A DNA stretch of 64,000 bases, taken from the NCBI GenBank assembly GCA_015063165.1, contig SUSZ01000004.1, forward strand, positions 62,001 through 126,000, given 5' to 3'. This stretch comes from Thermoplasmata archaeon. Its GTDB lineage: Archaea > Thermoplasmatota > Thermoplasmata > Methanomassiliicoccales > Methanomethylophilaceae. A program made the position numbers and the translations under genes. The notes below the pieces were generated by a model. That model was given only the letters and a program-made list of their open reading frames with translations. It searched no databases and was not told the DNA's origin. Each line of letters begins with the position of its first letter. The stretch's first letter is position 1. Below, in pieces: positions 1-64,000 of the stretch.

Positions 1-775
1 CCACCCCGGCTTCGGCCAGCTTCTCGTAGGATTCCTTGGAGAACGAGGTCCCGCCGGTCATCTTGCACATGATCTTGCCGCAGCGCGACTCCCCGGAGCC
101 GACCATTATCGTCGGAGGGGAGTTGTATCTGGCGGCTTCCCTGACCTCCGGTTGGGTGTACAGGGCGTTGATGACGTCCTTGAGCCTGCAAGGATTGCTG
201 TCCTCCATGAGGCGGGTGAGATGGTCCTGGACCATGTTGTCGGCAGGGCAGTGGATGTTGAACAGGGGTATTCCAAGAAGCTTGGCTGCGTCGACCCCTT
301 GGTTGTAGTTGGATCCCATGACTCCGCGGAGGACCTCCTCCCTGCGGGGGGAGACGACCCCTTCGGCGACGTTTATCGGCATCCCGGCGCTGTGGAATAT
401 GTCGGGGATGACGTCCATGACCTCGGGGAAGCGGGTGCGGGCGGTTCCGATAGGGTGGTGGGCCACCACAGCGGAGATGTCCCTGCCCTTCTCCTTGAGC
501 CTGTCCGCCAGAAGGATCTCAGCTGGACCGATGTCTATACCCCACATCATGGTGTCCGCCTCGATGTCCTTGGCCTCCTCGGAGAGGGCGGAGAAGCGGG
601 AATCCGTGTATGGGTTCCAGAGGCGTTCCATGTCGTAGAGGTCCTTCCTGTCTTCGGGAAGATTGTCGTACGCCTCCTTGGCGCGGTCGAGGACTCTGCG
701 GACCTCGGATTGCGGGCGCGGATCCTTCGAAATTCCGGCCTCTATGGCCATTCTGTAGGCGTCGTAGACTTTCAT
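1..775 (-). CDS. NIF3-like metal-binding protein, C-terminus cut by window edge
   Basis: The minus strand is open from the ATG at 775 to the window edge, so about 258 residues are visible. The protein has the NIF3 family pattern: a WGIDIGPAEI stretch near residue 78 and a VVAHHPIG metal-binding motif near residue 104. NIF3 proteins are cytosolic proteins with a two-metal site; their reaction is poorly defined, with GTP cyclohydrolase-like activity proposed for some members. No clear ribosome site precedes the start, which fits a leaderless message. The family call is good; the precise function is open. Confidence 0.8.
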   Translation of the reverse strand, partial: MKVYDAYRMAIEAGISKDPRPQSEVRRVLDRAKEAYDNLPEDRKDLYDMERLWNPYTDSRFSALSEEAKDIEADTMMWGIDIGPAEILLADRLKEKGRDISAVVAHHPIGTARTRFPEVMDVIPDIFHSAGMPINVAEGVVSPRREEVLRGVMGSNYNQGVDAAKLLGIPLFNIHCPADNMVQDHLTRLMEDSNPCRLKDVINALYTQPEVREAARYNSPPTIMVGSGESRCGKIMCKMTGGTSFSKESYEKLAEAGV

Positions 776-1003
776 GTACGGGGGTAACGATGAATGCGAT
801 AATTAAACATCCTATGAACAGGGGTGTTTCAGGGTTTAACTTCCTGCGATACGATGCTATGGCTTTATATCATTTGGAAGCATCAAAAATTCTGGAACGT
901 GTAGCGATAAGACCTGTTCTCCATGCGCAGAGGAGACCCCGAGCGCCTTCAACTTGATATTAGACGGGCCCGCGTCAGGACGTAGTGCCTGCTCGTTCCA
1001 CCC

Positions 1004-1495
1004 TTATTCCACGTCATACATCCACTTCCAGTGCACTATCCAGCCGATGAGCATCCCTGTTCCGGCCCCGGAGACTATCCCTGTTGCGAACCTGGTCTCC
1101 ATGAGGTTGTCGAAATAGGGGTCGATGAACCATTCCACGACAGTGAACAGCATCATGACGACGGACATGGCGAGCCATCTGTTGTCGAAGTATGCGTTTA
1201 TGCGCCAAGACAGGCAGAACAGGCATCCTAGCGTGAGGCCGAAGATCAGCCCGATGTCCCTTGAGCACACGGGCATCTGCGATCCGTTGAGGATGAAGCT
1301 CCTGTCCTGTTCCTGGTGGCAGAGGATGTCTCCGATCAGGTACGGGAAGTCCGAGACGCTCCAGGAGTGGTCTATGAAGCATGGCGAGCCGTCCAGGCTG
1401 TGGTACATGCCGTACGGCGCTACTAGCGGGGCTATGACGAACATCGCCGTCATGAACCCGGCCATGACGGCCAAGGCGAGCATCACATTTCTCAT
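1004..1495 (-). CDS. DUF2085 family membrane protein
   Basis: This 163-residue membrane protein begins with a hydrophobic segment (MRNVMLALAVMAGF). The central region carries the DUF2085 signature, a CHQ motif followed by RSF and a conserved PVCSRD cysteine, and three further hydrophobic helices follow. The function of DUF2085 is unknown. The start overlaps the stop of the upstream gene by four bases (ATGA), so the two genes are probably translationally coupled. A longer frame upstream of this ATG is a shadow of the neighbour. Confidence 0.8.
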   Translation of the reverse strand: MRNVMLALAVMAGFMTAMFVIAPLVAPYGMYHSLDGSPCFIDHSWSVSDFPYLIGDILCHQEQDRSFILNGSQMPVCSRDIGLIFGLTLGCLFCLSWRINAYFDNRWLAMSVVMMLFTVVEWFIDPYFDNLMETRFATGIVSGAGTGMLIGWIVHWKWMYDVE

Positions 1496-1944
1496 GGCTT
1501 CTCCACTATGCCGGCTCTTCTGCAGTATTTCAGGCAGAGCATGGACGAGATCTTCAGCATCTTCTCGTACCAGTCGTACATGTCCTCCCAGGAGTCTATG
1601 TCGCGTACGTCCCAGAGGGCTTCGGTCAGGAGCCTCCTCTCCTTGGTGTTCCCCTTGTCGGGCGTGAACAGGCTCTCCGCCCTCCTGGTGAACTCCTCGG
1701 CGTGGTCCAGGATGACGGCCGGATCGCGGAAGCCCTCCCTCATGCGGATCTCGAACCATGCTATGTTCTCCGAGACTCCGGCGATGAGGACGATGCCTTT
1801 GACCCCCATGTCGAAGCGGAGCCTGTCCTTCTTCGAGGGCTTGTCGGATTTGATGTTGGCCAGGTCCTCCACCCTGTCGCTGAGGCCGCTCCAGAAGCAT
1901 AGGAGCATGTTCGCTCTCGCCTCGTCCTCGTACCTTTTGTCCAT
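1492..1944 (-). CDS. Hypothetical helical protein
   Basis: This soluble, charged 150-residue protein is predicted mostly helical and has two cysteines near the C-terminus (LCLKYC). No family is recognised. It is the first gene of a two-gene unit with the DUF2085 protein. Its start lies back to back with the divergent nuclease-like gene: the CATATG at 1942-1947 contains an ATG for each strand. Confidence 0.65.
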   Translation of the reverse strand: MDKRYEDEARANMLLCFWSGLSDRVEDLANIKSDKPSKKDRLRFDMGVKGIVLIAGVSENIAWFEIRMREGFRDPAVILDHAEEFTRRAESLFTPDKGNTKERRLLTEALWDVRDIDSWEDMYDWYEKMLKISSMLCLKYCRRAGIVEKP

Positions 1945-1995
1945 ATGCCAACAACTACAGCCATAGATTTAACCGATGCCGTCGATAGGGGAAGC

Positions 1996-3147
1996 ATGCC
2001 TACCGTTTCCTTCAGGGACCTCAAGGAGTATCGCAGGTGCCCATACGCCTACAGGCTCTCAGTGGTCTCCGACTATTGGAGGATATCCCTTCAGGACTGT
2101 ATGGACGCCGCCGTGCACAGGATGCTGTCGCATACAGACGGGAGACGCGTCAGAGGGAACTGGGTCACCAAGGACGAGATGCTCGCCATGTACCGCGAGG
2201 AGTGGGACAAGTGCATGGAGGACGTCTGCATCGGCGAAGGCGAGGACATGGTGGACTACTTCAGGATCGGTGAGGACTGCGTCAGGAGGCTCGCGGACTT
2301 CATGAGGGTATCCGACGGTGCGGACATAGTCGCCTTCGACGTCCACGGAGTGCAGACACTTCCGTTCGGAGCGTCCGTGAGGATAGGCATAGACGAGGTC
2401 TACAGGAGGGGCAACTCCACTGTAGTCTGCAAATATATCACTACATCGGAGGACGGTCCCAGGAAGGATCTGGCCGAGGATGTGGAGGCCAGGGTCTCGG
2501 CACTGTGGACGATGTACAGCCTTCCCGGAGCGGACCGCATAGTGCTGCAATGGAGGTTCCTCAGATCCGGTGACGAGACCGAGTGCGTCGTCAGGAAGCC
2601 GGCGATGGACGAAGCCGCGAAGAAGCTCTCCGAGGAGATCGTCGAGCTGTCCAAGGACAAGGAGTTCCTTCCTGTTGTGACCGAATCATGCAAGATGTGC
2701 CCGTGCAGGAACCGCTGCGAGGCATATCAGGACACCCTGAAGACCACCAGCACCCTCACGAAGAAGGACGTAGACCAGTTGGTCCACGAGTACGCCGAGC
2801 TGGACGAGAAGGTGGCCGCTCTGAAGCTCCGCCTGGAGATGGTCCAGAGCAGGCGCGACGCCGTCAAGGCGAAGATAGTCAGCTACGCGGATTCCGCCCA
2901 TCGCGACTATCTGGTCGGTCCGGACGCGACGCTGGACATCAAGCGCTACAGGAAGGCCAACCTCCCCAGCGACAAGACCGCGCTCATAAAGAGGCTGAAG
3001 GAGACCGGCCAGTACGACAAGCTCAGCATGGTGAACTACTCCCGCCTGCGCTCCGACATAACCAAGGGCCTGGCCGATCCCGAGATAATGAAGATGGCGG
3101 TCATCACTCAGGACATAAGGGTGAAGGTACGCCGGAAGAACGGATGA
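1996..3147 (+). CDS. Cas4/AddB-like PD-(D/E)XK family protein
   Basis: The protein has the layout of Cas4- and AddB-type nucleases: an N-terminal YRRCP cysteine motif, a central GIDEV element that would supply a catalytic acidic residue, a lysine in VVCKYI, and a C-terminal CKMCPCRNRC cluster. Together the cysteines could hold an Fe-S cluster. A coiled coil follows at about residues 260-310. The (D/E)xK motif appears as V-C-K, without the acidic residue two places before the lysine, so the active site may be altered or dead. The start at 1996 is preferred to 1945 because it leaves room for the divergent promoter and begins just before the domain. It is not next to any CRISPR array. Confidence 0.65.
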   Translation: MPTVSFRDLKEYRRCPYAYRLSVVSDYWRISLQDCMDAAVHRMLSHTDGRRVRGNWVTKDEMLAMYREEWDKCMEDVCIGEGEDMVDYFRIGEDCVRRLADFMRVSDGADIVAFDVHGVQTLPFGASVRIGIDEVYRRGNSTVVCKYITTSEDGPRKDLAEDVEARVSALWTMYSLPGADRIVLQWRFLRSGDETECVVRKPAMDEAAKKLSEEIVELSKDKEFLPVVTESCKMCPCRNRCEAYQDTLKTTSTLTKKDVDQLVHEYAELDEKVAALKLRLEMVQSRRDAVKAKIVSYADSAHRDYLVGPDATLDIKRYRKANLPSDKTALIKRLKETGQYDKLSMVNYSRLRSDITKGLADPEIMKMAVITQDIRVKVRRKNG

Positions 3148-3581
3148 GACGTTCGCAACCAAGACCCTGAATTGACGAACGTGCAACGGCATGAGCGAAG
3201 AACTCGGATAGCATCGCTCGATGGTCATCGATTCGAGTTGTCCTCCCGCAGTGTGGGGGCATGTATTGCAAGATTCTAGTATAGTCTTCGTTTTTTTGGC
3301 GTTCGATCAGGAGATCGTCATTAGCGATGTACGCTCTTAAGAAAATCTTCGATATCAGATCATTTTGATAGCGTCTAAAATGAACCCGATGATTGGAATC
3401 TGGGTGCACCCGTCGAAGGAGCACCGTTTGTTCAGATCACTATCCCGCAGCAGACGCAGACACCAGCTGTCCTAAAGGGCACATGATGCAGAATATCCAC
3501 ATTATCCTGTAAAATCATTTAAATAATGTTATGTAAAATTGAAAAATACTTTCAAATAAAAAAAACGAATATTTATAAGTC
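3148..3581. other. Intergenic region with repeat copy and AT-rich promoter
   Basis: No convincing gene lies here. The region holds a decayed copy of the tadC 3' end (3387-3510) followed by about 70 AT-rich bases with TATA-like stretches near 3518-3525 (TTTAAATA) and 3571-3578, which probably drive the rloA-like gene. Confidence 0.5.
3387..3510 (-). repeat. Degenerate direct repeat of tadC 3' end (copy A)
   Basis: Bases 3404-3510 match 5735-5842 at about 88% by eye, including an identical 22-base block. Weaker similarity extends left to about 3387. Read on the minus strand the match corresponds to the last 25 or so codons of the tadC-like gene, but one base is missing, so the copy no longer encodes the same end. 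It marks the far boundary of the RloAB cassette. Confidence 0.85.
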
Positions 3582-4796
3582 ATGCTCGTAGACCTGTCTA
3601 TATAGAACTACGGGCCGTTCCGCGACAAGAGGACATTCAGCATGGTTGCGTCGTCCCTCAAGGACGACGATTCGGGAGTCCTGAGGACCGAGGGAGTAGG
3701 CTCCGGGCTGCTGAAGGTATCCGCCGTGTTCGGCCCCAACTCCTCCGGGAAGTCGTACATCGTCAAAGCGGTCCAGAGCCTCAAGATCGTGGTCGGCTCC
3801 GCCCGTCCGGAGGGGCTGATGCCGGAGTACATCCCATTCAGGCTGTCGAAGGACTGCCTGGACGCCCCTGTCGAGCTATCCATAAGGGTGCTGAGGGACG
3901 GCACTGTCTACGAGTACAGCATATCGTATCGCTCGGACGGGATCGTGTCCGAGTCACTCCTAAGGAAGATCGGGAGGAGGTACGAGCCGGTGTTCGTGAG
4001 GGGGGTCGGGAAGGAGATGATGGACCCCGTCGTCAAAGAGAGGCTGACAAGTACCACAGCTTACCTCAACATCGCCCCGGGGTTCAACTACCCCGTCTGC
4101 AACGCGGTGCTCCAAGAGATTATGGGCATCATGATTGTGTACCAGCCCATGGACCTGTTCGTGCAGGAGTCTTATAGTTACGCTATGCGCGATCCGGAGG
4201 TTAAGGAGATGATGAGGTCGGGTCTGGACGCGGCCGACCTGGTAACAGGGTTCGTGGGCGAGGAGCGCACCATCTCCGGACGCAGGGTCAAAGTCAGCGA
4301 GGGCATCGAGACCGACATCAGACCGCGCACATACGCCGAGATTCAGCTCATCCACAGCTTCAAGGACGCCGACGTGGACCAGAAGATGCTCTCATTTCCA
4401 CTGGACATCGAGTCGGCAGGTACAGTAGAGATGTTCTCGCTGATGGGTCCCGTCGCCAAGGCCCTGAAGGAGGGGCGTACATTGATCATCGACGAGTTCG
4501 GTGTGAACCTACATCCGCTCCTGAACAGATGGATAGTGGGGCTGTTTAACTACGCTTCCAACGACAACGGGGCGCAGCTTATCGTGAACACCCACGACCT
4601 ATGCCTAATGGACATCGAGGAGGTATTCAGGAGAGACCAGATCTGGCTCACCAACAAGTGTCGCGATACCGGCGCATGCGACCTGTACTCGTTAGCTGAC
4701 ATCAAAGGGGTCCGGAAGACCACCGATGTCAGGAAGGAGTACCTCATGGGAAGGTATGACGCCCTGCCAAAGATCGTAGGGGTCCGCGTGCTATGA
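3582..4796 (+). CDS. rloA: RloA-like AAA/ABC-type ATPase with an in-frame TAG at codon 8
   Basis: This ABC-type AAA ATPase has a Walker A at residues 51-58 (GPNSSGKS), an ESAGT signature, a Walker B with D304-E305 (LIIDEF) and a switch histidine in VNTHD (H338). The canonical N-terminus of these ATPases reads like M-L-x-x-x-S-x-x-N-Y-x-x-F-x-D. That is what the frame from 3582 gives, with the TAG at 3603-3605 filling one position (MLVDLSI, TAG, NYGPFRDK). The next ATG, at 3642, would remove the first strand of the fold. The stop overlaps rloB (ATGA). RloA/RloB pairs are known beside restriction systems and are thought to act in phage defence. Readthrough of TAG is inferred. Confidence 0.8.
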
Positions 4797-5449
4797 GCCA
4801 AAGGGCGCATCTCGGGGGCAGGATGGGGCATCGCCGGCCCGCCGATGTCTACGTGATCATAGGGGAAGGGGCGTCCGAGACACTATACTTCGACATGATG
4901 TCCAGGATTTTTCCTGGGGTCTCGGTACAAACTTGCGACGCGAAGGGTGGTGACCTGAGAAGCATGAAGCAAGCAGTATCACGGGAAGCATCGCGGAGCG
5001 GGAAGAACGATCGCATCGCGGTTGTGATGGACGTCGATGAGAAGACTCCTGTCCAGATAGGGGAGTTTGACAGATGGTGCCAGGATAGAGGAGTCGACCT
5101 CTACGTCTCCAATCCGTCCTTCGAGGTGTACCTTCTCATGCACTATCGTAGCGTCCACTCGAGTCTGACCCAGAAGGATCTGGAGGAGGCCTTGTCGGTC
5201 AGCACCGGAAGGAGGTACGACAAGGGAAGGGGGATACGCATCTCTGAGGAGACCGTCATGGAAGCTTTGCGCAGGGCCGAGGATTCTCTGCCAGACTCCG
5301 GCACAGCCGTGGACGTTGCGATGAGGCCGGGTACCACCACGGTCCACAAGCTGGTGATGAAGATAGCCGGGCTGACCGGAGAGCGACCGGGTCCTCTCCA
5401 GCCAGTCACTATGTTGCCTTCTGGGGCGACCGCGAAGGCCGTCACATAG
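4793..5449 (+). CDS. rloB: RloB-like protein
   Basis: This protein of 218 residues has the RloB pattern: an N-terminal strand ending in IIGEGASE, an acidic MDVDE motif and the SNPSFEVYLLMH block near residue 105. These suggest a Toprim-like metal-dependent fold, though nuclease activity is not shown. It is coupled to the ATPase upstream by a four-base overlap. Its stop is TAG; if that were read through, the frame would run 16 codons more to a TGA at 5498. The start could also be the internal ATG ten codons later. Confidence 0.75.
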   Translation: MSQRAHLGGRMGHRRPADVYVIIGEGASETLYFDMMSRIFPGVSVQTCDAKGGDLRSMKQAVSREASRSGKNDRIAVVMDVDEKTPVQIGEFDRWCQDRGVDLYVSNPSFEVYLLMHYRSVHSSLTQKDLEEALSVSTGRRYDKGRGIRISEETVMEALRRAEDSLPDSGTAVDVAMRPGTTTVHKLVMKIAGLTGERPGPLQPVTMLPSGATAKAVT

Positions 5450-5545
5450 GCTGTTTTGTCACATCCACTCTGTAATTGTCCCTCGCTCCGATGTCGTTGA
5501 CGTGATTATTCGATTGTGGGCCATATCATGAGCCAGACTCCAGCC

Positions 5546-5562
5546 CCGGTTCTGAGAACCGG
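5546..5562. other. Short hairpin downstream of rloB
   Basis: CCGGTTC and GAACCGG form a seven-base-pair stem around a three-base loop, about 100 bases after the rloB stop. It could stabilise or end the message from either direction, but there is no T-tract beside it, so a terminator role is unproven. Confidence 0.35.
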
Positions 5563-5734
5563 CTGCCCATCGGAACGAGGTGGGGGCTCTTCTGATAATT
5601 CAGGTTCTATTCACTCTTTGGAAACTATAGAACAGCTGATATCGCGAATAATTTGGTCCTATGTCTGATGACCCCTCGATCGAGCAACATTCGTTTATTA
5701 TTTTTCGATTCTTCTTCTGAATGATTTGAAATCA

Positions 5735-5842
5735 GGTGCTCCCGACGAAGGAGCACCGTTTGTTCAGATCACGATTCCGCAGCAGATGCAAAACACCAGC
5801 TGTCCCAGGGGGAACATGATGCAGAATCTCCACAGTATCCTG
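5735..5842 (-). repeat. Direct repeat at the 3' end of the tadC-like gene (copy B)
   Basis: This is the in-frame partner of the degenerate repeat at 3404-3510. It covers the last 25 or so codons of the tadC-like gene and about 29 bases beyond its stop at 5764. The distance between copies is 2,331 bases, which gives the size of the intervening RloAB cassette. Confidence 0.85.
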
Positions 5843-7173
5843 CGGAACCCTTCCCCTCTTCCTAGGCTGGCCATCATAATGGCTATGGTGGCGCTCAGCT
5901 CGGCCAGATAGATGGACAGGATCGTGGCCGTGCCTTCCATGCTGTGGAAATCCACCACTTTGGAGAGCGGCTCCAGCATGGACACGCTCATCCCCAGCAC
6001 CATCGGGGCGAAAAGGATGGCCGTGGCCAGCATCATGTCGGTCATGCTCTTGAGGTTCAGCTCCATGCTCCTTCTGGCGTGGTTCTGGTTCTGGAACTGC
6101 CTTCCCAAGGCGATGGCCAGCCTTCCCGCATCCGACACGTCCCTGCGGGCGCATCTGCTGATGTCGATGAATGCGATCGACACGTCCTCGGATATCGGCC
6201 TGATGGATCTGGACACCGCCCTCTCGATATCCCCTCTGCACATCGAGAACTCTCTGGACAGGGATTCCGCGGCGTAGACGCATTCCTTCCTCACGGCCAC
6301 GGATTCGGCTGACGCCTTCTCGAAGTTGTCTCCGGACAGCATCCTGTTGCCCATGTCGAACACGGAGTCCCTCAATCCCTCCTCGCATTTGATGCGCTTC
6401 TTCTCCTTTCCCATGTCGCGGAACATCAGCACCAGGGCGAGGATGCATGCCGGTCCTAAGGAGAACAGCAGGAGGTACTCTGTTTCCATTCCGATGCTCA
6501 GATAGACTATAGTGAGAGGAATGGCCAGCAGCAGGGGGATGGCGTAGCCGAGCTCTCTCTTGTCCATATTGGTGGTAAGGAAGGGGTTTGTCGACCTGAG
6601 CCAGAGCGATATCATCAGTATCACCGCCGGGATGAGGCCCAGCGTTATGAAGACTATAGTGCTCTCATCAACAATGTTTACCCCGAACATTCCTCCGATG
6701 TTTAGCATGGGCAGGATGGACATCAGGATCATCGGGATTAGTATCCCTATCGCGAACACTGCCATGCAGGGCGTGTTGATCGACGCGCCGTACGATTCTC
6801 CCATGTCCTTGACCGCCGCCAGAGAGATGTCCGAAGCATCCTCCAGCATCCTCGTCCTCTCCTCGGAGGAGGCTGATTCGGATGCCGCCACGCACATGTG
6901 TATCGCCCGGCGGTATCCTGCCGCGGACTCTGGAAGATGGGACATGGCGTCCCTCACGCAGGTTCCGATGTTCGGGGCCGACTTGGTGTCCAGCCTGCGG
7001 ACGATCCCGGAGAACACCTTCTTGGACAGGGAAGGCCCTTCGGAAGCGATCATTCTCACAGCGGCGTCGATGGAGCCTCCGGATTCAAGCGAGGAGGTCA
7101 TCATGCCGACGACGGTGGGGCATTCGTTGAGCAGCCTCTTGCTGTCGATTCCGGAGATGCCATCGCTCGCCAT
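5764..7173 (-). CDS. TadC/FlaJ-like type IV pilus or secretion membrane protein
   Basis: The protein has 469 residues and the duplicated GspF/FlaJ architecture. A cytoplasmic helical domain (about 1-140) is followed by two transmembrane helices (about 145-210), two more (about 225-265), a second cytoplasmic helical domain (about 270-380) and terminal helices. FlaJ/TadC proteins form the membrane platform on which a secretion ATPase works to assemble pili or archaella. The gene follows the ATPase remnant in the same direction. Because that ATPase has lost its Walker A half, the machine is probably not functional from this locus. Its last codons are duplicated at 3404-3510. Confidence 0.8.
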   Translation of the reverse strand: MASDGISGIDSKRLLNECPTVVGMMTSSLESGGSIDAAVRMIASEGPSLSKKVFSGIVRRLDTKSAPNIGTCVRDAMSHLPESAAGYRRAIHMCVAASESASSEERTRMLEDASDISLAAVKDMGESYGASINTPCMAVFAIGILIPMILMSILPMLNIGGMFGVNIVDESTIVFITLGLIPAVILMISLWLRSTNPFLTTNMDKRELGYAIPLLLAIPLTIVYLSIGMETEYLLLFSLGPACILALVLMFRDMGKEKKRIKCEEGLRDSVFDMGNRMLSGDNFEKASAESVAVRKECVYAAESLSREFSMCRGDIERAVSRSIRPISEDVSIAFIDISRCARRDVSDAGRLAIALGRQFQNQNHARRSMELNLKSMTDMMLATAILFAPMVLGMSVSMLEPLSKVVDFHSMEGTATILSIYLAELSATIAIMMASLGRGEGFRRILWRFCIMFPLGQLVFCICCGIVI

Positions 7174-7876
7174 CGGCTTCCACCGTCCTTCTCTTGAACT
7201 CGTTCAGTATCGATTCGGCGGAGGCCGCGGGAGGCATCCTCGAGAGCAAATCGTTCGAGGCTAGTATCCATTCGGGTCCGAGGAACCTCTCGTCCGTCTT
7301 CCCCAGCTCCGCCAGGTACGAGCGCATCGCGGACCTTGCGCGGATGTCCTTGATGACCTCGCGGCGTCCCATCTGGGCAACTTGCATGGCTCTCTTCATG
7401 ACGGGCGCGTCGAACATGGCGTCCTGGTCGGAGATGTCTATGAAAGTCCCGGGCACCTCCGAGGTGCTCACGACCTCCCTCATTCTCCTGACGAGGTTCC
7501 CTGTGCGCCTGTCTTTGATGGTCCCGAGGGTGACGATGACGTCGGTGGCCATGAACGCCTCCGGAGCGATCCCCATGTCGTGGACGACGCGGTTGTACAC
7601 AGAGGTCGCCGAGTCGCCGTGGATGGTCCCCATGATGGTGCTTCCAGCTTTTCCTGTCCTCATGCTCTGGTATAGGGTGCGTGCCTCCTCGCCCCTGACC
7701 TCCCCCATGATTATGGCGGACTCCCCCATCCTCAGCGATACGCGCAGCGCCTCCTTGGCTCCGGCCAGCGGCCCCTCCTCGTTCCTCTCGTCCACCAGGA
7801 TGGTCTGGACCTTGTAGCCCATGGACCTCATCCTCTCCCCTGGAAGCTCTATGGTGTCCTCTATCCCTAAGATTCC
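7085..7876 (-). pseudogene. C-terminal half of a TadA/FlaI-like secretion ATPase
   Basis: The readable protein starts at GILGIEDTIEL, the segment that normally follows the Walker A domain of TadA/FlaI ATPases. It contains the Walker B-like MGEVRGEEA and the histidine box GTIHGDS. Everything upstream, including Walker A, is missing: a TAA lies at 7879-7877 immediately before GILG and no matching frame continues. The break coincides with a 16-bp palindrome. The last residues overlap the start of the tadC gene. The remnant cannot bind ATP normally, so it is called a pseudogene, probably truncated by the event that brought in the neighbouring recombinase. Confidence 0.75.
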
Positions 7877-7881
7877 TTAGG
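7866..7881. other. Palindrome at the ATPase break, candidate attachment core
   Basis: The sequence CCTAAG-ATTC-CTTAGG is a six-base inverted repeat with a four-base centre. It sits exactly where homology of the secretion ATPase stops and about 160 bases from the end of a tyrosine recombinase gene. Tyrosine recombinases use such arms around a short crossover region, so this may be an att site. No second copy was found in the window. Confidence 0.45.
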
Positions 7882-8037
7882 TCCGGGGGAACTCGAACGG
7901 GAATCCGAAAAGCGGGACGGGCCAGCTTCCTATCGTGCGCGGCGGGAACGGCGGACCGATGCCGGCGACGGGCGATCCACTTCCCGACAGTTGTTATCAA
8001 AAAGGGGTTTAAAAAGTTTGCAGGCCGGCCCTACGGG

Positions 8038-10017
8038 TCAGACCAACGCGCCGAAGGCCCTGTCCACCGCCCCTACGGCCGCGCCCATCTTGCGGGGATC
8101 GGCGTAGATGTAGCACCTCAGGGTCGTGTCGATCGACGAGTGGCGCATCATCCTGCGCAGGGTGTCCAGGTCCACCCCGGCGTCCTTCATGGTCGTCGCG
8201 AAGAAACGCCGAAGGCAGTGGGGACTGAAGGATACCCCCGACCGCTTCACCAGGCCGTCCAGGACGGTCTCCAGCGCCCTTACGGACATGGGTCTGCCCA
8301 CGTTCCTCATGCGCTCGTTGATGAAGAGGCGGCCATTGGACCTGTCCCCGTATTCGCTCAGGACCCTCTCACGGTGCTCCAGGTATGGGCCGAGGTCCCT
8401 TCTGACCAGCTCGGACATGGCCATGATCTCGACCTTTCCCGTCCCTGCGCCCTTCCCTTTGACGTACAGCTTGTCCCCTTTGATGTCGTCAAGCTCTATG
8501 GAAACGATCTCCCTCCTGCGGAGGCCCATGGAGGCGCCGAGGCCGAGGATCAAGCGCTCCGTCACGTCCGCGGCCCTGTAGAGCTCAACCCACTCGTCGT
8601 TGAAGATGAACTTCCTCCTGACGGTCTCGCCGTTGAACCTTATCCTCGCGTCCGGGAACGGGTCGTACCCCGTGGCGAACTTGATGAACCATCCGAACGT
8701 GTACAGGTAGTTGCGGGCGGTCGCCTCCGTGTATCCCGCGAGGGCGGTGCGGAGCTTCCTGAAGTCCACGGGGTCGACGTCTTCCAGTTCGAAGTCCCCC
8801 TTCACGGACCTGAGCGCCTTGTAGCACACGGAGATGGACGACATGCGGCCCTTGATGGTCGCCGGCTTGCACTCCCACTCCTTGAGGTATCCCGCGTACT
8901 CCCTCAGCTTCCCGAGGAACCTGCGGTCCTGATCCGTCTCCGGCTCGAACGCGATGTGGTCGTTCCTGCTCTCCCTCAAATCCCTGTAGAGGTCGTTCCC
9001 GGCGGCGTACGAGACGAAGTTCGAGAAGCATTGGATGTGGGAGCGGACGTTGGCCTCGCCTGTCATCTCCGACAGGCTAGATTCAAGCGTTTCCATGTCG
9101 GAGACGCCGTATCCTCCCAAGGCCTTCGGGCCGACAAGGGAATCGAGTAGGTTGGAGCACACCGTGACGCGGGACGCGACGACGCCGAGGTAGTCTTCCC
9201 TCACCCCGCGGGCGGCCATGTTCCTGAGGAAGCCGTCCAGCTCCTTCCGGAACCTGAACCCGTCCTTCAGCCCGACGCTCCATCCAGGCCTGCTCACGCC
9301 GTACCCCTCGATGTCTATCACGGGAGGCTTTCCCGTGGCGACGGAGAGGAAGGACGCGAACGCGTTGATGTAACGCGCAGTGTCCGAGATCCCGAAGTCC
9401 CTGAGGTACGCCTCCACGTAGTCCAGATCCTCGGCGCCCAGGCTCTGAAGGTCCAGGGCTCCTAGCCTCTTCTCCAGGACGAAGATGCATGCGCGGACGT
9501 TCTTCGCGTGGGTGCACCTCGTCGGAGGGGAGAGCCCCGCGTCCTCCTCATGCTCCGAGAAGGCCCTCAGAGGCTCCCTGTAGGATTCCTCGATGCGCCG
9601 CCTGTCGGACTCGTCCCCTTCGGACCTCCTCGGGCCGCTCCCGGTCTTGTCGGCCAGAAGCATGGCCCTGTTCCCGCACGCCCTGCCGTAGGATCCAGGG
9701 TCTATGAGCATCGGCATGCCCGTCGAGAGCGACACGAACACCGCGAACGTCCTCACTTGGCTGACCGGATTCTTCACCCCGTAGCGACGGAGCTCCGACA
9801 GGAGATAGTCCATGTCCTTCCCCGTGATCCTCTCCAGCCTCACCCTCTTCCGCTTGCATAGCAGGAGGTGCAAGCAGTTGTACACCATCCCCCTGTGCTG
9901 GCTGACGGTGCCCTTGGCGGCCCCGCCGGCCTTCTCCCCGGAGCAGAATTCATTTATCTCCTTTCCGAAGAGGTTGTCTATGCGTCCCCTGTCGACAAGG
10001 TCCTCGAGCCTCGGCAA
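8038..10017 (-). CDS. Large tyrosine recombinase with four core-binding repeats
   Basis: This recombinase has 659 residues and a full catalytic set at its C-terminus: R500 (GLRRRE), K522 (KGKG), H600-x-x-R603 (PHCLRR), H626 (RHSS) and Y636 (RCYIY). The rest is not one but four successive SAM-like core-binding repeats. Each ends in a related motif: FAVFVSLSTG, FASFLSVATG, FSNFVSYAAG and FGWFIKFATG. Typical XerC/D proteins are about 300 residues with one such domain. The start is TTG at 10017, supported by a GGAGG seven bases away. It probably mediates integration of the neighbouring island; the ATPase gene break beside it is a likely target. Confidence 0.85.
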   Translation of the reverse strand: MPRLEDLVDRGRIDNLFGKEINEFCSGEKAGGAAKGTVSQHRGMVYNCLHLLLCKRKRVRLERITGKDMDYLLSELRRYGVKNPVSQVRTFAVFVSLSTGMPMLIDPGSYGRACGNRAMLLADKTGSGPRRSEGDESDRRRIEESYREPLRAFSEHEEDAGLSPPTRCTHAKNVRACIFVLEKRLGALDLQSLGAEDLDYVEAYLRDFGISDTARYINAFASFLSVATGKPPVIDIEGYGVSRPGWSVGLKDGFRFRKELDGFLRNMAARGVREDYLGVVASRVTVCSNLLDSLVGPKALGGYGVSDMETLESSLSEMTGEANVRSHIQCFSNFVSYAAGNDLYRDLRESRNDHIAFEPETDQDRRFLGKLREYAGYLKEWECKPATIKGRMSSISVCYKALRSVKGDFELEDVDPVDFRKLRTALAGYTEATARNYLYTFGWFIKFATGYDPFPDARIRFNGETVRRKFIFNDEWVELYRAADVTERLILGLGASMGLRRREIVSIELDDIKGDKLYVKGKGAGTGKVEIMAMSELVRRDLGPYLEHRERVLSEYGDRSNGRLFINERMRNVGRPMSVRALETVLDGLVKRSGVSFSPHCLRRFFATTMKDAGVDLDTLRRMMRHSSIDTTLRCYIYADPRKMGAAVGAVDRAFGALV

Positions 10018-10182
10018 AGGCGTCCCTCCTTTGAATTCTGGAGCATTGGCTGGCGTTCGAAATGCTGTTCTCCGCTGCGATGTCGCAGTTTATATAATCC
10101 TTGATGTATCCATTCGTAACCATAGCTTCACATCTGTGGCCAGGTCCGCTTTTCAGATTGGTAGTCGGTTAGCGGACCGATT

Positions 10183-10392
10183 TCATTCGGTTTCGTTCTT
10201 CTTTCTTCTCGGTTTCTTGGTCGCCGGCGTGTCGTCGCCGTTCGCGGACTGATCCTCGGCACTCCCGTACTCGGGAAGAGTCAGGAGCTCGTCGTTTTCA
10301 TACTCCTCTGTCTTCGGTATCCTCACGGTCACGTCCAGATACTCCCCAGGGGCGAGAGCCATGCGCTGGATCACCGACGAGGGGATTGTCAC
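10183..10392 (-). CDS. AbrB/SpoVT-like DNA-binding protein, start uncertain
   Basis: The frame contains the core of a swapped-hairpin AbrB domain (NKYVTIPSSVIQ) followed by an acidic then basic tail (KKPRRKKNE). The only usual start in the frame is the GTG at 10392, which begins inside the domain. The frame is open further upstream (GRLVISGSNKY) but offers no ATG, GTG or TTG. The gene may therefore use an unusual start or be 5' damaged. AbrB-type proteins often act as antitoxins or transition regulators. An inverted operator-like repeat lies upstream at 10513-10541. Confidence 0.5.
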   Translation of the reverse strand: MTIPSSVIQRMALAPGEYLDVTVRIPKTEEYENDELLTLPEYGSAEDQSANGDDTPATKKPRRKKNETE

Positions 10393-10881
10393 GTACTTGT
10401 TGCTCCCGCTGATAACTAGGCGACCTGGGAAGTTTGACTCGGTTATCCGCCTTATCGTATCACCGATGGACTCGATGACTTTACTTTATTTAAAACATAT
10501 CATTAAAAATTGATTTTACTATGTTGATACTGTAGTAAAATCCCTGTAATATACTATCTTTAATTCTGAATTTGAGCAGCATTCCGCACTGCGTACTGGC
10601 AACTAGGAATCACTGCGGCGGCTTTTTAGCCTCGATCGCATAGTAATGCCCCCAGGCAGTATAATCCGAGCAGTCCTCGGACGTCATCATTCCAATCAAC
10701 GCATTCGAATTGAGGTTTGGCTCGGTGCATTTGTTATCAAACACATTTTCTGAATAACTGATATTTATGGCGCATCAGTGCGTGATGATTACGCGAGCCT
10801 CGGCTGCAAGCACGTTCACTTGTGCTCCTGAGGAGGGGTAGGAAAGTTGGCGGAAGGATATGCTTCAGCCATCTGGCCCAA
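10393..10881. other. Intergenic region without a recognisable gene
   Basis: About 490 bases separate the AbrB-like gene from the 3' end of the CARF gene. The part near the AbrB gene is AT-rich and holds the operator-like repeat and TATA-like sequence (TTATTTAAA at 10487). No credible reading frame was found in the remainder. Confidence 0.5.
10513..10541. promoter_or_regulatory. Inverted operator-like repeat upstream of the AbrB-like gene
   Basis: ATTTTACTAT (10513-10522) and GTAGTAAAAT (10532-10541) form a ten-base inverted repeat with one mismatch and a nine-base spacer. The same word, ATAGTAAAAT, occurs twice in the CARF/toxin promoter at 11639 and 11659. A shared regulator is likely. Confidence 0.55.
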
Positions 10882-11640
10882 TTACGGCATTCTGAGGAGG
10901 AACCTTAGGTGATTCCCACGGTTGTGTTCTGGAAGCTCTATCAGGTTGTGCGGCTTCAATTCAGATACTTCCTGAATGTATTCTCGCAGGTCGAGCCAGC
11001 TGGCTATCAGGTAGCCTTGTTTCGTGGGCTTTATGTTTTTCTGCCTGCTGTCTTCCGGATCCTCCGCCCTCTGCACCAGCCCTTCCTTCTCCAGGATTCC
11101 TACGTGGTGCGAGGCGTTCTGCTTGGTCATCTTGAGCTTGAAAGCGATGGCGCTGCACGTCGTAAACCCGCCGTCTGAAGACGCGTCGCATATCTCCCGG
11201 AACACCTTCCTGGTCATAGCGCCGAGGGAGTTCAAGTCGGGCGTTCTAGGCGTGGGAATTTCGACGACCTGGTCCTTGACCGGCTTGGAATCGTCCCACT
11301 TCACGTAGTATATGGTGGCACCGACGAAAAAGGCGCAGGAGCATGCGGCCGCGGCCATGAGGTTGGTCCCGCCCGTGATGTTGATCGAGATCTTCGTTCC
11401 TTTCCCTCTGGACTTTTCGCAGACTGAGAATATGGCGTCCACGACGGACTGGAATTCGAAGGCGTCCACTTCCACGAGCTCCACCTCCACCGAGAACGGC
11501 CTCAGGGACTCGCGGACATCCTCCGCCTCCTTCGAGAACCTCCCGCTGTACAGTAGGTACATCCTGTCGAAACCGAGGGCCTGGAATGCCTTCAGGACCG
11601 GCTCCTTGGACGACCCGATCGTGGCTATGTGGATGTGCAT
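10882..11640 (-). CDS. CARF-domain winged-helix regulator (Csa3-like)
   Basis: Residues 1-130 have the Rossmann-like CARF layout: a first strand (HIHIATIG), a middle strand (VELVEVDAF) and the ligand-site loop NITGGTN at 87-93. Residues about 140-200 form a winged helix (FKLKMTKQNASHHVGILEKEGLV). Csa3-type proteins use the CARF domain to sense cyclic oligoadenylates or related ligands and control transcription. No CRISPR array or cas gene is visible here. The gene stands divergent to a zinc-ribbon/PemK/HEPN operon, and two copies of ATAGTAAAAT lie at its own start, which suggests autoregulation and control of that operon. The ligand is unknown. Confidence 0.75.
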   Translation of the reverse strand: MHIHIATIGSSKEPVLKAFQALGFDRMYLLYSGRFSKEAEDVRESLRPFSVEVELVEVDAFEFQSVVDAIFSVCEKSRGKGTKISINITGGTNLMAAAACSCAFFVGATIYYVKWDDSKPVKDQVVEIPTPRTPDLNSLGAMTRKVFREICDASSDGGFTTCSAIAFKLKMTKQNASHHVGILEKEGLVQRAEDPEDSRQKNIKPTKQGYLIASWLDLREYIQEVSELKPHNLIELPEHNRGNHLRFLLRMP

Positions 11641-11668
11641 AGTAAAATGAATAATATAATAGTAAAAT
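11639..11668. promoter_or_regulatory. Two ATAGTAAAAT direct repeats in a divergent promoter
   Basis: Identical ten-base words at 11639-11648 and 11659-11668 are spaced by 20 bases, two helical turns, in an AT-rich divergent promoter. The first overlaps the ATG of the CARF gene. They are good candidates for binding sites of the CARF-wHTH protein. Confidence 0.55.
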
Positions 11669-11787
11669 AATTTTTTGATATATCTACAAAGACATCATAC
11701 TATCATGGCTCGTATCCAAAGATATCGCGTCGAGGGCGTCATAGATGAAGCGCATAAAGGGTCCAGATTGCAGGAGGGGTGCCTCCG

Positions 11788-11985
11788 ATGGGGGAGCGCT
11801 GCTGGTGCCCTTACTGCATGGACATGGTGGAGACCACGAGAGTCAGGCTCATGTGGCTCCTGGTGTTCCTCTTCCTGACTAGGGGCGGTGTGCTGATATA
11901 CCTTCTCTACTGTCTTCTGAACCCCAAACGGATATGCTGCCGGTGCAACAGGCGCATCCCCAAGACGAAAGGGGGGAGGGCATGA
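11788..11985 (+). CDS. Small zinc-ribbon membrane protein
   Basis: The product has 65 residues: an N-terminal CWCPYC cysteine pair, a hydrophobic segment of about 25 residues with a small break (RLMWLLVFLFL, then VLIYLLYCLL), a second cysteine set ICCRC and a basic end. It can be read as a membrane peptide with a zinc-binding site. The ATG at 11788 has a GGAGG ten bases upstream and is preferred to the GTG at 11779. Its stop overlaps the next start (ATGA), so it is the first gene of the toxin-like operon. Function unknown; a membrane effector or antitoxin role is possible. Confidence 0.6.
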   Translation: MGERCWCPYCMDMVETTRVRLMWLLVFLFLTRGGVLIYLLYCLLNPKRICCRCNRRIPKTKGGRA

Positions 11986-12335
11986 CCTCCTGCAGGATCC
12001 CTCTCCAGCGCTCCAGGGGGAGGCCGGAGCCCGGTGACGTCTGGTGGGTAGAGGGTCTCGAGTTCATCAACGCCGACGGCAGGAAGGACAGGCCAGTGGT
12101 GGTCATCGGGAACTCCGGCGGGAGCGTGGTATGCTGCAGGTGCACCTCCAAGCGCTCCCAGTACCGCGAGAGGCACAGGATAATGGACGACGTGTCCGCG
12201 GGACTGGACAGGACCACGTATGTGGACAGGGAGAGGGTCACTATTCCGCGGGGCCGCCTGGCATTCCGCATGGGGAGGCTATGCGATGAGGACTGGGAGG
12301 AGGTGAAAGGGAATGGAAACGGATTCGAAGGATGA
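11982..12335 (+). CDS. PemK/MazF-like toxin family protein
   Basis: The protein has 117 residues and the MazF-type beginning PGDVWWVEG, then a basic RPVVVIGN strand and a SKRS loop. MazF/PemK toxins are mRNA-cleaving endoribonucleases. It starts with ATG overlapping the previous stop and preceded by GGAGG, and it overlaps the HEPN gene by 23 bases. No classical antitoxin lies next to it; either flanking protein, or the CARF regulator, might restrain it. The family assignment rests on the N-terminal motif only, and divergence in the rest leaves some doubt about catalytic activity. Confidence 0.65.
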   Translation: MTSCRIPLQRSRGRPEPGDVWWVEGLEFINADGRKDRPVVVIGNSGGSVVCCRCTSKRSQYRERHRIMDDVSAGLDRTTYVDRERVTIPRGRLAFRMGRLCDEDWEEVKGNGNGFEG

Positions 12336-13761
12336 GAGAATGGAATGGAGAGACTCGGAGATCGACGTGGAGTTCCTCTACGATCATGAGCAGGACGACG
12401 AGTGGGCCGAATATTTGATCGACAACTACGAGGAGGTCGTCGAATCGTTCGGGGATGAGGAGAAGCCCGAGGCATGCAAGATCCTGAGCTCGACCGTGGG
12501 CGGATACGGCTTCAAGCTTCCTCCGGGCAAACTGCTGGACAAGTGCAATATCATAGACCTGAGGGTCAGCCGCGCCGGCCTCAACACCCTGCAAACGACG
12601 AAGGTCGACGGGAAGCTGATGAAAGACCGGCCCGAATACCTGGAGCTCTTCTCTGACCTGAGGATGTCGCACGGCATATCCCTGATCAACCTGGACAGGC
12701 CGATACGTGCGTTGGAATACCTGGACCAATCGGAGAAGGGGTATGAGATCGTGGCAGAGCAACTGGGATGGGTGCCAGTTGTCGGCCCCAAGGTGAAGGA
12801 GCGCTGTCAATGTCTTTACGAGTACTGCCGTGCGAAGGAGGCTGAGACCTGGCTCCGCATGCTGGACGGGGTTCCGAAATCGAGCTGGAAGTATTGGATC
12901 AACTGCATACAATCCTATCTTACCTATTCTCTGGAGTACTTCGAGCTCATTGACAACGAGGAGTATTTCAATTACTTTTTTGACGTGATGGGGCAGGCAT
13001 TCGGAGTTCAAACCGACTACATGGATATCGAGCCGGACTTCATAGATAAGACCGACCCGGGAAAGGAGCCGGATGGTTACGAAGGGTGGTGCTTCTACAG
13101 CGTCCTGTATCTGAACCTGTTCAACGAGATCCCCAATCCCAACAGAGATTGGATGAACGACAATCTGGACCTCAAGCTTGACGAGAGGCACTCCATAATA
13201 TTGGAGGACGTGGTCCGCACCTTTGACCATTGCAGGAAGATCCTGTACGAGTTCACCAAGGTTCCGATGGAGGAAAGATTCTCCAAGGTCCGCGACGACA
13301 GCGTGGAATCCTTGATAGACTGCTATGTCAGGCTGTACTCCGTTCTGGACAAGGTGGCGAAGATCATCGACTACCTATTCTCCTTAGACCTGTCCGGTGA
13401 GACGGCCAGCTTCTGGAACGTTAGCGAGGCCTTGGCTGCCAGTTCCAACAAGTACCTCAGGTCGATCGCCATGATAAAGGACGATCTTTTCCCCAAGCGT
13501 GTCGAGAGGATAAACAGCGTGGACCCGCATTACACCTTCGCCGTGGCGTGCTACAGGAGCTCGTTCATCAGGAACAGCATAATCCACGACACGTTCAGGA
13601 TCGTCGGCCCCGACGAGAAGGACTACATCCAGTGGAACGTGGCTGCCATCACCGTCCAGGACCTGGAGTATCAGACTTGGACATTGATATACACCGTCAG
13701 GGAGGTGATCCTCCTGACGCAGATGGCCGTGGAATTGGAAAGGAACAAGCGAGGAAGATAG
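12313..13761 (+). CDS. HEPN-domain protein (LA2681-like)
   Basis: This 482-residue, mainly helical protein carries an RxxxxH HEPN motif, R420-N-S-I-I-H425, near the C-terminus. The N-terminal two thirds look like helical repeats (residues about 100-200, YLDQSEKGYEIV), as in LA2681-like HEPN proteins. HEPN domains are typically metal-independent RNases in toxins and defence systems. It is the last gene of the operon with the zinc-ribbon and PemK proteins. The stop is TAG, followed three codons later by TGA, which would act as a backup if TAG were decoded. Its 3' end overlaps the convergent metallopeptidase frame by about 65 bases. Confidence 0.7.
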   Translation: METDSKDERMEWRDSEIDVEFLYDHEQDDEWAEYLIDNYEEVVESFGDEEKPEACKILSSTVGGYGFKLPPGKLLDKCNIIDLRVSRAGLNTLQTTKVDGKLMKDRPEYLELFSDLRMSHGISLINLDRPIRALEYLDQSEKGYEIVAEQLGWVPVVGPKVKERCQCLYEYCRAKEAETWLRMLDGVPKSSWKYWINCIQSYLTYSLEYFELIDNEEYFNYFFDVMGQAFGVQTDYMDIEPDFIDKTDPGKEPDGYEGWCFYSVLYLNLFNEIPNPNRDWMNDNLDLKLDERHSIILEDVVRTFDHCRKILYEFTKVPMEERFSKVRDDSVESLIDCYVRLYSVLDKVAKIIDYLFSLDLSGETASFWNVSEALAASSNKYLRSIAMIKDDLFPKRVERINSVDPHYTFAVACYRSSFIRNSIIHDTFRIVGPDEKDYIQWNVAAITVQDLEYQTWTLIYTVREVILLTQMAVELERNKRGR

Positions 13762-15049
13762 CAGTCATGAAGATCGCCGGTTTGATGAAGGGGAGGAAGG
13801 CCCGAAGGCCGGAAATGGTTTTTGGGTCCGGATCCCGGTGTCGGTACCGCCTGTACCTCCTAACGTTGGCGGAGGCCGCGACGGGCCGGACAGAAGCCGG
13901 AACGGATCCGGGCTTCGATCTCGTCTTCCTCGCCGGCTTGGATGCGACCGGCAGGGTGCCGTCGCTCTTGCGCCGTTTGTAATAGCTCTCGGCGTTGGAT
14001 CCGGGGAAGTAGTACCTCAGGTGCGAGATGGACGTGTCCTCGAACTTGGAGGACACCCTCTTCTCCGCCGCGCGGCCCTTCCTGGGCCTGTCCCCGGCCA
14101 GGAGCTCACGGTCGTAGGCGTAGCGCTCTTTCAAGGTATTTCCGTGCGCGGGCGTGTGCTCGTAGTAGCCGGTGGGCCAGCCGCACGGCTCCCTCGTCCT
14201 GGTGGCTGCTTCCGCTACCGTCGCGGCCTCCTCCAAGTTCCTGGCGGAGTTGTACTCGGACTCCTGGCCGGCGTAGTAGCTCTTGCGCTCGCCCTTCTCG
14301 TTCAGCCTGAACGGGGTCCTCACCACCCCTCCTCTCGTGGAATCCGTCTGACGGAGGTGGTGGGTGAACTCGTGGACCAGGGTGTCCTCGTCCCAGTTGG
14401 GGCCCAGGACTATGAGCGGCGTCTTGACGGAGGAGCTCTCGAACCTGCCGGCATAGTACCCTCCGGCGCCTTTCCCGGGGTTGCCCTCCCTGATCACCAG
14501 CCCGCCGTCCTTCACGGCCCTCTTGAGTTCCGATGCGGTGAAGTCGTCGCGCAGGATCCTCCAGACGCGTTTAGCCGACTCCTCCGGCATCATCAGTACT
14601 ATCCTCTTCCCGGACTCCTGCACGCCCCTTCCAGCCTTCTCCAGCATGAGCGCCAGGGAGCCGGCCATGCTGGTGTCGTCGACGCCGTAGATGTCCGACT
14701 CGTTGGGGTACTGCCACCACCCGGTCTCGATGAGCTCCTTGGGGGTGAAGCCCTTCTCCGGATAGTCAAACACCCTGCGGGCGTCGGTGGCGAGGTCGAC
14801 CGCGACACTCCTGGGCCTCCCGGTCTTGGACCCGCTGGACTCGTCCAGGAACCTGGCATAGATGTACTCCTTGGGGACCTTCCCGTTGCCGTCCACGGGC
14901 ATCTCGTACTTGTCCCCGGACTTGGTGGTCACGGTGACCGTCTTGATCCTCACGGGGCCGTCCCTCCCGCCGATCAGCAGGGGGTCCACAGGGTCGGTGC
15001 TGCGGCGGACGTAGGCGACCTGGTTGTAGCCCTTCTTCCTGTTCATCAT
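13697..15049 (-). CDS. HExxH zinc metallopeptidase-like protein 1
   Basis: The protein has about 450 residues and a zinc-binding HEFTH motif at 226-230 (LVHEFTHHLR), with a downstream glutamate-rich helix (EEAATVAEAATR) that could supply the third ligand. It is paralogous to the product of 15932-16789, sharing the GWW, HExxH, GYY and KGRAA blocks. The ATG at 15049 overlaps the previous stop (ATGA) and has a GGAG nine bases upstream; an earlier ATG at 15064 is possible. The final 20 or so residues overlap the HEPN gene and may not be real. The substrate is unknown. Such enzymes in element operons may process structural proteins. Confidence 0.65.
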   Translation of the reverse strand: MMNRKKGYNQVAYVRRSTDPVDPLLIGGRDGPVRIKTVTVTTKSGDKYEMPVDGNGKVPKEYIYARFLDESSGSKTGRPRSVAVDLATDARRVFDYPEKGFTPKELIETGWWQYPNESDIYGVDDTSMAGSLALMLEKAGRGVQESGKRIVLMMPEESAKRVWRILRDDFTASELKRAVKDGGLVIREGNPGKGAGGYYAGRFESSSVKTPLIVLGPNWDEDTLVHEFTHHLRQTDSTRGGVVRTPFRLNEKGERKSYYAGQESEYNSARNLEEAATVAEAATRTREPCGWPTGYYEHTPAHGNTLKERYAYDRELLAGDRPRKGRAAEKRVSSKFEDTSISHLRYYFPGSNAESYYKRRKSDGTLPVASKPARKTRSKPGSVPASVRPVAASANVRRYRRYRHRDPDPKTISGLRAFLPFIKPAIFMTAIFLACSFPIPRPSASGGSPP

Positions 15050-15630
15050 GGTGAAGATCTCCATGCTCGCACCCCGTACACGGTCCCCCTGCCGCCGCCG
15101 AGCCATTCCCTCACGTCGATGGGCTCGGAGACGTCGATCCTGGCGTAACCCTGGACGCAGTCGCGCTCCTTGGCGGAGCCCTTCTTGTGCGCCCTCTTCA
15201 TCGCCGTGGCCCTCTTCTCCGCCTCTGCCCTGGACCCACAGACCACCGCCTGCCTGTCCCCGCCTGTGCGGGCGTTCATCTCCATCGCCACCCAGCTCTT
15301 CGCCGATGCATTCCTCCCGTTGGGTTCGTCCAGCGGAACGATGCCGTACCTGACGTCCTTCCCGTTCTCGTTCAGGACTATCACCGGTCCGGTGTAGCCT
15401 ATCTCCGTCACCGCCGCCTTCTTAATCTCGGCGCGGTACGCCTTCTTCAGATCCTTCCTAGTGCCGTATCTCCCCGGCTCCACTCTCGATGCCATCGTAT
15501 CGTCTCCTGTCCTAATCGGTTTCTCGTTGAGGCACAGCGCGACCGCGGCCAGGCCCAGCGACGCGGTCGAGACCACGAGGTTCGCCAGGTCCAGCCTCTC
15601 CTTGTGCCTCTCGTACTCGGTCATCCTCAT
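15046..15630 (-). CDS. Hypothetical protein with one hydrophobic helix
   Basis: The 194-residue product has a hydrophobic helix at about residues 13-30 (LANLVVSTASLGLAAVAL), then a soluble lysine- and arginine-rich domain with a SRAEAEKRA helix. It overlaps both neighbours by four bases and is clearly translated as part of the minus-strand operon. No family recognised. Confidence 0.6.
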   Translation of the reverse strand: MRMTEYERHKERLDLANLVVSTASLGLAAVALCLNEKPIRTGDDTMASRVEPGRYGTRKDLKKAYRAEIKKAAVTEIGYTGPVIVLNENGKDVRYGIVPLDEPNGRNASAKSWVAMEMNARTGGDRQAVVCGSRAEAEKRATAMKRAHKKGSAKERDCVQGYARIDVSEPIDVREWLGGGRGTVYGVRAWRSSP

Positions 15631-15935
15631 ATTGACCACGCCGAGTACGGCTGGAGCTCGTGCTCCATCATCAGAAGCTCCTCCCTGGTCACGGTCACGC
15701 GCCCGGCGGCGGAGGTCTTGCGGTAGAGCTCCGCCCGGTCGGGCCCGTCGCACATGCCGACCGGCCAGTACATGTCCGCGCCCGGGTCGTAGCAAACGGT
15801 CTCGAAGGCGCGGGGGATGCGGTCGTAGAATATCCTCGCCGGCCCGTCATGCGCGTTGAAGTCGCGGACGGCCTGCAGGAGCCCTGTGGGGTCCTCCTCG
15901 GCGCGCTCCACCCTTTTCTGTTTCCCGAAGATCAT
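15627..15935 (-). CDS. Hypothetical small protein
   Basis: This 102-residue soluble protein lacks membrane segments and known motifs. Starts and stops overlap both neighbours by four bases, which supports it as a real operon gene. Function unknown. Confidence 0.6.
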   Translation of the reverse strand: MIFGKQKRVERAEEDPTGLLQAVRDFNAHDGPARIFYDRIPRAFETVCYDPGADMYWPVGMCDGPDRAELYRKTSAAGRVTVTREELLMMEHELQPYSAWSI

Positions 15936-16789
15936 CTCCGGGGCCTCCTGTTGGCGGAGATTATCGCCCTCGAGATCGAAGACCGAGCATAGTTCTCCTG
16001 GGCCGCGCGCACCGCTGCCCTCCCCTTCAGTGCCCTGGACCCGCTTATGATCTCCTGGTCCCTGAGGTAGGCGGCCCTGGGGTCGGCCCCCGGTATGCTG
16101 GAGTAATATCCGGACTCCACTGGGTCCGGCCAGGTCCTAGCCACTGTCTCCGCGACGGTCTCCGACTCCTCCCTGCGGAAGATCTCGTCCCGGCTTGCCT
16201 TGTCCATCCTGCCGTACCTCCCGTCGAGGACGGCCCCCTTCGTGGGGAACGCCGTGCGCCCGTCCATGGCGCGGAGGTGGTGGACGGCCTCGTGCACTAT
16301 CCCGTCCGGGGTCGTTCCCTCCTCCAGGACTATCCTGGGCACGGGGATCCCGTCCTGCCTCCTCACGTAGTAGCCGGTGCAGCCCCTGAGCCTCGGTTCG
16401 GTCTCGACTATGAGCGACGGGCCTTCGGCCATACGCTCGAGCTCGTCGGCGGTGAAAGAGTCCGCCAGCACCTTCCTGATGCGGTCGGACTCCTCCTTCT
16501 CAGCGATGACGGCGATCCTCGACAGGGCCCTGCGCTTCCTCCCGGAGATGGAGAGGGGGACCGAATAGATCGGGGAGTCCTCGGTGTCGATGCCTTCGAC
16601 GTCGCAGGACGACGGGTTCCTCCACCATCCCGCCATCTGGTCCGGCCCCAGCCTCCTGGGCAGGACCCTCCTATCTGTTGTCGCGGCGTCCCCGGGGCTC
16701 CCCTTCTCGTGCAGCCTCTCTACCAACGCCCTCAGAGGTACGAAGCCATCGTGGCCGGTCGGCGCCTTTCCATCTCTGATGCGGAACAT
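15932..16789 (-). CDS. HExxH zinc metallopeptidase-like protein 2
   Basis: The product has about 285 residues and HEAVH at 166-170 (IVHEAVHHLR), plus the flanking blocks shared with the paralogue at 13697-15049: MAGWW upstream, GYYSS downstream and LKGRAAVRA near the end. The start could be 16789 or 16810. Homology to the paralogue extends well upstream of the next internal ATG, so a long overlap (about 120 bases) with the preceding frame is unavoidable. Function is inferred as a metal-dependent peptidase of the same element. Confidence 0.65.
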   Translation of the reverse strand: MFRIRDGKAPTGHDGFVPLRALVERLHEKGSPGDAATTDRRVLPRRLGPDQMAGWWRNPSSCDVEGIDTEDSPIYSVPLSISGRKRRALSRIAVIAEKEESDRIRKVLADSFTADELERMAEGPSLIVETEPRLRGCTGYYVRRQDGIPVPRIVLEEGTTPDGIVHEAVHHLRAMDGRTAFPTKGAVLDGRYGRMDKASRDEIFRREESETVAETVARTWPDPVESGYYSSIPGADPRAAYLRDQEIISGSRALKGRAAVRAAQENYARSSISRAIISANRRPRR

Positions 16790-17057
16790 CGCCTCGCCCC
16801 AGGGACACAAGCTCCTCGGAGTTCGCGGGTTCCCATCCCTTCACGGCGATGGAGTGGAACACGGCGTCCGCGATCTCGCACATCTCCTGGTCGGTGGCCG
16901 CCGCCAGGAAGTCGGAGACCTCCAGGCGGACGCTGCCGCCCGACCTTTTCCATCTGACCTTGGCTCCGTCCAAGGGCCTGAACCTGGCCTTCACCTTCCT
17001 GTAGCCGTACCTCCTCCCGACGCCGGCGAGAAGCTCGGTGAGCCTCTCGTCCGACAT
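16671..17057 (-). CDS. Hypothetical protein, 3' end overlaps the next gene
   Basis: The start at 17057 has GAGG five bases upstream. The first 80 or so residues look like a folded domain with alternating strands (KVKARF, VRLEVSDF) and a helix. The last 45 residues are read in a shadow of the metallopeptidase gene and are probably not selected. No catalytic motif is seen; a distant likeness to SprT-type domains without HExxH was considered but not supported. Confidence 0.5.
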   Translation of the reverse strand: MSDERLTELLAGVGRRYGYRKVKARFRPLDGAKVRWKRSGGSVRLEVSDFLAAATDQEMCEIADAVFHSIAVKGWEPANSEELVSLGRGDVPHQRWKGADRPRWLRTSEGVGREAAREGEPRGRRDNR

Positions 17058-17343
17058 GGAAGCCTCTAGAACCGTCTGCCCGGCGGCTTTCCATCCTCTC
17101 ATGCCTATCACGATCCGATAAGTCTGCCGTCGTCCCCGCGTCACTGCGATGCCGGGAAGGTAGTTAATTGTAGGGCAGAGGTCGGTCTGATGCATGCCCT
17201 TGGGGGCCTCCGGAGTCACAACCCGGTGCGGAAGGCCCCCTCAAAAGGCCAGACCTAAGATAGATATATATGCGCATCGTGAGGGGGTTGTTGTTTGTTT
17301 GTGAGTTCTCAGAATCAGGGTTGTGAGTAGGTTTACAGATGCC

Positions 17344-17736
17344 TTATACCGTTCCGCTCGTGATCCTTATTCCGCTGATGGCATGGTACGGGACGATGTA
17401 GTGGTGGGCCTGGGTGTGCCTGTCGTCGTACCACTTGTCGAATTCCAGGCTCAGCCCAGAGACCTTGACCGTCCCTTTCACAGGTTCCGCGGAAATGCTG
17501 GACGTAGTTCCGCTCACGAGGAATATGTTGTCATTCACGCATACCCTCGCGGTGATGGAGTCGTCGTTTAGTATCTCGGCATATCTGGTCAGATTCGCGA
17601 TTATATCCGAGGACGAGGCTGCGTCCGCGTCGTCGTTCGCATGGTTCGAGGATTCGGACATCCAGAGAGCCAGTCCGGCGACGGAGATTATGGCCACGAT
17701 CCCTATCGCAGCGAGAACGTTCTTTACAGAGTCCAT
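17344..17736 (-). CDS. Small membrane-anchored protein
   Basis: The 130-residue product starts MDSVKNVLAAIGIVAI, a single N-terminal transmembrane anchor or signal helix, followed by an acidic linker and a beta-rich exported domain. The gene is AT-richer than its neighbours. The frame is open 28 codons upstream, but the ATG at 17736 starts the hydrophobic helix. The insertion sequence at 17813 lies just upstream and may have cut it off from the operon promoter. Confidence 0.55.
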   Translation of the reverse strand: MDSVKNVLAAIGIVAIISVAGLALWMSESSNHANDDADAASSSDIIANLTRYAEILNDDSITARVCVNDNIFLVSGTTSSISAEPVKGTVKVSGLSLEFDKWYDDRHTQAHHYIVPYHAISGIRITSGTV

Positions 17737-17812
17737 GCACCGGGATGGAACGATCCATATAAGGAACGTATCAATCCCGTGGCACTGGCTAAGAAAGAGA
17801 TTAACGGCTGTT

Positions 17813-17839
17813 CTTAACATTCACAAAAGACGACATTCA
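17813..17839 (+). repeat. Left terminal inverted repeat of the insertion sequence
   Basis: It begins CTTAACATTCACAAAAGACG and matches the right end with a single A/T difference at position 7. Confidence 0.9.
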
Positions 17840-18024
17840 ATTCTAATCTCTCTTCAAGTTGTTTACAAGTATTCAGCCCAATCCTCAGTTTTCTTGCTCC
17901 GGACCTCATCCGTGGTCAAACGGAACCTCCCGGATCTATCAATTCTCTATCATTACAGGCTCTGGCAGGATCCGTTTTCCTGGTTACCACGTCGTTATCA
18001 GGCATCTGGACAGGTGTATTCCAA

Positions 18025-18068
18025 TAAAATTGAATGTTATTAAATACTAGATATGACATTCAATTTTA
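18025..18068 (+). promoter_or_regulatory. Inverted repeat enclosing the transposase start
   Basis: TAAAATTGAATGT (18025-18037) and ACATTCAATTTTA (18056-18068) are perfect 13-base arms around the ATG at 18053 and an AT-rich TATA-like loop. In DNA it could bind transposase, since ACATTCAATT also occurs beside the left terminus. In read-through RNA it could hide the start codon. Confidence 0.6.
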
Positions 18069-19618
18069 TGGTAAAAGTACCGGAGTCCGCCAGGACGATA
18101 GACCGTCCCAAAGGGACGGTGGTTGTCCATCGCAGCAGCGGGGTCCATGCGGTCAAGGAGAGGAGCTATGCCTATGACGGCAGCGGACGCCGCCATTGCG
18201 TGGATGGCCCGGTGATCGGGCACATAATCAACGGCAGATACGTGCCAGATAACGGGATACCGCATTCCGGGGGAAGGGTGGACTCGAAAGAATGGGGGAA
18301 CGCCAAACTCTGCACCATGGTGTCAGAAGACCTGTTCGACGATCTCCTGAAGTTCTACAACGTCGGCGAATCGTCATGGATCTACGTCCTCGCCGTGCTC
18401 CGCTGCATATATCCAGGCATGCGCGACTACCAGGTCCAGCGCAAATACTCCTTCTCGTACATCTCCGAGATGTATCCTGGCCTGGGATTCTCCAAGAACC
18501 AGGTTTGCCGGGAGCTCCAGAGCATCGGCACGGAGGGCAACCGCATCAGGGATTTCATGAGGGCGAGGGTCGGCAGCCTCGAAGTGGACGAGATGGTGGT
18601 AATAGACGGTTCACTGCAGCAGGACGAGAGCACCGTGAACACCCTGTCCAGACGTTCAAGGAAATACCGGGAGGTGAAGCACCGGCAGTACGTGAAGATG
18701 TATGCCTACAGCGCGGACAGGATGGAGCCGGTATGCTCCAAGATCTACCCTGGTAACATGACCGACTCCCGGTCGGTCGGCGACTTCATCCGCACTTTCG
18801 AGATCAGCAAGGGCATCATCGTCGCGGACAAGGGATTCCCGGTGAGCAGCGTCGAGGACGCCGTCCGCGGCGCGGACGGGATCCATTACCTGCTCCCACT
18901 GAAGGACAACCAGGAGACGATCGCGGAGCACTCCATGCTGGACTTCGACGGCTCCATTCCGGGGACGGCCGTCCAATCCAAAAAGGTGAGGGTGTCGAAA
19001 GACGTCTGGCTGTACTCGTTCAGGGACCCGGACATCGCGGCCGAGGAGGAGGACGAATATGTCAGGAAGCATCCGGACGGATACGACCCGGAAGATTTGA
19101 AAGCACGCAAACCGGCGTTCGGAACGATAGTGTTCCAGTCCGATCTTGATCTCACGAGCGCACGCGTCAACCAGATGTACGAGGACCGCTGGCTCATATA
19201 GCTGTTCTTCAAATTCTACAGCTCCCAGCTGGACTTCGACGACACCCGCGAGCATTCCGATCAAAGCGTGTTGGCCAGCAACTTCGTCGACTTCCTGAGC
19301 GCCTTGATGGGAACAAGGATGATGAGGGCGTTCGACGGCGTCGACGAGATGGAGCCGTGGTCGTACGAGTTCGCCCTGGACTTCCTCAGATGTGTGAAGA
19401 TTTGCCGCGTCGACGGGGACGAATGGGAGAACGAGCGTTACACCGTGCAGGACTCCGAGCTTCTGGTGAAGCTCGGACTCCTGGAGAGGCCCCTCGTCCC
19501 AGAGGACCCTCCGAAGAAGAAGGGGAGACCTAAAGGGAGTAAAGACAAGCGTCCTCGCAAGTCCAGAACCACGAGGCGGAAAAACATGGATGGAGTCAAC
19601 GAATCAACTTTCGACTGA
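18053..19618 (+). CDS. IS transposase with TAG at the catalytic glutamate codon
   Basis: This DDE transposase has a first aspartate in VVIDGS, a second in IIVADKGF and the C-terminal Y-x2-R-x3-E signature. In that signature the expected glutamate codon is TAG (19199-19201): YEDRWLI, TAG, LFFKFY. The frame then continues to 19618 through a normal C-terminal domain and a basic AT-hook-like tail (GRPKGSK). A single G-to-T change from GAG explains it. As a stop, the change truncates the enzyme before its third catalytic residue; as a decoded codon, it replaces that residue. Either way the copy is probably inactive. Confidence 0.85.
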
Positions 19619-19622
19619 TTGC

Positions 19623-19649
19623 TGAATGTCGTCTTTTGTGAAAGTTAAG
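19623..19649 (-). repeat. Right terminal inverted repeat of the insertion sequence
   Basis: It is the inverse of the left terminus, ending GTGAAAGTTAAG, followed by the GCTGTT target duplication. Confidence 0.9.
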
Positions 19650-19669
19650 GCTGTTAGAACCTCGAGTTT

Positions 19670-20689
19670 TTAGAATAGCCCTCGCAAGCCCGCGTTGGCC
19701 TTCTTCCTCCAGTTGCTGATGGTGTTCGGATGCTTCCCCAGCACCTCCGCCGTCTTGGCCACGGTCATCCCGGCTTCCAGGCACCTCATGGCGATCTCCA
19801 TCTCCCTCCTCTTGACCGCCGCCTCTATGTCTACCTCCGGCCTCTCCTCTGACTTCTCTCCCAGGGAGGCGTAGAACTCCCTCACTGCGCCGGCCAGCTC
19901 GTAGCTCGACCTGCCGGAGATGAACTGCACGAACTCCCTGAACGGGAAGTCCCCGACGTCGAAGTCCGCGCTGGACAGGTTGTCGTAGACGTACTCGCCG
20001 GGGGATATCGACTCGGGGTCCCTGGTCCAGGGCGACGTAGGTACCGGCAGCATGCACACGGGCTCCTTCGCCCCCGCCCTGGCGTACACGATGGACCTGG
20101 GGTCCATGATCATCCCTTTGGACATCACATATCTTCTGGCCGCGGGGACGTCCTTGCGGAAGGTGCAGTTCACGTTGCCGGGGTCAGAGTCGGCGTCCAG
20201 GTAGTTCCTGAAGGCGGGGCCGAGGTTGCGCATGGCGGGGGAGATGAGCCACAGGAGCAGGTTGAACTTGCGGATTATCCCGCAGAACTTCTTCATGGAG
20301 CTGGCCATCTCGGTCTTCGAGTTGTCGTCGCCCAGGAGGAAGTTCTGGGCCTCGTCCAGGAGCAGGATGACCAGGGTGTCCTTCCGGCCGTGCCTCTCAA
20401 GCGCGTCGACGATTATCGGGAAGATCTCCTCCATCCTCCTGACCATGTGGACCCCCGGAGGGGCTTCGGTGGAGAACCCGCCCTCCTCCGTCTTGCGGAC
20501 GAAGATGACGTTGGTAATCAGCACCACGTGCCTCGGCGTCCCCCGGAAATAGCCCTCCATCAGCCTCTGGCAGAAGCTCACCGCGCAGTGTGTCTTCCCC
20601 CCTCCGCGCATTCCGTAGGAGACCAGCACCGCCCCCGGCTTGAAGACCTCCCTCGCGTAGCTGTCCACGAACTCGCGATTGATGACCAT
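19670..20689 (-). CDS. P-loop ATPase with C-terminal helix-turn-helix (packaging or transfer type)
   Basis: The Walker A is GMRGGGKT (K32) and the Walker B is LVILLLDEAQ (D112), followed by a polar SPAMRN motif. The arrangement resembles Zot- or HerA/FtsK-type ATPases of viruses and conjugative elements. Residues about 290-335 form a helix-turn-helix (VAKTAEVLGKHPNTISNWRKK), an unusual addition that may tie DNA recognition to the motor. The ATG at 20689 has a GGGGG run just upstream. It is the best functional clue that the minus-strand operon belongs to a virus or plasmid. Confidence 0.65.
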   Translation of the reverse strand: MVINREFVDSYAREVFKPGAVLVSYGMRGGGKTHCAVSFCQRLMEGYFRGTPRHVVLITNVIFVRKTEEGGFSTEAPPGVHMVRRMEEIFPIIVDALERHGRKDTLVILLLDEAQNFLLGDDNSKTEMASSMKKFCGIIRKFNLLLWLISPAMRNLGPAFRNYLDADSDPGNVNCTFRKDVPAARRYVMSKGMIMDPRSIVYARAGAKEPVCMLPVPTSPWTRDPESISPGEYVYDNLSSADFDVGDFPFREFVQFISGRSSYELAGAVREFYASLGEKSEERPEVDIEAAVKRREMEIAMRCLEAGMTVAKTAEVLGKHPNTISNWRKKANAGLRGLF

Positions 20690-21035
20690 GGTCACCCCCG
20701 AAGGCGGCGTCTATCACGCCGTCCGCCTCGCTCGGGGACTCCCTGTTCAGCAGCCCGCTGTCACGCATGACGTAGGCGTAAAGCATCATGTACAGGCGGA
20801 ACTTCTGGATGCTCGTGTACCCCTTCTCGGGGAGTGGGTACTTCCGGGTGACGCGAAAGTAGCGCGGGTTCTCCAGGAGCGGGGCGTCGCAGTTCAGGTC
20901 GAGGGCCTGCTCGAACGCCCAGAGGTACTCGGAGCGGCAGTCCTTAAGCATGTACGCCCGCAGGCACAGGCGGTAGAGCTCGTTCATGTCGTTCACCGTC
21001 TCCTTGTACTTGGAGACGTACTTCTCGGTCCTCAT
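20397..21035 (-). CDS. Hypothetical helical protein with an over-running frame
   Basis: The first 115 residues look like a real helical protein (MNELYRLCLRAYMLKD, QKFRLYMMLYAYVM). They end close to the ATPase start, but no stop occurs in frame, so the frame runs about 290 bases further through the ATPase gene. A TGA sits in another frame at the junction within GGGGGTGACC, so a one-base indel in the G run may have shifted the end. The start overlaps the upstream stop by four bases. Confidence 0.5.
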   Translation of the reverse strand: MRTEKYVSKYKETVNDMNELYRLCLRAYMLKDCRSEYLWAFEQALDLNCDAPLLENPRYFRVTRKYPLPEKGYTSIQKFRLYMMLYAYVMRDSGLLNRESPSEADGVIDAAFGGDHGHQSRVRGQLREGGLQAGGGAGLLRNARRGEDTLRGELLPEADGGLFPGDAEARGADYQRHLRPQDGGGRVLHRSPSGGPHGQEDGGDLPDNRRRA

Positions 21036-21919
21036 CCCCGCACCTCCATCAGGGAGTCGATGATCGCGCGATCGTCTATGTCGAGGGCGTCCCATAGGTC
21101 AGCGGCGCACGGGCACTCGCCATCGCTTCCGCGGACGGCCGACAGGGCCTCCTCCACGGGGTCCGGGAACATCGTGCCCATGTCCTCGTGGAACCTGGGC
21201 CACGGCCCTCCCGCGGCGTCCTCTCCGTCGCCGTCTTGCCCGCCATCGCCGCCGGCCCCCTCCGGTTCTTCGGCAACCGGTCCGGCACAGACCTGCTCCA
21301 TCTCGTCCGGAGGCGCGTCGTCTGGACATTCGTCGTTCCCGATCATCCTGTCCAGGAAGGACCCGAGCTCGTCGTCGCCCATGAGGTCGGCCATGGCCTC
21401 GTCCCAGTCCACGTCCTCCTCCGGGAGCTCCCCCGGCGACGCCCCGTGGACGGACTCGAACGTGATGGGGCGCATGTTGTAGTCCGACGTGGCGGCCTTC
21501 CACTCCTGCTCGGTCACGCCCCTGCCCTCCAGGGACTCCACGTACCTGCGTATCCCCCTCATCCTGGCCCAGGCGCGGTTCTGCTCCCTGAAGCCCTGTA
21601 TCCTCCTCGCGGCCGCCACGCACTTCAGTAGCGAGCGCAGCGTCAGCAGGTCCTGGAGCTTCCGGGGGTCGTTGTACTGAGGCGACTTGGCGAAGACCGC
21701 GTACTTGTTCCTGGTCAGGACCTCGAGGGCGAACCTCCTGTCCAGTATCTGGCTCTCCAGGCCGTCGGCCTTGCGGAGTAGGTAGTCCTCCATCTCGTCC
21801 CAGGCCCAGAGGGCGGACTTGATCCACGAGTACGAGTCGCCGTAGACGATCGCCTCCGCGGTCTCCCTGTCCGGGAGCAGCCCGGGGGCCTGCGGCTGCT
21901 GGGGCTCCTCCGGGCTCAT
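21032..21919 (-). CDS. Hypothetical acidic protein
   Basis: The product has 295 residues: an alpha-helical N-terminal half (residues 20-150, many Arg/Leu) and a very acidic glycine-rich linker at about 210-245 before a short helical end. No catalytic motif seen. It overlaps both neighbours by four bases. It could be a structural or scaffold component of the element. Confidence 0.6.
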   Translation of the reverse strand: MSPEEPQQPQAPGLLPDRETAEAIVYGDSYSWIKSALWAWDEMEDYLLRKADGLESQILDRRFALEVLTRNKYAVFAKSPQYNDPRKLQDLLTLRSLLKCVAAARRIQGFREQNRAWARMRGIRRYVESLEGRGVTEQEWKAATSDYNMRPITFESVHGASPGELPEEDVDWDEAMADLMGDDELGSFLDRMIGNDECPDDAPPDEMEQVCAGPVAEEPEGAGGDGGQDGDGEDAAGGPWPRFHEDMGTMFPDPVEEALSAVRGSDGECPCAADLWDALDIDDRAIIDSLMEVRG

Positions 21920-22836
21920 TCCCCTTCCTCCTCTTCATCCACAGGCTCGGGCCTCCTGCGGAGGAATCTCCTCCTTCTCGGACCAGATGATCCGGACATC
22001 GTGCCGGGCTCGCGGATGCGGACCGCTTCGGGCTCGGGCGCCAGGCGGGACGCGACGTCGTTGTAGACCTCGGCGCCCGGGGTCCTGTCGTTGATCATCT
22101 CCACGAGGAGGTCGGCGGACCTGGCGTAGAAGTCGGACATCGCGGTGGTCTTTGCCTCCAGGAGCTGCGCCTCCTTGCGCGTCAGCTCGCGGGTGAGGTT
22201 CTCCTGGTTGTAAGCGGAGACAAGCCACTGCTGGGTGTTGTCGATGCACGACGGGGCCGGGGTGTATGAGACCGAGCGTACCTTGAGCCTAATGCCCCAC
22301 CTTATGACCTCTTCCTCGGAGATCTTCTCCTCGACCATGTCGATGGCCTCGACGGAGATGGCAGGGAACAGCACCTTGCGGATGAATATCGGGCGGGTGC
22401 GCCTCACCCTCCCGACGTCCAGGCGCAGGGGGGTGCGGACCCCCAGGAACACCGTCTTCAGTATCTCCCTTATCGACTGGTCCTGGTAGCACTGGTTCCC
22501 GTCCCTGTCCCAGTAGTAGACAACGGGCTTGACCTCCTGCGCCCCGTTGGGGAACCGGTCGGAGATGATGGTGTGGACGTTGACGTAGGCGACGTTGAAC
22601 TCCTCCCTGAGGTACGCGAGGGAGTAGCAGCACACGAACGCCAGCAGGAAGGCTCCGTACCAGGCGTCCATGTATCCGGCCATGGCCGGGATCAGGCATG
22701 CCAGCACGATGCCCACGGACACGGGGTCCTTGAACGGCATAAGGACGTGTACTCTCCTTCTGACCTCGGCCCCCAGCTGGAAGGCGGCGAGGGACGCGAA
22801 CGCGATCGCGAAGGGAAGGACCTGCTCGGCGCTCAT
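21916..22836 (-). CDS. Membrane protein with coiled-coil C-terminus
   Basis: This 306-residue protein has three hydrophobic helices (about 5-22, 38-55, 58-75), a soluble domain (80-200), a possible coiled coil (RELTRKEAQLLEAKTTA, about 220-250) and a basic-acidic tail (RRRRFLRRR then EEEE). The layout suits a membrane-anchored assembly component. It is part of the minus-strand operon. Confidence 0.6.
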   Translation of the reverse strand: MSAEQVLPFAIAFASLAAFQLGAEVRRRVHVLMPFKDPVSVGIVLACLIPAMAGYMDAWYGAFLLAFVCCYSLAYLREEFNVAYVNVHTIISDRFPNGAQEVKPVVYYWDRDGNQCYQDQSIREILKTVFLGVRTPLRLDVGRVRRTRPIFIRKVLFPAISVEAIDMVEEKISEEEVIRWGIRLKVRSVSYTPAPSCIDNTQQWLVSAYNQENLTRELTRKEAQLLEAKTTAMSDFYARSADLLVEMINDRTPGAEVYNDVASRLAPEPEAVRIREPGTMSGSSGPRRRRFLRRRPEPVDEEEEGE

Positions 22837-23419
22837 GCGCGCCCTCCTCGTCTTCCGGATCGGAGTCTTCCCTGGCGCTCCCTGCGATGCCGATGCGCTC
22901 CCCTTCCACCGTCATGCGCTCCGCATCGTCAAGGGGCGGAGACGCCTGGAGCTGGCCGACCCCATAATCGTCGGACGTGGAAGGCGATTCTATATCACCC
23001 AGTGTTTCAGGGTCGAGCCCTGCGTCTTCGCAGGCATCCCGTTCTCTGTCTTCTTGGCGGGCTCTGATAGGGGACACGGCCCTCGGGCGGCGGACGGGGT
23101 GGCCGCCCAAGCCGAGGCGGAACGACGTAACATGGCTGTAGTACGAGGACGCCCTCGCGCGGTCCTCCCTGAGGGACTCCGCGAGGAAGGAGATGCCGTC
23201 GAGGAGGCCCTCGTCGCCGCTCCTCTGCGCGGATTCCACCGCCTCCGGGATCGCCTCCTCCAGGGAATCGATGGAGTCCACAGCGTCCAGAGCCAGCCTC
23301 AGGGTCTCACCCACCAGGCCGTCCACTCCCCCTGAGTCCCTCAGCCGGCGGCACGCGTCCTCGTACATGCGGTACCTGACGAGGAAATCGAGAAGCCTGG
23401 CGGAGAACGCATCGCTCAT
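22289..23419 (-). CDS. Hypothetical protein, frame over-runs into the membrane protein gene
   Basis: The plausible protein is the first 195 residues or so: a helical domain (LLDFLVRYRMYEDACRRL) and an acidic linker. No stop occurs at the following start (22836), and the frame continues about 550 bases as a shadow of that gene. The ATG at 23419 begins the operon visible here. Confidence 0.5.
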   Translation of the reverse strand: MSDAFSARLLDFLVRYRMYEDACRRLRDSGGVDGLVGETLRLALDAVDSIDSLEEAIPEAVESAQRSGDEGLLDGISFLAESLREDRARASSYYSHVTSFRLGLGGHPVRRPRAVSPIRARQEDRERDACEDAGLDPETLGDIESPSTSDDYGVGQLQASPPLDDAERMTVEGERIGIAGSAREDSDPEDEEGAHERRAGPSLRDRVRVPRRLPAGGRGQKESTRPYAVQGPRVRGHRAGMPDPGHGRIHGRLVRSLPAGVRVLLLPRVPQGGVQRRLRQRPHHHLRPVPQRGAGGQARCLLLGQGREPVLPGPVDKGDTEDGVPGGPHPPAPGRREGEAHPPDIHPQGAVPCHLRRGHRHGRGEDLRGRGHKVGH

Positions 23420-23796
23420 CCCGTCGCCTCCTCCCCGCCGGTATCCTGATCCAAATCATCCAAGCGCCGCACATTGCAGTGACTATTCTGGCAACAGCCC
23501 ATCCGATCCCTCCTTTGGGCCAACCGCCGTTCCTATGGGCGAAGGATGAGGATTGGGTAATTAAAATCGGGGGAGAGGTCGGGTCCGGGGTCCGGCAAGA
23601 CCGTTCTGACACTCGTGATTGTGGCGATGGCGCTGGCCGGAGGGTTCTCGCCGTACGTCCACAAGCAGACCGGGCTGAACCCGATGCTCATTCTGGCCAG
23701 GGTCGGAAGGGTGCTTATCCTCGCCGTCCTTTCTGGGACAGGAAGGGGAGATGGCCCCATCGTCCGTCGTCCCGAAGGCGCTCGCTCTCGGCTTGT
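23420..23796. other. Region without a clear gene
   Basis: There is a hydrophobic plus-strand frame from a GTG at 23615 (MALAGGFSPYV) that resembles a small membrane protein, with an AATTAAAAT promoter-like stretch near 23560. It has no ribosome site and overlaps the decayed gene that follows, so it is not called. Confidence 0.35.
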
Positions 23797-24053
23797 CAAC
23801 CGGATGTCGGTGTCGGTACCTGTCCAGCGACTTCCGATAAATTTGTGCCCAGAAGGCATGCTCAATAGTGAGGGGGCGTCCTCCCTGCGGCCAGGTCCGG
23901 ATGGGCCTCGGCGAACGCCTCGCGAAACCTCTCCATCTCTTCGGGGTCGAGCCTAATCCGGAACCTGATGTCCGAGATTGCTCTCTTCCTTTCGTCGGCA
24001 TAGTAGACCTTGGCGCCGCTGCCGTCCGGGTGGTCACAGTACTTGACTATCAC
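23797..24053 (-). pseudogene. Frameshifted small conserved gene (copy 1)
   Basis: The first 55 residues (ISDIRFRIRLDPEE, FREAFAEAHPDLAAG) match the fragment at 28141-28380. After this the frame breaks: HAFWAQIYRKSL, the counterpart of HSFWAYLYRKTL in copy 2, appears only in another frame. Two one-base losses, near GGGAGG and CTATTGAG, explain it. The family is not recognised. Confidence 0.6.
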
Positions 24054-24152
24054 GCATCGGTTCTCGTCGAAGACTTGATGGACGCGACACGAACCGGACG
24101 GCCGAGGAGGCGGGAGAGGCAGTACGGATATAGCCGGAGCGCATATGCGCCC

Positions 24153-24705
24153 TCATGGCCGGGGGATGCGCGGAAGGAAGCGTGAGGATCTCGAGGGGAG
24201 GGTAGGAGGACGTCCGCGCGATGGTGCCGGACATGCAGAGGGATTCCAGACATCGACGGAGAGGGCGATCGGGCGGTGCCGCGACCCGGTCCTCCCCGAG
24301 TCCGACATCTGCTCCACGCTGGAGAAGGAGGGCTGGGAGGCGTACAAGGCGGAGGCGGGCGGCCGCATCGTCGGGGGCGCCCTGGTCTCCGTGGACGCCG
24401 AGAGGGGCGAGGGAAGCCTCGACACGATATACGTAGCGGACGGCGCCCAGGGCCGTGGCATAGGTAGGGCGCTGTGGGAGGCGATCGAGTCCTCGCACTC
24501 CGAGATAGCCCTATGGAGGACGTGCACCCCCTATTTCGACAAGAGGAACGTCCACTTCTACATCAACGTATGCGGGTTCCACGCGGTCAGGTTCTGCAAT
24601 GATCATCTGAGGGACCCCGACGGGGACGCCTGGGAGGACGGCGGCCTCGGGGAGTTCTTCGATTTCGAGAAGAGGGTGCCCCCTCGTGCACGATGCGAGG
24701 ATTGA
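24153..24705 (+). CDS. GNAT-family N-acetyltransferase
   Basis: The central part shows the acetyl-CoA binding pattern of GNAT enzymes: IVGGALVSVD, then LDTIYVADGAQGRGIGRALW with the Q/RxxGxG/A motif at residues about 105-112. The C-terminal region (NVHFYINVCGFHAVRF) fits the last strand and helix. The N-terminus is less typical and the exact start is unsure. The substrate cannot be inferred. Confidence 0.6.
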
Positions 24706-24728
24706 AGCGCCTGACTCGGTGTCCCGGA

Positions 24729-25394
24729 CTAGTGCCCGTCGCGACGTCCGGCCGCTGGCCATTCCTTCCTGAGTACTGCCCATTCCATCGTGTCCTCGTA
24801 CACTGGTTCGCCGTCCTCGTCGTTGACGAAGGAGATGAACTCCCTGAACAGGCCCTCCTGCCTCATGCCGAGCCTCCTGCACAGCCCCTGGCTGCTCAGG
24901 TTGCCCACCTCCGTGTAGGCGTAGACCCTCCTCGCGCCCTTCTTCAGAAAAAGGTAGTCGAAGAACGCGTGCGCGGCCTCGTGGGCGTAGCCCTTGCCGT
25001 GGTACCTCTTGTTCAGCATCCAGCAGGGGCTGAACGTGTCCGGGCCCCGCATCCGCTTCGAGGGCATCGGGCTCCGGACGAGCCTCGATCTTGCCGATGA
25101 CCTTGCCGCGTCCTTCAGGACAATGGCGAGGCAATACTCCTGGTCCCTGCTCCGCTCCTCGATCAGGGCGCGCGCCGCTTCCGGCGAGTTCAGCCTCATG
25201 TCTGCGAAGCAGTTGACCAGCGGTTCTCCCAGGCACTCGTAGACGTCCTCCGCGTCGCCAGGGGCGAACGGCCTCAGTATCAGCCTCTCGGTCTCGATCA
25301 GAAGAATTCCCGCGAGAGGAACAAGGCCCGAACCAATATTATCACGGCAAGTCCGGATTGGCTCGAAAGGGAGAAGCGCCGTCGCGAGGACCAT
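24729..25394 (-). pseudogene. RimJ/RimL-type GNAT acetyltransferase with compensating frameshifts
   Basis: ETERLILRPFAPGDA at about residues 34-48 and a WMLNKRYHGKGYAHEA motif mark a RimJ/RimL-like acetyltransferase. Between about residues 92 and 112 the expected sequence (GKVIGKIEARPEPDA) is found in another frame, so two opposite indels about 75 bases apart have replaced a core strand with unrelated residues. No ATG, GTG or TTG lies close before the domain; the frame starts 33 codons early. It is probably a decaying gene, although a sequencing error cannot be ruled out. Confidence 0.6.
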
Positions 25395-25649
25395 GAATCA
25401 GCAACGGTCTCGGTTCTTTTGGAACCTGTAACGTAGCAAAGGCCATGGTCCGATGCGACAGCAATACGCAATATATTTTTTTGTATATAAAACCAAGCAC
25501 GTCCGTCGCTTCTGACGCCGATTATAGAAGAGATGCCGGTTCCCTTCGTCGACGGGATGAATGATTCGGACGGAGTCGCCCATGCAGCCCTTGGCGACCA
25601 GGCCGGAAATGAAAGAGGCGCCCCCAGAACCGGGGGCGCCGATGGAGAT

Positions 25650-26087
25650 TCAAGCGGAGGCCTGCCCCTCGGCAAGCCTGGCCCTGACCCTCATCAGGAC
25701 CTTGCCGAGGTTGTTCTCGCCCTCGCCGTTGAAGACGCCCCAGTAGGTGTCGCCGCACTCGTTGTTGTACGTGAGCTTCGCGTCGCCGGTGGCGACCAGC
25801 TTCTCGGCGAGCTCCGGGTGCTGGGTGAACTTGGCCATCTGGACCTCCTCCATGACGCCGATCCTGACGTCCTTCCAGCCCTCGCGGGGGACCATCTAGT
25901 CCGCGAAGACCCTGACCCTGGCCGGGTCGAGGCCCGCGAAGCGCCTCCTGTCCTCCACGTCAGCGCACCTCTGCGCCTGGTAGGCCGCCTCGCTGCTCAG
26001 GAAGTTGAGCCCGCCGAATTCCACCCCGATGGGGTACCACTTGTTCAGGAAGAAGTACTCCCCGAAGAACCTCTCTACGCTGTCCAT
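25650..26087 (-). CDS. NADAR (YbiA-like) family protein with an in-frame TAG
   Basis: Two frames separated only by TAG (25896-25898) give one complete NADAR protein of 145 residues. The first part has FFGEYFFLNKWYPI and EAAYQAQR; the second part has REGWKDVRIGVM, AKFTQHPEL and GVFNGEGENNLG. NADAR proteins act on ADP-ribose-type or riboflavin-pathway substrates, and some reverse guanine ADP-ribosylation. The TAG falls in the middle of the conserved fold, so the halves make sense only when it is decoded or was recently mutated. The start at 26087 is chosen because the fold begins there. Confidence 0.8.
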
Positions 26088-26272
26088 CTTATCCGCCTTC
26101 TTTGTTGGATTCCACATCCAACTTGAAGACCCGTACAACCGTATTTAAAGATGGCCCCAGATGTAACCAGGTTACGGTCCAGGGGCAGGGCATTCGAGGA
26201 AGAACGCCACGGCTCTTTAAAGAATGAAAAAGGCAGGGGGCTCGTCCCGCAGGTCGGGATGCCGGGCCCGGA

Positions 26273-26557
26273 TCAGAGGGCGTCTATGACCTCCGACCAT
26301 GACTTGATGGTCTCCACGGAGGGGGGCATGCGCTCCGGCACGGTGAAGGCCGCGTCGCAGAACGAGGATATCTCCAGGAGCGTCTCCCCCGTCTCCTCGT
26401 CAATGTCCCCGTTCTCCACGCACTTCCTTATCGGGCCGTCCAGGGGCCCGACGATCCTCTGCTCCCCGAGGATCCTCCCGAGCTTCGACTCCAGCCTGAT
26501 CCTGTACTGGCTTCCCGAGCAGATGGTAAGCGGTCCGTTGAAATACGTCTCGGCCAT
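26273..26557 (-). CDS. Hypothetical protein
   Basis: The 94-residue product has a beta-rich N-terminal part (FNGPLTICSG, YRIRLESKLG) and a helical C-terminal part. It stands alone between the NADAR gene and a divergent hypothetical gene. No family recognised. Confidence 0.5.
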   Translation of the reverse strand: MAETYFNGPLTICSGSQYRIRLESKLGRILGEQRIVGPLDGPIRKCVENGDIDEETGETLLEISSFCDAAFTVPERMPPSVETIKSWSEVIDAL

Positions 26558-26733
26558 TGATCCGAATTCGAACTATAAACGATAAAGATGTCGCCCGTGC
26601 CCGTCGACAGGCGCCGGAAGGGGGCGGAGGCGTATGGCGGGCCGCTAGACGGCCGCGAATGCCCCCTCCTAGGGGATCGGACCATCTCACGGAGGAGCGC
26701 CCCCATTTATAGCGCCAGAGAGATGGCACGCCC

Positions 26734-27069
26734 ATGGCTTCGGTGATAGAGAGCAATATGACCATCTGCGACAAGCGCATCAGGGTGACCGCGGACCTGA
26801 GGGAGGACGGCACTGTGGGCATCAGGATCGAATCGGACTGCGACGCACTGAAAGGGTTCGCGGAGAACCTCAAGAGCGTCACCATGGACGACATCACCAG
26901 CTTCGAGACCAGCAGGATCAACAGGGAGGACGTCCGCGGGAACATGTCCATGATCTGCACCGCGCCGATAATGGTCTACCAGGCCGCATGGATGGAGTGC
27001 GGGATGCTGTCCAGGAGGATATACCCGAAGATGGGCCCGATAACGATCGACATGGGCGGGGAGGAGTGA
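26734..27069 (+). CDS. Hypothetical small conserved-type protein
   Basis: The 111-residue product has a beta-rich first half (KRIRVTADLRE, TVGIRIES), helical segments and an MSMICTAP motif. A TATA-like CATTTATAGC near 26702 lies about 25-30 bases before the ATG, consistent with a leaderless message. No function inferred. Confidence 0.55.
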   Translation: MASVIESNMTICDKRIRVTADLREDGTVGIRIESDCDALKGFAENLKSVTMDDITSFETSRINREDVRGNMSMICTAPIMVYQAAWMECGMLSRRIYPKMGPITIDMGGEE

Positions 27070-27095
27070 CCGCCATCCGCCAGGACGATTCCGCC

Positions 27096-27641
27096 ATGGG
27101 ATCCGGCCCTTCGCATGCAAGTGTCGGCTTCAGACGCGTGTGGCCCGGTTCCGAGGACTACGGGTACATGGCCGACCTCTACGGCTTCTCCTTCCCGCCG
27201 GCGGAGCGGGAGGGGATGGACGTCATGATGCGGGTGTCCGGGACGGGTTTCGGGCGCCTCTCCGTGGCGCTCGACGGGGACAAGAGGATAGGCCTCCTGT
27301 ACGTCCTCGAGTGCCGCGACCTCGTCTACATCTACTACCTGGCAGTGGATCCGGGCCTGCAGGGCAGGGGATACGGGTCGGAGATACTCCGGAAGGTCAG
27401 GGAAGATCATCCCGGATGCAGGCTCGCGCTCAGCTGCGAGGCTCCTGACGACGCGGCGGAGAACAACGGGCAGCGCCTCGAGCGGATCTCCTTCTACGAG
27501 CGGAACGGCTTCAGGGACACGGGCATGAGGGCAGAGTGGAGAGGGGTGACGTACGTCCACCTGGCCTGCGGCGGCCATGTCGGGCGTTCCGAGATCGATT
27601 GGATGTTCAAGCGCCACCGCGAGCTGGGCGAAAGCCCGTGA
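27096..27641 (+). CDS. GNAT-family N-acetyltransferase
   Basis: The 181-residue product has a clear GNAT core: LVYIYYLAVDPGLQGRGYGSEIL (motif A, acetyl-CoA pyrophosphate loop Q-G-R-G-Y-G), the CRLALSCEAP strand and FYERNGFRDTG. The ATG at 27096 is preferred to earlier ones in the frame. The substrate is unknown; a small molecule is likely. Confidence 0.8.
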   Translation: MGSGPSHASVGFRRVWPGSEDYGYMADLYGFSFPPAEREGMDVMMRVSGTGFGRLSVALDGDKRIGLLYVLECRDLVYIYYLAVDPGLQGRGYGSEILRKVREDHPGCRLALSCEAPDDAAENNGQRLERISFYERNGFRDTGMRAEWRGVTYVHLACGGHVGRSEIDWMFKRHRELGESP

Positions 27642-27679
27642 TATGGAGCCGCTCCAGCAGAAGAAAGGAATCGTCGGAG

Positions 27680-28165
27680 AGAACGGGCCATGAAATCTCG
27701 TCCCTTTGCGATGCGCTTGGCCCTTTCGGCGACCCTGCGCCCGAGCTCGTAGGCGTTCCTCATGTCGATCTCGAAATGGGAGTCGCGGTACGCCCTCTTC
27801 TCCTCCTCGTCGAAGAGGTTGGCGTCGTACCTGGAGTAGTCCCTGAACTGGTACGTGTTGAAAATGCTCAGGGTCTCGCAGCATCCCATCATGTAGCCCA
27901 TGGACTCGGGGGTGTGCTTGAGGGCCTCCTTGTACCCCCAGCTCTCGTACATTCCCTCCGGCAGGTTCATGGTGTATACCATCCCGCAAGGGACGGGCCT
28001 GTCCCTGCACAGCCTCGGCTTCCCGTCCTCGTAATGGTAGGAGTAGACGGGGAACAGCCATTTCTCGACGAAGGATCTCACCTGCTCCAGGGGCTGGCTG
28101 AAGTAGACCGGGGAGCCGAGGACGACGGCGTCGGCCTCCCTCAGCCTCTCCAGGACCGGGCGTAT
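27680..28165 (-). pseudogene. Flavodoxin-like FMN reductase fragment, N-terminus missing
   Basis: The frame holds LREADAVVLGSPVYF and SFVEKWLFP, the second and third motifs of NAD(P)H-dependent FMN reductases. The FMN-phosphate loop that should start the protein is absent: upstream the DNA changes into a different decayed gene at about 28165. The 3' end has no proper stop and runs into the convergent acetyltransferase gene. Confidence 0.65.
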
Positions 28166-28380
28166 GACAACGATAACAGGCGCTCGCCGCGTCGGCACTC
28201 GCTCAAGGTTTTTCGGTACAGGTAAGCCCAGAAGGAGTGGTCGACGAGCGAGGGGGCGTCCTCCCCGGCGGCTAGGTCTGGGTGGGTCTCGGCGAACGCC
28301 TCGCGGAACTTTTCCCTCTCCTCGGGGTCGAACCTCATCCAGAACCTAATGTCAGAGATGTTTTTCTTGTCCTCGCCGGC
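28141..28380 (-). pseudogene. Truncated small conserved gene (copy 2)
   Basis: ISDIRFWMRFDPEE, FREAFAETHPDLAAG and HSFWAYLYRKTL correspond to the decayed gene at 23797-24053. The N-terminal 20 residues are missing and the 3' end is fused to the flavodoxin fragment. The two copies suggest a small duplicated accessory gene. Confidence 0.55.
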
Positions 28381-28613
28381 ATTGGAAAGAAATCGCTGTG
28401 AAGATAGCCATCGTCTCCGAGCGAGACATCCGACGCCATAGCATTCTCCACTTGGGAACGGCTGATATCTATTCTACCGAGTCGAATGGACCGTGACGGG
28501 GCCCGGCAAAAGGATGCCCCTAGGATCGGGATCGGATTTGTATCCGCGGAGCTGCGATCCTTGATGGAAAGGGATCCTCGGGCATGGGCCCTCGGATGTT
28601 TGGTTCTGGGCGC

Positions 28614-30266
28614 TCAGGCCCCGAATGATCCGGCGGAAACCCCGTTGGTGAATGCCAGAGCGTTCTTCACCTTGACCGTCACGGACTCGGAATCAGACAG
28701 GTAGTTGCCGGAGCTCGCGGTCAGGGTGAACGTGCACGTCTTCACCCCTCCGCCCGTCGTTATCTCCCCGCTGGGGGCGGTGCACGTGACCTTCTTGGTG
28801 GAGCTGTTCACGCTCGCCTTGAGGCCGTTCGTGGCCCCGCTGCACGAGTACGCCGGGGACGCCCCGGAGGGGTCCGACGAGCACGACGGCGCGAAGGTCA
28901 CGGTCTTCCCTTGTACCACGTACTTCGTGGCCACGGGGGATAGCGACAGCTCCCCGACCGACACGATGTACAGCACGCGGTTGTCGTAGGCGTATCCGTC
29001 CCCGCCGTAGGGGTACGCGACGCTCGGATAGTCTGGCTCTCCCCCGTCGCTGGTTACCACAGGGTCCAGCCCGAGCTCCGGGACGCAGGTGACGCGGCAC
29101 ACGCCCACGGCGGACAGGGTCCCGGAGAGGTCCCCTCCGGACACGGACAGGCCGAACCCCGCGTCGCACTCCCCGACCTGGAACAGCCTGCCGCTGAATG
29201 TCAGATGGGTTATCGAGACGGCGGTCCCGCACTTGACGTACATGATCCTCCCGCAGGCCTTCTCCGCGTCCATGGACAGGGAGGCCAGCGGGCTGGTCGG
29301 GGTGCCGTTGTTCAGGACCACGATGGCGCAGCTTATCGGGCTGGTGCTGTTGTCGTAGCAGTAGTAGGTCCCGCTCGCGACGGCCGTCCCTTCCTTCGTC
29401 GCCGTCCCCGTGATGTTGAAGCTCGAGTAGGAGAGCCCGAATCCGGAGGTCACGGAGTTCATGCCGTAGCTGTCCGACGGGGTCCCGGGGGTGCCGGTGC
29501 AGGTGATGGACACAGGGGCGCCCAGGGCCACGTAGAACGTCCTGCCGTCCGCGTCCTCCGCTGAGACCGAGAGGCTCGGGAGCGGGGACGCCGGGCTTCC
29601 GTTGTCCAGCACGTGGATGACGCGCGTCGCCGTGGTGCTCCCGTAGCTCACTGTCACGTATATGTCGCCCTCCGAGCTCGTGGTGCCCGTGAGGCTCCCG
29701 CTGGTGACGGAGAGGCCGTGCGGGCTCCCCACCGAGGATATCGTCACGGACCCGCTGCCCGAGACGCTCATGCCTGTTATGGTGCACAGGATCGTGTCCG
29801 TCTCGTCGGTGTGCAGGAAGCACCTCTCTATCGTCACGGTGGCGGTCCCCGTCCTCGTCATCGTCCCAGTGAGGCCGCTGCTTCCGACGCTCAGTCCGTA
29901 CCCGGAGGTAACGCCTATGACTGAGCATTGGACGATCCCGTCGTCCGTGTTGTAGATGTGGACGATGCCCCCCGTCCTCACGTTGACGTAGTACAGCCTC
30001 CCGCCGGCGTCGTCGGCGTTAAGGTACAGCGAGGACGGGACGCTCCCGGAGGCCACGTCGACATGGGCCCCGAGGAGCACGTAGGAATCCTCGAGCTCCA
30101 TGGCGGTGGTCTCCAGGATCGGCAGGGGCGCCGCCCTGGACCCGTGCTCCACGTACTTGATGTACGTCCCCTTGCTTTCCTGGGTGTCGAATATGACCGC
30201 CGCCGACAGCAGCAGTACGGCGGCCAGGATTGCGACCGCCGACGCTTTGGCGATGTTTCCTGCCAT
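28614..30266 (-). CDS. Secreted repeat protein, cluster 1
   Basis: A signal-like N-terminus (IAKASAVAILAAVLLLSAAVI) is followed by about four repeats of the type SPLxSLxxxAEDAxGRxFYV...GFGLSxxSxxLTGT, then an Ig-like domain. The protein ends in VKVKNALAFTNGVSAGSFGA with no membrane anchor. The same tail type ends the product of 32435-34081. It is cysteine-rich for an exported protein. It is the third gene of a three-gene operon and a counterpart of 37216-38943. It is probably a cell-surface adhesin or sheath component. Confidence 0.7.
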   Translation of the reverse strand: MAGNIAKASAVAILAAVLLLSAAVIFDTQESKGTYIKYVEHGSRAAPLPILETTAMELEDSYVLLGAHVDVASGSVPSSLYLNADDAGGRLYYVNVRTGGIVHIYNTDDGIVQCSVIGVTSGYGLSVGSSGLTGTMTRTGTATVTIERCFLHTDETDTILCTITGMSVSGSGSVTISSVGSPHGLSVTSGSLTGTTSSEGDIYVTVSYGSTTATRVIHVLDNGSPASPLPSLSVSAEDADGRTFYVALGAPVSITCTGTPGTPSDSYGMNSVTSGFGLSYSSFNITGTATKEGTAVASGTYYCYDNSTSPISCAIVVLNNGTPTSPLASLSMDAEKACGRIMYVKCGTAVSITHLTFSGRLFQVGECDAGFGLSVSGGDLSGTLSAVGVCRVTCVPELGLDPVVTSDGGEPDYPSVAYPYGGDGYAYDNRVLYIVSVGELSLSPVATKYVVQGKTVTFAPSCSSDPSGASPAYSCSGATNGLKASVNSSTKKVTCTAPSGEITTGGGVKTCTFTLTASSGNYLSDSESVTVKVKNALAFTNGVSAGSFGA

Positions 30267-32425
30267 CGCTCCCACCACCAGAAGGTGTTGAAGATCCCGA
30301 GCACGTCGACGGCACCCAGCGCCACCGCAGCCATCCCAACCGGGATAAGCAGAGGGAGGCATCTGAGATAGCCCAGCAGAGCGATGACCATGCCAGCGGC
30401 CATGGCGACCCACGGGACCCAGTCGAACCCCGTATCCTCCTCCCAGACCGTGTAGACGGTGAGCCCCGTGGAGGGTACCTGCACTGTCTCCCCGGGGGTG
30501 TAGTCGGCTGTCTCCGCATCAGGCTCGAGCGACCATCCCCTGAGCCTGTGCCCGGTCTTCGATGGCTCGGCGTCCAGCTTCATGGCGGCCGCGCCGTCGC
30601 TTTCGGTGCGGCTGTTCCTCTCTGCGACCTTCTCCTCACCGTCCATGAACGTCAGAATGTGGTCGTGCAGGGGCGCGGGCTCGGCGCGTACCCTGAACGT
30701 CGCCGTCGCGCCGACGTAGTCCGGAGCGGACGCGTCCACCGAGACCGTGTAGTCCCCGGCCTTCGACGCGGTCAGCGTGAGCCCCCTTCCGGCCGCCGAT
30801 ACGTCGAGCCCTTCGGCGGACGACGCGTCGATCCTGACCGCGGCCCCCTCGGGATCGGAGGATACGGACAGCGGGACAGTCGAGATGGAGCCCACGGTGA
30901 TTGTCATGTCTGCGATTTCCGCTATGGACAACGCCTTCTCCTTCCATATCGCCGTGAGCACGATCTCGCCCTCCGGGACCGTGATGGGGTCGCCCTGGCG
31001 GTACACAGTGCCGTCCGGCCCCTCCCATCCCTGGAGGGCATGGAGCTCTTTGGAGGCGTTCGGCTGCTCGACGCGGGTGTCGATGCTCCCCTGGACCGTG
31101 TTCCTGTCGATCTGCCTGTGGATCTCCTCGGCCCCGTCCTTGTAGACGATTACGTGGTCGTAGGTCGGCTCGGGGCTGACATGTATGCTGACGGATATCG
31201 TGGCGCCGCGGTAGTTGTCCGCGCTCGCGCTGACCGGCAGCACGTAGTCCCCCGGGATCAGTCCGGTGAAGAGGACGTTGCGCCCGTCGACGCTCACGGC
31301 GGACAGACCTTCCGGGACTTCTCCGACGGAATAGGATATCCCGGATGTCGCAGGGTCGGGCGTCGCGCTCACCGTGATCCTCGACGGCTGGTTGGCGTAC
31401 GCGTACACGATCCCTACGGGGTCGAACGAGAGCGTGTTCTCCGCCCAGCGGGCATCCAGGACGATCCCCTCCCTAGGGACCAGGAGCGTGTCGCCTCTCC
31501 CGTAGACGGTCCCGTTCAGCTCCCATCCGAGGAGCGTGTGGTACTGCTTGGACAGCCCCGACGGGGGGTCGAGGACGATCTCGACGGCCCCCTCGACCTC
31601 GCTGGCCATGTTCTGGGTCTTGACGGTCTCGCCCCCGTCCCTGTATGTGACGGCGTGGTCGTATGTCGGCGCGTCCGCCCACTTAGCATGCAGGGTTATG
31701 GGCTCCCTGACCTCGGACGCCCAGTCGTACTCCTCGGTGAGGCCCTCGTCCGTGTACCATCCGGCGAACACGTGGCCGCTCCAGACGGGGTCCTCCGGCC
31801 TCTCGGCCTGGGCGTAGACGTCGGTGTTCTCGACGGTGATCGCGGCCACCTCCGGCCCTCCACCGGTGTCGAAGGTCACCGTGGGGTAGCCCATGACCGC
31901 GAGGACGTACCTCATGATGCTGTAGCTCCCGCGGACCGACTCCTCCTCGGAGCCGGAGGCGAGGCCCCCGTCGTACCCCGTGGAGTCGGTGCTGAAGAAG
32001 CCGTCGTAGGCCATGCCGGACGGGGGGACGTACCCCATCGGGTTGTAGGACTCGATGCTCCAGTTGTACGTCCCGGCATCGGAGTAGCGGTGAACCGGGT
32101 TGACTATGGATCCGCCGTTGGCTTCCAGCAGTTCGTAGTACGCGTCAACCCCGGCCCTCACGTCCTGTGTGACCTCCTCCCCGGCGTTGACCAGCTGCGC
32201 GTAGGCCTCCCAGCGGCCGTCCAGGACCGTCCCGTCGCCGAAGTCCCACCTGAGGTACTGGTAGTCCGTGGAGGTGTTGAAGAACTTGATCGTGTAGCGG
32301 TAGTACGTCGCGTCAGGCTCCTGCCCGCCGTCCCCGGCCCCGTCCGCGGAAGCGAGCGGGAGGAGGGCGAGCAGGGCGACAAGAGCGCACGCGGATACCG
32401 CCAGAACCGTACTCTTGGCGCCCAT
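29978..32425 (-). CDS. PKD and InlB-type repeat surface protein with two C-terminal membrane helices
   Basis: Order: signal peptide (1-27), PKD-like domain with WDFGDGTVLDG near residue 60, a Listeria-Bacteroides repeat (FAGWYTDEG, near 225), alternating YDHxVxYxDG repeats and Ig-like domains, and two membrane helices (VPWVAMAAGMVIALLGY and LLIPVGMAAVALGAV). The natural end is near FNTFWWWER at the next start (30266), but the codon there is TGG instead of TGA, so the frame runs 290 bases on. It is the presumed membrane-anchored partner of the two tail-bearing proteins of this operon. The counterpart in cluster 2 is 36539-37219. Confidence 0.7.
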   Translation of the reverse strand: MGAKSTVLAVSACALVALLALLPLASADGAGDGGQEPDATYYRYTIKFFNTSTDYQYLRWDFGDGTVLDGRWEAYAQLVNAGEEVTQDVRAGVDAYYELLEANGGSIVNPVHRYSDAGTYNWSIESYNPMGYVPPSGMAYDGFFSTDSTGYDGGLASGSEEESVRGSYSIMRYVLAVMGYPTVTFDTGGGPEVAAITVENTDVYAQAERPEDPVWSGHVFAGWYTDEGLTEEYDWASEVREPITLHAKWADAPTYDHAVTYRDGGETVKTQNMASEVEGAVEIVLDPPSGLSKQYHTLLGWELNGTVYGRGDTLLVPREGIVLDARWAENTLSFDPVGIVYAYANQPSRITVSATPDPATSGISYSVGEVPEGLSAVSVDGRNVLFTGLIPGDYVLPVSASADNYRGATISVSIHVSPEPTYDHVIVYKDGAEEIHRQIDRNTVQGSIDTRVEQPNASKELHALQGWEGPDGTVYRQGDPITVPEGEIVLTAIWKEKALSIAEIADMTITVGSISTVPLSVSSDPEGAAVRIDASSAEGLDVSAAGRGLTLTASKAGDYTVSVDASAPDYVGATATFRVRAEPAPLHDHILTFMDGEEKVAERNSRTESDGAAAMKLDAEPSKTGHRLRGWSLEPDAETADYTPGETVQVPSTGLTVYTVWEEDTGFDWVPWVAMAAGMVIALLGYLRCLPLLIPVGMAAVALGAVDVLGIFNTFWWWERWQETSPKRRRSQSWPPYCCCRRRSYSTPRKARGRTSSTWSTGPGRRPCRSWRPPPWSSRIPTCSSGPMSTWPPGASRPRCTLTPTTPAGGCTTST

Positions 32426-32434
32426 TTACTCGCC

Positions 32435-34081
32435 TCAGGCGGTTATGGCACCGGCGGCGGTGGTGTTGGTGAACGCCAGCGCGTTCTTCACGACGACGTT
32501 GAGGGTCGCCGTGGCGGTGTTGGTGCTGTTGTTGGCGTCCACGATCTTTACGGTCACGGTGTAGGTTCCGGGCGTCGACAAGGCGGTGGATCCTGGAGAC
32601 ACCACCCCCGCGGTCGACACGGCGATGTTCTTGTTGGTGATGCCCGTGCCGTAGGAGGCGATCGAGAAGGTCGCGTCGGAGCCCAGGTTGGACGCGATGG
32701 TGAGGCTGTCGTAGACCTTGTTGGTGGCCATGTAGAACGTGCTGTCCAGGGTCCCGTTCGTGGCGCCGGTGAAGGAGGCCTGCTCCCTGACGTAGAGGGT
32801 CAGGGTCTTGGTGGCGCTGTTGCTGGACGCCTTCGACCCGGTGGCGCCGGACGTGGTGGTCGTTGTCTTCGCGGACGCCAGCTTGACCGCTATCGTGTAG
32901 GTTCCGGCGGATGTGTCGGCGGAGCTAGTGACGACCCCGTTGCTTATGGTGATGGAGTTGAAGTCCGTCCCCGAGGTGATGGCGGTCCCGTCCTTCTTGA
33001 TCGAGGTGATGCTCCATTTGGCGTCGGAGGGGCCCGCGCTCTTGGTGAACGTGTGCGTGTCGGAGTGGCCGACGTAGCTGTACGCGGTGGTTCCCCCGCC
33101 GATCGCCACCTTGTCCTCGACGACGACGGTGACGGTCCTGGTCGCGGACGACCCTCCGGTGGCCGCCGTGGCGGTGTACTTCTGGGTGAAGACGTAGGTC
33201 GCAGCCGCGGACGGGGTGCCGGTGATCTTCCCGGTGCTAGCCTCGATGGTCATGCCGTTGTAGGCCGTCCCGATGGAGAAGCCGCTGTCGGCCGTGTTGT
33301 CCTTCTTGACGGTGGTGGTCATGGACGCGAGCGAGGTGCCGGTGGGCATGGCGACGCCGGGGACGGTGATCGCGGTGTTGCCGGTCATCGCGTACACGGT
33401 GTAGTTGGACGCGGTGATGCTGGTGTAGGCCCCGATGGATATGGTCTTGGTGACCGTCTGTACGGGGGAGGTGTTCAGGGTGGCCGTGATGGTGTAGTTC
33501 GCCTGGGCCTTGTAGGCGGTCGGGGTTCCGGATACGACTCCGGTGGAGGTGTTGAAGGTCAGCCCGGTCGGCAGGGTCCCCGATATGGAGTAGGACGTCG
33601 CCGCAACTCCTCCCCCGATGGTGGGGGTGACGCTCGTGATTGCGGTCCCGACCTTGGCCACGATGCTGTCCGCGCTGTAGCTGAGGGAGAACGTGGCTAC
33701 GTTGAAGGTGATCTCGTAGTACACCGTCTGGCTGGGCTGCGTTGTAACGGCCTTGACCTTGACGTAGTAGCTGGTCTTGGAGTAGCTGCTGGGCAGCGTC
33801 ACGACGATCTTTCCGCTCTGAACCTTCGCGTTCCCGGACGTTGCCGAGAAGGTCGCGGTGTCGGCGGGCATCGAGGTGTCGCTCCCCGACACGGTGAGCG
33901 TCGGGGTCAGCCCCGTGGGGAAGGTGGGCGTCCAGGACCAGGTCTGGCCCGGCTGTATGTTCACCGTGCCTCCCGCGTTCGCCGCGTCCGACTCGTGGGC
34001 CAGGGCGGGGGCCGTGGCGACGCAGAGCATCAGGACGGCCGCGACCGCGGCGAACCATTTCATGCTGTGATTCGAATCCAT
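32435..34081 (-). CDS. Secreted Ig-like (He_PIG) surface protein, cluster 1
   Basis: A signal peptide (about 1-29) precedes the PGQTWSWTPTF and SFSLSY blocks and a putative Ig domain (LPTGLTFNTSTGVVSGTP). Several threonine- and serine-rich Ig-like domains follow. The protein ends VVVKNALAFTNTTAAGAITA without a membrane segment. It is first in the minus-strand operon and matches the cluster 2 gene at 35280-36542 over its N-terminal 200 residues. It is probably exported and retained at the surface, possibly through the C-terminal tail. Confidence 0.7.
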   Translation of the reverse strand: MDSNHSMKWFAAVAAVLMLCVATAPALAHESDAANAGGTVNIQPGQTWSWTPTFPTGLTPTLTVSGSDTSMPADTATFSATSGNAKVQSGKIVVTLPSSYSKTSYYVKVKAVTTQPSQTVYYEITFNVATFSLSYSADSIVAKVGTAITSVTPTIGGGVAATSYSISGTLPTGLTFNTSTGVVSGTPTAYKAQANYTITATLNTSPVQTVTKTISIGAYTSITASNYTVYAMTGNTAITVPGVAMPTGTSLASMTTTVKKDNTADSGFSIGTAYNGMTIEASTGKITGTPSAAATYVFTQKYTATAATGGSSATRTVTVVVEDKVAIGGGTTAYSYVGHSDTHTFTKSAGPSDAKWSITSIKKDGTAITSGTDFNSITISNGVVTSSADTSAGTYTIAVKLASAKTTTTTSGATGSKASSNSATKTLTLYVREQASFTGATNGTLDSTFYMATNKVYDSLTIASNLGSDATFSIASYGTGITNKNIAVSTAGVVSPGSTALSTPGTYTVTVKIVDANNSTNTATATLNVVVKNALAFTNTTAAGAITA

Positions 34082-34477
34082 GTCATCATCTCCGCCGGGT
34101 TGAGGGCCCCGGCATGCCGCGAGAAAAGAGTGGCCGCCCAAGCGCACGTATGCGGGCGGCAGGGGCCGTGCGAGGTATCGTCCAGATGAGGCCGGTGCCT
34201 TGCGCGCGTCCCATGGCACGGTGCACGCGCTCCGGCCTCTTGAAACTCGGAAAATGTGCATCGAGGCATGCGGATGGTGCCGTGAACGCGTGTCACATCG
34301 TTATCGTCCGTCGATGGCGCGACGGGTTCCACGTTTTCGGAGATTCATAACCCCCCTTGGCCTTCCGCATGGCATGGAACGTCCCTGCGGCTATCGCTTC
34401 ACGGCCTTCAGCGGCAGAGGAGGTTCCATGGTGGCCGCCACGGACCAAACGTCGTTCCTGCATCGGGAGGGATACTC
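34082..34477. other. Divergent promoter region between the two surface clusters
   Basis: About 400 bases separate the starts of the two oppositely oriented surface-protein operons. No gene is supported. A plus-strand frame ending at 34481 is not protein-like. No TATA box can be named with confidence. Confidence 0.45.
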
Positions 34478-35275
34478 CTGAAGACCCTGACGGCGGCCAT
34501 CGTCCTTCCGGTCATCTTCCTGGCGGCCTTCGGGGCGTCTCTGGCATCCCTCCTTCCGGTCGACCATTCCAAGGCGGCGTCGCAGGCGGAATCCGTGATC
34601 GAGCCGGGATGCGTCTACGCATGGCGCTGCCCCGACGCGGGCGGAATCATCTCTTCATGCGCGTTCGTAGGCCTGGACATCACGGAGGATGAGTTCGAGG
34701 GGTCGATGTCGGACCGCATCCTGCGCAAGGGGATCTTGACGTCCCCTGCTCCAGTCTCGTTCGTAGACCCCGCCGACAGGCATGTGGCCCAGGTCGCGGA
34801 GCAGATCTGCAGCGAGACGTCGGGATACGGGGATCGCGCGAGGGCGCTGGCCGCGCTGTGGTTCGTGCAGACTGCGATACAGTACGCCTCGGATGCGGAC
34901 CTGTACGGCGAGGACGAGTTCTGGGCCCGCCCGTTGGAGACCCTCTACTGCCACAAGGGGGACTGCGAGGACACGTCCGTTCTCCTCTGCTCCATACTCC
35001 TGGCCATGGGGTTCGACGCCGTCCTCCTGGACTACCCGGGGCACGTGGCCGTCGGGGTGTGCCTGGAGGGGGCGGAGGGGACGTCCTATCCCTACGGCGG
35101 GAAGAGCTACTTCCTCTGCGAGACCGCGCGGGACGACACGTGCCCGATAGGCCAGGGGTGCAGGGCCCTCGATACCCCGGACATATACCGCCCGGGAGGG
35201 GAGGGGAGCCTCCCGGAGGCGCTCGTGTCCGGGCTCAGGCTCCTCGTCTGGGGGATTTTCGGTTTTCGAGTGTGA
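34478..35275 (+). CDS. Exported transglutaminase-like cysteine enzyme
   Basis: The domain carries the transglutaminase/cysteine-protease core with C163 in KGDCEDTS and H189 in YPGHVAV. An uncleaved anchor or signal helix (LKTLTAAIVLPVIFLAAF) lies before the first ATG (34595). The gene therefore probably starts at the CTG at 34478, which has GGAGG seven bases upstream. It leads the cluster 2 operon and ends four bases before the next gene. It could crosslink, cleave or attach the surface proteins encoded downstream. The third catalytic residue is not certain. Confidence 0.7.
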   Translation: MKTLTAAIVLPVIFLAAFGASLASLLPVDHSKAASQAESVIEPGCVYAWRCPDAGGIISSCAFVGLDITEDEFEGSMSDRILRKGILTSPAPVSFVDPADRHVAQVAEQICSETSGYGDRARALAALWFVQTAIQYASDADLYGEDEFWARPLETLYCHKGDCEDTSVLLCSILLAMGFDAVLLDYPGHVAVGVCLEGAEGTSYPYGGKSYFLCETARDDTCPIGQGCRALDTPDIYRPGGEGSLPEALVSGLRLLVWGIFGFRV

Positions 35276-35279
35276 TATC

Positions 35280-36542
35280 ATGTTCTATGGATCAAGAATC
35301 AAGGCGGGCATGCCCGTCCTCATGGCCGTCCTGGTGCTGGCGGCCTCCGCGGTGCCTCTGGCGTCGTCCCAAGGGGCCGATGCCGAGTTCGTGGGAACCT
35401 GCACCATCGACTTGCAGCCGGGGCAGACCTGGACCTGGGAGCCGACCTTCAACCTAGACAAGGAGGTGGCGCTGGAGGTCTCCGCGGGCCAGGATTCGAT
35501 GCCGGGGAGCGGATCGGCGTTCTCGTCCTCGTCGGGGTACGCCCAGGTGGCCGGCGGGAAGGTGTCCGTGGCGCTGCCGTCCGGATACGCCAAGCCCCAC
35601 TACTATCTCAGCATAAGGGGCACCTCGACGCAGCCCACACAGTTCGCTTACTATCAGGTGACGTTCGACGTGTCGTCGTTCTCCCTGTCCTACCCCTCTG
35701 ATAGCCTGAACGCGGTGGTCGGAACCCCTGTGGAGTTCGCCCCGGCCCTGTCGTCCACCAACGGCGACGTGTCCGCCAAGTCGTTCTCGATCAGCAGGGC
35801 GCTCCCGCCAGGTCTGGCTTTCGACTCCTCTACGGGGAAGATAAGCGGGGCCGCCACGTCGGCCAGGGCGGCCGCATCGTACACCGTCACCGCCACGCTG
35901 GACATGTCCCCCGAGCAGACCGTCAGGACCACCATAACCATCGGCGCGGCGGAGCCCCAGGAGGAGACGTGCACCGTGACGTTCAGGGCCTCGCCGCCCG
36001 GGTACGGGACGGTGTCGGAATCTTCCATCGTGTTCCCCAAGGGCGCGGCGGTCTCCGTCCTCACCGACGGAAGCCTGTGCATAAACGGCCGCTGCGTCAC
36101 GGCGACGCCTTCCGCCCCCACCTCCCAGTACACCTACTCCTTCATCGGATGGTCCAAGACCTCCGGAACCATCGAGTCGGACACCGAGATAACAGCAAGC
36201 TTCTCCAGGTCGTCCGCGCAGAGCGAGCTGAAGGTGACGGTATCTGACGATCACCAGTACGCCGTTAAGGGAACACCCGCATCCTTCGGATTCATCGTCA
36301 CGCCCTCCGACCAGCCGGCGACAGTCACCGCTTCGTCGTCGTCCCAGAGCCTGACCGCAACCGTCAACGGGGACAGGGTATCGTTCACGGCCTCCTCGTC
36401 CGGGGACTTCACCATAACGATCGTCGCGTCCGCCGACGGGCACACATCAGGTAGCACTATAGTCTATATCCACGTGGACGACGTGCTCAGGTTCGTCAAC
36501 GAGCCCGTCGCCTCCTGCAGGATATCGGGGGCGAACCGATGA
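35280..36542 (+). CDS. Secreted Ig-like (He_PIG) surface protein, cluster 2
   Basis: A signal peptide is followed by PGQTWTWEPTF, YYQVTFDVSSFSLSY and an Ig domain (LPPGLAFDSSTGKISG) that parallel the cluster 1 protein at 32435-34081. A CTVTFRASPPGYG block comes next, then a cadherin-like end. The C-terminus is VDDVLRFVNEPVASCRISGANR. The last 75 bases are nearly identical to the end of 37216-38943. The stop overlaps the next start (CGATGA). Confidence 0.75.
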   Translation: MFYGSRIKAGMPVLMAVLVLAASAVPLASSQGADAEFVGTCTIDLQPGQTWTWEPTFNLDKEVALEVSAGQDSMPGSGSAFSSSSGYAQVAGGKVSVALPSGYAKPHYYLSIRGTSTQPTQFAYYQVTFDVSSFSLSYPSDSLNAVVGTPVEFAPALSSTNGDVSAKSFSISRALPPGLAFDSSTGKISGAATSARAAASYTVTATLDMSPEQTVRTTITIGAAEPQEETCTVTFRASPPGYGTVSESSIVFPKGAAVSVLTDGSLCINGRCVTATPSAPTSQYTYSFIGWSKTSGTIESDTEITASFSRSSAQSELKVTVSDDHQYAVKGTPASFGFIVTPSDQPATVTASSSSQSLTATVNGDRVSFTASSSGDFTITIVASADGHTSGSTIVYIHVDDVLRFVNEPVASCRISGANR

Positions 36543-37219
36543 GGGGAGCGCTGGCCGTCATGGTCGCGGCTTCCATCCTCGTCCTCACAGCCCTCGTCCC
36601 GCTGTCGTCCGACTCCGACGCGTCCGAGGCGCAGAGCTTCGACACGCTGAGGATCAGGTTCGACAACACGAGCAGCAGCTCCCTCTACGTCATCTGGGAC
36701 TTCGGGGACGGGACGGTCCTCGACGGGAGATGGGAGCGCTATGCCGGGGACACGTCCCTCCTCACCAGCGACCAGAAGGCGATGCTGGCCGAGTACCAGT
36801 CCATACTGTCCGCGCACGGAGGGGACATCGACCATCCCGTACACGAATACGCCGAGGCCGGGACTTACGCCACGTCCGTGACCGCGATCAACCCCATAGG
36901 ATGGGTGGACGCCGGCGGGCACGAGTACACGGCGGAGAACAGCATAGACTACTCCTCATTCGACGGTGGGCTCTTCTCGACGTCGACGGCGAAGTCGGCC
37001 AGGGGCTCCTGGGACGTGAGCCAGAACACGATAACCGTCTCTGGGAGCGCATCCGGCTGGACCGACTGGCTGCCGTTCATCATAATCGCCACAGGGGCGA
37101 TAGTCGCCGCCGTCGGCATGAGATATCACCCGGCCATCATGGCCGCCGGGATCGCCGTTGCCGTGATGGGGGCGCTCTGCCTCCTTGGCGTCGTCGACCT
37201 GAGGGGGATGCTGAAATGA
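36539..37219 (+). CDS. PKD-domain protein with two C-terminal membrane helices
   Basis: The 226-residue product has a signal peptide, a PKD-like domain (WDFGDGTVLDGRWERY) and two membrane helices (WLPFIIIATGAIVAAVGM, IMAAGIAVAVMGALCLLGV). It is a compact version of the long cluster 1 protein at 29978-32425, sharing the first domain and the helical end but without the repeats between them. It is coupled at both ends by four-base overlaps. Likely a membrane-anchored partner. Confidence 0.75.
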   Translation: MRGALAVMVAASILVLTALVPLSSDSDASEAQSFDTLRIRFDNTSSSSLYVIWDFGDGTVLDGRWERYAGDTSLLTSDQKAMLAEYQSILSAHGGDIDHPVHEYAEAGTYATSVTAINPIGWVDAGGHEYTAENSIDYSSFDGGLFSTSTAKSARGSWDVSQNTITVSGSASGWTDWLPFIIIATGAIVAAVGMRYHPAIMAAGIAVAVMGALCLLGVVDLRGMLK

Positions 37220-38943
37220 GCAGCAGATCCTTCTCCTTGCTGGCCATATTCATGATCCTGGCGTCGGCCCTGTGCGTCCCTTCAGGCATGCCATGCGCGG
37301 ATGCCGACATCGACAAGGGGACGGCGTCCAGCCCCCTGAAATCCCTGAGGACCGACACCCCGACGGCCGCCAACGAGACCTTCTGCGTGATGTACGGAGG
37401 CGCTGTGGAGGTCTCCGAAGCCGAAGGGCTGGAGGTCACGGGGTGCACCCTGGGATTCGGGCTGGCCGTGAAGGACGGCGGCCTCTCGGGGACCCTCAGA
37501 GGGGTCGGGACGGTCAGGGTGGAGCTCTTCAACGCCGACTCGAACGAGAACCTGGCATTCTGGATCCACTCGATCCTCTACACCGGGGCCGCCGACGATC
37601 CCCTGGATTCTCTGTCCTGCGAGGCCGAGGAATCCGCGGGGAAGACGTTCTACGTCAGGACGGGCGGCCACGTAGGCATCGGGATGTCCAACGCCGAGAA
37701 CGTGTCGATCACGCCCTCCGGCTGCGGGCTGTTCCTGTCGGGGACCAAAGTGGAGGGTTCGGTGTCGGGAACGTCAACGATCACGATTTCCGGGAACGGG
37801 TACTTCGAGCCCCTCTCTGGAGACGGGTTCAGCATAACCATAGTCCCCGTGGCGAGCGGACAGGGGGCCGGGATCCAGACCGGCAGCCAGGACGAGCCGC
37901 TCGACTCGCTCTCGGTCAACGCCGACGACGCCGCAGGCAGGACCTTCTACGTCAGGGTAGGCGGCAGCGTGTCCGTGACAGACATCTCCGACGACAGCGT
38001 GTCGTTCACGGTGGAATCCGTGTCCCCCACGGACTGCGGCCTCTCTGTGAGCAGCACCGGCCTCAGCGGGACCCTCTCCAGGGCCTGCACCATCGACGCG
38101 AACGGGAACGCCGACATCGGAGGGAACTTCGGGACGCTGCATTTCACCATCATTGCAGTGGGCTCGGAATCCCCCAGCACGTTCGCCCATACGATCGAGT
38201 ACTACGACCGCGGGGAGCTCGTCGGGACGCAGACCGAGAGCGGCGTCCAGCCCTACATGATGGTCACGATATCCCAGGCGGAGCCGGCGAGGTCCGGATG
38301 GACGTTCACTGGCTGGAGCGCGTCGCAGAGCGGGAGCGCTAACGGCTGGAAGAACGGGAGCAGGGTCGACGTCGGCCCCACGCCTCTGAAGGTCTACGCC
38401 TCCTGGGGAAGGACGGTCACCTACGACGCCAACGGAGGGTCGCTGGAAGGGGGCGCGAGCGCGGTCATCCTGGAAGGCAAGACCCTGACCCTAAGGGCCG
38501 ACGCCTACAGGGACGGCTACAGCTTCGACGGATGGTACGACGCGAGAGACGGGGGAAGCCTGGTGCAGAGCCCGCTGTCCCCTCCGGGGGACATTGTGCT
38601 GTACGCCCATTGGACGAAGGCGCCCGACACGGCACTGGCCGTCGCCGCTCCTCCGGACGTCTACGCGGTAGTCGGCGAGAGGGCCTGTTTCGACGTGTCC
38701 GTGTCGCCGCCGGCGCAGGGCGTTGAGTTCAACGTGGCCGCGCCGGGATCGTGGTCCCCGGCGGTTGACGGGAGCACCGTGTCGTTCACCCCGACGGCTT
38801 CCGGGATGCAGGTAATGACCGTGACGGCCTCCGCCGACGGGTATTCATCAGGGATCGCCGTGATTAAGGTCCACGTCGACGACGTCCTCAGGTTCGTGAA
38901 CGAGCCCGTCGCGTCCTGCAGGATAACGGGGGCGAGCCGATGA
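37216..38943 (+). CDS. Secreted repeat protein, cluster 2
   Basis: A signal peptide is followed by three SPLxSL/DPLxSL...FYVRxGG repeats like those of the cluster 1 protein at 28614-30266, two Listeria-Bacteroides repeats (FTGWSASQ, FDGWYDAR) and a cadherin-like domain. The end is VDDVLRFVNEPVASCRITGASR, almost the same as the protein two genes upstream. There is no anchor helix. A longer frame upstream of 37216 is a shadow of the PKD gene. Confidence 0.75.
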   Translation: MSSRSFSLLAIFMILASALCVPSGMPCADADIDKGTASSPLKSLRTDTPTAANETFCVMYGGAVEVSEAEGLEVTGCTLGFGLAVKDGGLSGTLRGVGTVRVELFNADSNENLAFWIHSILYTGAADDPLDSLSCEAEESAGKTFYVRTGGHVGIGMSNAENVSITPSGCGLFLSGTKVEGSVSGTSTITISGNGYFEPLSGDGFSITIVPVASGQGAGIQTGSQDEPLDSLSVNADDAAGRTFYVRVGGSVSVTDISDDSVSFTVESVSPTDCGLSVSSTGLSGTLSRACTIDANGNADIGGNFGTLHFTIIAVGSESPSTFAHTIEYYDRGELVGTQTESGVQPYMMVTISQAEPARSGWTFTGWSASQSGSANGWKNGSRVDVGPTPLKVYASWGRTVTYDANGGSLEGGASAVILEGKTLTLRADAYRDGYSFDGWYDARDGGSLVQSPLSPPGDIVLYAHWTKAPDTALAVAAPPDVYAVVGERACFDVSVSPPAQGVEFNVAAPGSWSPAVDGSTVSFTPTASGMQVMTVTASADGYSSGIAVIKVHVDDVLRFVNEPVASCRITGASR

Positions 38944-41786
38944 GGACGGATCTTCTGCCCATGGCGGCCCTGGGGCTCGTCTGCCTGGCCGCTTCGGTCC
39001 TGCTCTCGCCGATAGCCATGCTGGTCCTTGCCGCGCTGGTCTTCGTGATCGGCTACTGCACGGCCAGCCCGCAGCTGGAGCGCATAGGGGTGGTCATGGG
39101 CGTGGTGGCCGCCGCGGTCCTCGTCCTGACTGTCGTAGGGGTTCTGGCGTTCCTTGCCGGGACCTCGCTCAGCACCGCGGGGGCGGCCCGAATGGCGATC
39201 CCTTCTCCCTTCGGAGCGCAGCGAAGAGCGGGGGCTGATGATTTGAGATATGCAGCCATAGCGCTCCTGGCGCTCGCCATAGCTCTCGCGTCTTCGATGG
39301 CGCTGGCCGCCTCCGACCAGTCGGACGCCTACGCGTACGGGTCCGGAAGCGTCGGAGCGAAGGACGTGACCTTCGATCCCGACGGCGGGAGCGGAGGATA
39401 TACTCAGAAGGTGCTCAGCGGTAACCGCTTCTATTTCCCGACCGAGCATCAGACCGCCGGGCTCACGAGCTCGGAGTACGAGCCTATACGCAAGGAGGGG
39501 CACGTCCTCTCAGGGTGGATGGGCGAGGACGGGGGCATACACGCCCCTGGATCCCTGTCGCTTCCGGTCACGTCCGATGTGACCTACATCGCTGTCTGGG
39601 AATCGGCGATGTACGGATCAGACGGCCGGTACGAGAATCCCCGCTGCGAGGTCCAGAGGGGCTCCCCGCTGTCTTACAGCACCGAGTCCAGCGACGGAAC
39701 CGGCCCGGGGGGACACGACTCCGTGTACTGGGCCTTCCTGACGGCCTACGACCAGGGCAGCTCGGAGATCCTCGGCATAAGCGTCACCGGGCCGAACGGC
39801 TACAGCGTGTCGAAGTCCCGGGTCTCACTGTACACCGACCGGCCGGACAACCTGATAGGCGAGGGGCTGAGGGTCGGGTACTTCACCGTGAATTTCGCCT
39901 GGGACGGATGCGTGGTCGAGGTCTCGGGATCCCCGCCGGACGCGGGCCTGTACAGGCTGAGGTTCACCGCCGGCGACGTCGAGGGGACGCTGTTCGTCTC
40001 CGTAGTGGATCCGGAGACCGACCCGTCCAACCTCTACCATGCGAGCTACGGGCAGAACGGATACGACTACGACCGCTTCGGCCCCTACGGCACTGCCGTG
40101 GACCTCCCCGGCGGCTCCGACCGCATCGAGAGGCTCAAGGGATGGTCCATAAGGGTGGACGGATCGGACGCGGTGTTCCCGCTAGGGGGCAGCTACACCC
40201 TCGTGAAGAAGGTGGTTGTCCTCCAGCCAGCGAGATACGGGTATTCGGAGGTCCAGGGATGCGTCGGGATCGTGGCGTTCAACGCCATGGGCGGGACGTA
40301 CTCCGGGGCGCTGGCCGTCAAGGTCGACCGGAAGGGCTACGTCCCGCTGATGCCCGACGGCGAGGTGTCCAAGGACGGGCACGTCCTCATAGGGTGGAAC
40401 CTCACGGGGTCCGCAGCCGACACCGTATACCCGGCCGGATACCTCTTCGACGCCGTCGGGGAGTACACCGAGCTCAAGGCCGTCTGGGTCGGGTCCGCAG
40501 ATATGGCGGACGTGACGTTCTCCCACCCGTCGCTCAGCCCACAGAGCGCGTTCAGGATGGCGGAGGGATACGAGTACGCCGTCCCCGTCCACGGGTTCGA
40601 CGTACCGGGATACGCGCTATCCGGATGGTCCGCGGCGAGGCACGAGGTGGGCGACGGGACGGCGGAGATACACGGCAAGGTCGAGGTCTCCGGAGTCGCG
40701 ACCTACTACTCGGTGTACAGGCCGGAGGAGCGCACCTTTACGATAATCTACGCCCCGAACGGCGCTCCAGGGGCCGATGTAGTCAGGGAATACACCAGCA
40801 CCACCGGTGTCGCCACTCTGGAGCCGTGCCCGTTCGCGTACGAGGGGCATGCCTTCGCAGGCTGGTCCGAGTCGGCGCACTCCGAGTCGGCACAGTACGC
40901 TCCCGGGTACCAGTACGGCTTCGGCAGCGACCCGGAGGTGACGATGTACGCCGTCTGGACGGAGGATCCCGGATCGGAGGACAACGTGTTCACTATAGTC
41001 TTCCTGGCCACCGGCGCGGACTACAACCCGATGGTCCCGCTGGCATGGGCCGGGAAGGACGGAGGCCATACATTCGTCGTTCCGTCGGTGCAGCCGGAGC
41101 GCAGAGGGTTTGACTTCGTTGGCTGGTCCTCGGACCCGTCCGCGGCGTTCTCGATGCCGGAGTACTCGGCCGGGAAGGCGGTCACGTTGGAGCTGGGAGA
41201 GGGGGAGACCTCGGAGACGCTGACACTGTACGCGGTGTGGTCGCAGCCCCATGGCGGAGGCGAGGGGAGCCATACCGTGACGTTCAAGAAGGGGTCCACC
41301 ACGGTCTACGAGACGTCCGTCGGGGACGGCGGCAGGGTATCCTGGATAGACGTGAGCTCTGACGACGGCGAGGCCCTGGCCGGATGGTTCACCGACTCGG
41401 GCAGGAGATGGGACTTCTCCGCCGACGCGGTCACATCCGACCTCGTGCTCAAGGCGAGGTTCGTGAGGCTCTTCCACCTGGAGGTGGGGGAGGACTGGGT
41501 GAAGGTCGTCCTGGACCGGGCCTGCAAGGACCTCTCCATAACGTATCCGGACGGGAAGACTGAAAGAGAGGTAGCAAGGCACGACATCCCCGAAGGCTCT
41601 GAGGGGATGGTCTCAGTGACCGGGACCCTGGAGAACTACGGGACCGTCACCGCGATACACCGCTACAAGGCCCTGGACGAGGACGATGCGGTCGGCGGGG
41701 ACGGCGGCGACGCGGCGCTGTACCTCATCGCGGGAGCGGCCGCCTGCGCAGTGGCCCTCCTTGTGGCAGCGAGGCGGTACCTGTGA
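38940..41786 (+). CDS. Large InlB-type repeat surface protein with membrane anchors
   Basis: The 948-residue product starts with membrane helices (about 5-75) resembling the helical end of the PKD proteins. A second signal-like segment follows (LRYAAIALLALAIALASSMAL, about 102-122), which suggests an old gene fusion. About six Listeria-Bacteroides-type repeats follow, each ending in a GW... and AVW pair, then a C-terminal anchor (LYLIAGAAACAVALLVAARRYL). It is probably displayed on the cell surface. It overlaps both neighbours by four bases. Confidence 0.7.
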   Translation: MRTDLLPMAALGLVCLAASVLLSPIAMLVLAALVFVIGYCTASPQLERIGVVMGVVAAAVLVLTVVGVLAFLAGTSLSTAGAARMAIPSPFGAQRRAGADDLRYAAIALLALAIALASSMALAASDQSDAYAYGSGSVGAKDVTFDPDGGSGGYTQKVLSGNRFYFPTEHQTAGLTSSEYEPIRKEGHVLSGWMGEDGGIHAPGSLSLPVTSDVTYIAVWESAMYGSDGRYENPRCEVQRGSPLSYSTESSDGTGPGGHDSVYWAFLTAYDQGSSEILGISVTGPNGYSVSKSRVSLYTDRPDNLIGEGLRVGYFTVNFAWDGCVVEVSGSPPDAGLYRLRFTAGDVEGTLFVSVVDPETDPSNLYHASYGQNGYDYDRFGPYGTAVDLPGGSDRIERLKGWSIRVDGSDAVFPLGGSYTLVKKVVVLQPARYGYSEVQGCVGIVAFNAMGGTYSGALAVKVDRKGYVPLMPDGEVSKDGHVLIGWNLTGSAADTVYPAGYLFDAVGEYTELKAVWVGSADMADVTFSHPSLSPQSAFRMAEGYEYAVPVHGFDVPGYALSGWSAARHEVGDGTAEIHGKVEVSGVATYYSVYRPEERTFTIIYAPNGAPGADVVREYTSTTGVATLEPCPFAYEGHAFAGWSESAHSESAQYAPGYQYGFGSDPEVTMYAVWTEDPGSEDNVFTIVFLATGADYNPMVPLAWAGKDGGHTFVVPSVQPERRGFDFVGWSSDPSAAFSMPEYSAGKAVTLELGEGETSETLTLYAVWSQPHGGGEGSHTVTFKKGSTTVYETSVGDGGRVSWIDVSSDDGEALAGWFTDSGRRWDFSADAVTSDLVLKARFVRLFHLEVGEDWVKVVLDRACKDLSITYPDGKTEREVARHDIPEGSEGMVSVTGTLENYGTVTAIHRYKALDEDDAVGGDGGDAALYLIAGAAACAVALLVAARRYL

Positions 41787-43909
41787 AGGGGCAAAAGGCG
41801 GCGGCCCTAGCCGCTATGACCATAGTGTTACTCGTCCCGTTCGCGGGCGTTTGCGCACTGGACGAGGACGACGAGACCGACGCCGTGGCGCCGATAATCG
41901 CCCTTGCTCTCGGAGCGTCCGAGGGGATACCCGCCGCGGTGTCCGTCGTCAAGTGGGGCCTGGCCCTGATGGGCCTGAGCGCGGCGGCGGGGTTCTCGGC
42001 CGGGGCGTTCGTCGCATACGAGCTGATGGACTCCCAGGATCCGAGCGTGCACCCGTACCTCCGCCTGATGGCGGCCAGGGCCCTCTCGGAGTCCATGGAC
42101 ACAGCCGTGAAGTTCTCGTCGAACGCCAACGCCAACTACGCCCAGGTGTGGGCCGCCACCAAGGAGCACTGGGTCAGGCAGGCCGAGCTGGAGGCGTACG
42201 CCGAATGGGGCCCGGACGCGGACTACGACGCCGACAGGATCCTCGAGCGCTCCCAGCTGTACCGCAACGCGGCCGTGATGAGCGCCAACGCGGTCGCCCA
42301 GGTCAACCTCTTCCTCGATGCCCAGGCGGAGAGGACGGAGGGATGGGAGTCCAAGGACGCCTACTCGGGGCTCATGGGCATCTCGTTCCGCGCCGGCGGA
42401 AGGGAGATGTCCTCATCAGACGGAGATTGGAGGGCGGAGCTCCTGTCCGTGGCCGACGTCGGGAACGGTCCGGGGCGCGTGTACATCGGCCTGGTCCAGG
42501 GGGACGACGTCCTGTCGGCGGACGGATACGAGCCGTCCCGCCTGATCGCGCTCGATGACCGCACGACGATCTCCGGTGAGGGGATGTCCTTCGTCCTGAA
42601 GAAGGGGGAGAACATGCTCTCCGAGCTGAGGACGTCGTCGGGGCAGGCGTTCAAGCCGGGGATATACCGCCTGTCAGGAACGGTCGCCGGGGACACGCTC
42701 GCCGAGGTGACGGGGCCCAGTGCGCTCGAGCTGCGCCCCGGGATGGCGATAAGGACCGGCGGGAGCCTGTTCCTGGCGCATCTGGACGGCTCGGGCAGCG
42801 TGATCCTGAACGGGGCCTCCTACGGATCCCTGTCGTTCAAGGTGACCCCTGGTTCGACCCCGTCCGGGCCGGACACCGAGAAGCCGGAACCCGTGGACCT
42901 GAAGGGGATGATGGAGTCCTACGGCGCGCTCCTCAGGACGATGGGGTGGACCGCCGCGTCCGCCGAGAGGTCCGCAAGGGCCGTTTGGGATGTGTACTGC
43001 GAGTGCGCCTCCAAGGAGTACTCGGTGACGACCCTCATGGCACCGGACGCCTACGACGGGTACGTCCTGGGAGCGGGGATGAAGGAGGCCATGACGCTCT
43101 CCTCCATGCAGCAGCTGGCAGCCTACTACCAGGAACATTCCGGAGACCTCGGAGGGCTCTACATCGGGCTCTACGGGTCGGGGGACGTCCCGAGCTCCTT
43201 CTTCGTCAGGGGGTCGGTGACCGACGGCCTGGGCCGCACGCTGTACGAGGACGCCGTCTACACACCCTTCTTCCAGTCGGAGAACGAGACCCTGAAGGAC
43301 GGGTCGGACCACCGGATAGGCCAGAACGCGCTGGTCATGGTCTGGGGGAGGGCGGACGGGCTGACCCTGCCACAATGGTACGAGAAGGCCTCCTCGGAAG
43401 GCGTCGTCCACTACGAGACCGCGTTCGCGGAGAGGGGCTGGACACTGGGGATATCGGAGCTGGCCGAATGCGACGGGGGCGGGATGCATCCGAAGGACGC
43501 CGTCTCCCTGAAGGTGACGCAGGTGAGCTTCGTCGACCCTGAGAAGACAAGGACGTACGGGGACCCGGACCCGCAACAGAAGGGGACCAACTGGCTACTC
43601 CTCGCCTGCCTTGCCCTGGGGATCGTCCTGGCCGCTTATGGGATCGTCCGCAGGGAGCCGGTCTACATCGTCGCGGGGGCTGCGGTCATGATCGCCGGGC
43701 TCTTGCTGGGGGACGCCGCCTGGGGCTGGATCTCCGGATGGAAAGGGTCCTGGGGGCTTCTCCGATGGCGACGGGGCGGTGATGGCCGATGGACATGGCA
43801 GAGGCCGAGGGAATGCTGTCAGCTCTGGAGGGCTTCGTCGAGCGGGTCTCCCCGATCGCCGAGGCGGCTGCGAGGAACTGGCTGCCGCTGGCCCTCTCCG
43901 GCGAGATAG
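41783..43909 (+). CDS. Large membrane-anchored surface protein, frame lacks its natural stop
   Basis: The GTG at 41783 overlaps the previous stop. A signal peptide, a helical region (about 30-180), beta-rich domains (about 190-350), a helical domain and a further beta-rich region lead to two C-terminal membrane helices (LLLACLALGIVLAAYGI, VAGAAVMIAGLLLG). At the next start (43789) the codon is TGG instead of a stop, and the frame continues 40 codons as a shadow. Function unknown; surface location is inferred. Confidence 0.6.
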   Translation: MKGQKAAALAAMTIVLLVPFAGVCALDEDDETDAVAPIIALALGASEGIPAAVSVVKWGLALMGLSAAAGFSAGAFVAYELMDSQDPSVHPYLRLMAARALSESMDTAVKFSSNANANYAQVWAATKEHWVRQAELEAYAEWGPDADYDADRILERSQLYRNAAVMSANAVAQVNLFLDAQAERTEGWESKDAYSGLMGISFRAGGREMSSSDGDWRAELLSVADVGNGPGRVYIGLVQGDDVLSADGYEPSRLIALDDRTTISGEGMSFVLKKGENMLSELRTSSGQAFKPGIYRLSGTVAGDTLAEVTGPSALELRPGMAIRTGGSLFLAHLDGSGSVILNGASYGSLSFKVTPGSTPSGPDTEKPEPVDLKGMMESYGALLRTMGWTAASAERSARAVWDVYCECASKEYSVTTLMAPDAYDGYVLGAGMKEAMTLSSMQQLAAYYQEHSGDLGGLYIGLYGSGDVPSSFFVRGSVTDGLGRTLYEDAVYTPFFQSENETLKDGSDHRIGQNALVMVWGRADGLTLPQWYEKASSEGVVHYETAFAERGWTLGISELAECDGGGMHPKDAVSLKVTQVSFVDPEKTRTYGDPDPQQKGTNWLLLACLALGIVLAAYGIVRREPVYIVAGAAVMIAGLLLGDAAWGWISGWKGSWGLLRWRRGGDGRWTWQRPRECCQLWRASSSGSPRSPRRLRGTGCRWPSPAR

Positions 43910-44175
43910 TCGGGGCCGCGCTGGCCTTCCGGATGAGGCGCTACCGCCTCGGGATAGGCTGGCTGGCCGCGGCCCTCGCGACCGTATGGGCGGAGGCGGT
44001 GCGACGATCATCGAATACCGCAACGGGCGGGGTCGGTCCAACATCGACGCCTGGTACACGTACACCTACGACAACGGGATCCGCGCCACCCTCTCGGAGT
44101 ACCAGGGGGACCTGGACGACCTGGAGGAGCTCGGGAGGAGGCTGTCCCTGGAGAAGGGGAGGGAGATCCGCATGA
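43789..44175 (+). CDS. Small membrane protein
   Basis: A 65- to 70-residue protein with an amphipathic start (MLSALEGFVERV), a hydrophobic stretch (WLPLALSGEIVGAALAF) and a second one (IGWLAAALATVWA). The frame stays open to 44175, but past about 43990 it reads as a shadow of the next gene. It may have a role in membrane insertion or be a holin-like component of the element; this is only a guess from size and topology. Confidence 0.45.
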   Translation: MDMAEAEGMLSALEGFVERVSPIAEAAARNWLPLALSGEIVGAALAFRMRRYRLGIGWLAAALATVWAEAVRRSSNTATGGVGPTSTPGTRTPTTTGSAPPSRSTRGTWTTWRSSGGGCPWRRGGRSA

Positions 44176-44330
44176 GGAGGCACCTCGGGAGGTCCGACCG
44201 CCTCCACGCGATCTTCCAGTACGGGAGGAAGAGGCGCCGAAACGCTTTACGAGATGCATTTGGAAAAGAGAGGCGATGTGATGGGAATAGGATGGAAGGA
44301 GAATTGCGCGAGATGCAGGATGCGCGGTAA
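43986..44330 (+). CDS. Hypothetical basic protein
   Basis: The ATG at 43986 gives MGGGGATIIEYRNGRGRS and a charged helical protein (EYQGDLDDLEELGRRLSLEKG) with a basic end. It overlaps the previous frame by 190 bases and the next by 50. No family recognised. Confidence 0.45.
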   Translation: MGGGGATIIEYRNGRGRSNIDAWYTYTYDNGIRATLSEYQGDLDDLEELGRRLSLEKGREIRMRRHLGRSDRLHAIFQYGRKRRRNALRDAFGKERRCDGNRMEGELREMQDAR

Positions 44331-44634
44331 GGGGGAGGTGTCAGTGGTCATGGTGTCCCAGGCTCCGATCAGGTCCCCGAACGCCGGGTCGGACCCGGAG
44401 GACCTGAGGACGCTGTTCGAGGCGCTGAGAAGCGGGTACACGGCGTCGTCGTTCGTCAGGGAGGTCAGGAGGCTGTACGACCCCAACTACCTGGCGTTCT
44501 TCGGGGTCAGGGGCGCCGCGGAGTCGTACCTCACGCACATGAGGGACTGCTAGCGGCTGGACGTCTCCCGCGAGGACCTGCGGAGGATTGCCGACGCGAT
44601 AGTGGACCGCGGGTGCTTCGGGGGATGCGAATGA
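44281..44634 (+). CDS. Small CxxC protein read through an in-frame TAG
   Basis: The frame has a CARC motif near the N-terminus and a helical body (LRTLFEALRSGY, SYLTHMRDC), then TAG at 44551-44553. It continues RLDVSREDLRRIADAIVDRGCFGGCE to a TGA at 44632-44634. That TGA overlaps the next gene's ATG (ATGA), exactly the coupling used throughout this operon, which argues that the TAG is not the true end. The start could be 44254. Confidence 0.6.
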
Positions 44635-44951
44635 CGTCCGGCACGGAGTACGTGACCCGCGAGGGGATAACGCTCGGGGAGCTTTGGTGCCCCTTCTGCG
44701 GATGCAACGTGGAGACCTACGACGCCGAGGACGTGGAGGTCTTCGACGGATGCGTCGCGGGGACCCTGCGCTGGAGATGCGAAAAATGCGGCGAGGAGAG
44801 CTTTCTCGATTTCAGGGCAGAGTACGAGTCGGTCGATCTGTACGCGGACCAGGGCGACGGGTACGCGCTGAGGAGGGAGCTCTCCCCGCCCCCGAAGAAG
44901 GCCGGCGGGAGGCAGAAAACCAAGAGCTCGGGAAGGAGGGGCTCAAGATGA
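44631..44951 (+). CDS. Zinc-ribbon protein
   Basis: The 106-residue product has two knuckles, CPFCGC and CEKCGEE, flanking a short beta region, and a basic tail (KKAGGRQKTKSSGRRG). This is a single zinc ribbon likely to bind nucleic acid or protein. It overlaps both neighbours by four bases. Confidence 0.6.
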   Translation: MTSGTEYVTREGITLGELWCPFCGCNVETYDAEDVEVFDGCVAGTLRWRCEKCGEESFLDFRAEYESVDLYADQGDGYALRRELSPPPKKAGGRQKTKSSGRRGSR

Positions 44952-45625
44952 GCTACTACACGAGCATGGGGCTGACTGTGTCGCCCGAGCACGGCGAAGC
45001 GCTTATGCGCATCCTAGCCCGCGCCGAGGACAGGCCGGACGTGGTGGCCAGGGGGCGTGGCGGGTCCGTGACGGCGGTCTGGAAGGACAGGAACCACTTC
45101 GAGGCGGACGGGACGTTCAGGGAGGTCCGCAGGTTCCTGGACGGGATCGGCGAGGACGGCTACGCGCTGGAGATCATCGACGAGGACTGGGACCGCGAGA
45201 CGCGCGGCGACTACAGCTTCGAGTTCGGGACCAGCATCGAGTACGAGGTCTACGGGGACCCCGTGGACCTGGACCCCGTCTCGATGAACATCATCGCCAA
45301 GGGCGGGCGCGGCAGGATGGCGGGCAAGAGGCATCCGGAGGGTGCAGGGGCCGCGAAGACCGCCAAGCCCGTCAAGAAGAAGGAGCAGTCCGGGGGAGCG
45401 CCAAGGAAGGCCGCGGCCAGGGGTAAGAAGGTCGCCGCTGCGAAGACGACGACCGCCGGCACTGTAGGCGGCGCTAGGACATCGACCCGCGCCGGCCGCT
45501 ACCCGATAAGGTTCGCAGACCCCGCGGCCAGGAGGAGGCGATGGGGCTCCGCTGGACGCTCGGGAGGAGGGACCAAGGCATGCGTCGCAGGATCCGCCGC
45601 TACATGGCTGACAACCCCGACGTAG
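44948..45625 (+). CDS. Hypothetical protein with basic alanine/lysine tail
   Basis: A folded N-terminal domain (about 1-120; SYYTSMGLTV, ALEIIDEDWD) is followed by a histone-like tail rich in Lys/Ala/Gly (about 125-185). At the next start, 45541, the codon is CGA-TGG rather than a stop, so the frame over-runs 28 codons. It may bind DNA through the tail. Confidence 0.5.
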   Translation: MSYYTSMGLTVSPEHGEALMRILARAEDRPDVVARGRGGSVTAVWKDRNHFEADGTFREVRRFLDGIGEDGYALEIIDEDWDRETRGDYSFEFGTSIEYEVYGDPVDLDPVSMNIIAKGGRGRMAGKRHPEGAGAAKTAKPVKKKEQSGGAPRKAAARGKKVAAAKTTTAGTVGGARTSTRAGRYPIRFADPAARRRRWGSAGRSGGGTKACVAGSAATWLTTPT

Positions 45626-45936
45626 CCGTGAGGGCCGGCATGGACTGGCTGGTCCACAGCGGCGCGGGATGGGAGGTCCTGTTCTGGGACGAGCTGTCGG
45701 ACTTCGTCGGGGACGTGGACGCTTTCCTTGCCGGGGAGGGCAGGAACCTGGACCGCGGCGACGCCTGGGTCGTCCTGGGGCCGGGAGGTTTCTCCACAAT
45801 GTCGGACCGGGAGCTGGTCTCCAGGATGGCCGCGCTGGGCAGGGACCCCGCGTTCTGCGACGCGGTCATCGATGGGAGCTTCCGCGTCCCCGACGAGATG
45901 GCAGCCGCGCTGGGCCTGCCGAGGAGGGGGAGATGA
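45541..45936 (+). CDS. Hypothetical protein, tandem paralogue A
   Basis: The 131-residue product is alpha-beta and resembles the next gene: YMADNPDVAVRAG, then GGFSTMSDRELVSRMAALGRD and SFRVPDEMAAALG. The stop overlaps the next ATG. Tandem duplication is clear; function is unknown. Confidence 0.55.
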   Translation: MGLRWTLGRRDQGMRRRIRRYMADNPDVAVRAGMDWLVHSGAGWEVLFWDELSDFVGDVDAFLAGEGRNLDRGDAWVVLGPGGFSTMSDRELVSRMAALGRDPAFCDAVIDGSFRVPDEMAAALGLPRRGR

Positions 45937-46589
45937 GATTGCCGTTCACAGGTCGCAGGGGCGCGGTGGCGCGCTATGCTAAGTCCGCCGAGGACCCGGG
46001 CTACACTGTCTCCGACGCGGTGGCCGATTACATGGAGGAGAACCCGCAGACCGCCGTGGAGGTCGGCCGCCGCTACCTGAGGCGCGTCAGGGGCGAGATG
46101 GCCCCCATGAGCTGGGACGAGTTCGAGGGGATCCTCGACTCGATGAGGCCGAGGGACGCGTTCGACGCCGGATCAAGGTCGGAAGGCTTCGACAGGAGGG
46201 ACCGCTATGTGGCCTCAAACGGGGAGGGCGGCTTCACGACCATGTCCGAGGGGGAGGTGCGCGGGATGTGCGTGGACCTCGGACGGGACGACGACTTCGT
46301 GGTCTCGGTGATACACGGCAGGGTGAGGGTCCCCGCCCAAATGGCCGACGTCCTGTCGCTATTCGTGGACAGGAGGGACCTGGCCGTCTCTCGCGACGTC
46401 GCCGGGAGGCTGAGGGCCGCCAGGCGCAGGATTATGAACAGGATCGGGGGGCCGCGGCGATGGCGTGCCCATTCTGCGGGTCCAGGAGGATCGCCGGGAG
46501 GCGCTCCCAGCGCGTCTTCGAGCTGTCCGGCTAGTCCGTGGCCACCTTCGTCGCCGAGTGCGCCAGGTGCGGGGGCGCGTACGCGGTGA
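45933..46589 (+). CDS. Hypothetical protein, tandem paralogue B
   Basis: YMEENPQTAVEVG, GGFTTMSEGEVRGMCVDLGRD and RVRVPAQMADVLS match paralogue A in order. The frame crosses the zinc-ribbon start at 46460 through CGA-TGG and over-runs to 46589, so the natural end is near residue 176. Confidence 0.55.
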   Translation: MRLPFTGRRGAVARYAKSAEDPGYTVSDAVADYMEENPQTAVEVGRRYLRRVRGEMAPMSWDEFEGILDSMRPRDAFDAGSRSEGFDRRDRYVASNGEGGFTTMSEGEVRGMCVDLGRDDDFVVSVIHGRVRVPAQMADVLSLFVDRRDLAVSRDVAGRLRAARRRIMNRIGGPRRWRAHSAGPGGSPGGAPSASSSCPASPWPPSSPSAPGAGARTR

Positions 46590-46738
46590 CCGCAAGGGTA
46601 TGTCCCGGCGCCAGGGTCACGGCGTCGGTCAGGGAGGTAGCCGAGGGCAAGAGGCCGCCCGGAAGGCTGTCCAGGCTCCTGCCGCGCAGGGGCGGGGACG
46701 CCAGGTGGGCGCACGTGAAGAGGAGGAGGATGAGTTGA
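46460..46738 (+). CDS. Zinc-ribbon protein interrupted by an in-frame TAG
   Basis: MACPFCGSRR supplies the first cysteine pair and AECARCGGAY the second. A TAG lies between them at 46532-46534, codon 25. Neither half would bind zinc alone, so the TAG is best read as a sense codon. The end overlaps the next start (TTGA) in the usual coupled manner. Confidence 0.7.
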
Positions 46739-47061
46739 TTTCGAAGAGGGAGCGGATGGAAATGAGGGCCTGGGACCTGGCCCAGAGGGTTGCCAGCATG
46801 GCGGAGGAGACCGATCCCTACGGTTTCCGCGACGTGATGAACACCGGCGAGACCATGCACGAGGCCCTGGAAAGGTTCGCCGGGATGGCCTACGAGATGC
46901 TGATGACCGGCCGCAAGGAGGAGATCCTCGAGATGTTCTGGGATGATGACTACGGCGCGGACGACTTCGCGAGCGCGGGCGACTACGAGAGGGCCAGGAG
47001 GCTGGCCAGGGACGTCAGGAGGTTCCGACTTGAGGACCGCCGGCGACAGGAGGGCGGAGGG
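46735..47061 (+). CDS. Hypothetical acidic protein, 3' end undefined
   Basis: It starts at TTG (46735) with GGAGGAGG upstream and overlaps the previous stop. The product is helical (ALERFAGMAYEMLM, REEILEMFWDDD-like region). No stop occurs where the next gene begins; the frame stays open to 47799, where it is shared with the third gene. The end given marks where coding character fades. Confidence 0.45.
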
Positions 47062-47431
47062 CCTCAGGGAGATCGCCTACGAGATAGCCAGGCTGGAGGA
47101 GAGGAGGCGCCCCAGGGAGTTCAGGGAGAGGCTCGCGCCGGGGATGTCCGTGGAGGATGGCATCCGCGGGAGGGCCGAGGCCATGTTCAGGGAGCTGGCC
47201 GTGGGCGACGCGGACCTGGTCGTAGGCCGCCTGCTCGAAGTCAGCGAGGGGTGCGACGTGTGCATGCGGAGGGCAGAGAGGATCGCGAGGAGGATAAGGT
47301 CCCTCCGCCGAAGGGGGATGGGGGCCGGCAATCGAAGAATTCAGGGTCGCGGCGACGCGGTCGCCGAGCAGGAACGACGCCTCAGGCGGAGGGATCCGCG
47401 AAACCGGTTAGACACAGAGGCGAGACTTTGA
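47030..47431 (+). CDS. Hypothetical arginine-rich helical protein
   Basis: The TTG at 47030 has GGAGG seven bases upstream. The 133-residue product contains EIAYEIARLEERRRP, MFRELAVGDADLVVGRLLE and a CDVC pair. It lies nested in another open frame, but its codons are clearly the selected ones here. The stop overlaps the next TTG start. Confidence 0.5.
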   Translation: MRTAGDRRAEGLREIAYEIARLEERRRPREFRERLAPGMSVEDGIRGRAEAMFRELAVGDADLVVGRLLEVSEGCDVCMRRAERIARRIRSLRRRGMGAGNRRIQGRGDAVAEQERRLRRRDPRNRLDTEARL

Positions 47432-47799
47432 AGCTTATTACGAGAGATATAGAAGCCGCGTTCAATAGGTACGGCCTGTACTCCCAGGACGGGAGGGGCG
47501 GCGACTCGAAGGTGGTCGTCAAATACTTCGGCGGGCCGGCGGCGACCTGGCTGATAACCGAGGGGCAGAGGGAGCCGGGCGGCGACTGGACGCTCTACGG
47601 GCTGGTGACGCTAGGGCTCCCGGACCAGTTCCGCCCGGGGGAGCTCCTCTGGGAATGGGGGTACGTGATGCTGAGCGAGCTGGAATCCGTAAGGTTCCCC
47701 CCGTTCGGGCTCCCCGTGGAGAGGGACGAGTGGGTCAAGCCGGGGAAGCAGAGGGTGAGGGACCTGGCGTTCTCCACGAGCATGTTCGGGAGGGACTGA
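47428..47799 (+). CDS. Hypothetical alpha-beta protein
   Basis: The TTG at 47428 overlaps the previous stop (TTGA) and follows GAGG. The product has 123 residues with strands such as KVVVKYFGG and TLYGLVTLGL. It shares its frame with the gene at 46735. No family recognised. Confidence 0.5.
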   Translation: MKLITRDIEAAFNRYGLYSQDGRGGDSKVVVKYFGGPAATWLITEGQREPGGDWTLYGLVTLGLPDQFRPGELLWEWGYVMLSELESVRFPPFGLPVERDEWVKPGKQRVRDLAFSTSMFGRD

Positions 47800-47800
47800 C

Positions 47801-48370
47801 ATGAGGGCGGTCGGAGGCGGCCGGATCGGCGGCGCGGCCCCTAAGGGCGTCTCGTTCTCCCTCTCCCCCGCGGACACCGACGCGATGCTGGCGGCGGCAG
47901 ACGGGGCCAACGTGGCGGCGGGGGTGGAGATCCTCAGGGAGGTCTACCTGGAGGACACCAGAGGGGGCGATCCGGTGGGCCTCAGGATAGCAAACGATAA
48001 CGATGCCGTGCGCTTCTTCATCGACTACTGGTCGTACGTCCGCTGGAACGAGCGCGGCAACGAGTGCCTTCTGAGCGAGGTCCTGTTCGACGGGTTCGTC
48101 GACATGGTGCTGCATCCGGACTACGAGTAGGAGTACCTGATACCCGACGGGCCTGAGTACGCAGACCCGCGGGCGGTGAGTCTGTGCAAGAGGCTCATGA
48201 AGCTCAGCAGGAAGTACGGGGGGAGGCGCCGATGGCCGACTACGAGGTCAGGAAGGGCGGAAATCTGGCCGGCGTGTTCTCTTCCAGATCCAAGGCGGAA
48301 CGCTTTGCAAGGAAGCTGGGGAAGCCGGAGGCCAAGTCTAAGACCAAGAAGGCGCGCGGCAAGGCCGTGA
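47801..48370 (+). CDS. Hypothetical protein read through an in-frame TAG
   Basis: The frame reads LFDGFVDMVLHPDYE, TAG (48128-48130), EYLIPDGPEYADP. The neighbouring gene at 48232 has a similar stretch, LFDDGSVGMVTEVLYDPDYW followed by EELLLDGVEPY, so similarity spans the TAG. Protein-like sequence ends near RKYGGRRR at the next start, where the codon is TGG, and the frame over-runs to 48370. Confidence 0.5.
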
Positions 48371-48783
48371 GCCGCAACTCCGTAGGCCCGTCGGAATGGC
48401 TCCTCAGGGGCCTGGAATACCAGTGCTGGCCGCCGATGCTGTTCGACGACGGATCGGTCGGGATGGTCACGGAGGTCCTCTACGACCCCGACTACTGGGC
48501 CGAGAACTACACGAGAGAGGAGCTGCTCCTCGACGGCGTGGAGCCGTACGGTGAGATCTACATCGACCGCTACTCCCTGGACACTGGGGAGCTCAGCGAG
48601 GGGGCTTGCTACCTGTACTGGCAAGACGACACCCTCGGCTCCTGGTGCAGGCGCAACGGGGAGCCGATGCCTGTGAGGAAGCTGCCAGAGGAAGTCTGGG
48701 ACATGCTCGAGAACGCTGACGAAGACATGCGCAGGGAGCTGGAGAGATCCGTTCCGGAGCTGAGGAGGCTGAGGTTCGCATGA
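48232..48783 (+). CDS. Hypothetical two-domain protein of a local family
   Basis: An N-terminal 35-residue module (AGVFSSRSKAERFARKLG) is shared with the clamp-like gene at 49679. A C-terminal domain (WPPMLFDDGSVGMV, EPYGEIYIDRYS, LPEEVWDMLE) is shared with 48780-49760. A lysine-rich linker joins them. The stop overlaps the next ATG. Confidence 0.55.
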   Translation: MADYEVRKGGNLAGVFSSRSKAERFARKLGKPEAKSKTKKARGKAVSRNSVGPSEWLLRGLEYQCWPPMLFDDGSVGMVTEVLYDPDYWAENYTREELLLDGVEPYGEIYIDRYSLDTGELSEGACYLYWQDDTLGSWCRRNGEPMPVRKLPEEVWDMLENADEDMRRELERSVPELRRLRFA

Positions 48784-49760
48784 CGGGCGCTGGCCGCTTC
48801 GCCGGAGAAGGGGAGACCCTGTGCGCACCGGTTCCCACGTCTTCTTCCAGGACGGCGCATGCCGAGAGGCCGTCGAGGAGGGAGGAGGGCTACACGCTCT
48901 ACCATTCGGACCGCTTCGGCCGCGGGAGGTTCGAGGAGACCGAATCCGGAAAATGGCGCGTGACGCTCCCTGCGTCTACAGACGCCGAAACGATCGAGAG
49001 ATGCCTCCGGAGCCTCGGGCGCGACAGGGCCTCGTCCGTCGATTTCGGGGCGAGGGCGGACTGCCTGGCAGACCTGGCCCTAAGCCGCGGGTGCGGGTTC
49101 TTCGAGACGGTCGACAGGGACAAGGCGTCAATCGGGGGCAGGGGATTCCTCGCCACCTACGGCAGATGCGAGGGCAGGAAGGTAACGATAGTCTGGAGGT
49201 CCGACTGCGGGCTACACTGCGTCCAGGTCGCCTCCACGGGGGCCCCCGATCACAGGGGGGCCATGAGCCCAAACATCGGGAGGAAACCGCGCGACTGGGC
49301 CATGAGCAGCATCGAGTGCGAGACCTGGCCGCCGATCCTTTTCGCGGACGGCTCTGTCGGCATGGTCGCCGGCTTCCACTTCGACCCGGCCTGCTGGGGC
49401 GGGAGCGAAGAGCTGGAGGAGACCGCGCATGGAGGCGAAGAGCCCTACGGGGCGGCGTTCGTCGACTCCTTCCATCCGGAGACCGGACGCTTCAGGGAAG
49501 GGGAGAGTCATCCGTACTGGCTGGGGGAGGCGCTGGGGCCCTGGTGCGAGAGGAACGGCATCCCCGAGCCGCTGAGGGAGCTCCCCGACGGGATATGGGA
49601 GGCCCTGGAGTCAGGGGACTGGGAAGCCGTCGCGAGGCTGGCGAAGAGCATCCCGGAGCTCAAGGGGGCCGCATTCCGATGGCGAGGGAATACCGCGTCG
49701 TGGACGACGGCGGCCTGCTGGGAGCGTTCACCTCGAAGGCCAAGGCGGCGTCATTCGTGA
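48780..49760 (+). CDS. Hypothetical two-domain protein of a local family
   Basis: The N-terminal domain (about 38-160: YTLYHSDRFG, IERCLRSLGRDRAS) is unique here. The C-terminal domain (WPPILFADGSVGMV, EPYGAAFVDSF, LPDGIWEALE) matches the previous gene. At 49679 the frame crosses the next start through CGA-TGG and over-runs 27 codons. Confidence 0.55.
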   Translation: MTGAGRFAGEGETLCAPVPTSSSRTAHAERPSRREEGYTLYHSDRFGRGRFEETESGKWRVTLPASTDAETIERCLRSLGRDRASSVDFGARADCLADLALSRGCGFFETVDRDKASIGGRGFLATYGRCEGRKVTIVWRSDCGLHCVQVASTGAPDHRGAMSPNIGRKPRDWAMSSIECETWPPILFADGSVGMVAGFHFDPACWGGSEELEETAHGGEEPYGAAFVDSFHPETGRFREGESHPYWLGEALGPWCERNGIPEPLRELPDGIWEALESGDWEAVARLAKSIPELKGAAFRWRGNTASWTTAACWERSPRRPRRRHS

Positions 49761-50899
49761 AGGAGATGAGGGACGCCGGCAAGAGGCCGAGGATATCGAT
49801 ATCCGAGAAGAAGGCGCCCAGGAAGGCGTTGAAGCCGAAATCTGGAAGGAAGAGGAAGACCGGGTCCCCGCCCAGGCCCTCCCGGGGCCCCTCGAAGCCG
49901 GCGGAGGACGTCCGGATAAACGCCTGGCTGACAGACCAGGGGCTGGAGCCGGTGGAACGCGACATGACCTTCCGCCAGCTCTACTCCGAGCTCCTCTACT
50001 ACAAGACGATGGAGGAGGCCCTCGGAGACTGTAAAGGAAGGAAGTCCATGCTGGTCTCAGCCGTCGCGGAAGCCATGGGCGTACCGGAGAGGACCATCAG
50101 GGGATGGCTGGAGACGGCGGAGAGGAAGAGGAAGCCCAAGCCAGGACCGCCGGACGCGGGGCCATCGCGCGTCAAAGGGAAGGATCTGAAGGCGCTGGCT
50201 GCCATAGCCGGGCTAGTGGGCGAGGGCATGCACTGCACCTCCCCGACCTACGTCGTCAACCGGACGCACACGGCCCTGGTCATGATGGACTATCCCGGGG
50301 GCAGCCTGCTGGGCCTCGGATGGGGCAGGGACGACTGCATCGACGTCTCGTCCCTTAAGGGGGTCAGTCCGTCGGCGGAGTACCGGGCGAGCCTGGACGG
50401 GGGCGACATGGTCCTCGCCGGGAGGTCCGGGTCCGTCCGCGTGCCGGTCTCGCAACGGCGCAACCCCGGGGAGTTCAGGTTCGCACAGCCTTCCATGGGC
50501 TTCAACGTCGACCCGGACGCCTTCTCGCGGGAGCTCCGGAGGGCGTCTATAGTCGTGGGCGGCGGGAAGAGGTGGTCCGGGCAGGTCGCCCTGTACGAGG
50601 ACGAGGGCGACCTCATGATGAGAGCCGCCGAGCCGGGAAGGAACTCGATGGACGCTGATGTCGGCGACTCCCGGGAGGTCAACTACGGCGACAGGGGCTC
50701 GGGGACACTCTACGATTCGGCGGACCTGTCCCTCATGGCCAGGATGTTCTCGCTGTCGGGCGGGCCGTGCACGTTGCATCTCCAGAGGAACGGCATGGCC
50801 GTTGGGTCGTGCTCCGTCGGAGACGCGACGGTGAGGATGGCCATTGTACCGTCGGAGGCGATGCGATGGCTACGAGGAAGTTGTCAGGAAGGAGGATAG
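49679..50899 (+). CDS. PCNA-like sliding-clamp protein with N-terminal helix-turn-helix
   Basis: Residues 1-30 are the local module (YRVVDDGGLLGAF). Residues about 110-145 look like a helix-turn-helix (AEAMGVPERTIRGWLE). The rest reads like a divergent PCNA: LKALAAIAGLVGEGMHC, TALVMMDYPGG, DVSSLKGVS, SGSVRVPV, then VDPDAFSRELRRASIV, LMMRAAEP and a final TVRMAIVPSE. This follows the strand and helix order of both clamp domains. PCNA rings tether polymerases and nucleases to DNA. The natural end is near residue 396 at the next start, where TGG replaces a stop. No PIP-binding loop is assigned. Confidence 0.5.
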   Translation: MAREYRVVDDGGLLGAFTSKAKAASFVKEMRDAGKRPRISISEKKAPRKALKPKSGRKRKTGSPPRPSRGPSKPAEDVRINAWLTDQGLEPVERDMTFRQLYSELLYYKTMEEALGDCKGRKSMLVSAVAEAMGVPERTIRGWLETAERKRKPKPGPPDAGPSRVKGKDLKALAAIAGLVGEGMHCTSPTYVVNRTHTALVMMDYPGGSLLGLGWGRDDCIDVSSLKGVSPSAEYRASLDGGDMVLAGRSGSVRVPVSQRRNPGEFRFAQPSMGFNVDPDAFSRELRRASIVVGGGKRWSGQVALYEDEGDLMMRAAEPGRNSMDADVGDSREVNYGDRGSGTLYDSADLSLMARMFSLSGGPCTLHLQRNGMAVGSCSVGDATVRMAIVPSEAMRWLRGSCQEGG

Positions 50900-51765
50900 G
50901 GGCGGCGCTCAGAGGCCCCAGGGCTATAGGGTCCGACGCCGTCAAGATGGGTAGGAGGGCTGTCTACGCGGACGAGGAGAGGGTCAGGATGGCTGTTGCT
51001 ACGTCCCCGGACCCGCCGTTCATGGCCGAGGCCGAGGGCAGGATGCTTCCCCGTGCGTTCATCGACGGCGCGTTCGGCGACGCGGAGGAGTTCGACGCGT
51101 CCATGGAGGGCGACATGCTGGTCCTCCGGAAGGGCAGGGACTCGTACCGCCTGAGGACATACGAGGATCCGGACAGGTTCAAAGCGCCCGTCCTCGAGGG
51201 GGGATTCGCAGGGTTCCCCCTGGACGCCTCCGCCCTGGGCAGGGAGCTGAAGGGGTTCAGGAGGGACAAGGGCGCGAGGGCCAGGATCGTCGCCGCCCAC
51301 GACCGTGACGGCAGGAGGGTGGCCTACGTCATCGTGCACTTGGGCGACGGGATCGCCGGGGGAGCCAGGATAGGGGAGTGGGCCCCGCTGGACTGGGACG
51401 ACGAGGGCGGCGGTTATTCGTCGTGGTTCTCGCCGGGGTACCTGTCCAGCGCCGCCATGATGGGCGACGGGGCGCATGCGAGGGTCAGGCAGGACTCCCC
51501 GCTCCAGGTGGTGAGGTCAGAGGAGGGCATCGAGACGAGCCTGCTGGAGGCCCCGATGATCCTCACCGACCCCGCCGACGTCGAGGAGGCGGACCGCAGG
51601 GAGAGGGAATGGATCTCCAGCCACAACCGTTCCGCGCCGGCATATATGCTCTCCGGCAGTATCAATGGCAGGGCGGCCCGTGCCTCGAAGGGCCGTATAG
51701 CGGTCCGGGGATTGCATAGAAAGGTTCTCGGAATCAGGAGGCGAATTCGCGGGACGTCATGTTGA
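50866..51765 (+). CDS. Second PCNA-like sliding-clamp protein
   Basis: The 299-residue product begins with a basic segment, then AVKMGRRAVYADEERVRMAV, LPRAFIDGAFG, DMLVLRKGRDSYRLRTYE, FPLDASALGRELKGF and ARIVAAHD. The end, WFSPGYLSSAAMM, DSPLQVVRSEEG, LLEAPMI, is close to the C-terminal Y-x-x-Y-L...PL...APRI pattern of PCNA. The last 65 residues are extra. It overlaps the first clamp-like gene. The pair may form a heteromeric ring or replace the host clamp during element replication. The assignment is from pattern only. Confidence 0.5.
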   Translation: MATRKLSGRRIGAALRGPRAIGSDAVKMGRRAVYADEERVRMAVATSPDPPFMAEAEGRMLPRAFIDGAFGDAEEFDASMEGDMLVLRKGRDSYRLRTYEDPDRFKAPVLEGGFAGFPLDASALGRELKGFRRDKGARARIVAAHDRDGRRVAYVIVHLGDGIAGGARIGEWAPLDWDDEGGGYSSWFSPGYLSSAAMMGDGAHARVRQDSPLQVVRSEEGIETSLLEAPMILTDPADVEEADRREREWISSHNRSAPAYMLSGSINGRAARASKGRIAVRGLHRKVLGIRRRIRGTSC

Positions 51766-51829
51766 CATCGAACCAAAGTCCGCCATGTGTTTGATAGTGG
51801 TTTATCTCCGCGCCAACATCTGGCTTATC

Positions 51830-52081
51830 ATGACAATCGTCATAGAGAAAGACAAGGAATGGCTCAGAGAAGAGATAGAGTGCGGCATCCAGGGGTTCAT
51901 AGAGATGAACATGGAGAGCATATGCAGCCGCATCATGGAGGAGATCTACAAGCAGATCTACCTATCCGCCTGCGAGATGAACATGGAGAGCGAGAGAGAC
52001 TCCCCGGCGAAGCTAGTCATCGAGATCGACGTCCCGAGACCGGAAGAATGTGCAAGGGCAATCTGCGGCCTCGAAGAATAA
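51830..52081 (+). CDS. Hypothetical small acidic helical protein
   Basis: The 83-residue product has a MNMES segment repeated twice (IEMNMESICSRIMEEIYKQIY, then CEMNMESERDS). The ATG at 51830 is preferred; the frame starts earlier at 51785. It lies between the dense gene run and the defence island. Function unknown. Confidence 0.45.
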   Translation: MTIVIEKDKEWLREEIECGIQGFIEMNMESICSRIMEEIYKQIYLSACEMNMESERDSPAKLVIEIDVPRPEECARAICGLEE

Positions 52082-52283
52082 ACGACTTGAAAACCTGGTA
52101 GACGGGCTGCTGTTCGTCTATCAGGCCAGGAACTCGATAGTCTTCTGGCTCTGAAGAAAACCGAAATGATTGAGAGTTTTACTTCATAGACCAAAAAGAT
52201 GAGGCTGCTGTCATCCGATGTTCCCTGAAACCACCAGGCTCCTGTTTGTATTGACAAGTATCTTTGCATCTTAGGAGTTCACA

Positions 52284-52293
52284 TTTTTATAAG
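52284..52293 (+). promoter_or_regulatory. TATA-box-like promoter of the SIR2 gene
   Basis: TTTTTATAAG is centred about 29 bases before the ATG at 52318, the spacing expected for an archaeal promoter with a leaderless message. Confidence 0.5.
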
Positions 52294-52317
52294 CGACCGT
52301 CGTAATGTGCATTGTTC

Positions 52318-54015
52318 ATGACCGAGGAGATGTACACACAATCCATTCACCCGCTGGACCGCCTTCTTCGCGAGAAAAGGATGCCGATACTCTTTGTAGG
52401 GTCCGGGTTGAGCCGTAGATATTGCTCCTTGGACACATGGGACGAACTCCTGGCTAAAGTCTCGGCCCGCATAGGTCTTTCTAAGTTCCAGCTCAATGGA
52501 ATAAGGAATCAGCTGATCTCTGAGAATCCCGGATTGGAAATTAACCCGATGCTAGCATCGAAACTGTCCAGCATCATGATGTCGAAGATATCAAACGGGG
52601 ATCTCACTCGCGGTGATTTCGTTGATATGTCCGAAGACGAATGGGCCATGATGGAAACGATGGATCCGTTCAAGGTTCTTGTGTGCCACATGGTATCTGA
52701 CATAACGATCCTTGGCGGACAAGATGTAGTTACTGAACTGGAATCGTTGAAGCGCCTCTCCCGTAAGATTCCAGCAGTGATTACGACTAATTACGATGAG
52801 TTTCTGGAGCGCGCCGTGTTCGATGAATTCAAGACACTCGTCTATCCAGATGACTACTACTTCAACCAGTCTTCCGGATATGGGGAGATTCTCAAGATCC
52901 ACGGAACTGTCAGCCGTCCCGAATCCATCGTAATCACCGAGGAGGACTATCGCAGACTGAAATTGGAGTCCAAAGTCGTAACAGCAAGGCTAACCTCTTT
53001 GATGTGCCAGAACCCGGTCATTTTCCTTGGGTATTCCATATCAGACAAGGAGATCCATGACACAATACTGGACCTCATCTCCTCCCTGAAACAGACGGAT
53101 CTGGAGAAGATACGCGGCCATCTCCTCCGCGTGAGCGTGCGCCCTGGCATGAACAAATCGGAATGGGGCCCAAAGACTGAGACCTTTAGTGGCAAAAAGG
53201 TAGAGATCACCCAAATTGAAATGCCGAACCTGAACGTGCTTTACCGGTATTTGGATAAATTTACCCCGGTGGCCACCCCGATGGAAATCCGCAGGTACCA
53301 GGAGATGATCAGGGAGATCGTCCTCTCCGCGGATCCCAATTGCAGGAAGGTGGAGCTGATAGACGTGGAGAACATAGATCGGACCAAGCCTGGCGATCTC
53401 GCAGTCATATTCGGAAAATCTTCTTCTATAGGCTCCATGATGAAGGGGATAACGGGATATGAGGTCAAGGACGCCCTCCTCGACGTGCTGTTGAAGCGTG
53501 CGGGAGGCCTGGACGTATCTAGCACACATTTCACGTACTGGCTCTCGCAAAATCGCATATGCAAGGGCAAAGGCTCCGCTCCTGTATTCTTCTATCTTGT
53601 GAAGTACGGCATCGGCCCTGATGATCTGGGACCGGGGCCTGCCGGCTATGTCAAGAATCTACATGATAAGCTCTCCCAGAAGATTCAGATTCTAAATGAA
53701 CGGTGCTCCGCTGTAGAGAGCAAGGACGACATTCCGGGGTTCCTCGATTGCCAAATCAAATCCTTCCCGAGATTTGAAGCAATAGCGTTCTTCCATTACT
53801 CCGGTCTATTATCGAGGGAGGAATGCCGTTGCATATTGGAGAGGCTGTACAACGCTGACATAGACAAGTACAAGGACGAGGCTAGAATGACTTCGGGACT
53901 TCGCGCAGCCATATCGATGCTGGATCTGAGGGAATACGAGGAGAAGATTGCACAGAGACCTGTACTCTCTCCCACTGAGTGCGAGGTTGCAGACTCTGTG
54001 CCGACAATCAAGTAA
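52318..54015 (+). CDS. SIR2-domain protein, probable NAD-degrading defence protein
   Basis: The 565-residue product has the SIR2 nucleotide-binding signature at 28-30 (FVGSGLSRR), N158 and D160 in TTNYDE, the catalytic H195 in KIHGT and FLGYSISD. Single-gene SIR2 proteins with a long C-terminal sensor region deplete NAD after phage infection. Residues about 290-565 form the large unassigned C-terminal part. The gene is AT-richer than the flanking element and stands alone with its own promoter, which suggests acquisition as a unit. Confidence 0.8.
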   Translation: MTEEMYTQSIHPLDRLLREKRMPILFVGSGLSRRYCSLDTWDELLAKVSARIGLSKFQLNGIRNQLISENPGLEINPMLASKLSSIMMSKISNGDLTRGDFVDMSEDEWAMMETMDPFKVLVCHMVSDITILGGQDVVTELESLKRLSRKIPAVITTNYDEFLERAVFDEFKTLVYPDDYYFNQSSGYGEILKIHGTVSRPESIVITEEDYRRLKLESKVVTARLTSLMCQNPVIFLGYSISDKEIHDTILDLISSLKQTDLEKIRGHLLRVSVRPGMNKSEWGPKTETFSGKKVEITQIEMPNLNVLYRYLDKFTPVATPMEIRRYQEMIREIVLSADPNCRKVELIDVENIDRTKPGDLAVIFGKSSSIGSMMKGITGYEVKDALLDVLLKRAGGLDVSSTHFTYWLSQNRICKGKGSAPVFFYLVKYGIGPDDLGPGPAGYVKNLHDKLSQKIQILNERCSAVESKDDIPGFLDCQIKSFPRFEAIAFFHYSGLLSREECRCILERLYNADIDKYKDEARMTSGLRAAISMLDLREYEEKIAQRPVLSPTECEVADSVPTIK

Positions 54016-54216
54016 CGGCACCCGTTATTATAACTGTTGTCATCAACGGTTTTATAGGTAGGTGTCCTTATCGATTTCTTTGAAAAAGCATCCGGAATCG
54101 CCGAAAAACGATCCGTGCCATTTACTCGATTACAATGGCATCCGTTTACAACTGATGAGTAAGGTCACTGTTGATCAATAACTTTATTTAAGAAGGGCCA
54201 TCACTTTCGGGCATCA

Positions 54217-56055
54217 ATGGACAAGATCGAGGCTCACGACTGCACACTCTACTACCTGCTTTTCAACAAGAAGTACGTAATCCACTATTACCAGAGGGAA
54301 TACCGCTGGGGGACCAAGCAGGTGAAGGAGCTGCTGGAGGACATCACTGAGGAGTTCCTCCCTAACTACAGCCCCGGTGACAGCCGTAAGCAGGTCAAGG
54401 ATTATAGCAACTACTACATGGGCAGCGTCATCACCACACAGGAGTCCGACAGGGCGATAATAGACGGGCAGCAGAGGCTGACCACGCTCACCCTCCTACT
54501 CATACACCTCAATCGTCTCCGCAAGAAGATCTGCCCCGAATACGAGGACTTCTCGCAGATGATCTACTCCACGCAGTACGGGGAGCGCACGTTCAACATA
54601 AACGACGAGGGCCGCAAAGAGTGTATGGAGGCTCTCTTCAAAGGAACAGAATACAAGGGCCCGACGGACGGGACAACGGTGTCGAACCTCCTCGGCAGGT
54701 TCGAGGACATCGAGAGCCTCCTCGATCCGGCTCTGCAGACGGAGGAGGTGCTGCCGTTCTTCCTGGACTGGATAATGTACCATCTCGTGTTCATCGAGAT
54801 CAGTGTCTCTTCGGAGCAGGACGCCCATAAGGTCTTCGTGACGATGAACGACAGGGGGCTCTCGCTCTCCCCCACCGAGATGCTGAAAGGGTACATACTT
54901 TCCGAGATCAAGGACGACGGGGACCGGGCCAGAGCCGACGACGTCTGGAAGTCGGTGTTCGACGGCCTGCTCGCCCGCAACAGGGAGGAGGGGGACGCAG
55001 ACGACGACTTCATGAAGACATGGCTCCGCTCCAGATACGCGGAGACTATCCGCGAGAACAAGAAGGGCGCCGAGCCCCGCGACTTCGACCTCATAGGGTC
55101 GGAGTTCCACAAATGGGTGAGGAGCAACGCCGACAGCATGGGCCTCGACTGCCCGAAGTCTTTCTCCGATCTCGTGGGCATCGATCTGAAGTTCTACTCG
55201 GAGCTCTACATGCGCATCAAGGACCTCTCGGAGAGGTTCGACAAGGGGTTCGAGGACCTGTACTACAACGCCAGGCTGAAGTTCACGTTCCAGTTCCAGC
55301 TCATACTGTCCGCCGTCTCCCCCTCCGACGGCAGGGAGGCGGTCGACCGCAAGATCAGGATGGTGTCCCGCTTCGCCAACCAGTACGTGATGCTGTTCGG
55401 GGTCAACTACAGGGACTTCTCGTATTCCAATGTGAAGAGATCGATGTTCATGCTCACCAAGGACATCAGGGGCATGGACGCGCACCGCCTCGGCTGCTAT
55501 CTCGCGGACTACCTCGACGGCCTCGGCCTTTCCATGGACGGGATAGACTCCCTTCGCCTGAGCACATTCACCAAGCGCTTCATACCGTTCATGCTCGCCC
55601 GCATAGCGTTCTATCTGGAGGAGGGATGCATGGACCCGAGCAGGGGGATAGCGAAGTACATGGCCCGCGGGCGCGGCAATAACTACGACGTGGAGCACAT
55701 CATCGCCGACAGCTACGAGTCGTACAGGGACGCTTTCGACGACGAAGAGGAGTTCAAGGACTACCGCTCCAGGCTCGGCAACCTGATACTGCTCCCGGCA
55801 GACAAGAACAGGAGCATCCAGGACCAGACATATGAGGAGAAGCTGGACACCTACGCCGGCGAGAACATCCTAGCCAAGACCCTCTGCTCCGGGTTCTACA
55901 AGAACAACCCACGCCTCAGGGCGTTCGTGGAGGAGAGCGGGTTGGACTGGCATCCGCTGGACTCCTTCGGGAAAGAGGAGATCCAGTACAGGCAGGGCCT
56001 GTACAAGGAAACTGCCAAAGCCATCTGGGATGTCAGCAGCCTGCGGACGATGTGA
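54217..56055 (+). CDS. DUF262/DUF1524 protein (GmrSD-like type IV restriction)
   Basis: The N-terminal DUF262 domain carries YQREYRWG and the IIDGQQRLTTL motif near residue 82, typical of a DNA-sensing or NTP-using ParB-like fold. The C-terminal DUF1524 domain has an HNH-type nuclease core with D491-V-E-H494 and LGNLILLPADKNRS. GmrSD enzymes cut glucosylated or otherwise modified phage DNA. It is complete at 612 residues as one fused chain. A TTTATTT stretch near 54183 is a likely promoter. GC-rich codon use differs from the SIR2 gene before it. Confidence 0.85.
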   Translation: MDKIEAHDCTLYYLLFNKKYVIHYYQREYRWGTKQVKELLEDITEEFLPNYSPGDSRKQVKDYSNYYMGSVITTQESDRAIIDGQQRLTTLTLLLIHLNRLRKKICPEYEDFSQMIYSTQYGERTFNINDEGRKECMEALFKGTEYKGPTDGTTVSNLLGRFEDIESLLDPALQTEEVLPFFLDWIMYHLVFIEISVSSEQDAHKVFVTMNDRGLSLSPTEMLKGYILSEIKDDGDRARADDVWKSVFDGLLARNREEGDADDDFMKTWLRSRYAETIRENKKGAEPRDFDLIGSEFHKWVRSNADSMGLDCPKSFSDLVGIDLKFYSELYMRIKDLSERFDKGFEDLYYNARLKFTFQFQLILSAVSPSDGREAVDRKIRMVSRFANQYVMLFGVNYRDFSYSNVKRSMFMLTKDIRGMDAHRLGCYLADYLDGLGLSMDGIDSLRLSTFTKRFIPFMLARIAFYLEEGCMDPSRGIAKYMARGRGNNYDVEHIIADSYESYRDAFDDEEEFKDYRSRLGNLILLPADKNRSIQDQTYEEKLDTYAGENILAKTLCSGFYKNNPRLRAFVEESGLDWHPLDSFGKEEIQYRQGLYKETAKAIWDVSSLRTM

Positions 56056-56225
56056 CTATCTGCAATAATACTGCATGCTTCGTCTAGAAGGGTAGATTTA
56101 AAGGATGTACAAACTTGCTGTTTCGAATTCGAAGTCAGTATTGCGCCCATTTAGATATTCGGTATCATCACTGAGGTCTAACGTCACTACTGAAGAATGA
56201 TACATTAATCGCATGTAACGTCGAT

Positions 56226-56549
56226 TCATTTGTTGCGTCTTTCCTTCAGCATCTTAACAGGGACAGCTAGAAGAAATGGCAAGAAAGACTGGATAGCCAC
56301 GAAGGGCAGTGCCATCGCTATGAGTGCAAAGACTATGAAGTAGCCGAATAAAAACAACCACGAGGCTTTTATCAATCCGAAAAAGTCGGTATATACGAAT
56401 ACCAATGTCAAGGCCAACACGATTGCGATAGCACACGATTTTGATCCCTCGGGTGCTATATTGATGGCTGCTGGTGACAAGGCACCCCAGACCAGAGCTC
56501 CAATGAGGGCTGCCAAAGCGGAGTTCATTCCATCGTCAAGTTTTCCCAT
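56226..56549 (-). CDS. Small multi-pass membrane protein coupled to the CARF-like regulator
   Basis: The 107-residue product has three to four hydrophobic helices (ALAALIGALVWGAL, AIAIVLALTLVFVY, ASWLFLFGYFIVFALIAMALPFVA) and a basic end. It overlaps the end of the upstream regulator gene by 25 bases. Function unknown; a membrane effector or a sensor partner is possible. Confidence 0.6.
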   Translation of the reverse strand: MGKLDDGMNSALAALIGALVWGALSPAAINIAPEGSKSCAIAIVLALTLVFVYTDFFGLIKASWLFLFGYFIVFALIAMALPFVAIQSFLPFLLAVPVKMLKERRNK

Positions 56550-57292
56550 GACATCACCGTTCCAGCGTCAAATAGTTCGGATGTATTTACTTGGCCTCGA
56601 CGAGAATCGAACCTGCTCTTCAACAGCACCCTGGCTATATTGCCGGAGGATGTGATCGAATACAATCCTGACTTCTTGTTGAACGAGATCCAGTCTTTCC
56701 TACGGAGGTTTCCTAGGACTTTGTACGCATTGTGGTGGGTTTCAAAAAATTGCTTAACATCTTCCTCATCCATTCCAACTGTCTGATCTGCATACAGTCC
56801 CCTTTCTATCGAATCGAAATCCATCTTTTCCTCTGCATACAAAAGACTCAGGGCCCTGTATGGGAGATAGCCGATTCTTGATACGTCGGGAAAAGGTTCA
56901 TACGGAATCTTTTTCAGCTCACCTCCATCCATGTAGACCACGGAAGAAGAGTTACTGAACGCCGCTGTGAATACAGTTCCAGCCATCACGTGTTCAAGTC
57001 CCCCGGCTTCGATATAACATTCTTTTTTGATCTCGCTGCGACCGCATCTTATCGAGTGCTCAATGCATTTGACTGATATCAGGTTGACCAGGTCATGGAA
57101 ATCCATAGAATCTACAGGCTCAACACGTACTGAGTATCCCTGCTCCTCCAGGCTACTCTTTAGCCTCAGGCTGCCGTCATCGAATACGGTGTCTAACAGG
57201 ATTACTTCAGGATCCTTTCCCAATACACGCAAAGTATCCTTAATAACGGGACCGGATTTTTCGCCGTTGTAGTATGCAATATATAGAGTCAT
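56525..57292 (-). CDS. Divergent CARF-like winged-helix regulator
   Basis: Residues 1-130 follow the same order as the CARF protein at 10882-11640: IAYYNGEKSGPVIKDTL, VRVEPVDSMDF, and the glycine loop IEAGGLEHVM at 94-103 before a SSSVVYMDGG strand. The C-terminal part (about 190-235; AYKVLGNLRRKDWISFNKKSG) looks like a winged helix. It is divergent to hsdMSR, with a perfect palindrome directly before its start. It probably represses itself and the restriction genes in response to a nucleotide-type ligand. The CARF assignment is by pattern and order, not by search. Confidence 0.55.
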   Translation of the reverse strand: MTLYIAYYNGEKSGPVIKDTLRVLGKDPEVILLDTVFDDGSLRLKSSLEEQGYSVRVEPVDSMDFHDLVNLISVKCIEHSIRCGRSEIKKECYIEAGGLEHVMAGTVFTAAFSNSSSVVYMDGGELKKIPYEPFPDVSRIGYLPYRALSLLYAEEKMDFDSIERGLYADQTVGMDEEDVKQFFETHHNAYKVLGNLRRKDWISFNKKSGLYSITSSGNIARVLLKSRFDSRRGQVNTSELFDAGTVMSWENLTME

Positions 57293-57311
57293 TTATCCAC
57301 CTGATGGATAA
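57293..57311. promoter_or_regulatory. 19-bp palindromic operator between regulator and hsdM
   Basis: TTATCCA-CCTGA-TGGATAA is a perfect seven-base inverted repeat with a five-base centre, touching the ATG of the regulator at 57290-57292. It lies just before the TATA-like CTTATATTA (57315-57323) that would serve hsdM. A related half, TGATGGAT, recurs at 57353. Confidence 0.6.
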
Positions 57312-57351
57312 TTATCTTATATTACAACAATAACATCATATTTATTAATTC

Positions 57352-57417
57352 ATGATGGATGCCCTCGTAAGGAAGAATCCGAAGATGTCAATCGAACATC
57401 GGGGGCGAACGAATTGA
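57352..57417 (+). CDS. Leader ORF overlapping the hsdM start
   Basis: A 21-codon frame (MMDALVRKNPKMSIEHRGRTN) starts about 30 bases after the TATA-like box, as a leaderless gene would. It ends with TGA at 57415-57417, overlapping the TTG start of hsdM (TTGA). This could couple hsdM translation to the leader. Short length leaves doubt that it is selected. Confidence 0.35.
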   Translation: MMDALVRKNPKMSIEHRGRTN

Positions 57418-59285
57418 CTTATATCGACGACAGGGAGAAACTGGCTAACATCGAAAACAAAGCGGGGATGATATGGAGCATCGCCGATAAACTTACGGGG
57501 GCGTATAAACCTCATGAATACGGGCTGGTCATCCTACCGTTCACTGTGCTCAGACGTCTCGATTGTGCACTAGACCCTGTACGCGATGCAGTGCTCGCCC
57601 GGTACGAAGAGATCAAGATGCTGCCGGAGGACATGATCGAGAGCCTGCTCAAGGAGACTTCCGGCCTTGACTACTACAGCCTCAATAGAAAAGGGCTCAG
57701 ATCCGTGCTGGAGAACCCCAAGGACATCGCCGGGTCCCTCAGAAGGTTTATTGCGAACTTCTCGAAGAACGTCCGTGAGGTCCTGGACGAGTTCAAGATT
57801 CAGGAGCAGATCGCCAGGATGGAGTCCACGTCGTCCAAGGACTCCGATCTCCTGTATGCGGTCATCGAGGAGATAACCCTGGACAAGAACGACCTTTCGC
57901 CGTCGAAGGTCTCCGACATCGATATGGGTTACATCTTCGAAGAGATTATCAGGAGGTTCTCCGAGTCTTACAACGAGGACGCGGGGCAGCACTACACTCC
58001 CAGGGACGCCATCGACTTGATGGTGGAGATACTGGTCTGCCAGGAGGACCGCGACGCCACCAAGGAGACCGCCAGGACCGTCCTCGACTGCGCGTGCGGC
58101 ACGGGGGGCATGCTGTCTGAGATGACGGAGTACATGTCCACAATCAACACTAAGGTGCACCTGCATTGCAGCGGGCAGGAGTACAACCCGGAGACGTACG
58201 CCATATGCAAGGCTAACACACTGATGAAAGGCAATTCCGGGATGGAATTTTGGGACATCAGGAAGGGGGACACGCTGTCCGACTACCAGTTCAAGGGAAA
58301 GAAGTTCAACTACGTCATCATGAATCCTCCGTTCGGAAGGGAGTGGAAAGTCGAGGAGGACGCCGTTAGGAGGGAGGCCGCCGATCCGGAGGGGAGGTTC
58401 AGGTACGGACTTCCCGCGATAGGAGACAGTCAGATGCTGTTCCTGTCCTCTGCCATTTCATCCCTCGAATCCCCGAAAGAAGGGGACTGTGTAGGCGGCA
58501 GGATTGCCATAATTCACAACAGCTCCCCGCTGTTCGTGGGGGATGCCGGGTCAGGCCCATCGGAGATAAGGCGCTACATACTCGAGAACGACCTTCTGGA
58601 TGCGATCATTGCCCTTCCCGAGAATCTGTTCTACAATACCGGTATAGGAACCTACATCTGGGTCCTAGATAACAACAAGGAGGAGAGGCGCAGAGGGAAG
58701 GTCCAGCTCATCGACGCTTCAAAGATGTATGAAATCCGCAGAAGATCAGTCGGAAAGAAGAGATTCGACATAGAGCGGCACCACATAGATACGATTGTCG
58801 AAGCGTACAGAGATTATTCCGACGCAGTTTACGGGGATGGCGATAAGGTCTGTGAATCTAGAATAGCAGATTGTAGCGAGTTTGGATATGTAAAGATAAG
58901 CATTATTTCACCGATTGTTGATGAAAACGGCACCCCTAAAAAGAATTCAAAGGGAAAAATTGTATTTGAAAAAGCTAACAACGACTCAGAAACAGTGAAA
59001 CTGGGTAAAATCCCTCTATCTTCCAATAAGGATCTTCTCAAGAATCCCACGGTCAGGGGATGGATAGAGGACTATATGGACAAAGAGGTCAGACCATTTA
59101 TTAAATACGCTGAAATTGACCCTAAAAAAATGAAAATTGGATATGAAATACCATTTACGCGTTACTTTTTCAGACCCGAAATTCCGAGACCCTCGGAGGA
59201 CATAATGGGAGAGATTCATGAACTACTAGGGAAAATCAATGATTTAGTTAAAGAACTAGACACATTCGGCAGGAAGGGAAACTGA
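57414..59285 (+). CDS. hsdM: Type I restriction-modification DNA methyltransferase (HsdM)
   Basis: The 623-residue product is an N6-adenine methyltransferase: an N-terminal helical domain (about 1-150), the SAM-binding motif D226-C-A-C-G-T-G-G and the catalytic NPPF at 304-307. It methylates host DNA in complex with HsdS. No in-frame ATG exists near the domain start, so TTG at 57414 is used. From about 58,850 the gene becomes AT-rich, marking a mosaic boundary. The stop overlaps hsdS (TGATG). Confidence 0.9.
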   Translation: MTYIDDREKLANIENKAGMIWSIADKLTGAYKPHEYGLVILPFTVLRRLDCALDPVRDAVLARYEEIKMLPEDMIESLLKETSGLDYYSLNRKGLRSVLENPKDIAGSLRRFIANFSKNVREVLDEFKIQEQIARMESTSSKDSDLLYAVIEEITLDKNDLSPSKVSDIDMGYIFEEIIRRFSESYNEDAGQHYTPRDAIDLMVEILVCQEDRDATKETARTVLDCACGTGGMLSEMTEYMSTINTKVHLHCSGQEYNPETYAICKANTLMKGNSGMEFWDIRKGDTLSDYQFKGKKFNYVIMNPPFGREWKVEEDAVRREAADPEGRFRYGLPAIGDSQMLFLSSAISSLESPKEGDCVGGRIAIIHNSSPLFVGDAGSGPSEIRRYILENDLLDAIIALPENLFYNTGIGTYIWVLDNNKEERRRGKVQLIDASKMYEIRRRSVGKKRFDIERHHIDTIVEAYRDYSDAVYGDGDKVCESRIADCSEFGYVKISIISPIVDENGTPKKNSKGKIVFEKANNDSETVKLGKIPLSSNKDLLKNPTVRGWIEDYMDKEVRPFIKYAEIDPKKMKIGYEIPFTRYFFRPEIPRPSEDIMGEIHELLGKINDLVKELDTFGRKGN

Positions 59286-60604
59286 TGACCGGTACTAATC
59301 AAGTAGGTACCGCTTCAATCTCGTCCGACTCCCTACATTCAAAAAAGGACGACGTTCCCTGGATGTACGACATTCCTACGAGTTGGACTGTGATGCGCAT
59401 AAAACACTCCTGTATACTGAAAGGGAGAATTGGGTGGCAAGGACTAAAATCCAGTGAATTTGTGGATGAGGGCCCATACGTTATCACTGGCGTAGATTTC
59501 GAAAACGGGACAATCAATTGGAAAACATGCAAGCACTTTTCAAAAACTCGCTTTGATGAGGATCCGAGCATTCATGTCAAGGAAGGCGACCTGCTGATAA
59601 CCAAAGACGGGACTATAGGCAAGGTTGCAATTGCCGTAAACACTCCGAATGAAGTATCACTCAACAGTGGAGTAATGATTATTCGCCCGCAAATTGATCT
59701 AAATCGCAACTATCTTCGTTACGTCCTTTTATCCAAGGTATTTTGGAATTGGTATGAAAGCACCCAAAGAGGAAATAGCACGATAAAGCATCTGTATCAA
59801 GATCAATTTTACAATTTCAAATACCCGATGCCGTTGTTAAAAGAACAGCATTCAATAGTGAAAAGACTTAACGATGAAATTCCGACGATAGAAGGGGCAA
59901 TCAATACAATCAATGAATTTATTAAAAAAATTGACGGAATTATTAAATCAAGGTTTATCGAGATGTTTGGGCATCCGGGGGTTAATGAAAAAGAATGGAT
60001 CGAGAAGAGACTCGGACAAGTTGCTGTGATAAATGACGGGGAACATTCCAGCCCCCCAAAGGTTGATTCAGGACATTTGTATTTGATGGCACGTAATGTT
60101 ACAAAAAATCATTCATTTGATCTGACAAATGTCGTATTTGTTGATAACGAGACTCATTCTAAGATTTATTCCCGCTGTAATTCAGAACCAGGAGACGTAA
60201 TAATGACCAACACTGGCACGATTGGGAGTACCGTAATTATGCCAGACCTAGGGGAAGTTTCGTTGGACCGTGGATTGACCTTAATTAAATATGACCGTTC
60301 TGTATTGAACAACCAATATCTGATGTATTATCTCAGTTCCGATTACGTTCAACAGATTATTAACGGTGGAATACACAAATCAGCAATTGCTCATTTTTTC
60401 TTAGCAGAAACTAAGAAACTGGAGATATTATTGCCCCCACTGCAACTCCAGGAAGCATTTGCATTATTTGTCAAGCAGGTCGATAAATCGAGATTTGAAT
60501 TGAAAGTATTAAGCGAACAACTAGTAGTCAAACTGAACGAATTCAAACAATCGTTAATTTATGAGTGTGTTACTGGAAAAACGCTACCTCCAGAAGAGGA
60601 TTGA
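59285..60604 (+). CDS. hsdS: Type I restriction specificity subunit (HsdS)
   Basis: The 439-residue product has two target-recognition domains. Each contains the conserved strand motif (GDLLITKDGTIGKVA near residue 100; GDVIMTNTGTIGSTV near 300), separated by central and C-terminal coiled coils (IEGAINTINEFIKKID, FELKVLSEQLV). HsdS reads the bipartite target for the methylase and nuclease. The gene is strikingly AT-rich compared with hsdM and hsdR, as expected for a frequently exchanged subunit. Confidence 0.9.
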   Translation: MTGTNQVGTASISSDSLHSKKDDVPWMYDIPTSWTVMRIKHSCILKGRIGWQGLKSSEFVDEGPYVITGVDFENGTINWKTCKHFSKTRFDEDPSIHVKEGDLLITKDGTIGKVAIAVNTPNEVSLNSGVMIIRPQIDLNRNYLRYVLLSKVFWNWYESTQRGNSTIKHLYQDQFYNFKYPMPLLKEQHSIVKRLNDEIPTIEGAINTINEFIKKIDGIIKSRFIEMFGHPGVNEKEWIEKRLGQVAVINDGEHSSPPKVDSGHLYLMARNVTKNHSFDLTNVVFVDNETHSKIYSRCNSEPGDVIMTNTGTIGSTVIMPDLGEVSLDRGLTLIKYDRSVLNNQYLMYYLSSDYVQQIINGGIHKSAIAHFFLAETKKLEILLPPLQLQEAFALFVKQVDKSRFELKVLSEQLVVKLNEFKQSLIYECVTGKTLPPEED

Positions 60605-60606
60605 TC

Positions 60607-63600
60607 ATGACTAAAACAGTGGTGTCAGATGAGACCAAGGAGCAATCTCTGGAACGCATTTTCGCCGAAATGACTACTGGTTTAAAATCGAAATTCGAAT
60701 CAGTCTCCTACATTAGAGACGTTGCTGGGGGCCTGAAGTTCGATACGTCCCGCGCTTTAGATATATCTACGCTAGTGGATTTCGTTAGGGAGACCCAGCC
60801 CAAACAGTTCAGGACTCTGCAGCTGAGGTCCAACGAGACTGCGGAGATCAAGCTAATAGACGGATTCCAGCAGACCGTTGAGAAATACGGCCTCCTCCAT
60901 GTCCTCAAGCACGGGTTCGACGCCATCGGCATACGCTTCAAAGCGTTCCATCCGGAACCAGAGGACTCCACGGACCTCGAGGCAACGAGGCTGTTCGACA
61001 TGAACAGGTTCTTCTGCGCCAGGCAGTTCCACTATTCGAAAAAAGAGACCAAAAAGTCTATCGACATCGTCATCCTGCTGAACGGTATACCCATAGTGGC
61101 AATCGAAGTGAAGAACTACTTCACAGGACAGACGGCCGACGATGCTGTCGCCCAGTTCTGCACCGACCGCGACCAGTCGGAGCCGATGTTCCGCCTCAAC
61201 AGGCGCTGCCTGGTGATGTTCGCCGTGGACAACTACGAGGCGATGATGACCACGTTCCTGGATGGGATGAACACCCGCTTCATCCCGTTCAACCAGGGAT
61301 CAAACGGTCCTGGGGTCAAGGGACACAAGGGGAACCCCGTCACAGAGGGGGAGATCCCGACGCACTACCTTTTCGACGAGGTGCTGACGAGAAGCGGCCT
61401 TTCCCGGATCCTAATGGACTACATGACGTACGTGGACGACGAACGCAGGCCGAAGGTCATCTTTCCCCGTTACCATCAGCTCCACTGCGTCTCATACCTG
61501 ACGCGGCTCGCGGCCGAAGAGGGGCCTGGGCACAGCTATCTCGTCCAGCATAGCGCCGGGTCCGGGAAGTCCAACACCATCGCCTGGCTGGCCTTCAGGC
61601 TCCTGTACCTCCATGTGAACGGGGCGTCCGTGTACAACAGCGTGATCATATGCGTGCACAGGACGGTCCTGAACGAGCAGCTGGATGCGACCGTGTCCCT
61701 CTTCGAATACTCACCGAACACGGTCGCTCTTGTGGACAGCTCCAGGGAGCTGAGGGAGGCCTTGTCAAACGGCAACAAGGTCATCGTGACCACTATACAG
61801 AAGTTCGGACAGATCAACGAGTCCTTGAAGCTATACAAGCGCAACTTCGCGGTGATATTCGACGAGGCCCACACGACTTCCACCGGCAGGCTGAATTCGA
61901 AGACAAAGCTAGCGCTCGGGGTCAGGGATCTTAAGGATGAAGAGTACGAGGCGCTCTCCTCAGAATACTCCGGGGAAGACGAGATACTTGAGGCCTACGA
62001 GAGAATAAGGTGCGAGGGGGCCCAGGATAACATGTCCTTCTACGCGTTCACGGCCACTCCGACCCACAGGACCCTGACAGCGTTCGGCAGGAGGGTGCCG
62101 GACGGCAGCTACGACGCCCACCACCACTACTGTATGCAGCAGGCCATGGAGGAGGGGTTCATATGCGACGTCCTGGAGGACTACAGGACCTACTTCGGAT
62201 ACTACGATATGATGAAGGACGTGTCCGAGTCGGAAGACCCGTATGTAGACAAGGCCAGGGCCACCAAAGTCCTCCGCAACATGGAGCGCAAGAACAACCT
62301 GATAATCCGCAAGAAGGCTGCGGTGATCGTGGATTATTTCCACGACTACGTGGCCCGGGATCTGAACGGCCATGCAAAAGCGATGATCGTGGTGGAGGGA
62401 CGCGACAACGTCCTCAATTACCGTGACGCCATTCTAAAGGCGTCCGAGGAAGCCGGTTACGACGACATTCGCTCGATGGTAGCCTTCTCCGGCTCGCTCC
62501 CTTACCATGGGGAGCAGGTCAAGGAAAACGACTTCAACTTCTTCAACGGCAGAAAGGTCAGGTCCTCAGAGATGTCCTCCGTCTTCGACGGCGACACGTT
62601 CAACCTGATGATAGCTGCGGACAAGTTTCAGGTCGGGTTCGACCAGCCCAAGTTGACCACCATGTTCGTCGACAAGTGCCTCTCTGGCGTGGAGGCCGTT
62701 CAGACCCTTTCCAGGCTGAACCGTGTCATCCCCGGAATCGACAAGCACACACACGTCCTCGACTTCCGCAACTCGCAGGACGACATAAGGAAGGCCTTCG
62801 AGCCCTACTACCTTGACACCACCACTGAGGAGAACTACAGCCCAGACTACATCTACGCGAGGCGCATGGAGCTGGAAGCGATGGGGATAGTCGTCAAGGA
62901 GGACGTGATAAGGTTCTCGAAGGAGTTCAAGTCGTCCGACCCCAATGCGCTGAAGAAGCTGGAGGGGCTGTTGGAACCCGCTCGCTCCAGGTACCTGCTA
63001 CTGCCGGACGACTCGCAGGACGAGTTCAAGAGGCTCGCCCGCTCCCTGGCCTCGCAGTACGGCACCGTGACGGTCGCCAACAACTTCCTGGACCCCTATT
63101 TCCATGACTTGGTGTCGTTCGTCCATTACCTGCTCAAGGCCCTTCCGCCAAAAAAGAACGACCCGCTGCCGGAGCTGGAGAAGATAGTGTCGCTGGACCA
63201 CTACCGCCTGGTCACCACCGGGGCCGGGTCGATATCTCTGTCCCAGGGAGATCCTCTGGCCAATCCAGGGTCGACGCTCCAGTCACACAAGAGGTCCCAG
63301 GACTTCCTGTCCGAAATCGTGAGGAAGATGAACCAGCGCTGGGGGCTCCCGGACTTCAACGACGAGGACAAGCTGGTGATGATCAAGGGGGTGACCGAGG
63401 ACGTCTCCAAGGACATAGCCAAGACTGGCAGCCTGTCGGAGTACTCGGAGTGGAGCCGCGAGGCTTTCGACAGGCAATTCCATGAGACCGCCAAGCGGAA
63501 GCTCCTCAACCGCGCGGTGAAAAACATGGACTTCCTAAACGCGCTGACGAACGACCAGATGGCCATCGACGACATCATCTCGGATATACTGGATATGGTG

Positions 63601-63633
63601 CATTACAGCGTCAGATCAGAAGAAAATAAGTGA
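60607..63633 (+). CDS. hsdR: Type I restriction endonuclease subunit (HsdR)
   Basis: The 1,008-residue product has an N-terminal PD-(D/E)XK nuclease with D in SIDIVIL and E-x-K in VAIEVKNY. The SF2 translocase follows, with Walker A at 317-322 (AGSGKS), a DEAH box at 419-422 and the VGFDQP and SRLNR motifs of the second RecA domain. A helical C-terminal region binds the methylase. HsdR cuts unmodified DNA after ATP-driven translocation. The ATG at 60607 lies just after the hsdS stop. Confidence 0.9.
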   Translation: MTKTVVSDETKEQSLERIFAEMTTGLKSKFESVSYIRDVAGGLKFDTSRALDISTLVDFVRETQPKQFRTLQLRSNETAEIKLIDGFQQTVEKYGLLHVLKHGFDAIGIRFKAFHPEPEDSTDLEATRLFDMNRFFCARQFHYSKKETKKSIDIVILLNGIPIVAIEVKNYFTGQTADDAVAQFCTDRDQSEPMFRLNRRCLVMFAVDNYEAMMTTFLDGMNTRFIPFNQGSNGPGVKGHKGNPVTEGEIPTHYLFDEVLTRSGLSRILMDYMTYVDDERRPKVIFPRYHQLHCVSYLTRLAAEEGPGHSYLVQHSAGSGKSNTIAWLAFRLLYLHVNGASVYNSVIICVHRTVLNEQLDATVSLFEYSPNTVALVDSSRELREALSNGNKVIVTTIQKFGQINESLKLYKRNFAVIFDEAHTTSTGRLNSKTKLALGVRDLKDEEYEALSSEYSGEDEILEAYERIRCEGAQDNMSFYAFTATPTHRTLTAFGRRVPDGSYDAHHHYCMQQAMEEGFICDVLEDYRTYFGYYDMMKDVSESEDPYVDKARATKVLRNMERKNNLIIRKKAAVIVDYFHDYVARDLNGHAKAMIVVEGRDNVLNYRDAILKASEEAGYDDIRSMVAFSGSLPYHGEQVKENDFNFFNGRKVRSSEMSSVFDGDTFNLMIAADKFQVGFDQPKLTTMFVDKCLSGVEAVQTLSRLNRVIPGIDKHTHVLDFRNSQDDIRKAFEPYYLDTTTEENYSPDYIYARRMELEAMGIVVKEDVIRFSKEFKSSDPNALKKLEGLLEPARSRYLLLPDDSQDEFKRLARSLASQYGTVTVANNFLDPYFHDLVSFVHYLLKALPPKKNDPLPELEKIVSLDHYRLVTTGAGSISLSQGDPLANPGSTLQSHKRSQDFLSEIVRKMNQRWGLPDFNDEDKLVMIKGVTEDVSKDIAKTGSLSEYSEWSREAFDRQFHETAKRKLLNRAVKNMDFLNALTNDQMAIDDIISDILDMVHYSVRSEENK

Positions 63634-63646
63634 ACCGGGCGATCAT

Positions 63647-64000
63647 ATGTATGAATCGGACGGGCTAATAAGATGCAAATTAAAAATGGCTAGAAATGGC
63701 CAATGCATCCTTGCATATAAGCCGGAAATAAAATCCGAAACGAAACGTATCTTGCATAATAATTCGAGCGAGATTGACATCCAATTGGTATTGAGGGAGA
63801 ACAAGAATGTGATCACACTAACCAACGAGGATGTTGAAAAGCTGTTCGATCTGATGCAATAGTCCATTCCTGCCCTCAAACGTGGCGTCATGGAGTATTT
63901 CCCGCTACCATTGAGCCCTGGAATTACAGCGACTCAGGTCAGGGAATTGGTTGAGAAGTCTCCGGACATCGTATCGCTAATCGCTGATAACGGGCTAGTA
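63647..64000 (+). CDS. Hypothetical protein, possible in-frame TAG, cut by window edge
   Basis: A 71-codon frame (LIRCKLKMARNGQCILAY, NEDVEKLFDLMQ) ends in TAG at 63860-63862. The same frame then stays open for 46 codons to the window edge (MEYFPLPLSPGITATQVRELV). It is either one protein with a decoded TAG or two separate genes, the second starting at 63890. No family recognised. Confidence 0.4.

Follow-up and report, generated by a model that had tools for sequence, protein, structure and literature searches.

C-terminal tails of anchorless secreted proteins match the missing first strand of a neighbouring membrane-bound PKD protein in gut and rumen archaea, suggesting attachment through a split domain

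In methane-producing archaea of the gut and rumen (Methanomassiliicoccales), secreted surface proteins that lack a membrane anchor end in a short tail that matches the missing first strand of a PKD domain on a neighbouring membrane protein. This suggests that these proteins are held on the cell by completing the split domain. That the domain is split between genes is well supported, while docking of the tail is inferred.

Two head-to-head clusters share gene order and cluster-specific tails

The window, a stretch of 64,000 nucleotides of a Thermoplasmata archaeon (GCA_015063165.1, contig SUSZ01000004.1), contains two head-to-head clusters, each encoding an anchorless Ig protein, a PKD protein with a two-helix membrane hairpin and an anchorless repeat protein. 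The original prediction had described two divergent clusters of the same gene order, in which the anchorless proteins carry tails that match better within than between clusters and are not followed by a membrane segment; this observation was confirmed.

Cluster 1 lies on the minus strand. Its first anchorless protein (donor 1, 32435-34081) contains a He_PIG domain (32.8 bits, above the cut-off), a signal peptide and no membrane anchor, the only hydrophobic stretch being residues 6-29. It ends in the tail KNALAFTNTTAAGAITA (32438-32488, minus strand), which is short and lacks the usual proline. The PKD protein (acceptor, 30260-32425) comprises a signal peptide, a PKD core at the mature N-terminus (PKD 19.7 bits, below the cut-off of 23.5), Flg_new repeats and a two-helix hairpin (residues 669-712), and is 44% identical to its cluster 2 counterpart. 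As a correction, its reading frame has no stop after the second helix and stays open to 29978, about 290 bases into the next gene. The second anchorless protein (donor 2, 28614-30266), a secreted repeat/Ig protein, ends in KNALAFTNGVSAGSFGA (28617-28667, minus strand).

Cluster 2 lies on the plus strand and is headed by a transglutaminase-like cysteine peptidase gene (about 34472-35275) with an N-terminal helix and the motif GDCEDT...GH; no ATG, GTG or TTG start is present upstream of 34595. The corresponding Pfam matches all remained below their curated cut-offs (Transglut_core 22.1 versus 23, Peptidase_C93 22.4 versus 27, CEPT76_peptidase 27.6 versus 27.8 bits), although the GDCEDT cysteine and a histidine are present in the sequence. 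Donor 1 (35280-36542; He_PIG 34.2 bits) is 36% identical to its cluster 1 counterpart and ends in VDDVLRFVNEPVASCRISGANR (36474-36539). The acceptor (36539-37219), which overlaps donor 1 by the four bases ATGA, consists of a signal peptide, a PKD core and a two-helix hairpin (residues 176-225). Its PKD match of 30.9 bits exceeds the cut-off of 23.5, but covers only profile positions 25-74 of 80. Donor 2 (37216-38943), a secreted Flg_new repeat protein (68.4 bits), ends in VDDVLRFVNEPVASCRITGASR (38875-38940), with the C-terminal residues RITGASR. Two accessory membrane proteins follow, a Flg_new protein with a C-terminal helix (38940-41786) and a protein with a two-helix hairpin near the C-terminus (41783-43909), both with orthologues in a relative, genome G018 (G numbers denote genomes included in the comparison).

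In all four anchorless proteins the signal peptide is the only hydrophobic stretch and no hydrophobic segment follows the tail. The tail starts after the last Ig-type domain, as weak Pfam matches end at residue 539 of 556 and 592 of 608. Within the two clusters the tails are 62% and 88% identical, while the preceding domains share 23% and 41%. Over 12 cluster pairs, the last 16 residues are 56-88% identical compared to 23-41% for the 90 residues before, and a permutation of partners over 11 two-donor clusters gave p of about 1e-4. Recent DNA copying does not explain this in general, since 63 of 142 shared residues use different codons, although the cluster 2 pair, with identical codons for 13 of 15 shared residues, may be partly a recent copy. 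Conservation forced by overlap with the start of the next gene may act on the donor next to the acceptor, but donors whose tail does not overlap another start carry the same motif.

The tail corresponds to the first strand of a contiguous PKD domain in relatives

In some relatives (G015, G016, G020, G023 and G052) the same motif, LxFTSxPTxxxxIxAV, runs straight into a PKD domain within one chain; in G052 one such protein, of another family, carries the same kind of two-helix hairpin. A profile of the contiguous proteins (alignment A13) matches the donor tails over columns 2-26, up to their last columns (hhalign Prob 91.4, E 9.1e-7), and the acceptors over columns 41-93 (Prob 98.3, E 1.2e-14). 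The acceptors begin right after the signal peptide and lack this first strand, which is carried by the anchorless proteins. In agreement with this, the AlphaFold2 secondary structure of the cluster 1 acceptor shows strands B to G of the PKD core (31895-32299, minus strand) and no strand A in its own N-terminus. The acceptor thus does not contain the complete PKD fold in one chain, and by the hhalign match the partner carries a free terminal strand equivalent to the missing one.

To further evaluate the match, the tails were placed in front of the acceptors and scored with a family-specific PKD profile. The score increased by a mean of 4.1 bits, compared to -0.46 for shuffled tails and -0.39 for internal pieces, and the sum of 120 bits compares with a maximum of 2.7 in 10,000 resamples. 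With an order-wide PKD profile no gain was observed, so that the match rests on the family-specific contiguous set. The window's own tails score weakly on their own, only one of four clearly exceeding its shuffles, and the tails of G034 and RumEn M1 show no gain either. Two AlphaFold2 runs on the cluster 1 read-through chain did not dock the tail (pLDDT about 32-36), with only 10 sequences in the alignment, a signal peptide between the halves and the short, proline-free cluster 1 tail; in the first run the orphaned last Ig strand was predicted as a strand instead. Foldseek with the first model gave only weak PKD hits (best E 0.04). Joint alignment of donors and acceptors was not meaningful, because MAFFT lays the donor Ig domains onto the PKD domain, and separate alignments were used.

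Tails and acceptors co-occur, are neighbours and diverge together

Across 147 genomes of the order, tails were found in 25 and strand-less PKD proteins in 26, with both present in 21 (Fisher p 5e-17), mostly as neighbours and with one to three donors per acceptor. In the first 60 genomes, tail hits sit beside such a partner in 31 of 32 cases, and adjacency was also seen in held-out genomes. In a table compiled by hand, split acceptors have donors beside them in 20 of 21 clusters, contiguous ones in 0 of 5 (p 9e-5). Tail and acceptor similarity correlate with r = 0.93 in a mirror-tree comparison, and with a partial correlation of 0.76 when the donor body is controlled for. There are exceptions: one tail without an acceptor (cluster G027:C1), orphan acceptors (UBA421/G127 and G132), and loci in G018 and G003 where a PKD protein with its own upstream tail motif stands beside an extra tail protein. 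A search of genome contigs for loci related to the cluster 2 PKD protein returned nothing, whereas the family alignment succeeded; viral contigs hold no close relative, and Pfam and PHROGs searches of genes flanking the mobile-looking clusters found nothing of use.

The transglutaminase-like protein is not a general part of the system. It heads only the subtype of the window (window cluster 2, G018 and G123), was not seen beside the other split clusters examined, and such genes are common across the order (58 of 60 genomes).

Discussion

Taken together, we favour, with moderate confidence, a model in which each cluster encodes one PKD domain split over separate genes. The acceptor holds strands B to G right after its signal peptide together with a membrane anchor, a two-helix hairpin in the window, while each donor holds strand A plus its lead-in (LxFxNxPxxGxI..) as its C-terminal tail. 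After secretion, the tail would most likely pair along the open edge of the acceptor PKD, completing the domain and fixing the protein to the membrane without lipid, sortase or a helix of its own. The analysis shows that tail and partner correspond to the two halves of one contiguous domain in relatives, that they are neighbours and that they diverge together; physical strand complementation, anchoring of the donors at the surface, and the use of one kind of acceptor by two or three different donors are inferences from these data.

The original prediction proposed a sorting or assembly system, including the transglutaminase-like enzyme, in which the tail is recognised by the cluster's own membrane partner. 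This interpretation is partly supported: the pairing with the cluster's own PKD/membrane partner holds, but the tail does not look like a sorting signal for an enzyme and the role of the transglutaminase-like protein is weakened. The alternative set beforehand as a refutation, that the tails are just the last strand of a common Ig domain found without these partners, does not apply, since the tail lies beyond the last domain and is rarely found without the partner.

Other explanations appear less likely. A linear sorting or ligation signal, recognised by a membrane enzyme or the transglutaminase-like protein, would fit a short conserved C-terminal motif on secreted proteins and the enzyme gene heading the window's subtype. 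However, the tails have no helix or basic end as in PGF-CTERM or LPXTG tails, the enzyme is missing from most split clusters examined and common elsewhere, the tail aligns with the lead-in and first strand of a PKD domain, and no enzyme domain was found in the partner, a PKD repeat protein. Similarly unlikely is that the tail completes a strand of another protein, for example another donor, so that donors form pilus-like chains with the PKD protein only as base. Several donors per acceptor (RumEn M1, UBA370) and the existence of donor-strand filaments in archaea (PMC9715654) would allow this, but on inspection no donor was seen to begin with an incomplete PKD domain, and tail similarity follows the acceptor rather than the donor bodies.

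The contiguous forms and the gene junctions overlapping by a few bases could also indicate that the tail is a functionless relic of former Ig-PKD-membrane chains. We consider this improbable, as tails are more conserved than the domains before them, often with different codons, are present on two or three different donors per cluster and track the acceptor. Least likely is that the tail represents the start of a Flg_new repeat or a generic linker. Some tails (LTFDSNPTGG) resemble the first strand of Flg_new (VTFDSNGG), where MAFFT aligned them, but the resemblance holds for only part of the tails, and hhalign matches them to the PKD lead-in of contiguous proteins.

A more far-reaching possibility, which we regard as somewhat less likely than not, is a natural plug-and-socket system on archaeal cells. 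One kind of membrane-anchored, incomplete PKD domain would display two or three different secreted adhesin-like proteins, each by a 16-residue C-terminal strand, with pairings specific to each cluster so that several systems could work side by side in one cell (three in this genome, four in G003). How secreted proteins without anchors stay on the surface of gut archaea is largely open. A split PKD domain would give a testable answer, would let otherwise unannotated anchorless proteins be assigned to their membrane partner by the tail alone, and would be a natural counterpart of engineered peptide-tag docking. Literature searches on PKD with donor-strand complementation, on PKD in Methanomethylophilaceae and on split PKD domains in archaea found nothing, within an open collection that covers few subscription journals.

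Among known systems, the PKD domains of ColG/ColH collagenase and of the Methanosarcina surface-layer protein 1l0q align with the acceptor core from WDFGDG to the last strand, but carry their own first strand in the same chain. Archaeosortase/PGF-CTERM substrates also have a conserved C-terminal motif on secreted archaeal proteins, whereas here no transmembrane helix or basic end follows the motif and the proteins stop at the tail. In chaperone-usher pili (FimA/FimC type) an incomplete Ig fold is likewise completed by a strand from a partner, but the donor strand is N-terminal and a periplasmic chaperone and usher are involved; no such genes were seen among the neighbouring genes scanned. TasA/TapA fibres use a donor strand between secreted subunits (PMC9674648; PMC9715654), but are polymers of one protein in bacteria. 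In the archaeal threads of Sulfolobus acidocaldarius (Saci_0406), an incomplete Ig-like fold at an archaeal surface is complemented by a terminal strand of another subunit (PMC9715654). Threads are chains of one protein with an N-terminal donor strand, while in the model proposed here different secreted proteins carry a C-terminal donor for one kind of membrane-anchored PKD acceptor, which would extend strand complementation from single-protein filaments to the display of several different proteins on one kind of anchor.

Genomic context and the two clusters

The window lies in a 2.28 Mb draft genome whose relatives are Methanomassiliicoccales, rumen and gut methanogens, the named records being Candidatus Methanomethylophilaceae RGIG6046 from sheep omasum, UBA71, UBA370, UBA593, UBA381, UBA421 and RumEn M1. 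Two clusters point away from each other from about 34.3 kb. Each encodes an anchorless He_PIG protein, a PKD protein ending in two helices, and an anchorless repeat protein; the anchorless proteins are here called donors and the PKD protein the acceptor, according to their proposed roles. Counterparts are 36%, 44% and 30% identical between the clusters, respectively, so they are old paralogues. The C-terminal tails of the donors read as originally described, and the observation of two clusters with cluster-specific tails is confirmed. Within a cluster the last 16 residues are 62% (cluster 1) and 88% (cluster 2) identical, while the 90 residues before are 23% and 41% identical.

Some irregularities were seen in the reading frames. 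The PKD frame of cluster 1 has no stop after its second helix and runs about 290 bases into the repeat gene (29978-30290), whereas it stops there in cluster 2 and in the related genome G018 (G-numbers denote the genomes searched), indicating a lost stop or an assembly error. The transglutaminase-like gene upstream of cluster 2 has no ATG, GTG or TTG upstream of 34595, although its membrane helix is encoded there (34472-34595); the start ATG of the G018 gene lines up with an ATA. The Flg_new protein beginning at 38940 has about 130 extra N-terminal residues with several helices (38940-39320) compared with its G018 orthologue.

Recurrence in related genomes

Searching 60 relatives with the PKD protein, the He_PIG protein and profiles of the PKD core and the tail showed the same arrangement in many species, in varying gene order. 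G018 has a transglutaminase, a donor, an acceptor and a donor, followed by the same two accessory genes as cluster 2 of the window. G003 has four clusters, and G000 has a third at contig C12. The arrangement is also found in other genera, namely in G034, G035, UBA370, UBA593 and RumEn M1, the last three with three donors around one acceptor. Examples of the tails are VLDFANAPSVGIIGE and VLAFTNAPSIGVIGS in G018, GLEPTNSPTNGVIIYVTG and ELAPTNAPSNGLIIYVSG in G034, and QLVFTSAPTGGAIIYAV and ALTFDSNPTGGAIIYAV in G003.

Several loci depart from this arrangement. G014 has two acceptors side by side with a single donor (locus L066, 7215-9608), and an orphan acceptor of 292 residues without any donor beside it occurs in UBA421/G127 and G132 (loci L078, 7917-8795, and L315, 6768-7646). 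In a further form, a PKD-membrane protein has its motif (FTSVPTAACVVIPVYTY) separated from its PKD core by a long insert and stands next to a second protein ending in the same long motif (loci L041, 5277-9236, and L280, 2846-6904). A cluster in G003 and a related locus in G018 lie near genes resembling HUH-type replication proteins (HSPHFH) and, in G018, a Zot-like ATPase (loci L042, 1-1760, and L041, 1-2108). These resemblances, judged by eye, suggest plasmid- or virus-derived elements, but Pfam and PHROGs gave no hit. In G027 a tail gene is broken at a run of G (locus L274, 774-1647), which possibly reflects phase variation or a sequencing error.

Co-occurrence of tails and acceptors

In the 60 genomes, 32 strong tail hits (E below 1e-9) were found, of which 31, counted by hand, have an acceptor within about 5 kb; the exception is contig C1 of G027. 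As these profiles were trained on clusters found through the PKD protein, the extension to 147 genomes of the order is the better test. Here, tails were found in 25 genomes, acceptors in 26, and both in 21 (Fisher p 5e-17, although the genomes are related and the value overstates their independence). In held-out genomes, cases that first lacked a partner often proved to have one on inspection: G123 (transglutaminase, donor, acceptor, donor), G127, G069, G092 and G120. G063 is contiguous, while G098, G081 and G083 remained unresolved, G098 and G081 at contig ends. Split acceptors have donors in 20 of 21 clusters, contiguous ones in 0 of 5 (p 9e-5). The underlying table was drawn up by hand, counts one weak donor (UBA381, second cluster) as present, and leaves out the long-linker forms in G018 and G003, where a PKD protein with its own upstream motif stands next to an extra tail protein.

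Correspondence of the tail to the start of a PKD domain

In G015, G016, G020 and G023, the tail motif is followed in the same chain by a PKD domain, as in LVFTSVPTANAQITAVLGTSSLYYFDATDSDGRYQVHWDFGDG. G052, a genome of another family, has LVFTSEPTIHNIETTVDGRTITAHAVAENYSNIIWDMGDG followed by a two-helix hairpin of the same kind. A profile of seven such contiguous proteins aligns its columns 2-26 to the donor tails (Prob 91.4, E 9.1e-7) and its columns 41-93 to the acceptors (Prob 98.3, E 1.2e-14). With a profile of 11 contiguous PKD segments of the family, the tail adds 4.1 bits on average to the PKD score of the acceptors, while shuffled or internal pieces do not.

The tails also show shared constraint. 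Partners' tails resemble each other more than tails of the same role in other clusters (0.64 against 0.40; permutation p about 1e-4), and of 142 identical residues in 12 pairs, 63 use different codons. Over 14 clusters, tail similarity tracks acceptor similarity with r 0.93, and 0.76 after removing the donor body; with 8 non-redundant clusters the values are 0.74 and 0.51. Shared ancestry inflates such figures, but the donor body adds little once the tail is known (0.11).

To examine the predicted structure, AlphaFold2 was run on the read-through chain of cluster 1, with both stops read as residues. The models give a confident PKD core with strands B, C, E, F and G and no strand A from its own N-terminus. 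The tail was not docked in either of two runs, which relied on 10 sequences, a signal peptide as linker and one of the weakest tails of the family; if anything, this outcome is slightly negative. In the first run the last Ig strand, deprived of its own domain, was predicted as a strand, which would fit an open edge but was not specific.

Interpretation

Taken together, the system is real and recurrent. The original prediction that the tail is recognised by the cluster's own membrane partner, with a transglutaminase-like enzyme as part of a sorting or assembly system, is partly supported: its central idea survives in a more exact form, in which the tail corresponds to the missing strand of that partner. 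The analysis itself establishes the correspondence of the two halves to one contiguous domain, their adjacency and their shared constraint; the split of the domain is well supported. That the tail, after export, adds to the open edge of the acceptor PKD domain and thereby ties the donor to the membrane is, in contrast, inferred. In this view, two or three donors per acceptor gene would mean either several copies of the acceptor, each carrying a different donor, or exchange. Overlapping start and stop codons, ATGA in cluster 2, would favour joint translation. The transglutaminase-like gene upstream of cluster 2 has orthologues heading the G018 and G123 clusters and is hence a conserved part of this subtype, perhaps for cross-linking or trimming. 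However, it is not needed for the tail-acceptor pairing elsewhere, and its family is found in 58 of 60 genomes.

Comparison with known proteins

Adhesion proteins with Listeria-Bacteroides repeats are a known feature of this order (PMC7883539). In standard PKD domains, the place equivalent to the tail, P-x-A-x-f before the WDFGDG strand, is the first strand, an assignment that rests on the sequences compared and on general background on the fold. The acceptors put WDFGDG at residue 53-76, right behind the signal peptide, and have no such piece. A sequence search against solved structures places the acceptor on the collagenase and surface-layer PKD domains from strand B or later.
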